Source of the DNA: Beroe forskalii
Taxonomy: Eukaryota > Ctenophora > Nuda > Beroida > Beroidae
Assembly: GCA_011033025.1 (NCBI GenBank)
Contig: WFMF01000638.1
Span: forward strand, 19,608-83,607
Reading direction: 5' to 3'
DNA length: 64,000 bases
The notes under the pieces are model-generated. The model was not told where the DNA came from. It saw only the letters and a program-made list of their open reading frames with translations, and searched no databases. Within the stretch, counting starts at the first letter, position 1. The number at the start of each line of letters is the position of its first letter. Made by a program: the position numbers and the translations under genes. This document shows positions 1 to 64,000 of the stretch, one piece after another.

Positions 1-2138
1 CAGGTTTTCTTTAAAATTGACGAACATTGATTGACAAACAACGAACAATTGCTAAATTTGGCGTTATATCCCCATTTGGTTTCTCGTTGGTTTCGCAATG
101 AATTGAGTGTAGCCTGGGATAGATTGGTCAACTCTCAGGGATTGGATCGACGCAAATTGGCTGGAAGTTTGCAGCTATTGGCTTATTGGGGCTTAGGTGG
201 ATGAATGGCATATATCGACCGAAGCTTCGGCCGATTGATGATCAATAGATTGTTTGATCAAATAGTTCGAATATGTACTGTACGCGCGCCGCGCTGCGCG
301 CTAAATTAGAATGCTCACAGCAAATGATGATCTGGGAAAAATGCAAAATTCCGCGCGCTACATACAAGACTGGTAAATTACTAAATATAAGTCATCGGCC
401 ACACAATATCAGTTAACATCTGCTAGGCCGTGTTAAATTGCTTGAAAGTTATACATAATTGAACAGCCCCAACGCATAGGATATGCAATCGTTATACTGT
501 GATATGCTACGCAAATCAAAATATAACCAGTTATGCAAGCGCCACAATATATGCGATTAAAATTCTGCATATATTACATATGTGATGTTTATAATGACAG
601 CCAACGTCAATCCTTATAAGGCGAAGATTACACACAAATGATACAACTCAGTAGCAACAATTTTGTACATTTTATCGATACACTGCTGAGTCAAATGGAA
701 TGTATATAAAATGACCTACCGTTCTTAAAAATACGCGGAATTAAGAACATGGTGTATATGCACATGAATATTATGTACGTGTCAGCAAAGATTATGGTTT
801 ATGCAACGTGCTAAATTATGGTATTTTGTGTACTTTATGCGTGTACGTGTCTATTCAAATGTGTCTATTTAAACTTGTATATAGTGCTTACTGTGTCTGT
901 CTTGGTGTGCGTACGTGAATGTAGGTATTAAGTGTATCACGGAAATACATACAATACAGTCTGTCTGCGCAAAGACACATATTTTGTGTTTTCACTCCTT
1001 CAGGTTTATAGCACTATGTAGGTATATACAGTAATACTAACGTGGGTATTATATATACTATATACCTATGTGACATTACTCATCACTTGAGCAAGGAGCT
1101 GAACTTAGAGCCGTCTCGTCAAAAATATGTATGTGTTTAGCAAATAGCATAATGATGGGAGCTACGTCAGTATTGAAACGTGGTTGGTTTTAAGTTATTT
1201 TTGTCAACTGCACAGGGATAATTTGGCAAAAGTTGACGTAATCTCGATTCGATCTAACCAAGAAGTAACTTTGTATCGTCATAGAAACGTGAATTCTTGA
1301 CTTTCCAAGGTGCCAATTTAGCCCTTTCGGCTTTCACTCTTTCAATAATCATGTTTGGTGGAATGAATTCAAAATGAATGAAGTCTGTAATTTGTTATTG
1401 AAGAATAATTAAGGTATTTATTACTGAAGCGACTTACCCAATTCCGAACCAATCCATGGTGATACTCTGTACTTCTTCTCTCCTTCTTACATAGACCTAT
1501 AAGAAGTACACTTTTATTTAACTTATTAAGTTATTGAGTAATTGGCTTTTCTTTAATTAACCGGCCTTTAGCATTAAAGACAAAACGACTCTGAAATTTT
1601 GTCCATAAGGCCGGTTATGAAAGGGCCGTTAAATAAAGGTACAGTAAGGTCAATATGGTACATCATCAAATTAATACTTTAATATTCGTTCGTGATTTGA
1701 GTAAAAGAGAACGATACATTCATTCCCTTATTCCGCTTTGATTTGGGAACTCAACAGGAATTAAGAATAAAACAATAATCGGCATGTTGCTAGGGAGCGT
1801 TGTCTTGATTCTCCCTGGTCAGCACATGAATTATGTGACGTCATTATCACAGATTAGCGTGACTAAATTAGAGAAGTTCAGCCACTTATTGTTTGTAAGA
1901 CACCTCTAATGTCCCCTTCATGCACTTACAGACACAGTAATGCATCTTAATGCTTCTTGATAAGTGCTAAAAGCATCATCACACGACAAATTCACTGGCC
2001 GCTGTTTCAAAAAATTCTTCATTTCATCTTGTTGGTACAACAATTCTTCGAACGTCTGCCTTGTTTCATATTCACATTTTGTTGAACGCAACTCCACTGG
2101 AACAACTCCAAAGAGTAAACCAGTGAAGTATTTACACC
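1..2138. other. Upstream region without a recognised gene
   Basis: No exon could be supported on either strand. The stretch is AT-rich. The only structure I noted is a short inverted-repeat element near 1550-1645, listed separately. The promoter and 5' UTR of the secreted kringle gene starting at 2139 should lie at the right-hand end, but I see no decisive core promoter motif. Confidence 0.5.
1548..1645. repeat. Short GGCCGG inverted-repeat element, copy 1
   Basis: The left side reads CTTTAATTAACCGGCCTTTA. The right side carries AAGGCCGGTT and then GGGCCGTTAAATAAAGG, so the ends can pair. A related, more degenerate and longer sequence lies at about 43550-43715, with GTCCAAAAGGCGG, GGGCCGGTT and AATAAAGGCC motifs, and a fragment is near 24150. 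This looks like a small non-autonomous palindromic repeat family (MITE-like). No coding capacity. Confidence 0.5.
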
Positions 2139-2331
2139 ATGTATCCTTTGCTACTTCTCCTCATCAGCACCTTCACCTCCCGTGTTTGGTGCGGCTACCC
2201 TCCCGGCTACTACCTCAGAACAGGGGCTCCGGGAGCGACTTTCTTTCCCCCACAGCCCCCTGGATTTTTAACCGAAATCCCGGCTGCAAAGTTCACCCCT
2301 CCCCCTGAGACAATTATTCCACACCCGCCCG
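2139..2331 (+). CDS. Exon 1: signal peptide and Pro-rich linker of the kringle protein
   Basis: The ATG at 2139 opens a hydrophobic Leu-rich segment ending in a plausible cleavage region (SRVWC-GY), followed by a Pro/Gly-rich linker. The donor CCCG|GTATAT leaves phase 1, which fits the next acceptor CTCAG at 2551-2555. An overlapping ORF from 1964 in another frame lacks these properties. Confidence 0.75.
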
Positions 2332-5300
2332 GTATATAACTTTAACTTTAAACTTTACAACACTACTTCATACAATGAAATTCGAGGATTATATTAGTGG
2401 GAAGTGTGAGAGTTGGATCTGTAATAGATGGATTATACAATTATACCTAGCATCAAGGGAGAGGGGGTCTTCAAATGAATATATGCATCATTTTATTGTA
2501 ACAAGTACAACTACTTTAACTATACTCCAAATAACCTAACTGAGCAATTTCTCAGCGGTGTGCGGTGAGCTTTGGAAGGGAGGTTGCGAAGAGACAAATT
2601 TCCTTCCTGGCCTCACCAGCGAGTACACTGTGAAATCAGAGGGCGTCGATGTGACGGACTGCCGGCAACAATGCGAGAAGATCGAGGATTGTGCACTCTT
2701 TGCAGTGGAGAAAACGCTGAATTTCGATTTGGTTCACTGTCATTTCTTTACTGCAGCAGCGCTGGAGAAGTGTACCTTTAACTACATGCCGGACATCTAT
2801 ACTATGTACAGTGTGACAGAATGCCTTGATCAAAGTAAGTACTTTCCTCTTCTGTTTCCTTTACCTCTTCATTCCACATTCTGTTTTGTTCCAGTTTAAT
2901 GCCAGTCAATGACTGGCAGAACACTGGCAGCCAGTGTTCTTCCAGTCAATAGTTTGGTGAGCAATCAATGTGAGAGAACTTTTTCCACGAGTGAACGAGT
3001 TATTAGGTGTATTTCAAAAGTCAATCAATTCACCATTTCACTCTAGTAAGAGCGTGATTACCAGTAAACTAGTTCATCACACTTTTTATCACATTATTCC
3101 AGTGTACATTGTACATTCTAGCGTACCAAATGTGTAAATAAATCAGTGTGTTTCCTTCAGGTGACGCAAGGACCACTGGAGATTGCTTCAAAGGTGACGG
3201 GTCCTCATACAGAGGGAAAGTTAATACAACTGTAGATGGTTTCACGTGCCAGAAGTGGAGCGAACAATCACCAGTTTCCCATCAGTATACCCCGGAAATG
3301 TACGTATACAAATAGCATGACAGTTTTTAACTAACATTATGGACATGAACCCCCCTTGGGAGTGTAGGACTGTAGGAGTAGTTGGTACCAATACGTCTAC
3401 GCTCTACATACTTATATTGGATGTTTTTCGCATTTCATGCAACGAAGCAACCGGCACAATTCGAATGAGCCAAGTTTGGTACTTTCTAGCACTATAACTT
3501 ACTAGTGGCAATATCCAGTAGTACTATAGCCACCCTTTTGATAAACTTGACTCCCAGGTATCCTGACAGTGGACTTGAGGAGAACTACTGTAGGAACCCG
3601 GACGGAGTGAGGGAGACTCCTTGGTGCCACACGACCAATGGGATGAGAACGACCTCCTGTGGAATTCCACCTTGTGAACTGGAAGCCAGCAGACTTCAGG
3701 GCAACCTTTCCTCAGTCGATGCAACAGGTAAGAGAAGTACCCATATTCCATAATTATCATTTACTGCAAACATCATCGAGGTTTTAATTACCTATACTTA
3801 AAAGCTGTTTTAAATTCTCAATCTTCAGCATCATGAGATCAGAATATTCTTCTTCGTGTATCTATAATGTATTATCAGCATGTTTTATTCTTCTTAGCAT
3901 TATGAATAGTACTGTGTATTTATTTACAGAGCAATCGGTTATAATAACACCATACATGGCACTCCAGTCAAGCGACAGAGGTTAGTGATTTTTTCAAGTT
4001 AATAACAATCTTTATCATCGAGCATTGCTCAGATCAATAATTCCGAATGCCATTGAGTCCAGGGCCCCAGGGGTGGATCTTTAATGGACTTTTTGGGGAT
4101 GGGGGGTCACAACCCCCAAATCTTCTGCTGTGGGGTTGTAGCTAAAGATAGTGGGGTGGTCGATTTCAGTTCTCAAGTTTTCAACGAAAAATTGTAAAAG
4201 AAGTTCGTCTAAAGGTCAGGCTAATTGTCTCCATTTCCCGAAATTTTTACGGGCTTTGCCTTCCTAAAACTCCCACAAGTGGCTCTGCTCCTGGATCCCG
4301 CTGGGGGCTGTGCCTCCAGACCCCTGCCACAGCTCACTAAGTGACGCTGAGCACTGTTTCGCTTACCACGAACCCCCACTCCCCCAGCTTAGGTTCACTC
4401 CTGGATCAAGTCCAAATTTTTATTAAATAAAACTTAATGATAGGAGGCCAGGAGGGTTACTGGGAATGAACCAGAAACCAGCAGGGATAACTCACACAAT
4501 ACATATTCAGGCAGGGGGAGGGGTGTTTCAAATGATAATAGCGAGTACAGCTACGGGCTACGGCAAACTTGACTTTAAAAGAACTTAAGGATGAAATTAT
4601 GAAAAGTGATTAGGTAAGTAATATGTAAACGATCTCTAAGCAATGTTAGTTTCTTGAAAACCAATTTAATTTTCTAACTTCCTAGAGTCCCATTACGCTG
4701 GGTACAGCATGGATGGGGACCCTGCAACGTATTCAAGCACAGAAATAGGACCCAATGAATGGATAGGATACTTGTTTGAGAAGCAGTATCACATTACCTA
4801 TGTTGAAATCATATTTCAAGAGAGGTAATTTACTGAATTGACAATGGAAGTGGTTTGATCTGTAGCATTTAATGAATTTGATGACATGAAACAATAACTG
4901 AACGGCATTTAGATTTTTAACTTTTTAAACGCCTGATAAAAGAAAGATTTTTGTATAGACGTGAACGATCAATCATCAAAGTATTATAATGTAGATTTGG
5001 ATTTTAAATGATTGAATATAGATGGTCAGTTAAAACACCGACTTATTAATCAAATATGATTTCAGTGAGACAGCTATAGCTCTTGGTGAATCAGTGGTAG
5101 ATTATTTGGATGTTATGGCAAGAAAAGACTCGTCGGACAGAGAGTAATTTATTTACTTAAATAGTTTACTTAAAGTGTAAAGCTACTGTTGGGTGGAGAA
5201 GTTTGAAAAGCACTAGGTGTATTTAATTCTCAATTGAATAAAAACAATATATATCTAAATAGAGATTTAGTGGTGAAATACATAAATCTACATGCCAAAT

Positions 5301-8300
5301 TTTCAGTGTGGAATGGCCAGTTGGAAATCAAAACGATATTGAAGTTGAGTACATAGCACTTCTGGACAAAGAAGAGTGCAATCTTATTTACAAAACGCCA
5401 CATGAAGACAAGATTAACCAGACTCGAGTGACATACTCGTGTGAAGCAATCGATTGGTTCTGGTGTGTTTGTTAGGAGCAGTGCAGAGCATCTGCCCCTC
5501 CAGGTTGCAGAACTTACCATTTATGGAGAGCCGTATCATCGCTTCCGATACTCAGGTTGGATATTAAGTTGCATCAAATGACCATTTTTTGGTGCAAAAT
5601 CCACAGAGCACACGCCACCACTTACGCGAGTGACGGTGGCAGCTCTCCATTGCAGAGAGCTCTGCTGAGACCAATCTGGCTGCACTCTAGCAAGCTAGAA
5701 ACCCCTACCTGGGTGCCAGATGCTGGAACCACCAAATGGCCATGTTGAGTTTAACTTGCTTGATGTACTAACAAGCATCAACTACACATAGCAAACATGA
5801 AAATTTATTGATTCAAAGGTTGCATATACTCATAATTTAGAATAGGATTTCTAGAAATTGCATTTTATATTAGCTGATAAGTGTTTAAGCAGATTTAAGT
5901 TGTTTCTATATCCTTTTCCTGCGGCTTACAGGTTATGAGCTAAACACAGAGGAAAATGCTAAAAACGACCTTCATTTTCGGTACAATTTGAAGTTGGATG
6001 GTTCATTAAATGATAATGTCATTATCATAAAGGTTTGAATGTAGAAGGTATCATAGAATTCCTATACAGTATTCATTTCTTGAGCTTATGATGATGTCCC
6101 ACTCAATCCCCTCAGGCATCAATATTAGAATAAGTTCATCAACATCAACCAAATGTAATACTAATAACGGTATTTTTTCCCTCCCCATTGGCCTTTTTGT
6201 AAAACAAAAAGGCAAATAGGAGGGTTGGCAGAGATCGTGGTCTGGGAGGGTGAGAAATGGAATATGTGTATATCAGGTCCAGTTTTGCAATACAACTACT
6301 GTAATTTCTGGAAAGTGCCCGGATTGCTCCTTTATAATATCAGTCGCGAAAATGTCCCTCCGTCCGTCCGTCCCTCCGGCCGTCCCTCCCTCCGTTTGTC
6401 CCCATATCTCATAAATATTCAAAATAAAGAATTTCTTGATTCATGGAGCTATCGGTTTTCAAATCTTATAGGTTGATCTGGCCCATCTGTGCCGCATGCT
6501 CGAACTCCTAAATTATGATAAGTTTTAAATCTAATTAGGCTGTTGAAGAATTCGTGCCTTAAAAAGTTAAAATCTTAGTTATGAGTTGGGCGGTGGATTG
6601 GAGGTAAAGGCTTCGGTTTTGTACTAGGTTTAGTACCAAACTGCACAACTATTAGACTTTTTGCTGAATTCGACTAATTTTGAGAATCCTGTTCGCTGTG
6701 ACAGACGAATATTGCTTTTTGGAACAAGAGACATTGAAACAGAAAACAAAAGCACGAAATTTGAAAATCAGATGAAAAGTGATATCAAATTAGTATAAAC
6801 ATTCAAGAAAATACATCGCGTGAATAAACGGTGACACAATTTGATGCGAAACGTAAACCAATTCAACAAAATGGCGCGAAATCTACAACGAACTGAGTAC
6901 AACAACGAACGTGCGCGCACGAATTTTAGAAGAAATGGCACGTGCCAATTCGTGTCCTCAGTGGTCACGTGCAGCACGCGCATCGGAACAATATGACTTC
7001 ATAACGACTGCGTTTTGTATTATCTTATTTTGATGCTTAGGTCACATCAAGCAATTCTGTACTGTAGGAAATTAAGCGCCTGCATGGAGGTGCCTGTTGT
7101 AGGAACAACAATAATCGTGTCGGTGCAGGCGCAATTCTTGTTCATTAATTACTTACTCCAGGATTATTGCCCATATTACTTACCCTGTTTTACTGTTTTT
7201 CAATTCAAGCATTTTTAGCTATTAAATTGCTGCAGGAAAACAGTCAATATCTTGAATTCTACCGAGCATACAATGTGCTTATTTTCGTGATGACTCTTCA
7301 TAGAGAACGAAAAGGGAAAACACACCAGTGGATATCAATGAACCCTACTGAAGGATTACTAGTTAGTTGAAACTTTAAAAGAAAACTATTTTCAATTTAG
7401 ATTTTCCTATCTCTTATTACTTTTTAGTTTCCAAAGAGGGAATTTGCATCTCAAAGACGGGCAATTTGCTTCTTCTTTTGCGGTCACCAGTTTCTAGTGC
7501 AATTTGCATTAAAAGTTTACAAAATGTAAGGGAATGTTATATCTGAAGGGAGAGTTACAATCTGAATTCTGAAAGTTAGAAGAACTGAAATCGAAGAACT
7601 ACCCATGAATATGAATGACATGTCATGATAGTGCAACTTTATGTCGTATGTTACATAGAATGCACTATAGGTACTATATTTTGCAATTACCAAATTTACA
7701 AGAGATACATCTAAAGATCTATGTGTTACTAATACCTTTAATCTTTATGCTTTTATACTCTCTTTCAGATGTAATATTCATGCAACTGATGAAAATTTCA
7801 GCTTTAGCTTAATTCAAGTTGCCCTGTTCTATTTTTTGCTTAAAAAGGTACCTTACCTCAAAAGGTTGGAGGGTGCCCATACTTCTTTTTCCCGTACATA
7901 CCTGGAGTGTGTGATGGTACAAAAACAGAGAATCAATACAACACATGGTTCATCCATTTCTCAAAAACTGGACTTCAAGTTTACTGTGATTCAATTCTGC
8001 TATACAGGTTACCATAATCTAATCTTTGTGAGGAATGATCTTGGAAGTTGTTACAAAACAATTTAACATTTCTTATATTTATTTGCCCCTAATATTGAAA
8101 TGAAATTGAAGAAAAGTTCCTAAATGAGCAAAAAAAATTAAAGCTGTGCACAAAATCAAGTAAAAATGAAAAATAACCTGATAGACTAAAAATAGTAGAG
8201 AGTTGCTGTATATGTTAATATTCAATAAATATATTTTGTTTCAGGGTTCAAAATTGGCAGGAAGTCTGTAATTCTCTAACTGTGGATAATCATGAAATCT

Positions 8301-11300
8301 ATGTAACCTCTATGGTAAGAGTTTTGAAAGATTGTTTTTCCAGCTCACAAGCCACTTCGCACATCGTATTGAGTGTACCTGCACACAGAACACCACATGA
8401 CTGAACTACATGACAATATCCAAAGGTTTAGAAGCTAAATCATCTAGCCATTTCGTGCATTTCCATGTCATGCAGGTTTTCTAGTCATATGATATAATAA
8501 AGTTAATAAAGAGTTAAATGCTAATTCTAATACTTGATTTTCTTTCACTTCAGGTCACAAGCACCACACATGAATTCTATGTCCATCATGAGCCTGGCCT
8601 CATTGATATTTCGACTTTCCCACTTGGTGGTAAGACAAAATTATCTCAATAATTATAATTCCATATTTCATGCTTATAATGAGAGCAATAATACTTTAAA
8701 GCTTTAATGAGAGCAATAATTGATTTTAATTAGTGCCCAAGGTAATACCGTCACCAATCATTTTGACAGTTAAGGAAAATGGTTTGACTTAGCAACTAGT
8801 AACATCACAGTCCACAATTAATCAATTGAAATTCAGACTACCACTTAACTGGGTCTGGAAAAATGCGGCAGAAAATTTTCAATGAAGGGTGCAAATCATT
8901 AGCAAATGACTTGATATCAGCAAAATGCAAATCTGTAATATCAGCAAGAACTACAGACAAACAGGTAATTTGTACAATAGTCCTTGTCTGATCTTATTAG
9001 CATTTTTCTTCCATTCTACTTACAGGATTACTGATTGATGAATGAGAAATATTATTTGATATTATAATAGTAATATAGTAACAAACCACATAACAACATA
9101 ACAGTAGGTACTGTAATGAACTCAAATATCTGCCAGTCAAAAATGTATACCTATGATTTAACAATTAGGAACTTTTTGGGATGATTCTTATTTTTAGTGT
9201 AATTAATTCTCTCTATTTTCCCAGATTCGAACTATCCAAGACACAATTTTGACTGAATTCGAAACCTCCTTGCACTGGGGAGTGATGAAACAGCAAATCA
9301 TCTACACGAAAAAGCTTGACCTAATAGATAAATATAATATCACAGTAAGTTAGCAGTAGTTAAAAACATAATGCAAAATTGAAAAATTGTGACACTTATA
9401 TGTCTCTTAAAACATAAGCATACCTTATGATATGAAAATAATGGCAAACCTATATTTAATGACTAAGTTAACAATTAGAGTTCAGATAAGACCTGGCAAT
9501 GAAAATCTTATATCTTGTCAAAGCATCTGATCAAAACATTTTCCATACAGTAGTAGACACAAAAACACAATGAATTGTATGTACAAGTCAATTATGTAAC
9601 TTAGTTTAGAGAAATCATAATTCAGGTACATCTGGAAGAACACTACCCTAAGTTTTTGTCCAGCACTATTGGAAAGGAATTCTCGAAACAGAAAAGGCGA
9701 CAATTGATAGAAAAAGTTAAGGCAGCAGAGGAATTGAAGCGACATCATATCGCTAGAAATGTACTCAAAAAAGCAAGAAACTTTTATAGGATAAACATGC
9801 TCGAAGTCCTTAAATCATTTATGCAACACTTCACTGAAGTGGCTTTGCAATACCAGGTATATGGTAGCTTAATATCTTTATAATATGGTATGGTGCCATA
9901 ATTTCTTTAGGATGACCAATTACATCGAGACATAATAATGTGTTATTTCTTACCTGAGAGGCTAAGAAAAATTCAGAAAGACCTAAATTAATTACTTGAA
10001 TAAAAACCTGATCATAGAAGTAGGTACCCCATACAAAATCCTCTGAAGACTATACACTTTTTTTCATTTGCAGAATGGGTTTTGGGAAAAATCAACAAAA
10101 CAAGCTGCATTCATCTTTCGTTTGTTTAACCATTTTGCCAGTCCTCGATACAAACCAAACTTTTTATATAAGAGTTGATGGATTCAATGTGATGCACTTT
10201 TTAAAGATGTGATATTGGTATCTTTCATCTGTGCCATTCCTTGTGCCCATTTTTCTCCAGTGACCTTGCCCATTATTTCTGTTTAACCCATTCAAAACTT
10301 CTGCCAGTCAAATTTCCATTCATGGATTGTTACAGTAAATCATTGGCAGTGTTTATAGGTTCCATTATAGAAAGTATATACCTAAGTTAAATATTGATTC
10401 ATTCTTAGTTTACATAACATAATCAATAGTGGTATACCTACTTTACTTTGAGTTACATATACTTAGAGTAATAAATGTATCATTTTATCTTATTGTTTTA
10501 AAGTTTTCAATGCAATACTAATGCTTCAGGACTCAGAAATATTAAGAGACCTGCTTGAAGTGCCAGATATGTTTAATGAGTCGTCAGTTATCCACAATTT
10601 TGGAGACACTTTTAGGGAACAGCATTATGAAAATGATGGTATGTCATGTCTATTCCTTAGCATTTAGAAATCAAAACTATGCTCTACCTTTGTAGTGAGA
10701 TAAAAAATCTTACTTAGTCTCATTCATATGGGCCATGGAGTCCTGGGTGGCCCAGCCTTGCAGTTGTAAGCTGTGAGGGGCATGTGGGCCGAAACCCCTC
10801 CGTTTCCCTTTGTCACCTACATCGCAGATGGCAGGGAGACCTTAAAACTGTAGGGTAACCACTGATGATTCACAGTTTAGTATCTTCCGCCTCTTATGTC
10901 AATCCTTGAAGTAGAAAATCGATTACAGTATTTTGTTATGTTTGTAGTATACCCATACACCTCTATAGATAAGACATTGGATTTATGACTGCCACCCTCC
11001 CCCCACCCTCCTTTATGCTTGGATAGATCTAAGCATAAAGGAGGAGGAGGGGAGGGTGGGGGTCATGGACTAAGTGGCCCATATGAATGAGACTAAGTGA
11101 GATTTTTTTTAAATCTCACTGCATGAATAAAGTGTGTTGATCTTAAAGTGCAAACCAATTACATGATACAGTTCTTAAGTTTACAAAGTAGTGTGTGGTT
11201 TTGATATCTTCTTTGAGATTTCTGTGTTTCACTGCAATGATCAATCATACATATAAAACTTATCACTAATCCATTTCAGATAATGAAAATCAAGAAAACT

Positions 11301-11701
11301 TGTCAGAGAAATCTGAACATGGTGAAGATGATGGTGCATCACAACCAGCAGATCATGTTGTACATTCTTTTAATGGAGAGATAGTATCACATTTTCTCTA
11401 TTATCACAAATTAGATTATGGGTTAGAAGAGCCAGATAATCCACCATATACCACTTCTTATCTGCAACTGTTTACAGGAACTTTATCATGGCTTCCTGAA
11501 ATTGCAAATCATGGAGACATCTATTATAATTCACCAGATCAATTTGATGATAGCTTCTATTATGACTATGGGGCAGCTTACTATGGTTATGATGCACCTC
11601 CTGTAGCTGCACCACTGAAAGATTACAACTATCATAGTCATCAAACTGTTAAAGAAACAAGACAAGGTGATAGGAAATTACCCTCACTTAGAAGAATGTA
11701 A
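2139..11701 (+). CDS. Secreted PAN/apple-kringle-F5/8C multidomain protein (17 exons)
   Basis: Exons: 2139-2331, 2556-2834, 3161-3299, 3558-3727, 3930-3980, 4686-4824, 5066-5143, 5307-5555, 5932-6032, 7491-7525, 8245-8314, 8554-8629, 8837-8964, 9225-9344, 9626-9856, 10530-10638, 11280-11701. All introns are GT-AG and every phase matches, giving about 862 aa. Domains in order: signal peptide ([20 protein letters not shown]), Pro-rich linker, PAN/apple domain with about six Cys, one kringle split over exons 3-4, a discoidin/F5-8C-like domain over exons 5-8, then about 390 residues I do not recognise, with a Lys/Arg-rich helical stretch (exon 14) and an acidic, Tyr-rich tail ending before TAA at 11699. 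No transmembrane helix follows the signal peptide, so secretion is inferred. PAN, kringle and F5/8C domains usually bind proteins, glycans or lipids; no protease domain is present. One frameshift lies in exon 8 near 5446-5450. Confidence 0.82.
2556..2834 (+). CDS. Exon 2: PAN/apple domain
   Basis: The exon encodes about 92 residues with the Cys spacing of a PAN/apple domain: [20 protein letters not shown] is the classic central helix with its C-x3-C-x5-C pattern. Further Cys follow in VHCHFF, EKCTF and TECLDQ. Phase 1 on both sides makes it a symmetric, shuffle-compatible module. It ends at the consensus donor A|GTAAGT. Confidence 0.8.
3161..3727 (+). CDS. Exons 3-4: kringle domain
   Basis: Two exons (3161-3299 and 3558-3727) encode one kringle. 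Visible landmarks in order are [39 protein letters not shown] and SCGIPPCE. All six kringle cysteines are present, as are the NPDG and PWC signatures. The intron between the exons sits mid-domain in phase 2, as is common in kringle genes. The domain is followed by a short linker. Confidence 0.9.
3930..5555 (+). CDS. Exons 5-8: discoidin (F5/8 type C)-like domain, with a frameshift
   Basis: Four exons encode a galactose-binding-like beta-sandwich. They show [20 protein letters not shown], the [20 protein letters not shown] strand, and a closing [15 protein letters not shown] typical of F5/8C ends. Exon 8 (5307-5555) reads cleanly to TYSCEA, then would hit TAG at 5473. Skipping one base near 5446-5450 restores [14 protein letters not shown] and the correct phase for the next exon. 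So one extra base is present here, through sequencing error, polymorphism or a genuine lesion. Confidence 0.7.
3980..4440. repeat. Intronic GC-rich interspersed repeat
   Basis: The intron between exons 5 and 6 holds a G/C-rich block. It starts near CCCCAGGGGTGGATC (about 4065) and ends near CACTCCTGGATCAAG (about 4410), with imperfectly complementary ends and G-rich then C-rich interiors. It looks like a degenerate non-autonomous element and carries no ORF. Confidence 0.35.
6345..6400. repeat. CCGT/CCTC simple repeat in an intron
   Basis: A short imperfect run of tccgtccgtccctccggcc-type units lies in the long intron after exon 9 (6033-7490). The rest of that intron shows no other exon or element I can support. 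Confidence 0.6.
7491..7525 (+). CDS. 35-nt internal exon bridging the discoidin-like and C-terminal parts
   Basis: Exon 9 ends in phase 0 at 6032, but the exon at 8245 is open only if one base is supplied by an earlier exon in phase 2. This 35-nt segment solves that. It follows a strong pyrimidine tract and CACCAG, reads [11 protein letters not shown] in phase 0, and ends AAAAT|GTAAGG in phase 2, so the join is ...KM-VQNWQEV. The support is phase and splice signals only. Confidence 0.55.
10695..11118. mobile_element. MITE-like element with ~37-bp terminal inverted repeats
   Basis: The left end contains CTTAGTCTCATTCATATGGG and the right end is its reverse complement (CCCATATGAATGAGACTAAG). 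Outside these, AAAAAATCT pairs with AGATTTTTT. Inside, near 10985-11050, a hairpin pairs CCACCCTCCTTTATGCTT with AAGCATAAAGGAGG. It lies wholly in the intron between exons 15 and 16 of the kringle gene. There is no transposase, so it is non-autonomous. Confidence 0.7.
10737..10905 (+). repeat. Interspersed repeat (SINE-like), forward copy
   Basis: The segment begins GGAGTCCTGGGTGGCCCAGC and ends near CCACTGATGATTCACAG. It is clearly related to the reverse complement of about 11940-12122. The GTGGCTCAGCC-type motif near the start resembles a pol III A box, but I see no convincing B box, so the SINE assignment is tentative. It sits inside the MITE-like element. Confidence 0.5.
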
Positions 11702-11939
11702 CATTCTTCACAATCCATATAGCAATAACATTTATCATAAATTGAGTACTGAGTGTTGATAGAAAATTATGGATATGAAGTGTATAGCATGATTATGAAC
11801 ATGACTGTATTCGTTCTGCAAAGAAGATATGAAGTATTATTATACAAATATTTGAGCTACAGCTGGAGGCCAATGCCAGATTCAACATACTAATCCAAAG
11901 TCTTATCTATAAAGGTGAATGAGCATATGACAAACATAA

Positions 11940-12122
11940 AACAAAGAGTGGAGAAGGAAGAGAGTAGCCTGTGAATCATCAGCAGTTGCCTTGCAGTCGC
12001 AAGGTTCCCCCTTGTCAACTCAATGAGGTTTTCAATCAGCAGGTGACAAAAGAGAACAGAGAGGTTTTGGCCAATTATACCTCTCACAAGTTACAACTGC
12101 AAGGCTGAGCCACCCAGAACTC
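11940..12122 (-). repeat. Interspersed repeat (SINE-like), reverse copy
   Basis: Read on the minus strand it starts GGAGTTCTGGGTGGCTCAGC, continues CTTGCAGTTGTAA and ends near CTGATGATTCACAGG. This matches the copy at 10737-10905 in order and spacing with many substitutions. It lies just 3' of the kringle gene. Confidence 0.5.
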
Positions 12123-12148
12123 CGGAATTCTGAGTTTAGCGGCTTGCC

Positions 12149-13400
12149 GCACCGCGCACTCCGTGCGCAAAACCAGGGTGCTGGTTAGGGCAATATAGAA
12201 AGAAGGGGGGATTTGGACGTAGAGATCAATGGAAGTGGAAGAAATAGAAAACTTTTGCCATGAGGCAACACAGCTGGTCAAAATCCTCAAAATAGTTGCC
12301 TGAAACTATTGGTACACTTAATCTACATTCAAAATGTCCCTGTCAGTCTCATTTCACTGTATCACATGTTCATTACACTGTGGACAGTACCATTGTGAAT
12401 GAAGTGTCTTCCCTCTGGTTCCTCAGACCTTCTCTTCTTTAATTCTTGAACCAGAATCCGGTGTTGTGCCCTCAGTATTCAAATGATCTATTTTGGGCCC
12501 GGGCTTAGGAATCGGGGAAAGACAACGTCTGGCAACGCGGAAGGGCCAAGCTTGCTAAACACGTATATCCCTGTCTGCATTGCGCGGCGCGCTTCCTATG
12601 CGGGCTTAGGAAACGGCCAAGCAACGCCTGGCTACCCCTACCTAGCCATTGCGTCTTTTGACGACCCTGGTTGCTAAACAAGTATAATGCCGTTAGCGTT
12701 GCGCGCTTCCTCAGAAACGCGCGGCGCGTACACACACACATACTCCGGCTTAGCGACGCCCCTGGGTAGGTTCCTGAGCTGAGCCTGCTTGTCAGGCGTT
12801 GCCTGACCCCCTCGCGCGCGCAACGACTTTAAATTTAAAATTTCAAATAATGGGTCTGACGACGTCAGACAAGAGCCTGCGCCTGCTTGCTAAACACGTA
12901 TGTCCCTGTTTGCATTGCGCGACGCGCTTCCAATTCCCCGTAGGGAAGCGCCGCGCGCGTACACACACCTAGCGGGCTTAGGAATAAGCCTACATAGGTG
13001 TGTGTACGCGCCGCGCGCTTCCATTACCGCGTGCAACGCAAACAGTTGCTAAACACGTATATCCCTGTAGGGCCAGAGAAGCGCGCTCCCCTAACCAGGG
13101 TCGTCGCGCCGCGCACTCCGTGCGCAAAACCAGGGCGCTGGTTAGGGTCAAGAAGCGCGCGGCGCGTACACACACCTATGCGGGCTTAGGAACGCAACGC
13201 AAACAGGAATATTCGTGTTTAACAACTGGTTGGGGGTCGTAGGATGTTACCCTACTCTGATCGCGCGCAAACAACTCAACGTACCATATTTGGACGTCAC
13301 CGTTGAGTTGCCAGACGTTGTCTGCGAGCCGGGGCGCGCGCGCAGGGGGCCAGGCAACGTCTGGTCGTCTGGCAAATCGAGTCTGGATTATGGATGAGTC
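12149..13400. repeat. CpG-rich GCGCGC repeat cluster
   Basis: This patch of very GC- and CpG-rich sequence has several repeated modules. TTGCTAAACACGTATATCCC occurs in four versions (about 12553, 12670, 12888, 13046). CCGCGCACTCCGTGCGCAAA followed by ACCAGGG occurs at about 12149 and 13111. GCGCGGCGCGTACACACAC modules occur in both orientations (12718, 12950, 13160, and reversed near 12993). GCGGGCTTAGGAA recurs between modules. The mixture of direct and inverted copies suggests nested non-autonomous elements. Small ORFs here are products of the repeats. Confidence 0.6.
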
Positions 13401-13519
13401 TCGATGATCCAGCTCCAAATCATTAAAGTTTTCCTTATTAAATAAATTGTGATAATGCTGGTCTGTACTATTGTAAAATGATGAAATTTGGTTTATTTTT
13501 TTTGCTTCCTCAGCTATCA

Positions 13520-13612
13520 ATTCAACATACTAACACATACATTTGATCCTGGGACAGAATCTTTGATCCTGGGAGATCCCTTTGATCCTGGGAGAGTCTT
13601 CTTGACCCAGTG
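13520..13612. repeat. TTGATCCTGGGA minisatellite, left part
   Basis: About four units of the form TTTGATCCTGGGAGAGTCTC precede the LINE. The same unit forms the array at 15825-16440 on its other side, so the retrotransposon lies inside a pre-existing minisatellite. Confidence 0.7.
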
Positions 13613-15408
13613 AAAGCCTCAATGGTCCTGCTGATGGCTTTAGTTCTGTGTTTACAAACGAACCATATGGCCCACTGCCTGAATCTTGTTACAAAACACC
13701 TGACAAGATCATTTCTGATGTTAGCATTTCCGAAGAAGATGTGATTAATGAATTGAAGTCTTTGAACATATTCAAAAGCTCAGGTCCAGATAATATACAC
13801 CCTAAGCTGCTGAAAGCCCTTGCTGGAAACCCTGATTTTGTGAAGAGCCTTACAATGCTTTATAATAACTGTATTAGCGAGCAGAAAATTCCTAAATTAT
13901 GGAAAGTTGCAAGTGTCATAAGTCTACACAAGAAAGATGCCAAGACAGATCCTCTCAACTACAGACCTGTATCGTTAACATGCATTCTTTGTAAAATTTA
14001 TGAGAAATTCATTAGGAATCATGTCTTAGACTTTGTGAGGGATGATATAAGTGAACACCAACATGGCTTTATAGACAACAAATCATGTTTATCAAATTTA
14101 TTGGAGACTGTTGATGCCATAATTGAACTTTTAGACTCAGGTTATCCTGTAGATTTGTTTTATTTTGACTTTTGCAAAGCTTTCGACACAGTTCCTCACC
14201 ACAGGCTTCTCACTAAGTTGGAAAATTATGGCATCAAGGGCTCAACATTGTCTATTTTGAGGGATTTTCTTAGTGAAAGATCATTACATACTTGTGTTAG
14301 GGGAAACTATTCATCTCTTAGAAAAGTACTCTCTGGTGTGCCACAGGGCTCAGTTTTGGGTCCCTTGTTATTTATACTGTATATAAATGACCTTCCTGAT
14401 GGTATCAATAATCTCACTAAGTTATTTGCAGATGACATGAAGCTAATTGTGAATGCTGGCAGTAATAACAAAAAAACTGTTAATAGTGATCTTAAATCAC
14501 TTGAAAACTGGGAATCTTTGTGGCTTCTTAGGTTTAATCCTGAAAAATGTAAAGTCATGCACTTTGATTATAATCAGAATCCTATGAATGAATATAGAAT
14601 AGATGGAGTTATTTTAGATAGCGTACAATCTGAAAAAGATCTTGGTGTTGTTGTGAATAATCAATTGAAATGGAATGACAACATAAACTCTTGTATTAAA
14701 GATGCTAATAGAATGATTGCTTGGGTAACTAGAAACATGCTTAATCGTGATCCAGCTATTTTAACACGTATCTATAAGACTATAATAAGACCAAAGTTAG
14801 AGTATTGTGTTCAAATCTGGAATAGGAGTACTTGCCATGGTAATTGGTCAACTATTTTAGAGTTGGAATCTATACAGCGTAGATTTACAAGACTAGTCAA
14901 TGATATTGGACTATTACCCTATAGTGAGCGTTTGAAGAAACTTAATCTTACAACTTTAGGTGAGCGTAGATTAAGAGGTGATCTTATCGAGACTTATAAA
15001 ATCTTAAATGATAAAGTCCAATATGGTGAAAATCTATTTAGACTTGGTAGGTCAGGAAAGAACATTTTGCATAGAAGTGTTAAATCTAATGATTCTGATA
15101 TTTGTAAATTGAGGGCACATTTTCTACCTGAAAGAGTGCGTAATTACTGGAATAAATTACCTAACTACGTTAAGTCTTCTAATGATGTGAATTCATTTAA
15201 GAGTAATTTGGAAGGTTTTAAGAATGAATGTTTGCATGAGAATGATAATAATTATTGGCATGTCTCAAAACTTATATTAGATAAGATTGAAGGAAAAGAT
15301 TATCTACAAAACAAATCAAAGTTTAATAACTTTTTGATGCAAAATATTTTATTGCGAATAGGAAAGGTATTAACACCTATGTCAGACCAAGTAGTATTGA
15401 ATAGTTAG
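13606..15408 (+). CDS. Reverse transcriptase of a 5'-truncated CR1/jockey-like LINE
   Basis: The ORF has no stops for about 600 codons. It encodes the RT of a non-LTR retrotransposon, which copies element RNA into DNA at a nicked target. Visible motifs in order: SSGPDNIHPKLLK and LWKVASVISLHKK (fingers), NYRPVSLTCILCKIYEK, HQHGFIDNKSCLSNLLE, catalytic motif A FDFCKAFDTVPHHRLL, motif B SGVPQGSVLGPLLFILYIND, and motif C LFADDMKLI with the catalytic Asp pair at about 14431-14436. After it come a thumb-like region and a CR1/jockey-type C-terminal tail with RRFTRLVNDI. There is no endonuclease domain; the frame opens abruptly at minisatellite sequence, so the copy is 5'-truncated. The uninterrupted frame suggests recent insertion or continuing selection. 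Confidence 0.88.
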   Translation, partial: PSESLNGPADGFSSVFTNEPYGPLPESCYKTPDKIISDVSISEEDVINELKSLNIFKSSGPDNIHPKLLKALAGNPDFVKSLTMLYNNCISEQKIPKLWKVASVISLHKKDAKTDPLNYRPVSLTCILCKIYEKFIRNHVLDFVRDDISEHQHGFIDNKSCLSNLLETVDAIIELLDSGYPVDLFYFDFCKAFDTVPHHRLLTKLENYGIKGSTLSILRDFLSERSLHTCVRGNYSSLRKVLSGVPQGSVLGPLLFILYINDLPDGINNLTKLFADDMKLIVNAGSNNKKTVNSDLKSLENWESLWLLRFNPEKCKVMHFDYNQNPMNEYRIDGVILDSVQSEKDLGVVVNNQLKWNDNINSCIKDANRMIAWVTRNMLNRDPAILTRIYKTIIRPKLEYCVQIWNRSTCHGNWSTILELESIQRRFTRLVNDIGLLPYSERLKKLNLTTLGERRLRGDLIETYKILNDKVQYGENLFRLGRSGKNILHRSVKSNDSDICKLRAHFLPERVRNYWNKLPNYVKSSNDVNSFKSNLEGFKNECLHENDNNYWHVSKLILDKIEGKDYLQNKSKFNNFLMQNILLRIGKVLTPMSDQVVLNS

Positions 15409-15820
15409 CAGGTGTTTTTATAATTGTTTATTGACAGTGGTTTTTAATTTATTTTAAAATCAGTTTCGCTATATTTACTGGTTTTGCTTATTATTTTGGA
15501 TTCTAACTATGTCCATCAGTTATTTATTTCAGTCAATTATTTATTTATCATATCTACTTCATTTTATTTTAAGCAGGCTCTATTAATTTTACTCATATTT
15601 TTCATCTTAAATTATATTTTTATAATTTTGACTTCAGATTGGGGGTACCTTGTGAAGGTATGTAATAGTAGTGAAGTATTTTGATTGCCGATTTTTATTC
15701 TATTTTTGGACACTTTGGATATAAGGTGTGGAAACGAAGGATGAAGTTTTTAGCTAGTTTTATAGAATGAATTGTGTTACTTTATAGTAAAATTGTTATA
15801 TTATATTATTATATTAGACT
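13606..15820 (+). mobile_element. 5'-truncated non-LTR retrotransposon (CR1/jockey superfamily)
   Basis: The element comprises the RT ORF and an AT-rich 3' UTR of about 400 bp. It ends near a TTATATTATATTATTATATT tail-like simple repeat at 15795-15820, after which the TTGATYCTG minisatellite resumes. The 5' boundary is set by where RT homology begins, since no target-site duplication can be told apart within a repetitive target. Confidence 0.75.
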
Positions 15821-15824
15821 CTTT

Positions 15825-16440
15825 GATTCTGAGACAGACTCCTTAATCACAGGATGCTCTCCTTAATTATCTCCTTGATTCTAGGAGTGATTCCTTGTTT
15901 CTGGGATGGAATTCTTCACTCTTGAAGTTTCACCGTGATCCTGATCCTGGAAGAGTCACCTTGGTCCTGAGAGATCGGTTTCCTTGATCCCGAGAAAGAC
16001 TCCTTGATCATATCTGGGGAAAGACTCCTTGATCATGGGAAAGATTCCTTGATTCTGGGAAAGACTCTTTGATCCTGGGACAGATTCCATCTGAAATACT
16101 CCTTCACCCCAGAATTTACTCCTTGATTCTTCACCCAGGACTTATTCCTTGTTCCTGGGATTGAATGATCCTGAGAAAGTACCCCTGATCCTGAGAGAGT
16201 CTCCTTGATCTTGAGACAGTCTCCTTGATGCTGAGAGTTTCCTTGATCCTAGGGAAGACTCAATGATCCTGAGAGAGTCCCTTGATGCTGTGAGAGTGTC
16301 CTTGATTGTAGGGAAGACTTTATGGTCCTGAGAGTCTCCCTGATTGTAGGGAAGACCCTATGATTCTGAGAGTCTCCTTGATCCTGAGAGAGTCTCCTTG
16401 ATCCTGGGAGAGTCTCCTTGATCATGAGAAAGTCTCCTTG
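15825..16440. repeat. CTCCTTGATCCTGGGAGAGT minisatellite, main array
   Basis: About 25-30 imperfect copies of an 18-22 bp unit of the form tccttgatcctgagagagtc. Later units are more regular than earlier ones. The unit is shared with the stretch left of the LINE. Confidence 0.8.
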
Positions 16441-17408
16441 ATAGTTGCTGTTGTTGCTATTGTCAACAATGACAAAATTTCCAATTGTGTTTCTGACTCT
16501 CACCAGAATGATATGATACTTGCATTTATGATGCAATGTAAGTATCATTTTACTTTCAACTTTGATATTATGTCACATCAGGAATAAGAGTTATGTAGTA
16601 AACTATCAAACTCAAAATCTGAAATTAGGAAATTTAGCATATTGAGACAATGAAAATTTCAGACTAAATAAAAATTGTTTTTCATAGTTCAAACCCAGTC
16701 AAACTTATACTATGTACCATGTAATTGTAAAACATGGAATAGATGAATATATGAAATTTCAACAAGCATCTTGTTATTGTTTACATGCTGAAGAAATATG
16801 ATTCCCAAGCTGGTCCAGATGATGAATCCTTTACATTTCAAATTATAATTTGATATCATACAGTATTCTAGGTTAATAATTTAAGGTCCTTAGATAAATC
16901 TGAATTTAGAATAAAGTAATAATAAAAATATGAATTATAAAGTATAGATTATAAAATATGATATTATATTTAGTATGTATTCAAATCATAAAGAGAATTA
17001 GAATATAATGTTATAGGCGACAATGAATATTATTAATCTTGAATGGTAAAAACCTTATTGATACCAGATAAAAAATTATTGCTACTGTAAGTTATCTTCA
17101 ATATATTATTTGGCACAATATTAACTGAATAACTGGTGTTATTTCTTAATCATTCTTTGTGTACCACCTAATGTAGTATTAACAACATCTGTATCTTTGT
17201 TCAAAAATCTCTGACCTCCTTAATGTCAAGGCATTCATATTGACCACATTTTTATATGGTTCATCACACAAGGTTTAAAGTTGCCTAGTGCGAGATTTTG
17301 GCTGTGTTGTAGATTAACAACTGACACTCCATGACAAGTGTCATGGAGTTTCTCTACACAATAAAGAATGAATTCTTCACTTCTTTTAATAGGTCTGTAA
17401 ACTTTATC
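16441..17408. other. Intergenic AT-rich stretch
   Basis: It lies between the minisatellite and the last exon of the minus-strand Ig-Kazal gene and probably includes that gene's 3' UTR. A small inverted repeat (ACTCCATGACAAGTGTCATGGAGT) sits at about 17325-17350. No exon is supported. Confidence 0.5.
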
Positions 17409-20400
17409 CTAGTTTTTCTTCCATCGTCGGAATTCTGAAACAATTGATTGTAAACTTGTAAGCAATCAAATAAACCTGAATTTACAACTTGATAATAGAA
17501 ATTGGACCTATGTAATGAAAAATGGAATCATTTTGACTAAAATAGCATAGCAATAACTCACGATTAAAAGTGATTCCTTCGGACTTGAAAACATCCTTGT
17601 GGTAAGATTTAGCTGAAATATAATTGGTATAAGGGTATAGAAAAAATGGTCACTATGACATTCTACTTTATATCATGCCCCATGGCAATTGGAGCAAAAA
17701 GGAAAAGTGCACATGAAAAATTTTGAAGCCTAGAAGTGTCATTTCTCACAAAGCCGTTGGTTTATTTTGCTCATTCCACAGTTGCTACGTAGTTGCACAC
17801 GCAGTCATTAATAACTTTAAAGCTGAACTTTTGAATACTCAACTCATAACTGTTGTTCTGATTGGTATTTTTGATGCGAAAGAGGATATGATTGTTTGTT
17901 GGAAGAATGGGGACATATGAATTTTATCAATATTCTATTGGTAGTGATTCAGTGACTATTTCGACATAATGCTAATATCATAACATGTAATTCTCACCAC
18001 ATAATTCAGTTCCTGTCTCTGTTATCTTGACACCAGCCTGTCTGCACTCCTCAATGTAGCTATAAAGCACATTACAGAAACAGTAGTTGTTGTTGCTGGT
18101 GTCTGCACAGGAACAGGCATCTGACACAGCTCGATCAGCAAACATGGCGATGGGAACAACAGTGGCACACGCAGCCAGGGACTCACTGAAAGATTTTAGT
18201 TGGAGTGAATTTATACAGGATAGTGGATAGGCTTTGTCCGCAAACCTCTTCCTCCCCTATTTAACTATAATACTGCGGACGACCGCATTTGATCAAAAAC
18301 CCCTCCCCCTGAGTCCGCAAATGTCCGCATTGGCTAGACTCCCCCTCCCCCCTCATTGCGGACGTCCTCTATACCTTTATGGATGGCCCATATTTAACAT
18401 CAGTTATTGCAATTACAGCGTTGAAAATTGTAAGATTCGTGATTACCACCCCTCATGATAAACAGGATATTAAACAGGATTAAACATAAATAGTCCACAA
18501 GGGCACTAACACCCCTGTCTGGACAATAGTACAATCTCAATCGTTCTGATCAAATTCATATGTAAAGTACATTTATATTATATTGTATGTATTCAACCTA
18601 CTTTTCAGTAAATGCAGTTCTGAGACTTTCAGCAAGTTCTGCATCCTCACAGGGTGTTGCCCCGTACACCGGTTCACACACTTCCTTGTTAGGTCCCAGA
18701 GCAGGCATATCCACGCCTAACGAACTGATGTCCCGGCCACTTGAGGGCAGGGAGTCGACAGGGACAGGGCCACAGAATCCGGTAAAGTCCTTCTCTGACT
18801 GAAGATATATTTGAATTGTTACAATATACTATGATGGAGTGGTGCTCATGGCTGCCAAAACAAGTTCATAGGAAGGGTATGAGTGTAGTTGTACATTGAG
18901 TAATAATGTCGAGTCCCGAAGGGGCGAACCATTATTACGAACTATTAAAGGCACAGGTAGCGTATTGAATCAGAAATAAAATACATAAAATAATGATGAA
19001 ATGAAAATGTGAACCCCGTGAATCGATTATTTCTTAAAAAGTTTTAGAAATGCTGCCATAAATTGAATATTGATGACGGCAGTGACTTGGTAATTTGGTA
19101 AATTTAAAATTTTAAAGGTTCTTATCTTGCCGTAAATTAAACTTCGCGATGTTACGTGTTGCCCTATTTTATCAGATACTTATCAGTGTTTGGTATGATA
19201 TGCATTATCTCGAAGGGCCGACCGGGGTAACGTCATAACCTTACATTAGAGTATTCAGTTTGTGACGTCACACTGCATTTTCACCAGCGATATATTCATT
19301 ATCCCCATCCATAATGGGTAATTAATTTCTTGATAACAATAGCGAAATTCATTGCAAATTCCGGGGAAATCCATATTTTGTGCGGAAAATGAGAATGTAA
19401 TTTAATTACGTGACCAATTTCAAATACCTTTATTCTATTTTTGCAACTTAACCTTCCGTCCTCCAGGTTCTGATGATTCGGGCACCATACCGTTAAATCA
19501 GAACATCGGTGAGATTCCCTGGAACGGAGCTTCGTTGCTGCTCCCGAGGCCGTAGTCTGTAGATTAGCTTGCTAATACTACAGCGATGGTGCGTTAAGAC
19601 CAAGAAGCAACAAGTAGGCTGCCAACTTATGCTCTTGGAGTATAAGAACAATGTGCAACCTAACAGACTAGCGTTGTATCAGCCATTAGTCTTTTCTCTT
19701 AAAGTCAATAGTTCTTTGTGTTTTCAGCCGGATGAGAACTAAAAAATCCTCCAGATCTACCAGTGAGGTCCCAATCTGTCACACTAAATTCAAGTGATAT
19801 TGGGAATTTTGTTCAACAGTTTGAAGTAGGGCTTCTTTGCCCTGTGGAAGCTCTGCCAAAAATTTTAAATTTCACTACTCAAAAAACATAGAATAAATTG
19901 AATCTGTACAATCCTCTACGAATCATTATAACTTAAATTTGATTGTAGAAAACAGTATTCAAGTTAAACACAGAAATATACAAATAACTAGTACAAATAT
20001 GCATAAGAATATAATTAATTAATCAAGAAATAATTAATTAATTAACCTTAATTAGTTTAAATGATATACAAGTATATTTACAAAATAAAAAAAATAAATA
20101 ATACTGTATCAGATTACTAATAATACCACAAATAACAAAAAGAAGCCTTTCCCCCAACAGAACACTATCTCACAAAACTAACAAACGTAGAAGCACACCT
20201 ACACAAGGTAATAATAATAAAAGACGACGATACACCAGCTGATTCAAGAAAATAATGGAAGGAGAGCAGGAGGGTCCTGACATTTCGATAATCACCACTC
20301 AAAATGAAATCCGTACCACTTTTTAAATACACTTATACCAAAGGCAACCCAGCTCACGCCTTCAAAACTACACTTACCTTTATGACTTTTGACCGACCCA

Positions 20401-23001
20401 TGGCAATGTGGACAGAGAGAGTAAATCTATTTTCTGTGCTTTGGACAGAGATATAGTTGACTCAAACTGTAGTGTGCAGCAGTAAAGGCGGCTTGTCTGG
20501 CCTAACACCCGGACCCCCATTGCTCAGTGAAGTTCACCAAGCCAATGTCACTGAAATGCTGTTCCCAATAAAGCCAGAGCACCCAGTGGGTACCAGTGGC
20601 AACTTGCCGTCGCTATAAGTGGTGTCCCGTGGCCCCAGTGCTGGCAGTGCCCTTAAGGGTACTGTCCCCCTTACTTCCGAGTTTGGGGAACCTACAATAC
20701 AATACAATACAATACCTTCCGTCCTTTGCAGGTTGCCATTTCCAGAATCAACAAATATACGGGATGTGCCCAAGAAGAAAAAAATAAAATATAACATGAT
20801 ATTTCGTTCCAGAGCTGCACTCACCGAGACGTAGTCAAGAGGCACGGACAGCTTGAAGTAGTTGAGACCGTCGTAGTAAAACATGATTCCCTTCTTTGGG
20901 ATGGTGCCCACCAGGGTTTTACCGGCCCTCGTGATGGTCACGGCGCCCCCGCCCAGGCTCAGGTCCTCGCCCGAGGCGACGTTGCGGCTACGACCGTTGT
21001 CGTTGATAACCCAGCCTCTTTCCAGGGAGAATCCGTAGATACGGTCCACGTACATGGTCACGGACCTGCGATAGGGGGCATTATTGTTACAGTAGGGGGT
21101 ATTATTATAGGGGGTATTATTGTTACAGTAGGGGTATCATTATAGGGGGTATTATTGTTACAGTTTAACAATAGGCTATCATTTCGGTCCATATTGTGTG
21201 CATAAAACTCGTCAATTTCAGCGTCTAGAAAACGTTGAAAGCCTTAATTTTTTACAATTTTGAGTCGTATGCTTTTTTCTCATGGTGTTTATAGGTTTAT
21301 AGTTTTCAGCATACAATCCATTTGATTATATTTTAATCTATGAACTACAGTACAGAAGTGCTGTAGTCCGATCAGTCCATATCTCAGGGTTAGTAAAGGG
21401 CAACATAATATGAACCATTATATGTGCATTCATATGCATCGTGCATTCATATACTACGTAAATATGCAAGATCAATATGCAAGATATAATCACACAAGTT
21501 CTCTGACTCACCTGAGGCAGACGCCGGCGTTGTCTTTGCCGCAGATTTCCGTCCGGGCGTACGCAACAAAGACCCCACGACGAGTGTCTTTAGCCATGAG
21601 ATACGGGCAATTTCCTTTGAAGAGATGAGAGGAGGTTACATTTTGAAGGGTAACTTCCATTTTAACAGATGCTGTAACACCCAATGTGCCCCTTAAAAAT
21701 TAATTGAGCCATTTTTCTCTTATTTATGGGCGTTTCAGGTATTCTTAATAATATGCTAGCGGCAATAATAGTCCCCGAACACTAGCAGTCTGGACTCTGG
21801 TATTAAAAGCTTGATCGCTAAGTTTTTCACGTACTTTCATTTAAATATTAAACCTAAAAGCGTAATTATTATTTTTTCCCTTCCAGCCGTAGGGCGGGTG
21901 CTGACCCTCAAATCGGCCAAGAAACAACAGGGCACGATTCGTTTTTCCAGCGGAATAAATACGGCGATTAAATCCCAATTTATTATTCGGTGTTTACCGG
22001 TTCCTGTAAACAGGTAAAAGTGCAGTGAACACCGGGTAAATATATATGCGAATGTTATTTTATCAGTAATCATCCTAACTTTTCAGATCGTCTGGACTTG
22101 GTTTCATGAATTATTATATAATGGTCCGTCGAGGTCTTTACCCGTTACCATAGTTACCATTGTACAGACAGTCCCTTGAAGATCAAAGGACTCGATGATA
22201 GGATAACTAGGGCATGTTAGTAAGCACATAGGATAACGTATATCTTTAGTTAATTGATTTAGTCTGTAATTTATCGTTTCTCTGCACTTATATTGCAGAG
22301 GACGTCTTGTGCACTTGTTGCAGAGGGCGAAGGACCAACAAAACTGACCTGTGACCTGCTCAACGACCAGAAATTTTATTATTTTATCACAATGAAAAGT
22401 GCGGGCGAAAGATATATTTGTTTGGTCTGAATTGGTTCTTTCTTCTGAGGAAACTAAAAATTTAAGAAAAAAGCAAATATTTTGCTCTGTAGACTTTATA
22501 AAAGTGATGCAACTTGTTCTTGTTAGAATATTCTTTCTATCTCTTCCCACTAAACCTTTAGTCTAACCGTGGTTCCATCACAAGTAGAAATAAAATTTAG
22601 CTACTTAAAATGTGAACGCTGAAGCTTACCCTCAGGTCCGTTTGACATTGTGGAATCAGCAGACGATTTGAATGTATCAATGTGTTACAGCGCATTGATT
22701 GGTCAATTGATGTTATGGTGATTTCTGATCCTATAGGTAAGCTAATACGGCACTGATATTACGTTATCATTTTGTTAAATCCTGTTTAGTGAGTTGGGCT
22801 TAGAACTTTTTTTGGTGTTTCTAGGGACCCATAGAAGTACTTTGGTGAAGAAATCGTTTGGTCAATAATTTTTTCCCAGATTGGTCTTGTAGGCCGTAAT
22901 CCTCCCTAACTTATTTCCTTTGAAGGTGAAGTAGTCTCCGTTGAACATTGTCACGTGACCTTCACCTGACATGGAACATCCTGCTTCAGTCGGCTCCACC
23001 T
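17409..23001 (-). CDS. Exons 6-11: von Willebrand D domain and C8-like region
   Basis: Exon 6 (23001-22918) begins the D domain: AGCSMSGEGHVTMFNGDYFT. Exon 7 (21614-21512) continues GNCPYLMAKDTRRGVFVAYA, exon 8 (21065-20825) SVTMYVDRIYGFSLERGW and YYDGLNYFKLSVPLDYVS. Exon 9 (18798-18602) has DFTGFCGPVPVD, the usual closing G-x-C-G of a D domain. Exon 10 (18185-17998) is Cys-rich (DACSCADTSNNNYCFCNVLY, then ECRQAGVKIT), matching a C8 region. Exon 11 is a 26-nt terminal exon (EFRRWKKN, stop). If exon 10 read through instead, it would stop at ENYML. Confidence 0.75.
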
Positions 23002-26000
23002 CTGCCAAAACAAACACAAGTTAGATAGGTATTCGGTCATTTGGCCTAACTGGACAAGTTAGGCCAAAACAAACAAGTTAAATTGACGACGATAATCACA
23101 AGATCCTGATTTTAAACTATTGAACGTTTTAACTTGCTTCTAATTAGAGAGATGCTTGTCAATCGTCATTATTGATAAAGCTGCCGTGGTGTCACCCGTT
23201 GATGCTAGGATAAAAGATGCTGAAAAATATGACTGATGATTGTTTTACTACCTTTCAGAATTGTTTACTCTTTACAAATTGCACCCCCATGCAGGCAAGA
23301 AAAGCTTTCAGTTTCAGATCTTTCTGGTCTTTATAACCTATACTATGTCACATGATATGCCACAAAGTGCCATAAGGGAGGGATGATGGTGTCTGAATTG
23401 TCCCAAACTCAATACATTTGATTGGGGCAGGAACACTTGGGACAGTGACATCCCCTCCCCTATAAGTAATTTCTACCCAAAAAACGCAGTGCTACAAACA
23501 CGCGTATGATAGATGATCTGACAAGCAATCCGATAATTCTAAGATCCTCAAATGTAAACAACCCTCTAAAATGAAAAAATCCCGAGGTAATAGAGTAAAC
23601 AGTAGGTAAACATCCCAAAATTAAGTAAATCATGAATCACTTTTTTGACCCAAAAATCCCAATTCAAATTATTTGCCAATGATGAATTATTTGCTAGAAG
23701 TACATACCACGAAAGATGAGCCGTCCTACGAGAGTTAAAATGATTAACGTTGAAGCTTTACGATTTATTTCAAAGATTGATAGCTCCGCACATTTCTTTG
23801 ACCGTGATTATTCAAACCTAAGAAAATATTGAGAATTTCTCTTACCGTCTGCACAGGCGCCTTCTGTAATTTCCTCGCCGATGTAATTTCCCATTCTACA
23901 CTCTGCCCGCTCGAGATGACACATGCTGAAAAGTTATTAAATATCTTAGTGATATTCAAGTAAATTCTTTCAATCGTCAATGACGTTGCACTGTGATTAA
24001 GGTATTTTTGATGAAATATGATTTATAGGTTCTAGTGGTTATTTCAGGGCATGAAACCTTGGAATGGCGTTTTTTGTCCAAGGGGTGGGTTAAAATAGTC
24101 AAAAATGTTTCGTTAAAATGTCGCTTGAATTTCAAAATACCGGTAAAAGTCCTGTTTGAAAAGTCCGGCTAAATAAAGCCATGTTTAGGTACCTGCCGTA
24201 GGTGATGCCTCCTGCGCAAACCGGTGCGTCCTCACTACACTCGAAGTCACAGGAACAGATGTCCGTGCCCTTGTGGTTGAGGCACTTCTCCCGGAACCCG
24301 CAAACCACTCCTTCACAGGGGTCAGTGAGGGAATTTGTAGGAGTTTGGGGTTTTAGGGTTATTTTAGGTACAGGTCTGGGAGGGAGTTTGTAGGATTTTG
24401 GGTTTTAGGGTTATTTTGGGTTCAGGTATGAGAGGGAATTTGTAGGAGTTGTTTGGGTTTTAAGGGTTATTTTCGGCTAGAGGAACAGCCAATTCGAGGA
24501 ATTTGTAGCTTTTGTTTGGGTTTTAGGGTTATTTTGGGTAGGTATATCATGTTCATACTCTATTCGAGAACATTCGCAAGTTCAACAAGAACTTGTCGAA
24601 ATTAAATCTAGCACACAGAAGAAAATGAACCAAATTACCCAGATATTTATGAATTCGATCCCCTATTCCCCTACAATTAATTTGTAAACACAACCCACAA
24701 AACACGCTTACCAGTGAGGCTAAGTTCTCCTGAAGACACGATCACACTCCCATCCACCGACTCCCCTGACACTTGTAAATACCGGAGTGGTGCTGCTCCA
24801 CTTCGTTTATCACGTGGACTATCTTCAGTTTGGTGGGGTCTTCGGGATCATACACTCTGCGAAGGCAAGGGGTTATGAATTACGTGATAGTAAGAAGTGC
24901 AGTTTTGTGTGCGCGGCGTAAGTTTGCGCGGCGTAAAGTCATAAATAACATGTATGTACAAAACTTACATTCACACAGACACACGAAACTTTCGTACACA
25001 CAGACACATAAAACCTACATACACACTGATACAAACCAAACTTGCATACACGCAGAAACACACAAAATTTACACCCATACTTACAAATAAAACTTACATT
25101 CACACCGACGCACAAAACGTACATACACACAGACACACATACACACAAAAGGGGGGGGGGCCAACGTAATTTTTGTACATTTTTGTACATACTAATTTTT
25201 GTACACTTTCAGATTTACTGGGTAAAAATGTACAAGAATGTACAAAGATGTACAAAAATGTACAAATCTATCTCGGCCCAAGAAGGTGGAATACAGACTT
25301 GGTTTTCAACTTTATATGTTCACAATGGTCATGCTCATATACGACTTGTTGATAAACATAGGCCCTAAAGTGTTTGTATGTTGAGTTATGGACATGGAGT
25401 GTACGCGCAACCCATATTCTCATATTGTAATATCAAGAAAGTCGAGACTTGGCCGGGTCGCCAGCGCCAGTCTCATCGCCTTTCTTTTCAATCATCTAAA
25501 TCTTATCGGACTTCGTTGACAAAACTCCTAAGTCCTATACAACTTAGGTGCCGGGTTGGTAATAAGTCGGCACACCCCTTCTTCAAGGAAACAATAGAAG
25601 TTGGTGGAAAATCGTTTGGCAAAGTTAATATTAATTGATCTAAATATGCAGTACCTACTGCGATTGAATTTAGTGATGAAATTAATATCAAACTGTTTAA
25701 TCACCATGATCTCATGATGTCAGAAGAAAGTTGCCTGCCGGAGCCCGGAGGCATTTTGACAATTGGTTGAGGAATGAGGTTCCTGGGTGGAACCAGGGAG
25801 TTTCTCATATCTTTGACCTGTGTCCTGTCCTAGACCCGTTCTAGACAGGGAATTTTGAGGAGCTATTGCTCGAGCAATTGCTCGAGCAATTGCTCGAGCA
25901 AGCCTGTCTAGAATGGGGTTTTTCGCTTGCCCGAGCTATTGCTCGAGCAATAGCTCGGGTAATAGTTGGAGGTATTACCCGAGCAATTGCTCGAGCAATA

Positions 26001-29000
26001 GCTCGGGCAATCATTCCTGTCTAGAAAGCACTCTTACCCGGGCAATAGCTCTCACTGATACACGTGACCCTGTCACGTGGGTTGATCATGACACAACATG
26101 GAATAGGAAGCTGATTCATAGCTGATGGCAGTGACGCAATACCTGTTTTGTTATTGTAACATTATACCTTCCTTATGCACGTGATATTAGAGATGCGCTG
26201 ACAGGAGCTATAGCTCGAGCAACCCTGTCTAGAAAGATTTTCGAATCCAATGATTGCTCGGGTAAGCGTGAAGGGTCATCCTGTCTAGAAAGTAACGCTT
26301 GCCCGAACAATTGTTCGAGCAATAGCTCCTTGAAACTCCTGTCTAGAACAGGTCCTAGACAGGAGCTCTCAGTCAGGAGCTCTCAATTCTCAGTAAGGAG
26401 CTCGGGTCAGAGTTACTATACAGGGACGTGACCCTTTACGCTGACCCGGGTTATTGTCCGATACAAAATTCTTTCTAGACAGGGCTGGTCGAGCTATAGC
26501 TCCTGTCAGCTTACGCCTAGTGTCACGTGTGCAAAAAGGTGCTATGTTACAATAACAAGTGAGATGATGCGCAACAATGATCTTACGATCTGCTTCCTAT
26601 TTTGGGTATTTTGTCTGTAATGTCATGATGCGCACCACGTGATAGGGGCATGCGTATTGCGTATCAGAGTGAGCTATAGCTTGGGTCAGGGTGCTTTCTA
26701 GACTGGAATGATGAAGATGGACTGAACTATAATTAATAATAGTCGGAGCTATAATAGCAGGGGTATGATAAATGCCTCCAATTATTGCCCTGGCCCCTGG
26801 CTATAGCCGGTACTACAGCTGGGGTGAGGGGTCAGCATAAAACCCCATTCTAGAAGGCTTGCTCGAGCTATAGCTTGAACTATACCCTTTAAAATCCCTG
26901 TAAGTGTAAATAAAAATCAACTTAACATGGCAACTGCATAGTGAGAGACGAGAGTTGAGACAAGAGATTGACAACAAAGGTGCACGGCCCCATCATATTG
27001 TACTGCGGACAACAGAATACAAGTATCAATTATGCAAGACCCATCATCCGTAATCTGGAAAGGTAATTGAATTGAAACGGAATCATGGTGCTTATCATAA
27101 TAAACATATCGTGTTTGATTAGTAGGCCATTCATGCCACGCCATCATGGAGCATTAGGCATTGAATTGATGACGTTGATCCGTACATGATAAGCGTGCAT
27201 GTACCTATACTGTGTACAAGCGAAATGTCGATACATGGGTGCTTGTGTAAATTTGTAAAATGACCAAAACTCCAACATTAGATCAGGATACAAATTTATT
27301 AAGTCTATAGGAGTATAGGGAAGTTAAATAGATTTTACTCCTCAAGCCATATTTCTATGGTCGGAAAGTACATTTTGTATATATACTTGTACATTTTGTA
27401 CATACTTATTTTTGTACATATTCAGATTTACTGGGTAAAATGTACAAAATGCGCAAAAATACGTTGGCCCCCCCCACAAAACTAACAGTACGTACACACA
27501 GATACACATACACACAAAACTTACAGTACATACTGACAAATGTAACTTACATTCGTCATTCACACATACACACAAAACTAACAGTACGTACACACAGATA
27601 CACTGATACACAAAACTTACATACATACTGACAAATGTAACCTACATTCACACATACACACAAAACTTACGTACAAACAGACACACATACCCACAAAACT
27701 AACACTTAACAGTACGTACATAGAAACTTACATATCGCAGTCGTAGAGTCTCCTCCTGTTCCTCTGTTTGAAGGTTGCTATTTTGTCGTGATACATGAAC
27801 AGGTTTAATGGGGGTGTCCCCATAATACTACACGATAGCGTGACCTGCGAGGGAGTAGTGGTCAGTAGGGGTTCAACATGGGGTCAGTAGGAGACAGGGG
27901 GTCATTAGGGGTTCAACATGGGCTCATTAGGGGACAGGGGGTCATTAGGGGTTCAACATGGGGTCAGTAGAGGACATAGGTCATTAGGGGTTCAAAATGG
28001 GGTCAGAAGGGAACAAGGGGTCAGTAGGGGACAGGGGGTCTTTAGGGGTTCAATAATACTCTGTTGGTCGTACTGGTGCCATTGAGTAGAATAAGTAATC
28101 ATCAGTGATGCTGTCAAATGAGAGCAAAAACTATTGAAAATAGCGTGACGGATCGTCCTATGCTTCTGTTCATGTCATATAACTCCGATGTGAAATGCAG
28201 CTCCATACCAACCACTTCTTCTGATTCATCCTGAAAATACGAATTTATACCTTTTTTCTGGCGAACAATTTTCCTGCAGATTAGAATTTGAATTTCGATA
28301 CCTATTGCGGGGGCCGACGGAAGTTCGAGTGACGCTCCCACTGGACATTGCTCTCAATATCGTGAATTGTAATGTCACATTTGGCGGGAATTGTCATATT
28401 TGGCGGGAAATATCACATTTGGCGGGAAAATTGACTCTTTGTGGCAGTTGACACTTCACACTCATTCTTCTGTTTCTCCACCTTCTCTTGGCCTGTTCAA
28501 GCCGGCATGATATATCATCAAACCGCTCTCACGACTAAATTGTCACGCCCAATTTATTGTGTGATCACACCATAGTGGTGACAGCAAACCATGCCATCTA
28601 AATATGATCATAATATGTTATTCTGATGGCCTGTTTGAATATTCTCCACGACTAGATTGTGTATATATGTGTATAATATGTTTCACAAATCCAATTATCA
28701 AATACACCTACCGTCTCAAATAAATTACCGTTATATTTCAATGGGATTTCAACATCCAAATAGGAAATGAACCAAATTTCGAAAGGTACTAAGTATGCTC
28801 AATCACTAAGTGTCTGTTCAATGTAAATAATTTTCCGTTGCGAATGATGCCATAATCATGGTTCAAAATGGTATGTTTTTCCGAGGGCAGCCTTAGAAAA
28901 TTCAAAGTTTTAAAATTATCACTGCAGGGGAGCTCCTATCTTGTGTGAGATGAATTCGTAACAAGAAATCCCATGGGACCGTATGGGAAGTTTTATAATT

Positions 29001-29443
29001 AAAATATATCGAATCCACAAAAGCACAAATATGTGCTCGCGTCACGGCAGATTCTAAATTATCATTGCAATGATAAATGTTTTCTTGAGTTTGAACGTTT
29101 TGAAGGAGAAAGTGTTACACTGTAACGGGTAAAAATATTTTAATTAATTAATAAAATCGTTCGCTTTGTTCCACCAACTTTCCAACTTACGAGTTTCGCT
29201 GTATCGGGGATTATTTACTTATTTGTTATTGAAATATGAACAAAAAAGAATCGAGAGATGAATATTCAAATTTATTGGGGAATCAAAAAAAATAAAGGAA
29301 AGGAATTTAAATAATAAAAAATAAAAAGTAACACTCACTGTAACTTCGGTCGGCTGGACTCCTCTGTCTGCCACAGCTCGAGACGCACACAGGACAAGCA
29401 TGAGACATCTTGCGAACAACCCTCGGACCATTCTCCCTGCCAC
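17409..29443 (-). CDS. Secreted Ig-Kazal-VWD-C8 protein (11 exons)
   Basis: Exons in transcript order: 29443-29339, 27844-27732, 24856-24712, 24310-24193, 23925-23846, 23001-22918, 21614-21512, 21065-20825, 18798-18602, 18185-17998, 17434-17409. Phases agree throughout if one missing G in exon 3 is allowed, giving about 466 aa. The signal peptide is followed by one Ig domain, one follistatin/Kazal-type module, a von Willebrand D domain and a Cys-rich C8-like region. The tail ends in RRWKKN. No transmembrane helix is seen, so the product should be an extracellular matrix or mucus-type protein; the Kazal module suggests protease inhibition or growth-factor binding, unproven. The intron between exons 6 and 7 lacks a usable GT-AG pair. 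I know of no family with exactly this domain order. Confidence 0.8.
18236..18385. repeat. GTCCGCAA/TTGCGGAC inverted-repeat patch
   Basis: TTTGTCCGCAAAC at the left and CATTGCGGACGTCC at the right are inverted. CTGCGGACGACCGC and GAGTCCGCAAATGTCCGCA lie between them. It sits in the intron between exons 9 and 10 and is probably a small MITE remnant. Confidence 0.45.
20378..20401 (-). CDS. Possible alternative first exon (8 codons)
   Basis: On the minus strand, GCCATGG, a strong start context, begins MGRSKVIK. It is followed by a perfect donor AAG|GTAAGT at 20377. The phase is 0, matching the acceptor of exon 9 (18798). It could be an internal promoter giving a short form that lacks the Ig, Kazal and most of the VWD domain, or a chance donor in an intron. 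The frame is open further 5' (NYISVQSTENRFTLSVHIA) without a phase-matching acceptor. Confidence 0.25.
20695..20725. repeat. ATACA microsatellite
   Basis: About five tandem copies of the pentamer ATACA lie in an intron, next to a GC-rich segment at 20574-20690 that looks like an interspersed repeat. Confidence 0.7.
21070..21172. repeat. GGGGGTATTATTGTTACAGT minisatellite
   Basis: About four to five copies of two alternating units (tagggggtattattgttacag and tagggggtattat) directly abut exon 8's acceptor on the minus strand, so they form part of its polypyrimidine side. Confidence 0.75.
21610..22925 (-). other. Intron or insertion in the VWD domain bounded by a 13-bp direct repeat
   Basis: On the minus strand CTTCAAAGGAAAT occurs at 22925-22913 (exon 6 side) and at 21622-21610 (exon 7 side). 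Removing one copy plus the 1290 bp between them gives an unbroken D-domain reading, FTFKGNCPYLMAKD. No offset within the repeat gives GT-AG; the best fit by position is GA-AG. Using the nearest GT (GTTAGG at 22910) breaks the frame. The insert shows no ORF related to a transposase. Confidence 0.6.
23369..23466. repeat. Small hairpin element
   Basis: ATAAGGGAGGGATGATGGTG at the left pairs imperfectly with the complement of GACATCCCCTCCCCTATAAG at the right. Inner arms TTGTCCCAA and TTGGGACAG also pair. This is about a 100-bp foldback in the intron between exons 5 and 6. Confidence 0.5.
23846..24310 (-). CDS. Exons 4-5: follistatin/Kazal-type module
   Basis: Exon 4 (24310-24193) reads VVCGFREKCLNHKG, then ICSCDFECSEDAPVCAGGIT. 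Exon 5 (23925-23846) continues YGSMCHLERAECRMGNYIGE and EGACADG. The VCAGGITYGSMCHL core is the standard Kazal signature (C-x-(S/D)-G-x-T-Y-x-x-x-C-x-L). The CGF...C.C segment before it is the follistatin N-lobe. DPCEG lies just before the likely acceptor AAG at 24311-24313 and may also be coding if an upstream acceptor is used. Donor G|GTAAGA at 23845 is canonical. Confidence 0.8.
24320..24545. repeat. GGGTTTTAGGGTTATTTTGG minisatellite
   Basis: Four imperfect units, each with GAATTTGTAGGAGTTTGG followed by GTTTTAGGGTTATTTTGGG, lie in the intron just upstream of exon 4. On the minus strand the array sits where the acceptor's pyrimidine tract would be. Confidence 0.7.
24712..27844 (-). CDS. 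Exons 2-3: Ig domain (one base missing in exon 3)
   Basis: Exon 2 (27844-27732) begins VTLSCSIMGTPPLNLF, the B-C strands of an Ig fold. Exon 3 (24856-24712) continues IVYDPEDPTKLKIVHVINEV and reaches HHSGIYKC, the F-strand with the second Ig cysteine. Three codons later the frame breaks at CAGGGGAGT (bases 24763-24766). Adding one G gives GESVDGSVIVSSGELSLT, a normal G strand, and the exon then ends in phase 1, as the next exon needs. Confidence 0.75.
24945..25148. repeat. AC-rich minisatellite, left array
   Basis: Imperfect units of ACACACAGACACACAAAACT with TACATACAC variants. Short ORFs on both strands are artefacts of the repeat. It ends against a run of ten Gs that starts a MITE-like element. 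A related array is at 27480-27720 in the same orientation. Confidence 0.8.
25149..25268. mobile_element. GTACA-rich MITE-like repeat, copy 1
   Basis: It starts GGGGGGGGGGCCAACGTAAT and contains repeated TTTTTGTACA motifs and the core CAGATTTACTGGGTAAAA, then ATGTACAA repeats. Copy 2 at 27370-27478 has the same core in the same orientation and ends ACGTTGGCCCCCCCC, the inverse of this copy's start. Together they imply an element of about 110 bp with inverted ends GGGGCCAACGTA. Confidence 0.6.
25835..26890. mobile_element. ~1.05 kb nested palindrome (GCTCGAGC / CTGTCTAGAA family)
   Basis: Two imperfect inverted arms meet near 26350 (CTCCTGTCTAGAACAGG facing CCTAGACAGGAG). Paired landmarks: TGTCTAGAATGGGGTTTT at 25903 with AAAACCCCATTCTAGA at 26839; CCTGTCTAGAAAG at 26224 with CTTTCTAGACAGG at 26471; GAGCTATAGCTC in both arms; TTATTGTAACA with TGTTACAATAA. 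Each arm holds further short palindromes (TTGCTCGAGCAA, GAGCTATTGCTCGAGCAATAGCTC-type runs, CACGTG). It has no ORF and lies in intron 2 of the Ig-Kazal gene. Confidence 0.75.
27370..27478. mobile_element. GTACA-rich MITE-like repeat, copy 2
   Basis: It contains TTGTACATTTTGTACATACT, the core CAGATTTACTGGGTAAAA and the terminal ACGTTGGCCCCCCCC. See copy 1 at 25149. The two copies and their AC-rich arrays flank the nested palindrome. Confidence 0.6.
27479..27725. repeat. AC-rich minisatellite, right array
   Basis: Units of CACACAAAACTAACAGTACG with ACACACAGATACAC spacers run up to the donor side of exon 2 of the Ig-Kazal gene. Confidence 0.8.
27855..28065. repeat. GGGGTCAGTAGGGG minisatellite
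   Basis: Imperfect units of ggggtcattaggggttcaacatgggg lie directly upstream of exon 2 on the minus strand. The complementary motif GACCCCCTACTGACC forms the array at 35720-35835. Confidence 0.75.
29339..29443 (-). CDS. Exon 1: signal peptide of the Ig-Kazal-VWD protein
   Basis: The 35 codons give MAGRMVRGLFARCLMLVLCA followed by SRAVADRGVQPTEVT. This has a basic N-terminus, a hydrophobic core and an AVA-D cleavage site. The donor ACA|GTGAGT is in phase 0. It joins in frame to VTLSC of the Ig exon at 27844. Confidence 0.75.
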
Positions 29444-30414
29444 TGGGGCAAAAGTGAGACATTATGATGGGTGGGTTGTGGCAGAAGTGAGACATTATGA
29501 TGAGTGGATAGAGGTAAAAGTGAGACATGATATTAGGATGGGTGGGTAGAGGCAAAAGTGAATTAATGAATTGAAAAATTAAAAAGAATTCAACAATTTT
29601 AGAATTTAGATGATAATGAGATAATGCTCCACGAAATCAAAAACTGCGGATGTGTCAATTTAATTATTTGAATGGAGAATGACAACTACATTTGAAAAGG
29701 GAAAAGGATCCGTTCAATGAACCAAAATGCACTAACAACTTCAAATTTATTGAGAAAATGAAGTTATGAGTCATCATATACCACGATCTCCATATTGCAA
29801 AAACGGTGCTAAGTTTGCAGGAACGTTGAAAATTTGTCTGCGTAAAAAGTTGCAGAAAACAATAAAAAAACATCTGCAAGATTTTATGTAAAACTTACTA
29901 CTCAACGCATATTAAAACGCAAGAAAACGCACCAATCACCATGTAGAGGGGCTTGCCACCCTCCCGTAAGATTAAGTTATAATGACTCTGTATCATTTAT
30001 CACGGAGAACATTATCTGAACGATATATCGCACGTCGTTATTCGAGCATATAATTTAGTGGCGGCGTGTGACGGAATTATCAGGCTTTGGAATGGAGATT
30101 TTATGAGAAATTAAGAATTTATGATGAGCAGCATGCAGGTATATATGCAATTATGGCTTTTCCCGCGTAAATCCTACAGTAAATGATTTTGATGATGAAA
30201 TTTTATCGGTTATCTTTTAGGAAGGATTTTGCAGGAGTGCGGTGAGATGAAATTATGAAGATTGTAAATTAACAAGGTACACTTATACCTGGAACCTTCT
30301 GGAATTCTTGCGTGCGAATGGTATCATTATCAGGGTTAGAAATGGGAAGTTAATGTCGAACTCGATATTTATTAGTGACAGCTTATTAGTTTACCCACAG
30401 TTCCATTTGACATT

Positions 30415-30461
30415 GACCAATCAGCGCGGGAGTTTACTAGAGATTCGAGCGCTGATTGGTC
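30415..30461. repeat. CCAAT hairpin, perfect 13-bp stem
   Basis: GACCAATCAGCGC is followed by a 21-nt loop and its exact complement GCGCTGATTGGTC. Related hairpins occur at 37547-37595 and 42587-42632, with single arms near 22690 and 55235. Confidence 0.65.
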
Positions 30462-33400
30462 GATTACGTGCTAATTTTGGGATCCTACGGTGCGTCACAG
30501 TGATCAGCAGTGGTAAATATCAAAGTTTTATGCAGGGGAGTTGGAGGAGAAAAGGTGGAGACTGGAGGTGTCATTAAAATGCTCCCTGCAGATATTGTGT
30601 ACTAAACTCTCTGCTCAAGAACTGGTGATTCAACGACATCAATTGATCACTTTGAGCTGTCAAGATGACGTCATCATCAAACGACTGATTGGTGACTGGA
30701 TAAAGCGAGGGGGTCGTTATGTATGCTACATTATATGTTGCAAAGTGGCTGCAGACGACCTACAAAGTGGAATAAAATTCAATCAGATTGGGTAATAAAG
30801 CTCACCCAGTGTCATGTCACTGTTACATCTATAGGTAATCTTATCTAATGTGTCACAAAATTACTTAATGAGCGTTCTAGAATTAAACTCGATGTCATAT
30901 TTGAATAATACCGGCTTGGTCGCGTGACTCAAAACTTTGAACTGACCAAGGGCAGTAACTTGTATTGAAACTTCTAGTCCTTGCAATAAAGTCTTCGTAA
31001 TTATTGGATATCACACAGAAACAATGAATTGGTTGCAGTATAATTTATAGGTTTCGAATGGCTGGAAAACACGATACAGTATCATTGAGCAAAGACTTAA
31101 CCAACATTGTATGAAAAAGAAAGCAACTAAACCTGGGGGTTCGCAGGACTGAAACAACAGCAAGAGATTGTTGCCGTTTTAGCAACAATGAAAACAACAC
31201 GTTGGGAGAGAACAGCTATAGAATAATACCTCCTCGCTCTTAGAGCCGTGAACTTAACGCCCGAGCTATGTGAGGGCGTTGCAAAATACACAGGGTGGAC
31301 ACACACTGCAGACAGTTGCAACCGCACAAACTGTGCAGCAACCGCACAAACTGTGCAGCACACGCGGAGATCAGTGGAGATAATGTGTCCTCTGTCCTCT
31401 CTTGTAATAACACATATACTTTGAAATATATATAGAGAGAGGGCAACGCGCGGCAGAAATTTGCAAGAAATTTAATTAAGGGGCGACTACAGGGTGAAAT
31501 ATGAGAGATTTCCTTGAATTATATATTCGAGCGTCGTGTGCTTTACGCTGGGATTGTGACGTCATTTCAGCCTACAGATCAGCCAGGCACGATCTGAGTA
31601 ATATATGTGTACGTGTAAAGTGAGGACCGATACATACACGTCAAAGATACATCACGGCCAGACACTTTCGCCCAATTATGTGAATGTGTGTGTGATAATT
31701 TTTCACATTCCTTTGTGCTTTCCGATACTTGATTGAGATATAAGATGGTAAGTGAAAAATATGTAATGCCTGTGTGAAATGTCCGTTTGTGAACGTACGT
31801 ACACTATGATACCCTAGATGACTACATGAGTCAAGAAAATTTAAACTTTTTAACCTTTATATACGGATCGGCTTTTTTAGATATCTTATCGACTTCAACT
31901 TTAACTGAAAAAAAACCAAACTTGACACTTGCTCGATATTTGGTTCGATGAAAAAGGCCCACATATTTTGATAATAATAATTATTTATACAGGCGAGCTG
32001 AATCCCTACAAACGTCATCGTATTGCTATTGTTTGTGAAGAACCATGTCATTGTGTCAACACAAAGAATGATTATTTGATCGCCATCATCAGGATTCAGG
32101 GCTCAAAGTGGCAATTAAGCCGTCTACTATGTCTGTCTGTACTGTCTTGGTGAATCAACAAGACAGTTAATGTCACGTGTGAAGCTACCAACGTTGCAAG
32201 TGAATCGTGCAGGGTTCTCTTTTTGATGTTTCCTTTCCACTTTCTGGAAGCTTTAATGTCAAGCTCTATTCAAGTATTGCGGTTTGAAGTGACGCAGCAT
32301 CATGATTTAGAATGGTGTTTGGGTGAAATCGAAACGCCTTTTTTGGGAGTGTGATATTATGTATGTTTGGTTCTTTGCTCTTTTGCTGATTCTCAGAATG
32401 ACTTGAGAGAGATACTTTCTATGGAATTAAATCTAATAGGGGATGTAAATAGCTAGGGAAAGTAATAATTCAGAGAAAATGAAGAACAAAGATATGAACA
32501 CAAGGATAAACTTAACACGGAAAAAGTAGTAATTACTGGCAATAAAATACAAACTTTTAATCATATTTTACAATCTTGCTTTATGTAATTGGTATAATGA
32601 AATTTTTGCCAGATAGTTGTAGATGAGGACTCATTGACCAATAATCACGAAAAGAAAAGACCCATAATCAGGAACGCTGGAATCAATAGCTCAATAGGAA
32701 TAATTAAGTATAGGTACTGTGAAGATTTGAGCGACTCGAAAGCACAAATGATGTTCGATAAGTTCGATAGTAATAATTGCAATAATTTGGTTTTGCCTCT
32801 TTTGAATACGAAGGCAACTAATCTTAAGGCCACTGATTTGCTGAAGAAACCTCACGTGATTAATATAATTCTCACGATAAATTTCTCAGAAGAAAAGGAA
32901 TGCAGCGGGTTTTAAATTATGCCTGTAACCTATGGCATATAATTTTATCAGATTTTTAGTGGTGTTGGATATATTGTAAACCGGTCTGAAAAAGTATTAT
33001 CAGAAAATTAGAACCATGATAATTATTGATACGGCCATGCGGGTATAATATGTTGTGGTAATAATTCTTCAATCGAGTCTTCATTCCTGACAAAAAATTA
33101 CGTGACGTAAATGAATGCAGACAAAGTTCAAAAAGAAAAGGTGATTTTGCGAATTTCAGCTGAAAATATACTTTTAAATAAATTGATATTATGGAATTGC
33201 TCATAACTTTTGATCGCTCAATCATGAAATTTATATCAATAAAAAGCGCCAAAAAGCAATATCACTTTTTTTAAAAACTGAATAAATCAAATCTATAAAT
33301 TTAAAGGGCTACCCGCTACAGTCATAGAAAAGGGAGAGAGGTTCTCTGGTTATTGAGCGTACTTGAACACTGTCTTTGAAATATCAACTTCATTCCTCGA

Positions 33401-35719
33401 ATTATGTTGCCAGAACTGGTCATAGATGTGTTTATCAGAATAATTACATGGCGAATTAAATCATCTAATCCCAAATAACGCCGCAAAGCTTCGCTATGAA
33501 CTACTGCTAAAGAAATTCAACCGTGAAGTAGGTCTGTCTAGAACAGCGATAATTTCAAGAAATCAATAATATCAAAGACGAGCTCAAGACGGGAGGTCTA
33601 TTTCAATCTGACCAACTCTTTGAGTCAATTCTTTGTGGAACATCTTTTATAGAAGCTCAGACTTGGGATTATCTGGAAAGTTCTATAAATACTGATGAGG
33701 ACAACATATATTGCATAAATTGATAAATTGCAATATCGCATCATATAGTACATAGTGTCCTTTGACCGACTAATTCTTATCAGCGAAAATACTGAACATG
33801 CTATCTGGGTTGTTGCTCATGTCAGGTATGAATCATCGGTATCCTACGCGCTTAAACTCCTGATTCTAATTTTGGCGATACTCTGTGACACTTGGGATCC
33901 GGCGGAGATTTTCAATTTGAGTTATTTTTGCGATTGTGGTTTGAAGCCAGGTGGGCCCACGTGCAGAATGTAAATTGTAAGGTTTGGACTTCTACTGTTA
34001 AACCAAATACTCAAATAATATAATGAAGGATTGCAACCAGTGAATTGAATGCAGATACAATGAAATTTTTGAGATGACATAGCCTTGCTGACTTTGGGTC
34101 AACCAGTTCCTGTTGTCGATAAGATAAGCGACGAAATGATGTTACAGATTGGAAATAAACTTGGAAAATGATGAAATTAATTGTGGCGTGGATGCTTAAA
34201 TGGGACCATGATACAATGAAAATGAGCGTAGAATGAAGATAATAAACTAATGAAGATAATGATATGACCTAAAAGGATGATATAAGAATCCCATGTGTCT
34301 GAAGGTGATTGAGACACGAGTATGCAGACGCAACCTCAACCGTAGACAAAATTCAGTTGAAGAGGATGAAATATAAAAAGAGAAAGCTTTCAACTGACAC
34401 ACACATTGTGATATGATATGTTCCCACCTTCCTGTCATCAGCCGATATATGAGTCGTGTTAATTGGAAAATTGATACGGAACGTCATGTTGTACAAACAA
34501 AGTTTGTTTTATCATATATCTTTGTGCAGAGTTTGCAAGAGGTGTGCAAGGTATCTCAACCTAATTAGATTACGCTTTAACATGCTCTTAATTAGGCGGG
34601 AATGGGGCGGTCTTCTCTGCGTCTTGATAGCAGTCCAATTAGAGCTAGAGAAGGTGGTAATGAAATTAAAGAGTTCATAAATCACACGGAAAATTTGCAA
34701 AAAGTGGTTCTGATTGAGGGTATATTTCAATATTTTATTTCAATATATTTTATGTTCTTATAAAAACATAAAAAGATAAAAGGTCCACAGGAGGAATATC
34801 CGAGGAAGGGATAGTGCTATCAGCAGACGAGTCTGCTAGGGTGGGGGTGAGAGGTTCAGAAAACAAACGGTTAAGATGGGAATTGGGATGAATATCAAGG
34901 ATAATTTGTGATTTCTTATCGAAGTTATGAAATTATGCGGTATGTATTTAAACTTAATAATAATAATTATCTTCAGTGGTTAGTGGAATTGTAAAAGCGT
35001 CAAAGGTATTTCGAAAATTGTGAAATGTGACCTTTGTCTTCTTTTCGTGCTGATCCGGCAGTCGAACTTTGCTGGATCTTTGCAAATTTTATCTTAATTT
35101 TTTAACACAATTATTTTTGTCCAGCAGGGTTTGCTGCCATGAATGAGTGAATTTGTTGAATTATTTAAAAGAGGTTCTTATATTATTCCCATGTAAACAC
35201 TGAACTCCATGCAGCTGAATCTAATTAATTTCTGTGAAAGAGGGAAGGAGGTTTTTATATCCATAACTGACGGCGATGCACAAATTATTCATTTGTCGGT
35301 GTTATGATTCAGAATTCCGATGATGGAACAACTTCATGGTTAATAGTCAAATAGAAATTAATAATTTTAATTCGTTCATTAGAAATTGTTTATAGAATCC
35401 ACCGTCTGATCGTTTTACAGGTGAGCTATATGTATCTATCTATGTTCTTATGAATACATGGAAAATTCAATAATTAATTGCTAAAGGGCACACTTATATA
35501 ATATGCTTAAATACCTGTTGGCAAACAACTTGTAAAATTCACAAATTGTGATATTTGAAATTTGTGATATTTGACAGTTCACATCGTTGTCACTTGACAC
35601 GCCTAAGAAAATTTTCTGAAAAAAATTATTTGATTTAAATTCACGAGAATTCCTGGACCGGTTTTAAATGTCACACAACTGTTTACAGTGACACAGTGTA
35701 CCCGGCCGTATGAAAGCAT

Positions 35720-35838
35720 ACCAATGACCCCTTCCTGGCCCCCTGCTGACCGCCTACTGACCCCCTGCTGACCGCCTACTGACCCCCTGCTGACCCCCTA
35801 CTGGCCCCCCACTGACCCCCTGCTGAACCCTGCTGATT
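35720..35838. repeat. CCCCCTGCTGACCGCCTACT minisatellite
   Basis: About six alternating GACCCCCTGCT and GACC(G/C)CCTACT units. The reverse complement resembles the intronic array at 27855-28065. Confidence 0.8.
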
Positions 35839-37546
35839 TTCTGGTGTGCACAACCAAAAAGCTAAAAACTCAAGAAAGTACAAACATTCCGACGCAGCAG
35901 GTATTACAGAGCAAAACGGCAATACCGTATTTCCGATGAAAAGATTCTTGCAACTTTATATAATTGAGTTATCATTAAATCGAGACTTGCTCTTTAGTTC
36001 TACTTTTCGCAGAGATTTTATGGTTTTTGTTGACCTAATATACTGTAACTACATATTACAGAGTTGTGGTTGATCATATTACAACACTTTTGTACCTTGG
36101 TACGATGATGAAAATACTCATTCACCATCCCAAAGGGAGAATACACACAGGAAAATATTTGCCGATCGCCGCCCGTTCAGCAAATTCAAATTCGCGACAC
36201 CACATAACTAGACTAGCCGGTTTATTAAATATTCAATATCCATTGTGTGTAATAACATATACTTAGTACTTAATGTGATAATAATAGTAGCGAATCACTG
36301 AGATTTATGAATGGAATGTTATGTATCAATATCGCAGTTTAGGAACTAGTACGATTTGACCATAATCATTGAAATTTCTGCCACTCCATAAAAACTTCTA
36401 AAATTATGATGAAGTATGAACCACCTGGCCCCTCCGTGTCTATCACACAACCGATATCACAAATTGAGAGCCTGCTTATCTGAATGATATCTGAAAGTAT
36501 TGCTGCAGTCTGCACGGAATAAAAATACCTGGTTTATAGCTCCTCGTTATGCCGTCAATACATGAACCTTGTACGAACAGACTTCAAGTATCCAGATTGA
36601 CACGGGCCGGAAAAAGGTATGGTACTCGAGCTTAATTCGGTTGAAAGTGACGTCATTATCAGGGTTTACGGTGGTGAACTGATGATGAAGAGCAGCTTAT
36701 CGGACGCAAGGTGAAAATACCAGCCTATAGGTGGAACTCCGCACTTTCCTGATAAACTCTGCACCTGTGAAGTGTTTTATAAGGCTTTTATTTACGGTAA
36801 TACGGTGGTGCCGGGGTGGGTAGATTAATTTATTTTTCTCGATTTAACGAGGTTAAAAACGTATTGCACACTTCATGTAGGCAGTTCCACAGCCGCTCTA
36901 TTATATGGACTAGATGTTCACTTTCAGATATTATTGTTGATTTTCTTATGGCTGGAAAGTCATTATATGCATAAAAATGGGAAGTTTGTATTTTACGATC
37001 ACTATCGGTTAAGCCAAATGGAAATATAAAAATTCTTCAAATTGTAACGACGAAACGTTGCGAAATCATGAGACGAAATGCGGGAAATCATGAGACAAAA
37101 AGGAGAAATCCATTTCTGCCGAAATCTCGAAATATAAATTTCATTTGCAGAGGACATTTATATATCAAATAATAAGGTCGAAGTCGTGACAAGAACAGAT
37201 CTGCGTTCGCAGACAGGCTAATGACCGTTATTACGTTTATCATATATCCCAATTTGATCATTCTATTTCCATCTACTGCAAATGAAATAAATATTGCAGC
37301 AGTTTTGCAAAATATCTCACAGGGGCAGATTCTTGCAAAATATCATGCTGTGCAGAGACTCTAATTTAGTAATTTTTGGAATATCTTTATGTTCAAGATA
37401 GGGTTACCGTAATTATTAATGCTGCATTAAATTGGATAAATCAAAAAATATTCACGATTTTTGCTGATTAAGATTTAAAACTTCAGCTCTTATTATCAGC
37501 AGTCAGTGGCTTATTACCCATGGAATCCTAATCCGGCATGACATCT

Positions 37547-37595
37547 GACCAACCAGTGCGCCAGCTATTACGGACAACTCGCACGCTGATTGGTC
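37547..37595. repeat. CCAAT-type hairpin, imperfect
   Basis: GACCAACCAGTGCG pairs imperfectly with CGCACGCTGATTGGTC across a short loop, in the same arrangement as 30415-30461. Confidence 0.55.
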
Positions 37596-40500
37596 AGATA
37601 GACCTGTTGGGTGGGCAAGTTAATACGCCGTTAGGCCCGTTGAAAGATCGGTTCCGACCACTCAGATGTGCTAATATGTGGAAAATCAGGGACTCCCGTA
37701 TATTATTAGGTACTCTATCAATGGTCCCTTAACTCATACCATAATCCTAACCTCGACCCTTAACTTTACACAATACACAATACACAAACTGATGAAGACA
37801 TAGAATGTAGATGTTCATGGAGGGCTTTGGTCCGGTGGTCATTTGACCGCTCACCTCTCATTGGCCTGGCCCGCACAGAGTGGCTTGTTACGCCGACAAC
37901 TGTCGCCGGTGCCAGCTTTTCGGATTGGCCACGAAATGTCAAGATATTTTCAATTTTGTATCGAAGCGGCAATTTTGGTTTACGTCTGACTTTTGCCTTT
38001 GGGGACTACCGCCCCCAAACCCCTGCCCTAGTGCCCTGAATAATTTAATCGGGTGATGAGAGAAGGACCCTGTGAAGGCTACAAGGGTGTCGCTGGCCCT
38101 TAAACACTTAAACTCCTCTCAACGGTCCTGTCCAATGGAGTGAAGGCTAATTGTCTACTATCTTGAATCTTCGGAATAGAATGGTTGTTTTTCTCTGGTT
38201 TACCCCACTTTACATTATTTTGATGTACAAACCACGGTACAGAAGTGCTGTGGTTTGATCTCTATGCTATTTAATATTGGTAGATATAGAGATAATTATA
38301 GTTGAAGTGCATACAAAACAGAACGAAACAACTGTAACCGCAGAAAAGGATATCAAAGATCAGCGCACATGGCGGGCTGATTTTGAAAACGTGAGGAAAG
38401 ACCGAAATAGAAATGATAGTTGATACTCACGGCTCACCCCAGTAATTAATTAATACGTTCGCGTGTATCTTTGCGTCAGGTTAAACGCGTCAAGGAAGAT
38501 ACCAAAATCGAGTTTTATATTCCATCATCTTACTTATTATTTCGTAAGCGCACGTGAATTATGTCTGTGCCGCCGTATACAATCAGTATATAGTAAGCAG
38601 ATCATTTCCCAGAAATTGAAATAGAAAAAGGGACTATGCACGTAGTTGAAGGTAAGTGGCAGCAATTGAACACTTTTAACCATATGATATGATGACGTCA
38701 TTTTGCAGCGATATAACGTATCTCCCTTGGCGGCGCCGAAACGAGGTATATCACGTGTAGCGAGATCGGAGATAGCGAAGCTGTAGACTCAAGGGGGCGT
38801 TCCTTGTGTTTTCCAAATCCTCTTTTTATCTACAAATCAAAGCGAATTTAACTGCGGGAGACTCCTGGGAGTCCTACGGATCTACGGGAGTACTCCGGCA
38901 GTCCTAAGTATGATTTTCGGCCGTTGACAGACCCTCGTGAGAATCAGCGGATGGCATCAGCGGGTCATACATCGTACAGCGGGTCATACATCGTACGACA
39001 AAAGTATGGGAGTACCTATTACGTCCTACGGTAACACCATGGGTAGAAGTAGAAACCTGAAATACCCGAAAAGTGAATCAATCATAAAATATCAAAATCT
39101 GATTTTGTGATGGTTGAATTTCCATTTGGGTTGTGGAACAGTATATACAAAGGTTACACGTTCTGAGTCGTTTATAAAATTGAAGACATCTTGATTTTCC
39201 TTAATACAGGGCCAGGGACAGTCCTGGATCTTCTACGGTAGATGAGGAGAGGGATGAGAGTGGCCATTTGAAAAAAAATGTATTTCAGGTCATGAGAAAA
39301 TTAAGTGTCATGACTCCATGAGAAGAAATGCGAATGGCCGAAGGTGGCCATTTTCTTTCAGAACTTTTTCATACGACAAAATTCAGCCTTTGCTTTTTTC
39401 AAATTTTCTAGTACGTGCAGTCATCTCTTCTATCAGGAAAATTTCTAAAGGGCCACTCAACAAGCGACGTGAAATTGGTAGCACAAAATTCGATCTCACG
39501 ACATTTCATCTCAGGACACTCCATCTCCTTCTCCTGACCCTACCCTCTCTAACACGTCCACAACCCTAATACTATAAAACCAGACCTCAATCTTGGGTCG
39601 GATCGCTCGGATTTGAAATATTTGAAGAGATAAAGTTTCGTGCGATGAAATTTCGTGAGATCAGATCATTTGTACGTTTCACCCCTTTTATCTCAGGACA
39701 CCCCGACGTCATTCTCCCTCTCTTCCGAATCGAATGGGGATTCAAGGATACACTATGAACAATTCGTAGCGCGCGGATGATATTGTTGTTTTTCGTTTTC
39801 TGTCCGCGCGCTCAACTAAATTAGAGTCACGTCGAGCGCGCAGCCAGTCCGTCTGAACTTTGCGCGCACTAGCTCATTGGACCTGGCCGGACGGACGTGA
39901 CGGCGGTAAATTGGACCAATCAGTACGAGGAATCTGCACATGAGTTCTTGCAAATTGCAGATCCTAGAAGCACAGCAGTTGGCTCTGCATGATTGGGAAA
40001 ACTGACATTGCCAATGAAGTGTATACATTTGGCTTTGATTTCTCGTTTCAAGACATCGGAAGATAAAAATAAAATCCGTAGACTTGTTGCAAAGTTATTC
40101 TTACACGTTTAAATAATTTACAAATAAAATTGGTGTAATACTTTGCGTCAAAAGACGGTAGAGCCAAGAATGAACAAAAAATCTTAACGATCGAGAGAAA
40201 AGCGTTGTGGACAGACACTTCAATGTAGACGTCACAAAATCAATGGCATCAGGCAAGTAATATGTGTACCTAATATATCAGAAACTTCATAAATATCATC
40301 AAACATGTTCCACCATTCTAGTCCATCCCCCAATATCTTATTTAAATCATTACCTCTGAGAAAGAAAATTAATAATCAATAAATTCAATTATAGACGCTC
40401 AGCATCATTCAAATCTGACTGATCAAATTCCAATCCCAAACAATTTGATGTTTTCTGGCATCCAAGGTCGATAAATCAATATCATCAGGATTATTCGTAG

Positions 40501-41334
40501 ACAGTAGTGCACGAGCCCATCACAAAAGATGGCGGAAAGACCGGCATCCTTATCAGTTATTGCACCATTTTAATATGGGCGATACAATTTGACTTTTTAA
40601 CAACATAAGATTCGGAGGGTTTCCATGCTCCAAACAAATGCGTACATAATTATTTAAATTTTCGTTTTGTAATGAGTAAATTTATGATTTATAAATTAGT
40701 TAAAAACCACGCTCGACATTTCCACTTCCAGCGATGACCGACTGCAGATTACAACTAAAAACAGGTGCTTTGGATTTTGATACCAAAGAGATCTGTCGCA
40801 TATTTCGTCAGCAAACGAGGGGGTTTCCAAATACGGATGGCTGCGGACAGGGGTGGGTGGGGTTATGGATTTGCTGTCGTCAGCAAGAATTTTGAATTGG
40901 TGTATTTTGGGCACATTTCTGATTTTCTACCATGTCTTCCGTAACTTACTTCGGAGTTCTGACTGCCTCAGGGAGGCAGTCAGAATTCTGAAGTGCCTCA
41001 AGCGTTCCTATGTTCAATAAAATAAAATCATCAAAAATTTGCCGAAATAAAACGCATATTTTCGAGGTTGGCCGAAGGGAAGGAGTTTGATGAAGCTTAA
41101 TGCAGATAGAGGGTTTGGGTTACGGTTAAAATGACCAAAAAATTGCGGACGTAATATGGGACAGATCCCAAAAACAAAGAATCATTCAATTGTACGAGCA
41201 TTCAATTAACTTCTCTTAGTCAAGTCTTCAAGTTTACATTCGTTCGAGCATCACTAATCAGTCATCGCAGGATTAAATAATAGGCTAATTACGATCAATA
41301 AGCGGTCAAAGTCACGTCTCCAATCTCCATAGAA

Positions 41335-41570
41335 AAGGGAATTGATGAAAAGGGAATTGATGAAAAGGGAATTGATGAAAAGGGAATTGATGAAAAGGGA
41401 ATTGATGACATCATTATCATAGCTTAGAAAAGGGAATTGATGACATCTTCATAGTTTAGAAAAGGGAATAGATAGCTTAGAAAAGGGAATAGATGACAGC
41501 ATCAAAGCTTAGAAAAAGGAATTGATGACATCATAATAGTTTAGAAAGAGAAATTGGGAATAGTTTAGGA
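41335..41570. repeat. AAAAGGGAATTGATG minisatellite
   Basis: Five near-perfect 16-bp units (gaaaagggaattgatg) are followed by longer, diverged units that insert ACATCATTATCATAGCTTA-like spacers. It lies just 3' of the centrin gene. Confidence 0.85.
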
Positions 41571-41684
41571 GGAGGAATAAATGACATCGAACCGCCTATT
41601 TTTCGTGCACAGCAATGATAGTCCCACAGCTCCGGCTTAGAAGAGCGTCCCAAAACAAAGCACCGACTACGTTGCATTTTCGAG

Positions 41685-44722
<3,038 letters not shown>

Positions 44723-45654
44723 ATTTTTGTTGATCAGCTGATGAGAGACCTTGCTCAAAAGAAGTGTTGGTTAGAAATCAAATGATTAAAGTATTGCGGT
44801 TTTTAAGATTTATATTTTCATCAAAATGGAGCATTGCAGCGCCCATGCATCATCAAGAAGCATCTTACTAATGAAGGAGTAAAAGATTTGAGGGAAATAT
44901 TGTAGAAACACATTATTTTCACGAAAATACTTCATGTTTTTTTACTAAAGCTAATCCAATGATATACGTGAGCTTTCGAAAAAACGTGAGTCAGTAATCG
45001 GTTACATGCAAGGTGTTTTTTGCTACAGTAGTAGTCGATAATAACGGTCAATTTGGCATGGCAACGTTCAACTGAAAACGCGCCTGCGCGCGTGAATTGC
45101 GCAACAATACCAAGTAAAATGTTACCGCGCCATCCATTTTAGTCGATTAAAATGCGCGTGCAAATAATGCAGGACATGTTTTATGGGACTTGTGTCAAGC
45201 CGCGCCGCGAATTTCAGCACTCCAAATGCGCGCGCGTTTGCAATTTCCTCCCAAGCACGCTGCAAAATTTATCAACAATGTACAATCCCGTTCACACACT
45301 ATCAGTCGCAGTTCCGACTTGTTGTCTATCTCCTTTATAGTTGTAAGTTTACGAAGTAGGATTTCAACTATTGATTTTGACACAGTTTTGAAATTTAGGT
45401 ATCAAAATGTATAGTGCTTTGTTTTGATATTGATTGTCCCTCACAACAATCAATATTCAAATATGTCTGCTTGGAAGCAATAATAAAGATGGACATACAA
45501 TTTCAGCCTGATGATGTCGAACGTTTTAACTTGATACAAAAAATGTTTTTATGGTGGCTAATTGCTTAAGTAAGGTTCATTGCTAATCAAGTACTGAAAG
45601 TTTTGATGGCATGTGCGTGAACAGTATGTGAAATGGGAATTAAAAGTCTCATGT
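44723..45654. other. Centrin upstream region
   Basis: This stretch should hold the centrin 5' UTR and promoter. A locally CpG-richer patch (AACGCGCCTGCGCGCGTGAA, about 45076) lies 350 bp upstream of the ATG and is the most promoter-like sequence seen. No other exon is supported. Confidence 0.4.
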
Positions 45655-48600
45655 AGGTATGGGACGTGGCAATTTGAGGCGATATATTACCCAAAACTTC
45701 CCAATAGGTCCAAACTAAAAACACTCAACCCTTAGCCACGCCAAAATCCCACGTGTGTGAGAAAAATGTGTCAAATGTGTATCAACTATCAGGCCATGGG
45801 ACGTGGCGATTTGAGACCAGATATGCCTCCAAAACGTATTATTATGATGTGAAAACATATTTCAGAGTTCCTGAGTGCCAAACCAACCATCCTCAACTTT
45901 CAGCCACGCCCAAATCCCACGTCCCATAAATGTGCGAAAAGTGTGTCAAAAGTCCCATGAATGGGACGTGGCGATTTGAGGCGATATATGACCTGAAAAC
46001 GTATTATTATGAGGTGACCTTTTTCGAGACTTGTCACAAAACTGTCACAAATGTGTCACAAGTCTCGTGCTATGAGACTTGGGGATTTGAGGCGATATAC
46101 GACTCCCTAACCTATTATTATGGTCAGATAACATATTTGAGAGTTCTGGAGGCCAACAGAAGCATTTCCAACCTCGGCCACACCGAATCCCAAGTCTCAT
46201 AAATGCGCGAAAAGTGTCACAAGCTATGAGACTTGGGATTTTGAGGCGAAATATCACTCCAAACACAATATTATGGTGGGATAACATATTTGAGAGTTCT
46301 GGGAGGCCAACAGAAGCATTTCAGCCCTCAGCCCGCCCAAATCCCAAAGTCTCATCTCATAAATGCGAAAACTGTCACCGTGTCACAAGTCTCGTGCTAT
46401 GAGACTCAGGGGATTGGAAGGCCCGATATACGACTCTAACCTATTTATGGTCAGATAACATATTTGAGGTTTCTGGAGGCCAACAGAAGCATTTCCAACC
46501 CTCGGCCACGCCCAAGTCTCATCCCAGGTGTGCCTCTCATAAATGCCTTGAAATTTTAAAACAATCTGCTCAAACACAAATATTATGGTGGGATGACATA
46601 TTTGAGTTTTAAAACGAAAATATCACTCAAAACACAATATTAAGGACTGGTGGGATATGCGACTCCTAACCTATATTTCAGACTAACATAAGAGTTTCTG
46701 GAGGCCAACAGAAGCATTTCCAACCTCGGCCACGCCCAAATCCCAAGTCTCATAAAATGCGCGAAAACTTGCAAATGTGTCACAAGTCTCATAACATATG
46801 AGACTTGGAGGCCAACAAGCATTTTCCAAGCGATATACGACTCCCAACCTATTATTATGGTCAGATAACATATTTGAGGGTTTCTGAGGCTCTAACAACA
46901 TGGTCAGATAACATATTTCAACCCTGGAGGCCAACAGAATCCCAACCCTCAGCCCACTTAATCCCCAAGTCTCATAGAAATATGCAAATCTATGACAAGC
47001 TATGAGACTTTGGGATTTTAAGGCAAATATCACTCCAAAACACAATATTATGGTGGGATAACATATTTGAGAGTTTCTGGAGGCCAACAGAAGCATTTCC
47101 AACCCTCGGCCAAGTCTCAAATCCCAAGTCTCATAAATGCGCGAAAACTGTCACGGCTCCTAACCTAATGTCACAAGTCATATTTGAAGGCTGGAGGGGG
47201 ATTTGAGCGATATACGACTCCTAACCTATTATTATGGTCTCGATATAGACTTGAGGATATTTCTGTATTATGAACAGAAACATTTCCAACTCATTTCCAG
47301 CCCCAAATCCCCAGAGTCTCATAAATGCGCGAAAGTGTCACCAAATCTGTAACAAGCTATGAGACTTGGGATTTTTAAACGAAATATCACTCCAAAACAC
47401 AATATTTATGGTGGGATAACATATTTGAGAGTTTCTGGAGGCCAACAGAAGCATTTCCAACCCTCAGCCACGCCCAAATCCCAAGTCTCATAAATGCGCG
47501 AAAACTGTCACCAAATGTGTCACAAGTCTCGTGCTGAGACTTACAGGGATTGAAAACGATATACGACTCCCCTAACCTAATATTATGGTCAGATAACATA
47601 TTTGAGAGTTTCTGGAGGCCAGCAGAAGCATTTCAACCCTCATGCATAGTCCCAGAATATATAAGTAGCAGTGTGCAAATCTGTCTGGCTATGAGACTTG
47701 GGATTTTTGAGGCAGAAATATCACTCCAAAACACAATATTATGGTGGGATAACATATTTGAGTTTCTGGAGGCCAGCAAGCATTTCCTTTCGGCACCCGT
47801 CCCAAATGCCTTAGTAAGCACATGCAAATGTGTGCAGGTATTTGTGAGACTGGGGATTTGAACGATATACGACCACAACTACTATTGTATGAATTGAATT
47901 AACATATTTGAGGACTGGAGGCCAGCAGAGCATTTCAGCCTCGTACTTGATCAAGTCTCATAAGTAGAAAGTATTCACCATTCATAGCTGTGAGACTTGG
48001 GATTTTGAGGGCGAAATATCACCAAAAACACAATATTATGGTGGGGATGTATATTTGAGGGGTTTCTGGAGGCAGCAGAAGCATTTCAGCCTCGGCCCAA
48101 TCCCAGATCTCATAGTACTTGGCTATGCAAATGTATACCGTCTCGTACTGTGAGACTTGGGGATTTGAGCGATATACGACTCCTAACCTATTGTTATGGT
48201 CAGATTAACATATTTGAGAGTTTCTGAGGCCAGCAGAAGCATTTCCCGGCTTATAAAGCTGCCCAAATAAATTACTCATAGTAAAATTATTTGTCTGTAG
48301 CTTAGCTGTAGACTTGAGATTTTAGCAATATCACTCCAAAACTTTTAATATTATGGTAGATAACATGTTGAGAGTTTTCTGGGCCAGCAGAAGCATTTCC
48401 AGCCTCGTACTTGTCCCAGAGTCTCGTATTGCGAAAACTGTGCAAATTGTGCAAGTCTCGTGCTGTGGACTTGGGGATTTGAGCGATATACATTTCTAAC
48501 CTATTGTATGATTCGAGATAACATATTTGAGAGTTTCTTAGGCCTTGAAGCATTTCCCAGCCCTCGGCCACTTGATCCCAAGTCTCATAAATGTGCGAAA

Positions 48601-49550
48601 AGTGCAAGCTATGAGACTTGGGATTTTGAGCAATCTCAAAGCACAATATTATGGTGGGATAACATATTTGAGGACTGCAGGCCAGTAGAAGCATTTTTCA
48701 GCCTCAGCCTTCGTCCCAAGTCTCATAAATGCGCAGCATGCATAAATACAAGTCTCGTGCTATGAGACTTTGAGATTGAAGGCATGCGACTCTAACTATT
48801 GTATGAATTAAGATAACATATTTGAGGACTGCAGGCCCATGAAGCATTTTAACATGCACTTGGTCCCAGAGTCTCATAAATGCGAAAGTGTGCCGTCTGT
48901 AACAAGCTATGAGACTTGGGAGTTTAAAGCAATGTCACTCCAAAACTGTAATATTATGGTGGGATAACATATTTGAGAGTTTTCTGGAGGCCAGCAGAAA
49001 CATTTTAGCCTCATGCGCCCCGTCCCCAGTCTCATGTGCGAAAACTGTGCAATGGCTGTCACAGAATTATCGTGCCTTGAGACTTCAAATTTGAACTATG
49101 CATTTCCCCAACCTATTGGCCCTTAGTCGAATATAGCATATTTGAGAGTTTCACAGAGGCCGAGAAGCATTTCCAGCCTCATGCCGAATCCCAGTCTCAT
49201 AAATACTTGAAAATACCGTCATGCAAGCTATGAGACTTGGGATTTTGAGCAATATCACTCCAAACACAATATTATGGTGAGATAACATGAGAACAGAGGC
49301 CAGCAGCATTTCCTTCTCGTCACGCCCCGTCCCAGAATTCTCATAGTAGCATGCCGTATTGTGCAAGTATAGGTATGAGACTTGATTTGAGCCGATATAA
49401 AACTCTAACCTGTGTATGGTCGAATAACATATTTGAGGACTGCAGGCCCGGCAGAGCACCGGCCTCATTGCTTCGTCAGAGTCTCGCAAGCCAAGCGAAA
49501 GTATGCAAATGTAACGGCGCTGGGGCTTTGGGATTTTAGAGCAATGTCAT
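45655..49550. repeat. Dimeric satellite array (~150-190 bp monomers)
   Basis: About 20 monomers alternate between two types. Type A contains CACTCCAAAACACAATATTA and GGTGGGATAACATATTTGAG. Type B contains CGATATACGACTCCTAACCT and TGGTCAGATAACATATTTGA. Both share GAGGCCAACAGAAGCATTTC and CACGCCCAAATCCCAAGTCT. Each monomer is bounded by inverted ATGAGACTTGGG and CCCAAGTCTCAT. Monomers are near full length to about 47.6 kb, then shorten and decay to about 49.5 kb. All ORFs here are repeat artefacts. Confidence 0.9.
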
Positions 49551-49599
49551 ATCGTTAGTTGTCTTGTTTTCATTTATCTGTTGAAACTTTTCATTTCAT

Positions 49600-50130
49600 T
49601 TCAGCATGATCAAGTTAACTTTTAAAGTAGACGATACATCTTAGACCCAAGGTAAACTCAATTTGTATTTGATACGAACCATATATTCCATGAAAGTGAT
49701 GATAAAGTTTGCTGTAGTGTTCTTTGGAATAACTTTTTATTCTCTTATTAGTAATGATTGGCTGTTTAACTTTTTGCTCTAATTGTTCTACCTCCCAATT
49801 TAGTTTTTCATCATGATAATCTGAATGTCTTGCCATGTTTGTTTTCCAATTTGTACATTCAAATTTAAGTGGTAGAATTTTTGCAACATTTTGGCTCTGG
49901 CATGTCTTTTGTTCATGATGAATTTAGTTTGTACAAAATGTATGCATTTCTCAACATTGTATGCATTTGGTACTTAGCATGGTTGAACATCCTTAGAACA
50001 TGTTGGCCAGCAATAGCTTCTTTCTCTGAACATCCAGTCATAATATATTAGTGTCATCAGCAAACATAACAAAAGTGCCCCGATGCAACAATTGCAGTAT
50101 ATCATTATTATAAAGAATGAGCATTATTTG
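49600..50130 (-). pseudogene. Non-LTR reverse transcriptase fragment, C-terminal part
   Basis: On the minus strand GTFVMFADDTNILL is RT motif C, the catalytic Asp pair being encoded by bases 50053-50058. After some lost frame come SEKEAIAGQHVLRMFNHAKY-like sequence and, at 49836-49615, KLNWEVEQLEQKVKQPIITN. Several stops and shifts separate the pieces, so the copy is dead. Confidence 0.5.
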
Positions 50131-50899
50131 CTTTTAAACAGTAATAAAACAAGTAGTATATTTGTCCATTATGCCATGATTGAACATATATTACTATTAA
50201 ATATAAGTTTTAAGTATGATTTCAGATTAGTATAAATGCAATGAAATAGTTTTAAAAACAAAATTGTCTTAGATGTGAAGCCATATTTCTTCATATTTAA
50301 GTCAATTGTGGAAACTCTTTTGAACAATGTTATATATAATTCTTCATATATGTTTATCTATGTATGTTCTTGTACATGTCGAAGACTGAAGTGGGCATGA
50401 CACAGTTGCTTTAGACTGTGTATTTAGCATGCAAGCAAATTATTTGTAGATGTGGGCAAAATAAGATCTGGCGGATAGTCTTGTCAGTCATAACGGCAAT
50501 CACGGCGGTGGCGAAGTCAGCTTAGACTTATAATAAACAAGAAAATCAAAGGCCCAATCTCACAACTAGTGTTTCCTTTTTGCCACCTCACAATGTATCT
50601 CTTGCAGCACAGAGATTTATACGTCATGGTATGTCTTCTTCCAGTAAGTGACTGATAGTTGTCAGAGTGGCTTTAGTATGGTAGCAAAAATCGAGAATTT
50701 TATAATTGTGACTTTTGCCCATGAGTGGTCTCTGTTCATATGTTTTAAGATTTAGCTTTGATTTATTTTGGCTTCATGTTCACTTCCTTAATGTCTGTTA
50801 TAGACATGTCATTCATAAATTGTATTTCAAATTGCAGCAAAACTTTGCTTTGAATAAAATCCAAGGTTGTAGTTTTTATCACGTGTTTTTGGTAGTTCA

Positions 50900-51400
50900 A
50901 GGGGTTGTCATGGCTCTACCTGAGGCCAAATTTAGTCTTGTGCATTGCCTGCAACACAGTACGGGCCAAGACACTAAGTTTCAAGGAGCACCGCATAAGG
51001 CACTCGGTGATAGCTACCTTAAGCATATCGGTATCATCTGCAAGCCAAACAAGAATGTCTATTCCATTAACTTTTTATGCACATATTCAGTTTTCGATTT
51101 AATTTCGTAAAAATTTGAGCGACTATAAGAAAAGTGGCGAGAGTGGGCTGCCTGGTGTAGCTCTGCCTTATAGATCGGTTACTTGAAGCGACCGTTTATG
51201 TTGTATAGTTCCTTTGTCCATGGAATGCTACTTTAACTAAGTTTTATAAGATGCTCTCGAAATGGCAACAGAGTTTCAGAGAAATTCGTGTTCTACTTTA
51301 TCAAAACGCTTTCCGAAGTCTGTTGTAATAGAAGGCCTTCTTCATCAATTTGTGTGCCAATTTCAGTGCAGTATCAACGTAGGATTTATCATGCTTTTCC
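50900..51400 (-). pseudogene. Decayed non-LTR reverse transcriptase core
   Basis: The minus strand carries the RT motifs in correct order and spacing but with stops. Motif A is ITTDFGKRFDKVEHEFL (about 51330-51285), motif B GRATPGSPLSPLF (about 51170-51135), and motif C DILVWLADDTDMLK (about 51060-51020). The last leads into a diverged palm/thumb with SLKLSVLARTVLQAMH. A second motif C at 50055 shows that two separate RT copies lie in tandem here. Confidence 0.6.
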
Positions 51401-54400
51401 TGAAAATGACTGTGCATGCTATTGATAAAGGCAGAAATTTAGATTTATATTTCTTGATCACTTGGTAAAATTTTATAGTCAGCTATTAGAAAGTAAGTAA
51501 TTGATGTCAGTTTTTCAGCTGGGCAAACAAATACTGTGTGTTTTGAAGCTGGATAGTAGAATACTGTCTCTTGGAGGGGACATACTGCCATTGTTTATAG
51601 CTTCCTTGCCAACATTTGTGCAGTGATGCATTATCTGCAGAATTTCTTTATAGAACCACTTTATTTGCCCATCACAGGAGATTTGTTATTTTCAGGGTAT
51701 TATAAATAAGATCCATTTCTTCTATGCTAAGCTCTCCCGTTTAAACGCTCTTTGATATCATCATTTAAACATTCAGTGTTGGATGTCGCTAACACTCTTT
51801 CCTTACGTTCTACTAACGTTTCTGGTTCACAAATAATAGATTTCTGTAAAACTCCACAACATGCTTTGAGATTTCAAATGCTCGTATAGTTCTCTGTTAT
51901 CCTTATGCGACTAGTTTCATATTCTTTTCTTTTTTACTATTACTTTTTCTGTAAGAAGTATTTGATGGATTTTCCTTTTTCAGTCATTGAGCTCGTGCCT
52001 CGTAGTATGTGAGTTTCCTTATATATCTTATTTAGCTTTGCCTCCTTCAAAAGCTCACTTCTGAGAGACATAAACATTCTTGAAGTTTGGTACTCTTAAT
52101 TTCTTTCATGTCTTTGAATAACTTGTCGCACTGCAGTAATACTTCTTTTCTTATTTAAGACCATATCTGTGGCATAGTCCTTGATGCAGGATTTGGTACA
52201 TCCCAAAGCCTGTGAGTCATGGCTGGAAGTTGGTGAACACATATAGTCATACCTCTGTTGCAAGCCCTGTCTTGTGGTGAGAATTATTAACTTCCATTGG
52301 CCTTCCTCTCATTAGTGCTACCTTGAATGTTTGGTAGATAGCTATGATCGAGTTATATCCATGGCTGTGCCATGTCACATGCTGGAATCACATGATTTGT
52401 CATCTGTGAGAAGAAGTCTAATCTGTACTGTTTTATACGTTTTGTGAAATTGTGTGTATTTGCGTTCTCCCTTGATTTTCAGAAGACATCCGAGAGATTG
52501 TAATTAAGCTTATCGCAGGTATTTAACTGGCTCTGTGTATTTGTGGCATGTTGGTGTTTCACCTAATTTATCTGAAGTCATTGTAGAGACTGTATTTGTC
52601 CCCGCCATGATAAATGTCTCTTAGGTGCGAGATTTAAACACATTCTCCAGCAAAACCGCGATCGTGGGTGTTTTGGACTATGAATTTATTTTAAAGACAA
52701 TAATTAACTTAAGGTATTTTTGGCTGGTAATAATGCCTGCCTTGACATATATGTTTGTCTTTTTGCTTCTATGTCTTTGGTATTTTTGATAAGAATAGCT
52801 ACTCATTTAGAATTTGACGTCCATGACTAAGTAATTCACTCAGTAATTTCCCATTTCCTTCTCAGTTCAGCAGTAGAATGTGTTTCTGAGAATATGCTTT
52901 CTTGTTGTTTCTGTTGTAGCCAAGTTAATACTTTATTCCCGTTTAATTTTGTTCCCAGGCCATTTTGATTTCATAGAACTATTTTGGACCTGCTCTGCCC
53001 ACTGTATCCTTCTATCCTTTTCTTTTGCTGAAAATATGTATAAGCCAAATAAGGCCTGGTTGTTCTCAACAGCAAAAGACCTGAAAATCGCAAGCCAAGC
53101 AAAAACAGCCAAGCTAGAAAATAAACTTTTATTTAACACTAAAAGCCAAAATGAATGGCGTGAAAGAAGCATGTAACCATGAAAAACAACAGGCTTTACA
53201 TTGCCATTTGTAGATGCAGTAGTATGATAGGTAAACTTAACTCATTTGGTAAGCATTTAGATTAAGAAAAATTTTGAGGAAATTTTTTGAGGATTGACTA
53301 TTTGTTTCAAGATGATTTGAGCATTGCTGGAACAGATCGTACCATGACTTTTAACAGTCATACCGTTTGGCTGTAACACAAAAAGTAGTTGGTACCTTAG
53401 TTTTTTCCAGCATTGCCGACCTGAAATGGTAAATTTATACTGAGTAATTTATTATGCGGTATAACGTTAGTAATTAAAGAGGCCGCCAGCATGGCCTTTA
53501 CGTAATGGAACGTAACATGTATTAGTACGTAAATTTGCTCTTGAGGTATCGTGCTCTCTGTCTAGTAATCCCTCTGGGAACGGCACCATTGGTGCCATCA
53601 GCTGGGCCATTTGGAATCAAGTACGGCACAACCCCATAGTCGTGCTGGTTAGATAGCCTGGTGAAGCAACATTCTGTAGCACTTTCTGGACACCTCATTT
53701 TCTTGCGGCTTTCCTTGACACTCTCAGGACCTCCTCCATTGCCTCCCGGTGCAGGGCGTGGCTCCAGGCATCCCCGCTTTCAGGCTGTCTGAAAGCTCTC
53801 CGTGGCTGGCCCGTGAGGCCCATGACGAGAACGCAGCATACTTGACTCTGCTCTTGTGCTTCACCTGCTGGTTTCGGGTAAGTAGGTCGTTCTCACCCCA
53901 ATTTAGATGGGGCTTGAGGGCCAGTCAGCCCATTCTAAGCACATTCATTGTCGACGAGGTAGTACGTGTGGAGATGTGAACACATGTTCTTTCAGATGAA
54001 AATTATGCAGGTCGATAGAAGTGGATAGCTGGGTAAATGAACTTTGTGGACTGCTTTTTGAAAGACATTGCGGGCCAGATTTATAACTAGCGGCTGACTG
54101 AACAAGCTGGCGTGTTGCTGCGAGTTCACTCAGGTGCTGGGGGACTTTCAGGTCGTTCATGCCACAGATAACTTTAGTCGAAAGTACGTTTCTGAACACG
54201 GGGAGGAGGGCTGGGAAGTCTCCAATCTTGTTTGATTTGCCGGCATAGGAGGCATAAAGAGTCTCAGCCCCAGGCAAGATGCCCACTTGGTGGGTCCCCA
54301 GCAGGAGGGCAGTGGTGGGGAGGCCTGCAGGCTGTGGCCATGGGCAGGAGGGCAGGGAACAGGCTGACTCTGTCTGGACAGCCTCATCATCATTTTTACA

Positions 54401-55200
54401 CTGTCAGATCTCAGGCACGTTCTGTCCTGATGACTGGGCCTGCCTCCTCGGGCAATTCCAGACATATAAGTTGTCCAAGCTGGCGTTCAAGATCGTCCGA
54501 AACGGACGTTGATATAAGCATAAGACAGAGAAGCAAGCCGCAGGCCAGGCCGAGAGGAAGCGTGGTAACACTGTGCTGTCACCCGACTGGTAAGCACCGC
54601 CACCATGCAGTCGTGTTCGGCTTACTTGAGTTGGGCAGGCCGGTCAGGACTGCCGGGCTCCTCAGTGGTAATGCAACAGGCTTTTCACTTACCCTCAGCG
54701 GAGAGATCGCTTTAGGCACTCATTGGACATAACGTGAATGTAAATCAGAAGCGCATTAGATAGGCTGTAGGTACTCAAAATCAGCTAAAAACATAATTCC
54801 TGTAAGGTAGTAGGTAGGAAGTAGAGAGGGACTGTGAAGTTGTGAGGAAATTTAAGGAGGACTATGCGTATGTATGGCTGTGTAGCTCGGTGAAGGAAGA
54901 GTTTGCACATGCTGTTCGGCCGCTTTGTTTTCAGCTGTCGTCTATGTATGTCATGAATTATGTCAAATTTTGGACACTTGAAACAGGGCGATATTTCGGC
55001 GCAGCATGTCTGCATGATACGTAATATTTGAAATTGATGCTGTTTGTTCATTTGTAAATTCATTTGAATGCTGTTGCATTTCCCTCTTGAAAACCTGTAC
55101 CTTTGTTGTACATTATTCAATTTCATTTAGAAAGGTCCTACATTGAAAAACGATAAATCGTTCGATTGGATTTAGGATAAGGACTTATCATCATTAAATG
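51400..55200. other. Unassigned stretch, probably old transposon debris
   Basis: The left part may be the N-terminal remains of the decayed LINE. The part at 53500-54750 is notably GC-richer and holds overlapping ORFs on both strands (166 codons at 54232 on plus, 113 codons ending 53945 on minus). None shows a domain I recognise or flanking splice logic. I do not call a gene. Confidence 0.35.
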
Positions 55201-56045
55201 GAATTATTAGCTTGCTCACAGCGCAGTCATAATGGACCAATCAGCGCACATAATTGAAGTTGGTTCGGACAACTTTTTGTTAACATTAGGCACACTAATG
55301 TCTTGTCATCGGCGTCTTAAGTTTTTATAGATACAAGGTACTTGCAGAAATAGTGGACAAAAGTAAACGTTGTGCTCGGCTTCTGTTTGGAGTTTCTGAA
55401 GATGAAATTTTAGGAAGTCATGGAGTAGGCTGAAAGTTTTTGCAAAGTTATTTTACGTTGCTTTTGTCACTAACTAAATATTTTACCAGTAACTTGCATG
55501 AACTGAGAGGATAGTGAGTAGAAAATCTCTTCCAATTTCAGCTGCAATTTCTATAAATTTTTCTTTTCTGGGGTGCTTTTAACTTTTAAAAAGCATAAAA
55601 TGGTTCCTTGCCTTTCTATTTCTTAGAGTGAATTGAACATCAGTAAGTTCATAAGACTGTGGATGTTGAGCAGCAGAAATACTAAAATGCCAGGAAGTTG
55701 GTACATAGATGTGGCACCCCAGTCGCTCCACAGTGGCGTCTCTCTTAATAATGACCCCTGCAATCGTGTGTGAAATGCAGCTCTATGGATGTGATGATTC
55801 ATCTCCTGGTTACGATCCTCATTCTAACGAACTCGTTAGTGAACTTATCCCATCCTGGACCATAGTCTGAAAATGATCAATATTTAGAACATCAAAGGTA
55901 GCTGGGTATATGAGACTCAATCGATAATTTTGCACCTAATTAAAGCTAAAAAGCATAATATTATCTCCAATTAGTTTTAATGAGCTGCAGCTAATCCAAA
56001 ATTTACTTTTTGCCAGAAAATAATTAATTTCAACTAAGAACTCAC

Positions 56046-56193
56046 CGATGCATTGAGCATGAATCCGACGAGTAGTCCGCCCACGAACTGAGCTATGATT
56101 CCCAGGATCAACTTGGGCTTGTTGGGACTCTTCCAGATGAATTTGACCATCTTCACTTTGGAGTCTATCTCCGGGAACGTGGTGGGTATACGT
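56046..56193 (-). CDS. Orphan internal exon with one membrane helix
   Basis: The acceptor TTCTTCCTTAG and donor GCATCG|GTGAGT bound 148 nt reading RIPTTFPEIDSKVKMVKFIW, then KSPNKPKLILGIIAQFVGGL and LVGFMLNAS. A short basic segment leads into a Gly-rich hydrophobic helix, as in a multi-pass transporter or similar. The exon starts in phase 2 and ends in phase 0. I do not recognise the family and found no partner exon nearby, so introns must be long or the rest lies outside the window. Confidence 0.6.
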
Positions 56194-57544
56194 CTAAGGA
56201 AGAAGTGGGTTAAGAGTGGGTTGTCAGGCCCCAATTCTCAAAAGTTCTTCCAGCTTCCCGATTGATCTTTAGGATCGGTCAATCCCTTGGATCATGGCCA
56301 TGAGTGAATCTTGTTAATCGACCGATGCAATGTCAAGTTCAGAGATAGAAAGGGTTCATCGGCACAAGTTCATGTATTATAATCAATGATTGCAATTAAT
56401 GAGTTAATGAATAATGATAAAACAGATGACTGAACTGTTAGTTGACTCAGGTAATCGGTCGATTAACAAAATTCATTCATGTTCATGAGCCAGGGGATTG
56501 ACCAAAACCAAACGATCCATCAGGAAAAAAATTGAGAAATTGGGGAGTTGGGGGTGGTATTCAAGTATTGGTATGTGTGATCAAAGGTCGGAAGCAACAC
56601 GTCCAACAGTTTTTTAAGGTTATAAAAGTTCGGTCTAACAGTACTCCTTAAATGTCACAATTTCGACCTACATTTTTCATGGTTTCGCTCTCGACCTATA
56701 CGCAGGAAGAGGCAGTTTTAAACATAGAACGTCTTTAGAACATTACAGAAGCAACTATCTAACTATGGGCTACTTTTAATTCCGAAAACAGTCCCCTGTC
56801 TCCCTGTTTACTTCTAAAATATGCTGTATGTGCAGCTTCTGGCTACTTTTTATTGTTTGGTTTCCAGACTTTCTATTTCTGCGCCTACTCTTCTTCATTA
56901 TTGTGACTTCATTAAAAAAAGAAATTTGATGACAAGTATTAGGTAATCAATCGTATTCGTAATTCAACACCATATGATCATTCACGTTTTAGGGTGGCAT
57001 GATACTGATAGGTTGTTATCAAACGAAAATACATATTGTAATTGTATTTGTACTTGCGATGCTTCTTGACTCGTGAAGCTTTTCAAGACTGCTCAATTGC
57101 TTCTACACAGGATAACATCCACGTCTATTACTTAACTCCGGCATAATTAGCTAAGTATTTCATGTATTTGACATGTGTACGCCACACAGTCTCTCCTTTC
57201 ATCACTATATTATACCTACTGCTGCTTCTTGTACACTTCTTGTATAGGCAGTTGGAGAGCTGCTGCTCCTGTTGCGTGTTTTGATGTATTTTATCTGATG
57301 TTGAATATATTGCTTAGCTTTCAACTATTGTTTGCTGTTATACCTACACTTATGTTGATCTTAAAAAATTCAAAATTTCCCGACCTAGATTCAATATGCA
57401 TACATTGATGGCCTCATTTTAATAACTACTAAATAGTAAATGGGTAAGGTATGGACGACCCTGGGCATGGACCAAATAAAGGTCTAACATAGCAAAATTA
57501 CCAACTGCCTGCAGTTTAAGGGGGGGGGGTTCAAGCCAAATTTT
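56194..57544. other. No feature recognised
   Basis: AT-rich sequence, possibly an intron of the gene holding the orphan exon at 56046-56193. No exon or repeat that I can support, apart from CGATCGGTCAATC / GATTGACC motifs near 56270 and 56500. Confidence 0.4.
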
Positions 57545-58692
57545 TTGGGAAAACACGTTTCTGAGACAACTTGGTTGACCCCAAAAGTTATACCCAAATG
57601 GGCCAACTTTTGGCCGGGTTTGTACCCCAAGACCCACTAGCGCCGCCAAATGGCGCCATGCCCAAATATGGGCACAAAATGGTATATTTTTTCAAAAGCA
57701 GCAGGGCGGGATCTGAGGTGTGCAATCGATAGATAATGGTCCCTGAGTTACCATAAAAATTTGGAAGTCGATATCTCAAAAAATGGCTGAGTTATGGCCG
57801 AAAAAACGTATGCCTATATGGGCATACGCGCGTCACACAAGCCAATTCTGGCCCATAACTTGGGCAAATATTAATATTTTTGAATGAAACCAGCAATTCG
57901 ATAAATAGCGTTGAATTATGTATTCTCTGCAAGTTTGGGGTTGATTGCTGCTTAAATGGCGATTTGAGGTCAAAAACCTCTTAAAAACCACAAAATCGCC
58001 ATTTTTCTCAGTTGGCGTTTTTTAAGTGCACTTTACTCAAACGCTTATAACTAAACTACGATTGATATTTTTGCATAATTCTTTTTTACGTGAAACTAGA
58101 CTAAATTCTCAGATACAAATGGACTCGGATTTTGAGTTAGGCCTTCAAAATTTTTTGGCGCCAAAAGCGCCAAATTTTTAAAAATTTGGCGCTTTTGGCG
58201 CCAAAAAAATTTAGGCCCTAACTCAAAAATCCGGCTCCATTTGTATCCTGAGAATAGTCTAGTTTCACGTAAATAGAAAGCCATGCAAAATGCAATCAAC
58301 CGAAGTTATATGGCGATTTTGTGGAGCAAAGTTTGGACCTCAGCAATGGCGATTTTTCAGCAATCAACCAAGCATTTACGCCAAACTGCGCAATTACGCC
58401 AACGCTATTATCGGGTAAGACAGTTTCATTCAAAAAACCTGATGACGCGGGTTATCGGGCCAGCCAACGCGTGACGCGCGTATCTATGGGCATACGTTTT
58501 CGGCCGCAGCCATTTGGATATCGACTCAAGATAACTCGGGGACCATCTATCGTTGCACCACGTTCCGCCCGGTTGCTGAAAAATATGCCCATTACCCCAT
58601 ATTGGGCATGGCGCCACGGCACTCTGGGGAAAACCCGGCCCAAAAAGACAACCCACAATTTGCAAGGTCAACCGTTGTCTCAAGTTTAAACT
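57545..58692. mobile_element. ~1.15 kb palindromic foldback element
   Basis: Two arms of about 510-630 bp are inverted around 58179/58180. The centre GCGCCAAATTTTTAAAAATTTGGCGC-type stem is perfect; only its halves are quoted: GCGCCAAATTTTT and AAAAATTTGGCGC. Outward pairs include GAAACTAGACTAAATTCTCA with TGAGAATAGTCTAGTTTC, GTATGCCTATATGGGCATAC with its counterpart at 58483, TGGCGCCATGCCCAAATATG with CATATTGGGCATGGCGCCA, and ends CTGAGACAAC with GTTGTCTCAAG. There is no ORF of note. Confidence 0.85.
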
Positions 58693-58974
58693 AATAACTA
58701 AATATCTGACATAACATTAAGATTATGGAATCTTTCTTCTTGCATCTTTCTTTCCGTCCTTTAATTAAATAATATAATCAATAAAGCAATGTAATTATGT
58801 CATTACGTGTTGTGTGATTTATACAATCATGTATACAATCATGTATACAATCATGTATATACCTGCTCAAGAGTTGTGTATCTATATGCTATTCGTAGTA
58901 GCTTGGTTCTGTTTTGCGGCTGTGTTCGCGCTCCATGTACAGACTACAGTGTAGTACAGTCTTACAGTCAACAG

Positions 58975-61900
58975 TGTACACTATTAGTAAGGGAACTGTG
59001 TAGCATACCTGTGAAAAAATTCGTTCTTAAGGTTTGATGCCCTCGATCGACTCCCAACAGGGTGTCTAGAGTCACCAAAAAATTTATTCAATTTTGGAGT
59101 TGCGGAAAACCCAGGGTGACCACGCCCTTTTTTTGACCGTGGGAATTTTTGAGGAAAATCACTAGAATTTAGCTGAATGGCAACTAAGGCATGATTATAC
59201 TCTAAACCTAGGTTTTTTTGATGCCGAGAAATCCATTGCAACCATTACCTAGACTTCAAATCGCATATTTTGGCCATAATTGGCCACGCCCAGTTTGTCA
59301 TGGCCATTTTGGCTAAAAATCTCAAAATTTTGACAAGACCATACCATATCAAGATTATACTCTAAACCTACGTTTTTGGTGCGAGAAATCCATTGAAGCC
59401 ACTATCTAGACGTCAACTCGCATATTTTGGTCCTTTCTGACCACGCCCAGTTTTTGTCAAGGCCTTTTTGGCCAAAAATCTCGAAATTTTGATTCGATCA
59501 TACCATAACATGATTATACTCTATACCTATGTTTTTTGATACGAGAAATCGATTAAAGCCACTATCTAAGCACCAACTCGCATATTTTGGCCACTACTGA
59601 CCACGCCCAGTTTTAGTCCTGATTGTTTTGGCCAAAAATCTCGAAAATTTGATAAGACCATACCATACCATTATTATACAATGATTATACATTTTGATTC
59701 GAGGCAATAACATTATACTATACACCAGGCCCATGTCTTCGATGGGTTTGTTAAGAAACATCCAGTGAAACCAGCATCCAGACCAGTATTGACCCAATTT
59801 TTGTAATGCCAATTTTGGGAACACTTAATTAATGGTATGTAGCACTCCAACCTTGATAGTATATTCCTCAAGACAACACTCATTGCTTGAGAGCCGGGTA
59901 GCATTCTTTACTCTACCCTTGACAACACTTCATCACTGACACTTTACAGTACACTCCACCTGACAGCACTCTACCCTTGACACACTTTATCCTTGACTCT
60001 TGACAGCTTACAGAATTCTACTCTCAACAGCACTCAACGCTTGGTAAGAATCATTCCTTGCCAAGAGAGGAAGAATCCCCCCACCCATGGCATCAACCTG
60101 TTTTACTGTTTATCCTTGACAAAAATCGACCTTTGACTGCACTTCACGATAACAGCTTTCGTTACTTGACTGCAGACAAATAACTATTCAATCGCATTTT
60201 GTCTTGAACCTTTGATAACATTCTACGCTTGGCTTTTACAGCACTTAATTTTTGAGCACTTTCCCTTGACAGCACTATATCCTTCTGGCGCACTTCAACC
60301 TTTTACACCAAGCTTACCTTGATAGCACACATCCCTAGACACCACTCTACGGGGTATGACACCACTTTACAGTTTACCCTTGACATCACTTTACCCATGA
60401 AATCACTCTATCCTTGACAGGACTCTTCCCTTGGCTCCACTCCACACTTCACCATTCTCTTCGATGCTATACATCACTTTACCCTTTGAAGCACTCTATT
60501 CTTGACAGAAATCTACTCTAGACTGCAAGACATCACTCTTTCCTTAGATTAAGTCAGGGTAGAGTGCAGTCAAATTGATGGCACTGTACCCTTGACAGCA
60601 GTACACATTTGACAACACTCTACATTTCACAACGCTCTTCCCTTGATTAGCAATTTATTCGTAACAGCACGCTTTTCTTTGGAAGCTTTGGGAGAACTCT
60701 TACCTTGAAACCAACTTTTCCTTGACATTGGTCTTCCCAATTTCTCTTGACTTGGCATTCTACCTTTGACTTTTGAAACCACTCAACCTTTGGCAGCTAC
60801 TCTTTTTCTCTGCATCAGTGTTCTCTTGAGTTTTGACAACACTTTCTACGCTTGACAACAATTAACCTTTGACACCACTCACTCTTCAGTCTTGACTTGG
60901 CCTCACACAAACCTTGACGATGCACTTGAGTATGCATCATCCAGAATATATCAAGTGAACTTCTGAATAATATCAACTTGCTACAACACTGCTTTATAAT
61001 ATCGTTGAGGATGTGAGGGCGATAGTATTCGGTTTCTATGAAACATAAGACGGCAGAGCTCAAAACGATTTCCAATCAAAAGGAATTCGGCTGCAGTGAC
61101 CGTTACAAAAAAGTCCCATTTTTAAGGGTATTACCCAGCAAACATGAAAAGATGAAAGTACCAGAAGGCAACTTCATCTGATACTTGATGAGGGCTGGCC
61201 TTGGAGTTTGCAGTAAAGTTAAAGGAAAATAGGTGGGAAGGTTTTTCGAAACTCAGATTAACAGGGAAGCCCAAAAGACATTCAAAAAATTTTAATTTGG
61301 GGGTTTTTGGGGGTCGATTAACAGTTCATCGTGTCGTTTAGTATGTTTATGTATTTCTAAATCGCAATTGTTATAAGGGTCGTTCCGCCCTACCTCCCCT
61401 AAACAATTTTTGGGGTTTTTTCCCCCCCCCCTTGTAATCAAGTTTATAGTTGTTGTATTTGTTCCCAATAACATAAAACCCAAATCATTGGGAAAACCCC
61501 TCCCCCCCCAAAAATGTGTTTTGAAATTTGTAAACGACCCCTAATTAAGTAATTACCAGATTTTTTAGCAAAATGGCTGAAAAAGCAGGCCAAGACCAAT
61601 TTTTTGTTTGGGAATATGCGATTTGGAGTCTAGATACGGGCTTTTATCGTTTCCCGCATTTGAAAAACATGGTCTTAGACTATAATCATGGTATGGTAGG
61701 GGGTCTTTCAGATTTCAAATTTTGGCCCAAGAATGGCCATGACAAAAATTGGGCGTGGTCAGTGGTGGCCAAAATAAAGTGAGTTGGCGCTTAGATAGTG
61801 GCTTTAATCGATTTCTCGTATCAAAAAAACATAGGTTTAGAGTATAATCATGTTATGGTATGGTCGAAATCAAGTTTCGCGATTTTTTGGCAAAAGGGCC

Positions 61901-62410
61901 CTTGACAAAAACTGGGCGTGACCAGAAATGACCAAAAATATGGGGGGTTGACGTCAGGTAAGGCTTCAATGGATTCCCCGCGCCAAAAAACGTAGGTTTA
62001 GAGTATAATCTTGATATGGTATGGTCTTGTCAAAAATTTTGAGATTTTTAGCCAAAATGGATGAAAAAAAACTTTGGGGGTGGCCAATTATGGCCAAAAT
62101 AATGCGATTTTAAGTCTGGGGGAAAAGGTTTTCAATTAATTTCTCTATTAAAAAACCTAGGTTTAAATTTTAATCATCCTTGGTTTCCATTCAGCTTTTA
62201 AATTTAGTGATTTTCCCCAAAAATTTTCCCCGGGCAAAAAAAGGGGGTGTTTCCCTGGGGGGTTTTTTAAACTCCCAAAAATTTAATAAAATTTTTTTTG
62301 GGGACTCTAAACCTAAAAAGTCATTAAAACATCAAAACCTTAAAAACAGATTTTTTTACAGAGGACCCCCCGGGATTTGATGATAGTTCCCTTACTTTTA
62401 TGTACACCAA
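58975..62410. mobile_element. 3.4 kb element with long inverted arms
   Basis: The left arm (58975-59700) and right arm (about 61560-62410) are inverted copies. AGTAAGGGAAC at the left end matches GTTCCCTTACT at the right end, and both arms are built from ~150-bp direct repeats containing GATTATACTCTAAACCTA, CGAGAAATCCATTGAAGCC, CATATTTTGGCC and GACCACGCCCAGTTT. The core at 59830-60900 is a CTTGACA minisatellite. No transposase is seen, so it is non-autonomous or a foldback-type element. The right arm has drifted more, mostly through homopolymer changes. Confidence 0.75.
59830..60905. repeat. CACTCTACCCTTGACAG minisatellite
   Basis: Roughly 50 loosely spaced, imperfect copies of cactctacccttgacag, 15-25 bp apart, fill the middle of the inverted-arm element. 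Confidence 0.75.
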
Positions 62411-64000
62411 AGTATTGTATTTCTTCTATTAATTGTATCATGATAAATTAATTAAGGTTTCAATTTGTCAATTTAAAAAGGGACTGCCTTATATTTCATT
62501 TATATTTTTACAGCCGGATCAGTTCGAAACATTCATTGATACGAGCTTAAATTGAATATCATGATTCATGTCAGTCTTCAAGTTTGCACTTTTCCCTTTC
62601 GCTTTCATATTAAAATAGATAAATTAGAATAAATAAACTAAAAAATAACTTTATCAAATCCTTGTTATTTACTAAAAAAAGATTTATTTCAAGATAAAAA
62701 AATCATCGTTTTATTCCCGACCAGTAAATCACGTGACACCAGTAAGCTTTTTCTGGGGGCCCTTGTGTTGTTTCAACAAACTGATGGACACTGGGGTTTC
62801 GCGGGATCAGAATGGCCCAAACCCACCAGTAAAGTTTTTCAAACCAAAACAATCAAGAACAAAATTTTTAAAATACCCAGTTATCTCCCCACTTCCTCTT
62901 CGTTGTCAAAGACCAACAGATCCCCTTTAAACTTTGAAACCTGCAAACAATGATGACCGGATGCGTCAAACCTTCACTGGGGTCAGAAGGGAACCAATGA
63001 AGATAGCGAGGATAAAACCACTGATTTTTTAAATGGGTTAGCTTTTGGGTAAAAACAACTCCCCAGGCGGGAAACAACAAGAAAACGTCCCTCGTAACGG
63101 GAAACTTCGAGGGAGGGCCATTTTAAGAATCTTACCGAAGAGGAAACAGAGATATACAGAAAGGGCATTTACAACCCATCCCCGGCCCAAGGCGGGTTTA
63201 CACTCCCTATGATTATCCCTGGTGGAAAACCCCGGCCCCCGCCTCAATTTCCCCCTTTTGGGTTTCCGGGGTTTTTTACACTTTGGGGCAATTTAGACTA
63301 TTTAGGTCAAAAGAAAAAGTTAAGAACCCAAGACTGCAAAACCAAACAACCAAAACTCAAAGTCTTTCCACCACATCAGAAAGTCTAAAATCTTTTCTGA
63401 TCTAAAAATGTTAAAAACCCTTTAGATAATCGAACCTTCTCTATTATTTGAAAAAAGATCAATTGTAAAAAAAGCAAAACAAAATCAACTTTTTAATATC
63501 AGTGTCCTGATTGGTTAACCTCACCGGGAAATGGGAATTAAAAGGGGTTTGCATCCGTGAAAAATTAATTCTATGGAAAATCAAAAGTTATTGGGCGGGG
63601 GAATCCTAAGTTTAAATTAAAATAAATATTTAAAATTTAAAAAACTGGGTAATTTGAAGTTTGCCAAAAAAAAGGTTTTAGAAATCGCCACCCTACAACA
63701 CTTCCCTCCTCCCGACAAACTGTTATGAGGCTTTACAAACAACTACTTATTTTAGTATGCTAATGCTATTTTCTATTATGCAAGAATGGTGTACTATAAA
63801 CCCTAAAAATAAATCATGGAAACCCTAAAAATTATCTTAATGTCCCATTCAGCTTTAAGTTGAAAAAGGTTTTTTTAATTAATCGAGGAGATATAAGTTC
63901 AAACGGCCCATCCAAATAAATAACAAAAATTTAACATTAAACTTAATATAGTATCTACTAATTGACATCTAGGTATGTAATGCTTTAATATTTATTTTGA
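62411..64000. other. Right edge, no confident gene
   Basis: On the minus strand GTTTCAAAGTTTAAAGGGGA preceded by TTTGCAG could begin a short exon near 62942-62880 (KGDLLVFDNEEEV), and GWVVNALSVYLCFLF before GTAAGA near 63185-63137 resembles another. Frames break repeatedly at homopolymers, so I cannot assemble a protein. Homopolymer runs are unusually long throughout. Confidence 0.3.

Follow-up and report, generated by a model that had tools for sequence, protein, structure and literature searches.

The window, the whole stretch of 64,000 nucleotides that was analysed (G000:C734:19608-83607), carries a gene on its minus strand whose domains follow one another in the order Kazal_2, VWD and C8. 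The second half of the Kazal_2 domain is encoded by an exon at 23846-23925 that ends at a GT donor (GACG|GTAAGAG). It is followed by two predicted exons, namely an 84-nt exon (22918-23001) encoding the N-terminal portion of the VWD domain (CSMSGEGHVTMFNGDYFTFKG) and the exon NCPYLMAKDTRRGVFVAYARTEICGKDNAGVCLR (21512-21614), and by a next VWD exon (20825-21065) with a CAG acceptor before it and a GT donor after it. The other definable junctions of the gene join GT donors to AG acceptors (CAG|GTACCT to TTTTCAG|CATG, GACG|GTAAGAG to GGCAG|AGGTGG, and CTCAG|GTGAGT to CGCAG|GTCCG), the joined exons contain no stop codon, and the stretches that were read show ordinary splice sites and no further defect. 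On the plus strand, a 600-codon open frame at 13606-15405 resembles a non-LTR reverse transcriptase, and exons at 2540-3750 resemble PAN and kringle domains, both as judged by eye.

A VWD exon interrupted between two copies of a 13-bp repeat

The VWD reading is broken within an exact 13-bp direct repeat, CTTCAAAGGAAAT. On the minus strand, copy 1 (22913-22925) closes the upstream coding stretch and copy 2 (21610-21622) opens the downstream one, at a spacing of 1303 bp and with 1290 bp (21623-22912) between them. The upstream coding end reads ...GACTACTTCACCTTCAAAGGAAAT and runs on into AAGTTAGGGAGG..., and 1303 bp later the sequence reads ...CCTCCTCTCATCTCTTCAAAGGAAATTGCCCGTATCTC. Only after removal of these 1303 bp is the reading continuous, as the preliminary description had stated: the joined flanks give CSMSGEGHVTMFNGDYFTFKGN-CPYLMAKD..., a VWD domain scoring 53.8 bits in Pfam (E 3.7e-14); its alignment to the D domains of IgGFc-binding protein and mucin-2 shows no gap where the flanks meet. 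Any 13-bp direct repeat was present in 26 of 1000 first-order resampled regions of equal size, and the chance of a repeat falling exactly at both coding ends is negligible (1.5e-8, assuming two fixed places and uniform bases). The repeat allows 14 equivalent junctions (CT-CT, TT-TC, TC-CT, CA-TT, AA-TC, AA-CA, AG-AA, GG-AA, GA-AG, AA-GG, AA-GA, AT-AA, TA-AA and AA-AT), none of which is GT-AG, GC-AG or AT-AC, in agreement with the earlier reading that no GT-AG pair lies within it.

A genome search with the Pfam VWD model listed 51 matches, and 33 loci were read (30, plus three fetched later). Three of these held the C-terminal half only and one (L088) was missed by the search pattern, leaving 29 copies that span the corresponding G-x-C site. 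None of the 29 readable copies (20 + 9) is interrupted there, indicating that the 1290 bp are derived; among the VWD copies read, the interruption is peculiar to this gene. As for the marks of a neointron, the site is empty elsewhere in these 29 copies, which are paralogous and not orthologous, and a direct repeat of exon sequence stands at opposite ends. Neither a close second copy of the gene nor an empty allele was found in the assembly, where the remaining four of seven matches have 28-37% identity. The repeat behaves like a target duplication, as had been suggested before, and an insertion that duplicated its target is very probable.

Composition and origin of the inserted DNA

At its 5' end the insert has 121 bp (22791-22911, minus strand) that match the ends of a transposon family with inverted repeats and TA flanks, 31 ends in all at 76-97% identity (best match 97% over 92 bp). 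Of 38 alignment rows, 30 end at query base 135, although a given place can appear in two rows. At the four loci checked (L009, L010, L011 and L012), elements of this family are ~3 kb long, with inverted arms of 485-718 bp and TA-flanked termini AGTTAGGGA, also given as AGTTAGGGAG. TA precedes GTTAGG at 26 of the 30 recognisable ends among the 31, and one of the four ends lacking it (L025) was a wrong pick by the end-finding pattern. At the start of the insert the window reads AAATAAGTTAGG, that is, TA plus one extra A, as at L025 and L028. A TA flank on the 5' side of the insert is therefore still conceivable; the empty coding site has no TA.

A second piece of ~140 bp (22623-22762, minus strand) weakly matches five other places in the genome at 65-85%. 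The preliminary description had proposed a search for further copies, and this gave a divided answer: the 121-bp end recurs, whereas no second copy of the whole insert turned up in the assembly. With the whole insert, its left 411 bp and its middle 801 bp used separately against 216 Mb in 1134 contigs, a search that skips very common words, no further copy was found beyond the 121-bp and 140-bp pieces. Comparison of the insert with the interiors of the family loci gave nothing past the end piece (E 0.01), and no transposase was recognised by eye at 12 family loci. The seven open frames of the insert gave only three Pfam matches, all below the curated cut-off. Rfam and tRNA searches returned no match, and self-complementarity of the insert was not notable among the matches listed.

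Transposition by this family was considered as the cause of the insertion and rejected. Only one family end is present, the duplication is 13 bp and not TA, and the empty coding site lacks TA; the last two points imply that the family's transposition did not make the insertion and that a family fragment was carried in. As an insertion mechanism, we infer that the best fit is a staggered break filled with captured DNA. The earlier account had offered three options, a non-canonical intron, an intron born from a transposon and a disrupting insertion. This was the right set, and a transposon end is indeed present, but the 13-bp repeat is not the TA duplication of that family.

Candidate splice sites and the splicing background

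Only one of the 14 slides has an AG acceptor, the GA-AG pair AAAG|GAAATAAG...CTTCAAAG|GAAAT. It defines a candidate phase 1 intron of 1303 nt at 21615-22917 (minus strand), with a candidate GA donor after the eighth base of copy 1, a candidate AG acceptor after the eighth base of copy 2, and an exon join CTTCAAAG|GAAATTGC. The acceptor region (21615-21640, minus strand) reads TGTAACCTCCTCTCATCTCTTCAAAG, pyrimidine-rich and then AG. The donor AAAG|GAAATA is preceded by AG and carries A at +3, as published GA donors do. In the copepod Eurytemora affinis, the text available from PMC5714493 gives GA and GG donors for ~12% of introns in the genes studied, with AG obligate before the donor and A nearly always at +3, and passages of PMC7072748 describe the AG before and the A after GA as conserved in GA donors of both Eurytemora and Oikopleura. 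New introns of Oikopleura are often non-canonical, mainly GA-AG, in the portion of PMC4202315 concerned with them, and for introners part of PMC9860276 states that both splice sites may come from the target and that GA donors reach up to 40% in some families. At the level of sequence, and not of RNA, the insert thus has a GA donor, an AG acceptor and an unchanged predicted mRNA.

Taken together, these features suggest the following course. A piece of 1290 bp very probably entered an uninterrupted VWD exon and duplicated a 13-bp target, either by the filling and sealing of a staggered break with captured DNA or by transposition of some element. The target holds the proto-splice sequence AAAG|GAAAT. 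Its downstream copy, placed after the pyrimidine-rich end of the insert, could then serve as a good AG acceptor, and its upstream copy as the matching donor AAAG|GA. Spliced in this way, the insert would be removed precisely from the pre-mRNA as a GA-AG intron with both splice sites drawn from duplicated exon, and the VWD domain would be kept whole.

Splicing could instead use GT-AG sites and yield an altered protein. The nearest GT, at 22910 (AATAA|GTTAGG), is off-frame with the acceptor AAAG|GAAAT, as the preliminary description held, but 17 other GT-AG pairs are in frame and free of stops when donors are sought in the exon and the first 90 nt of the insert, and acceptors in the last 150 nt ahead of copy 2 and onward to the end of the exon. 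The best donor of the set is the cryptic exonic site CAG|GTGAAG (22960-22968, minus strand; GT at 22965-22964), which agrees with the consensus at 7 of 9 positions and, joined in frame to the AAAG acceptor, would drop 16 residues; skipping of the 84-nt exon (-28 residues) would run from phase 1 to phase 1 and keep the frame, and an acceptor inside the insert could also be used. All 17 pairs would change the domain, by -47 to +28 residues. Most of them would remove or replace residues where the VWD domain begins (CSMSGEGHVTMFNGDYFTFKG); the sole one that keeps these would add 28 residues in mid-domain, into a stretch that aligns throughout to D domains of known structure and is uninterrupted in 29 of 29 other copies. 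Such an altered product is unlikely.

The background against which a GA donor would have to operate was surveyed in conserved genes, where 44 of 46 introns proved to be GT-AG: 34 of 35 in tubulins (18/19 and 16/16), 8 of 8 in Ras-type GTPases and, by eye, 2 of 3 in centrin. Apart from centrin, conserved proteins were aligned to genomic pieces with a spliced aligner that gives GT-AG a bonus of 5. Only the first tubulin set was also aligned without the bonus; there 9 of 19 introns fell on a slide with GT-AG, compared with 18 of 19 with it. The bonus thus favours GT-AG, and the aligner places junctions only to within a few residues. Alignments of the second tubulin set and of the Ras set all included the bonus. 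The samples comprised 23 stretches out of 71 tubulin matches and 6 out of 149 Ras matches, picked for short introns. L108 was excluded from the tubulin count (20/29 residues, unaligned, with the sole junction TT-AC), L105 was counted despite having 56 of 144 residues identical, and the near-identical copies L095/L103 and L109/L110 mean that the 46 introns are not all independent. Spliced alignments of the VWD paralogues (15/45 GT-AG) were dropped, as identity was mostly 36-65% and many junctions lay in unaligned sequence; a PF00149 search yielded few conserved multi-exon genes and was not used. Two exceptions in 46, set against 0.577% for the 'others' class of animal introns in a table of PMC7072748, give a binomial P of 0.03, which for a small sample that is not fully independent, with one case met through the shared window, is only a hint of a raised non-GT-AG rate.

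The first exception is an alpha-tubulin intron (L089, G000:C547:105500-106520, minus strand) at the conserved position ITGK|EDAANN. It reads AAAG|GAAGACACTT...CAG|GAAGATGC, GA-AG (or AC-AG), and its donor, AAAG|GAAGAC...AG|GAAGATGC, again presents AG|GAA. This second AG|GAA...AG candidate supports the use of GA donors, and the gene may be a decaying copy. Its paralogues have GT at this position, except for L098, in which GT follows 4 nt later, behind 4 nt of the downstream exon. Another alpha-tubulin locus (L101, G000:C401:111240-112550, minus strand) carries a second copy of the final 14 nt of its upstream exon (TCATCACTGGAAAG) just inside the intron's 3' end, ahead of the acceptor. The edges in L101 and L098 look like overwriting by spliced or intronless sequence.

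These tubulin edges bear on a further origin for the VWD interruption, in which an older GT-AG intron was converted when spliced sequence, cDNA-like or from an intronless paralogue, overwrote both of its edges. The donor would then be covered by 5 nt copied from the downstream exon, and 8 nt from the upstream exon would stand ahead of the acceptor. Tubulins show similar edges: L101 has 14 nt repeated ahead of its acceptor, and in L089 and L098 the upstream exon runs straight into the first 4-5 nt of the downstream one. Such a conversion is very improbable, given that no intron lies at this position in any of the 29 other VWD copies read and that two separate edge events would be needed in place of one insertion.

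The second exception lies in the same window, in intron 3 of a centrin gene (41789-42337, minus strand), which is AT-AG (CAG|ATGAGTATAG ... TTTCAG|ATGAG) and has the 8-bp repeat CAGATGAG at both ends. The donor GACAG|ATGAGTATAG and the acceptor TTTCAG|ATGAGGAG enclose a minisatellite-like array, and the donor CAG|ATGAGT equals a consensus donor with G changed to A at +1. Since its predicted product is close to Centrin-2 and Caltractin chains in the Protein Data Bank, the gene is probably functional; besides its own four exons, the other 42 of 46 genome matches are all at or below 59% identity.

A U1 snRNA variant with C8 changed to U, of a kind discussed for GA and AT donors in part of PMC7072748, was absent from the 10 U1 genes inspected. 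At least 10 U1 genes were found (41 of 3781 candidates scored), with C8 kept in 10 of 10 and a 5' end of ATACTTACCTG in eight and ATACTAACCTG in two. The two with ATACTAACCTG in place of ATACTTACCTG, L076 and L084, would pair better with GTTAGT donors.

The rule of GT-AG (44/46), together with there being one assembly at hand, also lends weight to a disrupting insertion, in which the insert is not precisely removed and the allele, broken or heterozygous, belongs to a non-essential gene. Read-through would then add KLGRITAYKTNLGKNY and reach a stop after 16 foreign codons. This is fairly unlikely: the stretches of the gene that were read have ordinary splice sites and no other defect, and a search of the assembly found no empty allele. 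How far the insert has diverged from its relatives does not date the insertion, so age does not decide between the readings. For the favoured reading, precise GA-AG splicing with splice sites supplied by the duplicated AG|GA target, we arrive at a probability of about 0.48. Against real use of the GA donor stand the 44 of 46 GT-AG introns, which indicate that the splicing machinery is not broadly relaxed, the unchanged C8 of U1, and the in-frame GT-AG alternatives, one of which has a better donor.

Comparison with known systems

Euglenid non-conventional introns carry direct repeats at their ends and show strong pairing of both ends. The preliminary description had drawn this parallel from a weak complementarity of the insert ends, and neither point held up. 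The ends form a 17-nt imperfect pairing hardly above chance, since 81 of 2000 random 20-mer pairs from the insert (and 576 of 2000 for 40-mers) score as high; U1 and U12 snRNA genes are present in the genome, as are ordinary GT-AG introns; and the host is animal-like in its Kazal-VWD-C8 gene and its mitochondrial code. U12-type introns have a ATATCCTT or GTATCCTT donor and a TTCCTTAAC branch site, and this class was set aside because none of these was seen by eye at the insert ends. Group I and II self-splicing introns were likewise discarded, no Rfam covariance match being obtained to E 1 in 21500-23050.

The code was read from a 13.3-kb contig (C1134) bearing a very diverged cox1, in which TGA must be a residue for read-through and AGA stands at three places where what we take to be conserved cox1 motifs want Arg. 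G+C is 20% over 2.8 kb around cox1, and in the first 10 kb of the contig ARAGORN, run with bacterial settings, detected no tRNA; ctenophore mitochondria have lost most tRNAs. A code of this kind is used by ctenophore mitochondria, according to a section of PMC6991124. The host is thus probably a ctenophore.

With the TA-targeting inverted-repeat family the insert shares its first 121 bp, but it has no second end and no TA duplication. Introner elements of the dinoflagellate Amoebophrya, as portrayed in part of PMC7789003, have 3-5 nt repeats and 8-20 nt inverted repeats that form a hairpin, features seen in 11-30% of the many non-canonical introns of that organism. They resemble the present locus in repeats across exon-intron borders and in non-GT-AG sites, whereas here the repeat is 13 bp, terminal pairing is weak and there is one case. 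Introners in general, which the text seen of PMC9860276 describes as multi-copy families with target duplications of 3-9 bp, are similar in the target duplication, the transposon end inside, the target-derived splice sites and, for some families, the GA donors; they differ in repeat length (13 bp here) and in copy number, no other copy having been found here. Assignment of the insert to an introner family was rejected on this account, as only the 121-bp end and the weak 140-bp piece recur elsewhere and the rest gave no second copy in the assembly.

New introns of Daphnia are attributed in part of PMC4202315 to the repair of staggered double-strand breaks that leaves direct repeats of 4-12 bp. 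Like the insert, these neointrons have direct repeats of exon sequence at opposite ends (13 bp here), but nearly all of them have canonical splice sites, whereas the repeat here offers no GT-AG.

If the insert is spliced, the locus would be a snapshot of intron birth in which the inserted DNA, the duplicated target and the origin of the splice sites can still be read. The range of GA-AG introns gained by insertion would then reach an early-branching animal lineage, probably that of ctenophores, for which no such case appeared among the 12 of 322 papers that a literature search listed, and the locus would test a wide animal tolerance of GA donors against one confined to larvaceans and copepods. 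If it is not spliced, an ordinary insertion allele would be at hand. A broader proposition, that in this probably ctenophore lineage introns are gained by insertion at AG|GA targets, with both splice sites supplied by the duplicated target, and born GA-AG with the mRNA unchanged, and that an unaltered U1 tolerates GA and AT donors at low frequency (tubulin, centrin and the VWD gene), is quite doubtful.

The closest counterparts are the GA introns of Eurytemora and Oikopleura, which have in common with the candidate a GA donor preceded by AG, an A at +3, an AG acceptor, an animal host and a description as recently gained. In Eurytemora, GA and GG donors account for ~12% of the introns studied and have the support of RNA reads, compared with one candidate here plus one in alpha-tubulin, both predicted from genomic DNA and with U1 C8 unchanged. 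GA-AG introns and new introns with target repeats are already known; this example stands out for its host lineage and its neatness.
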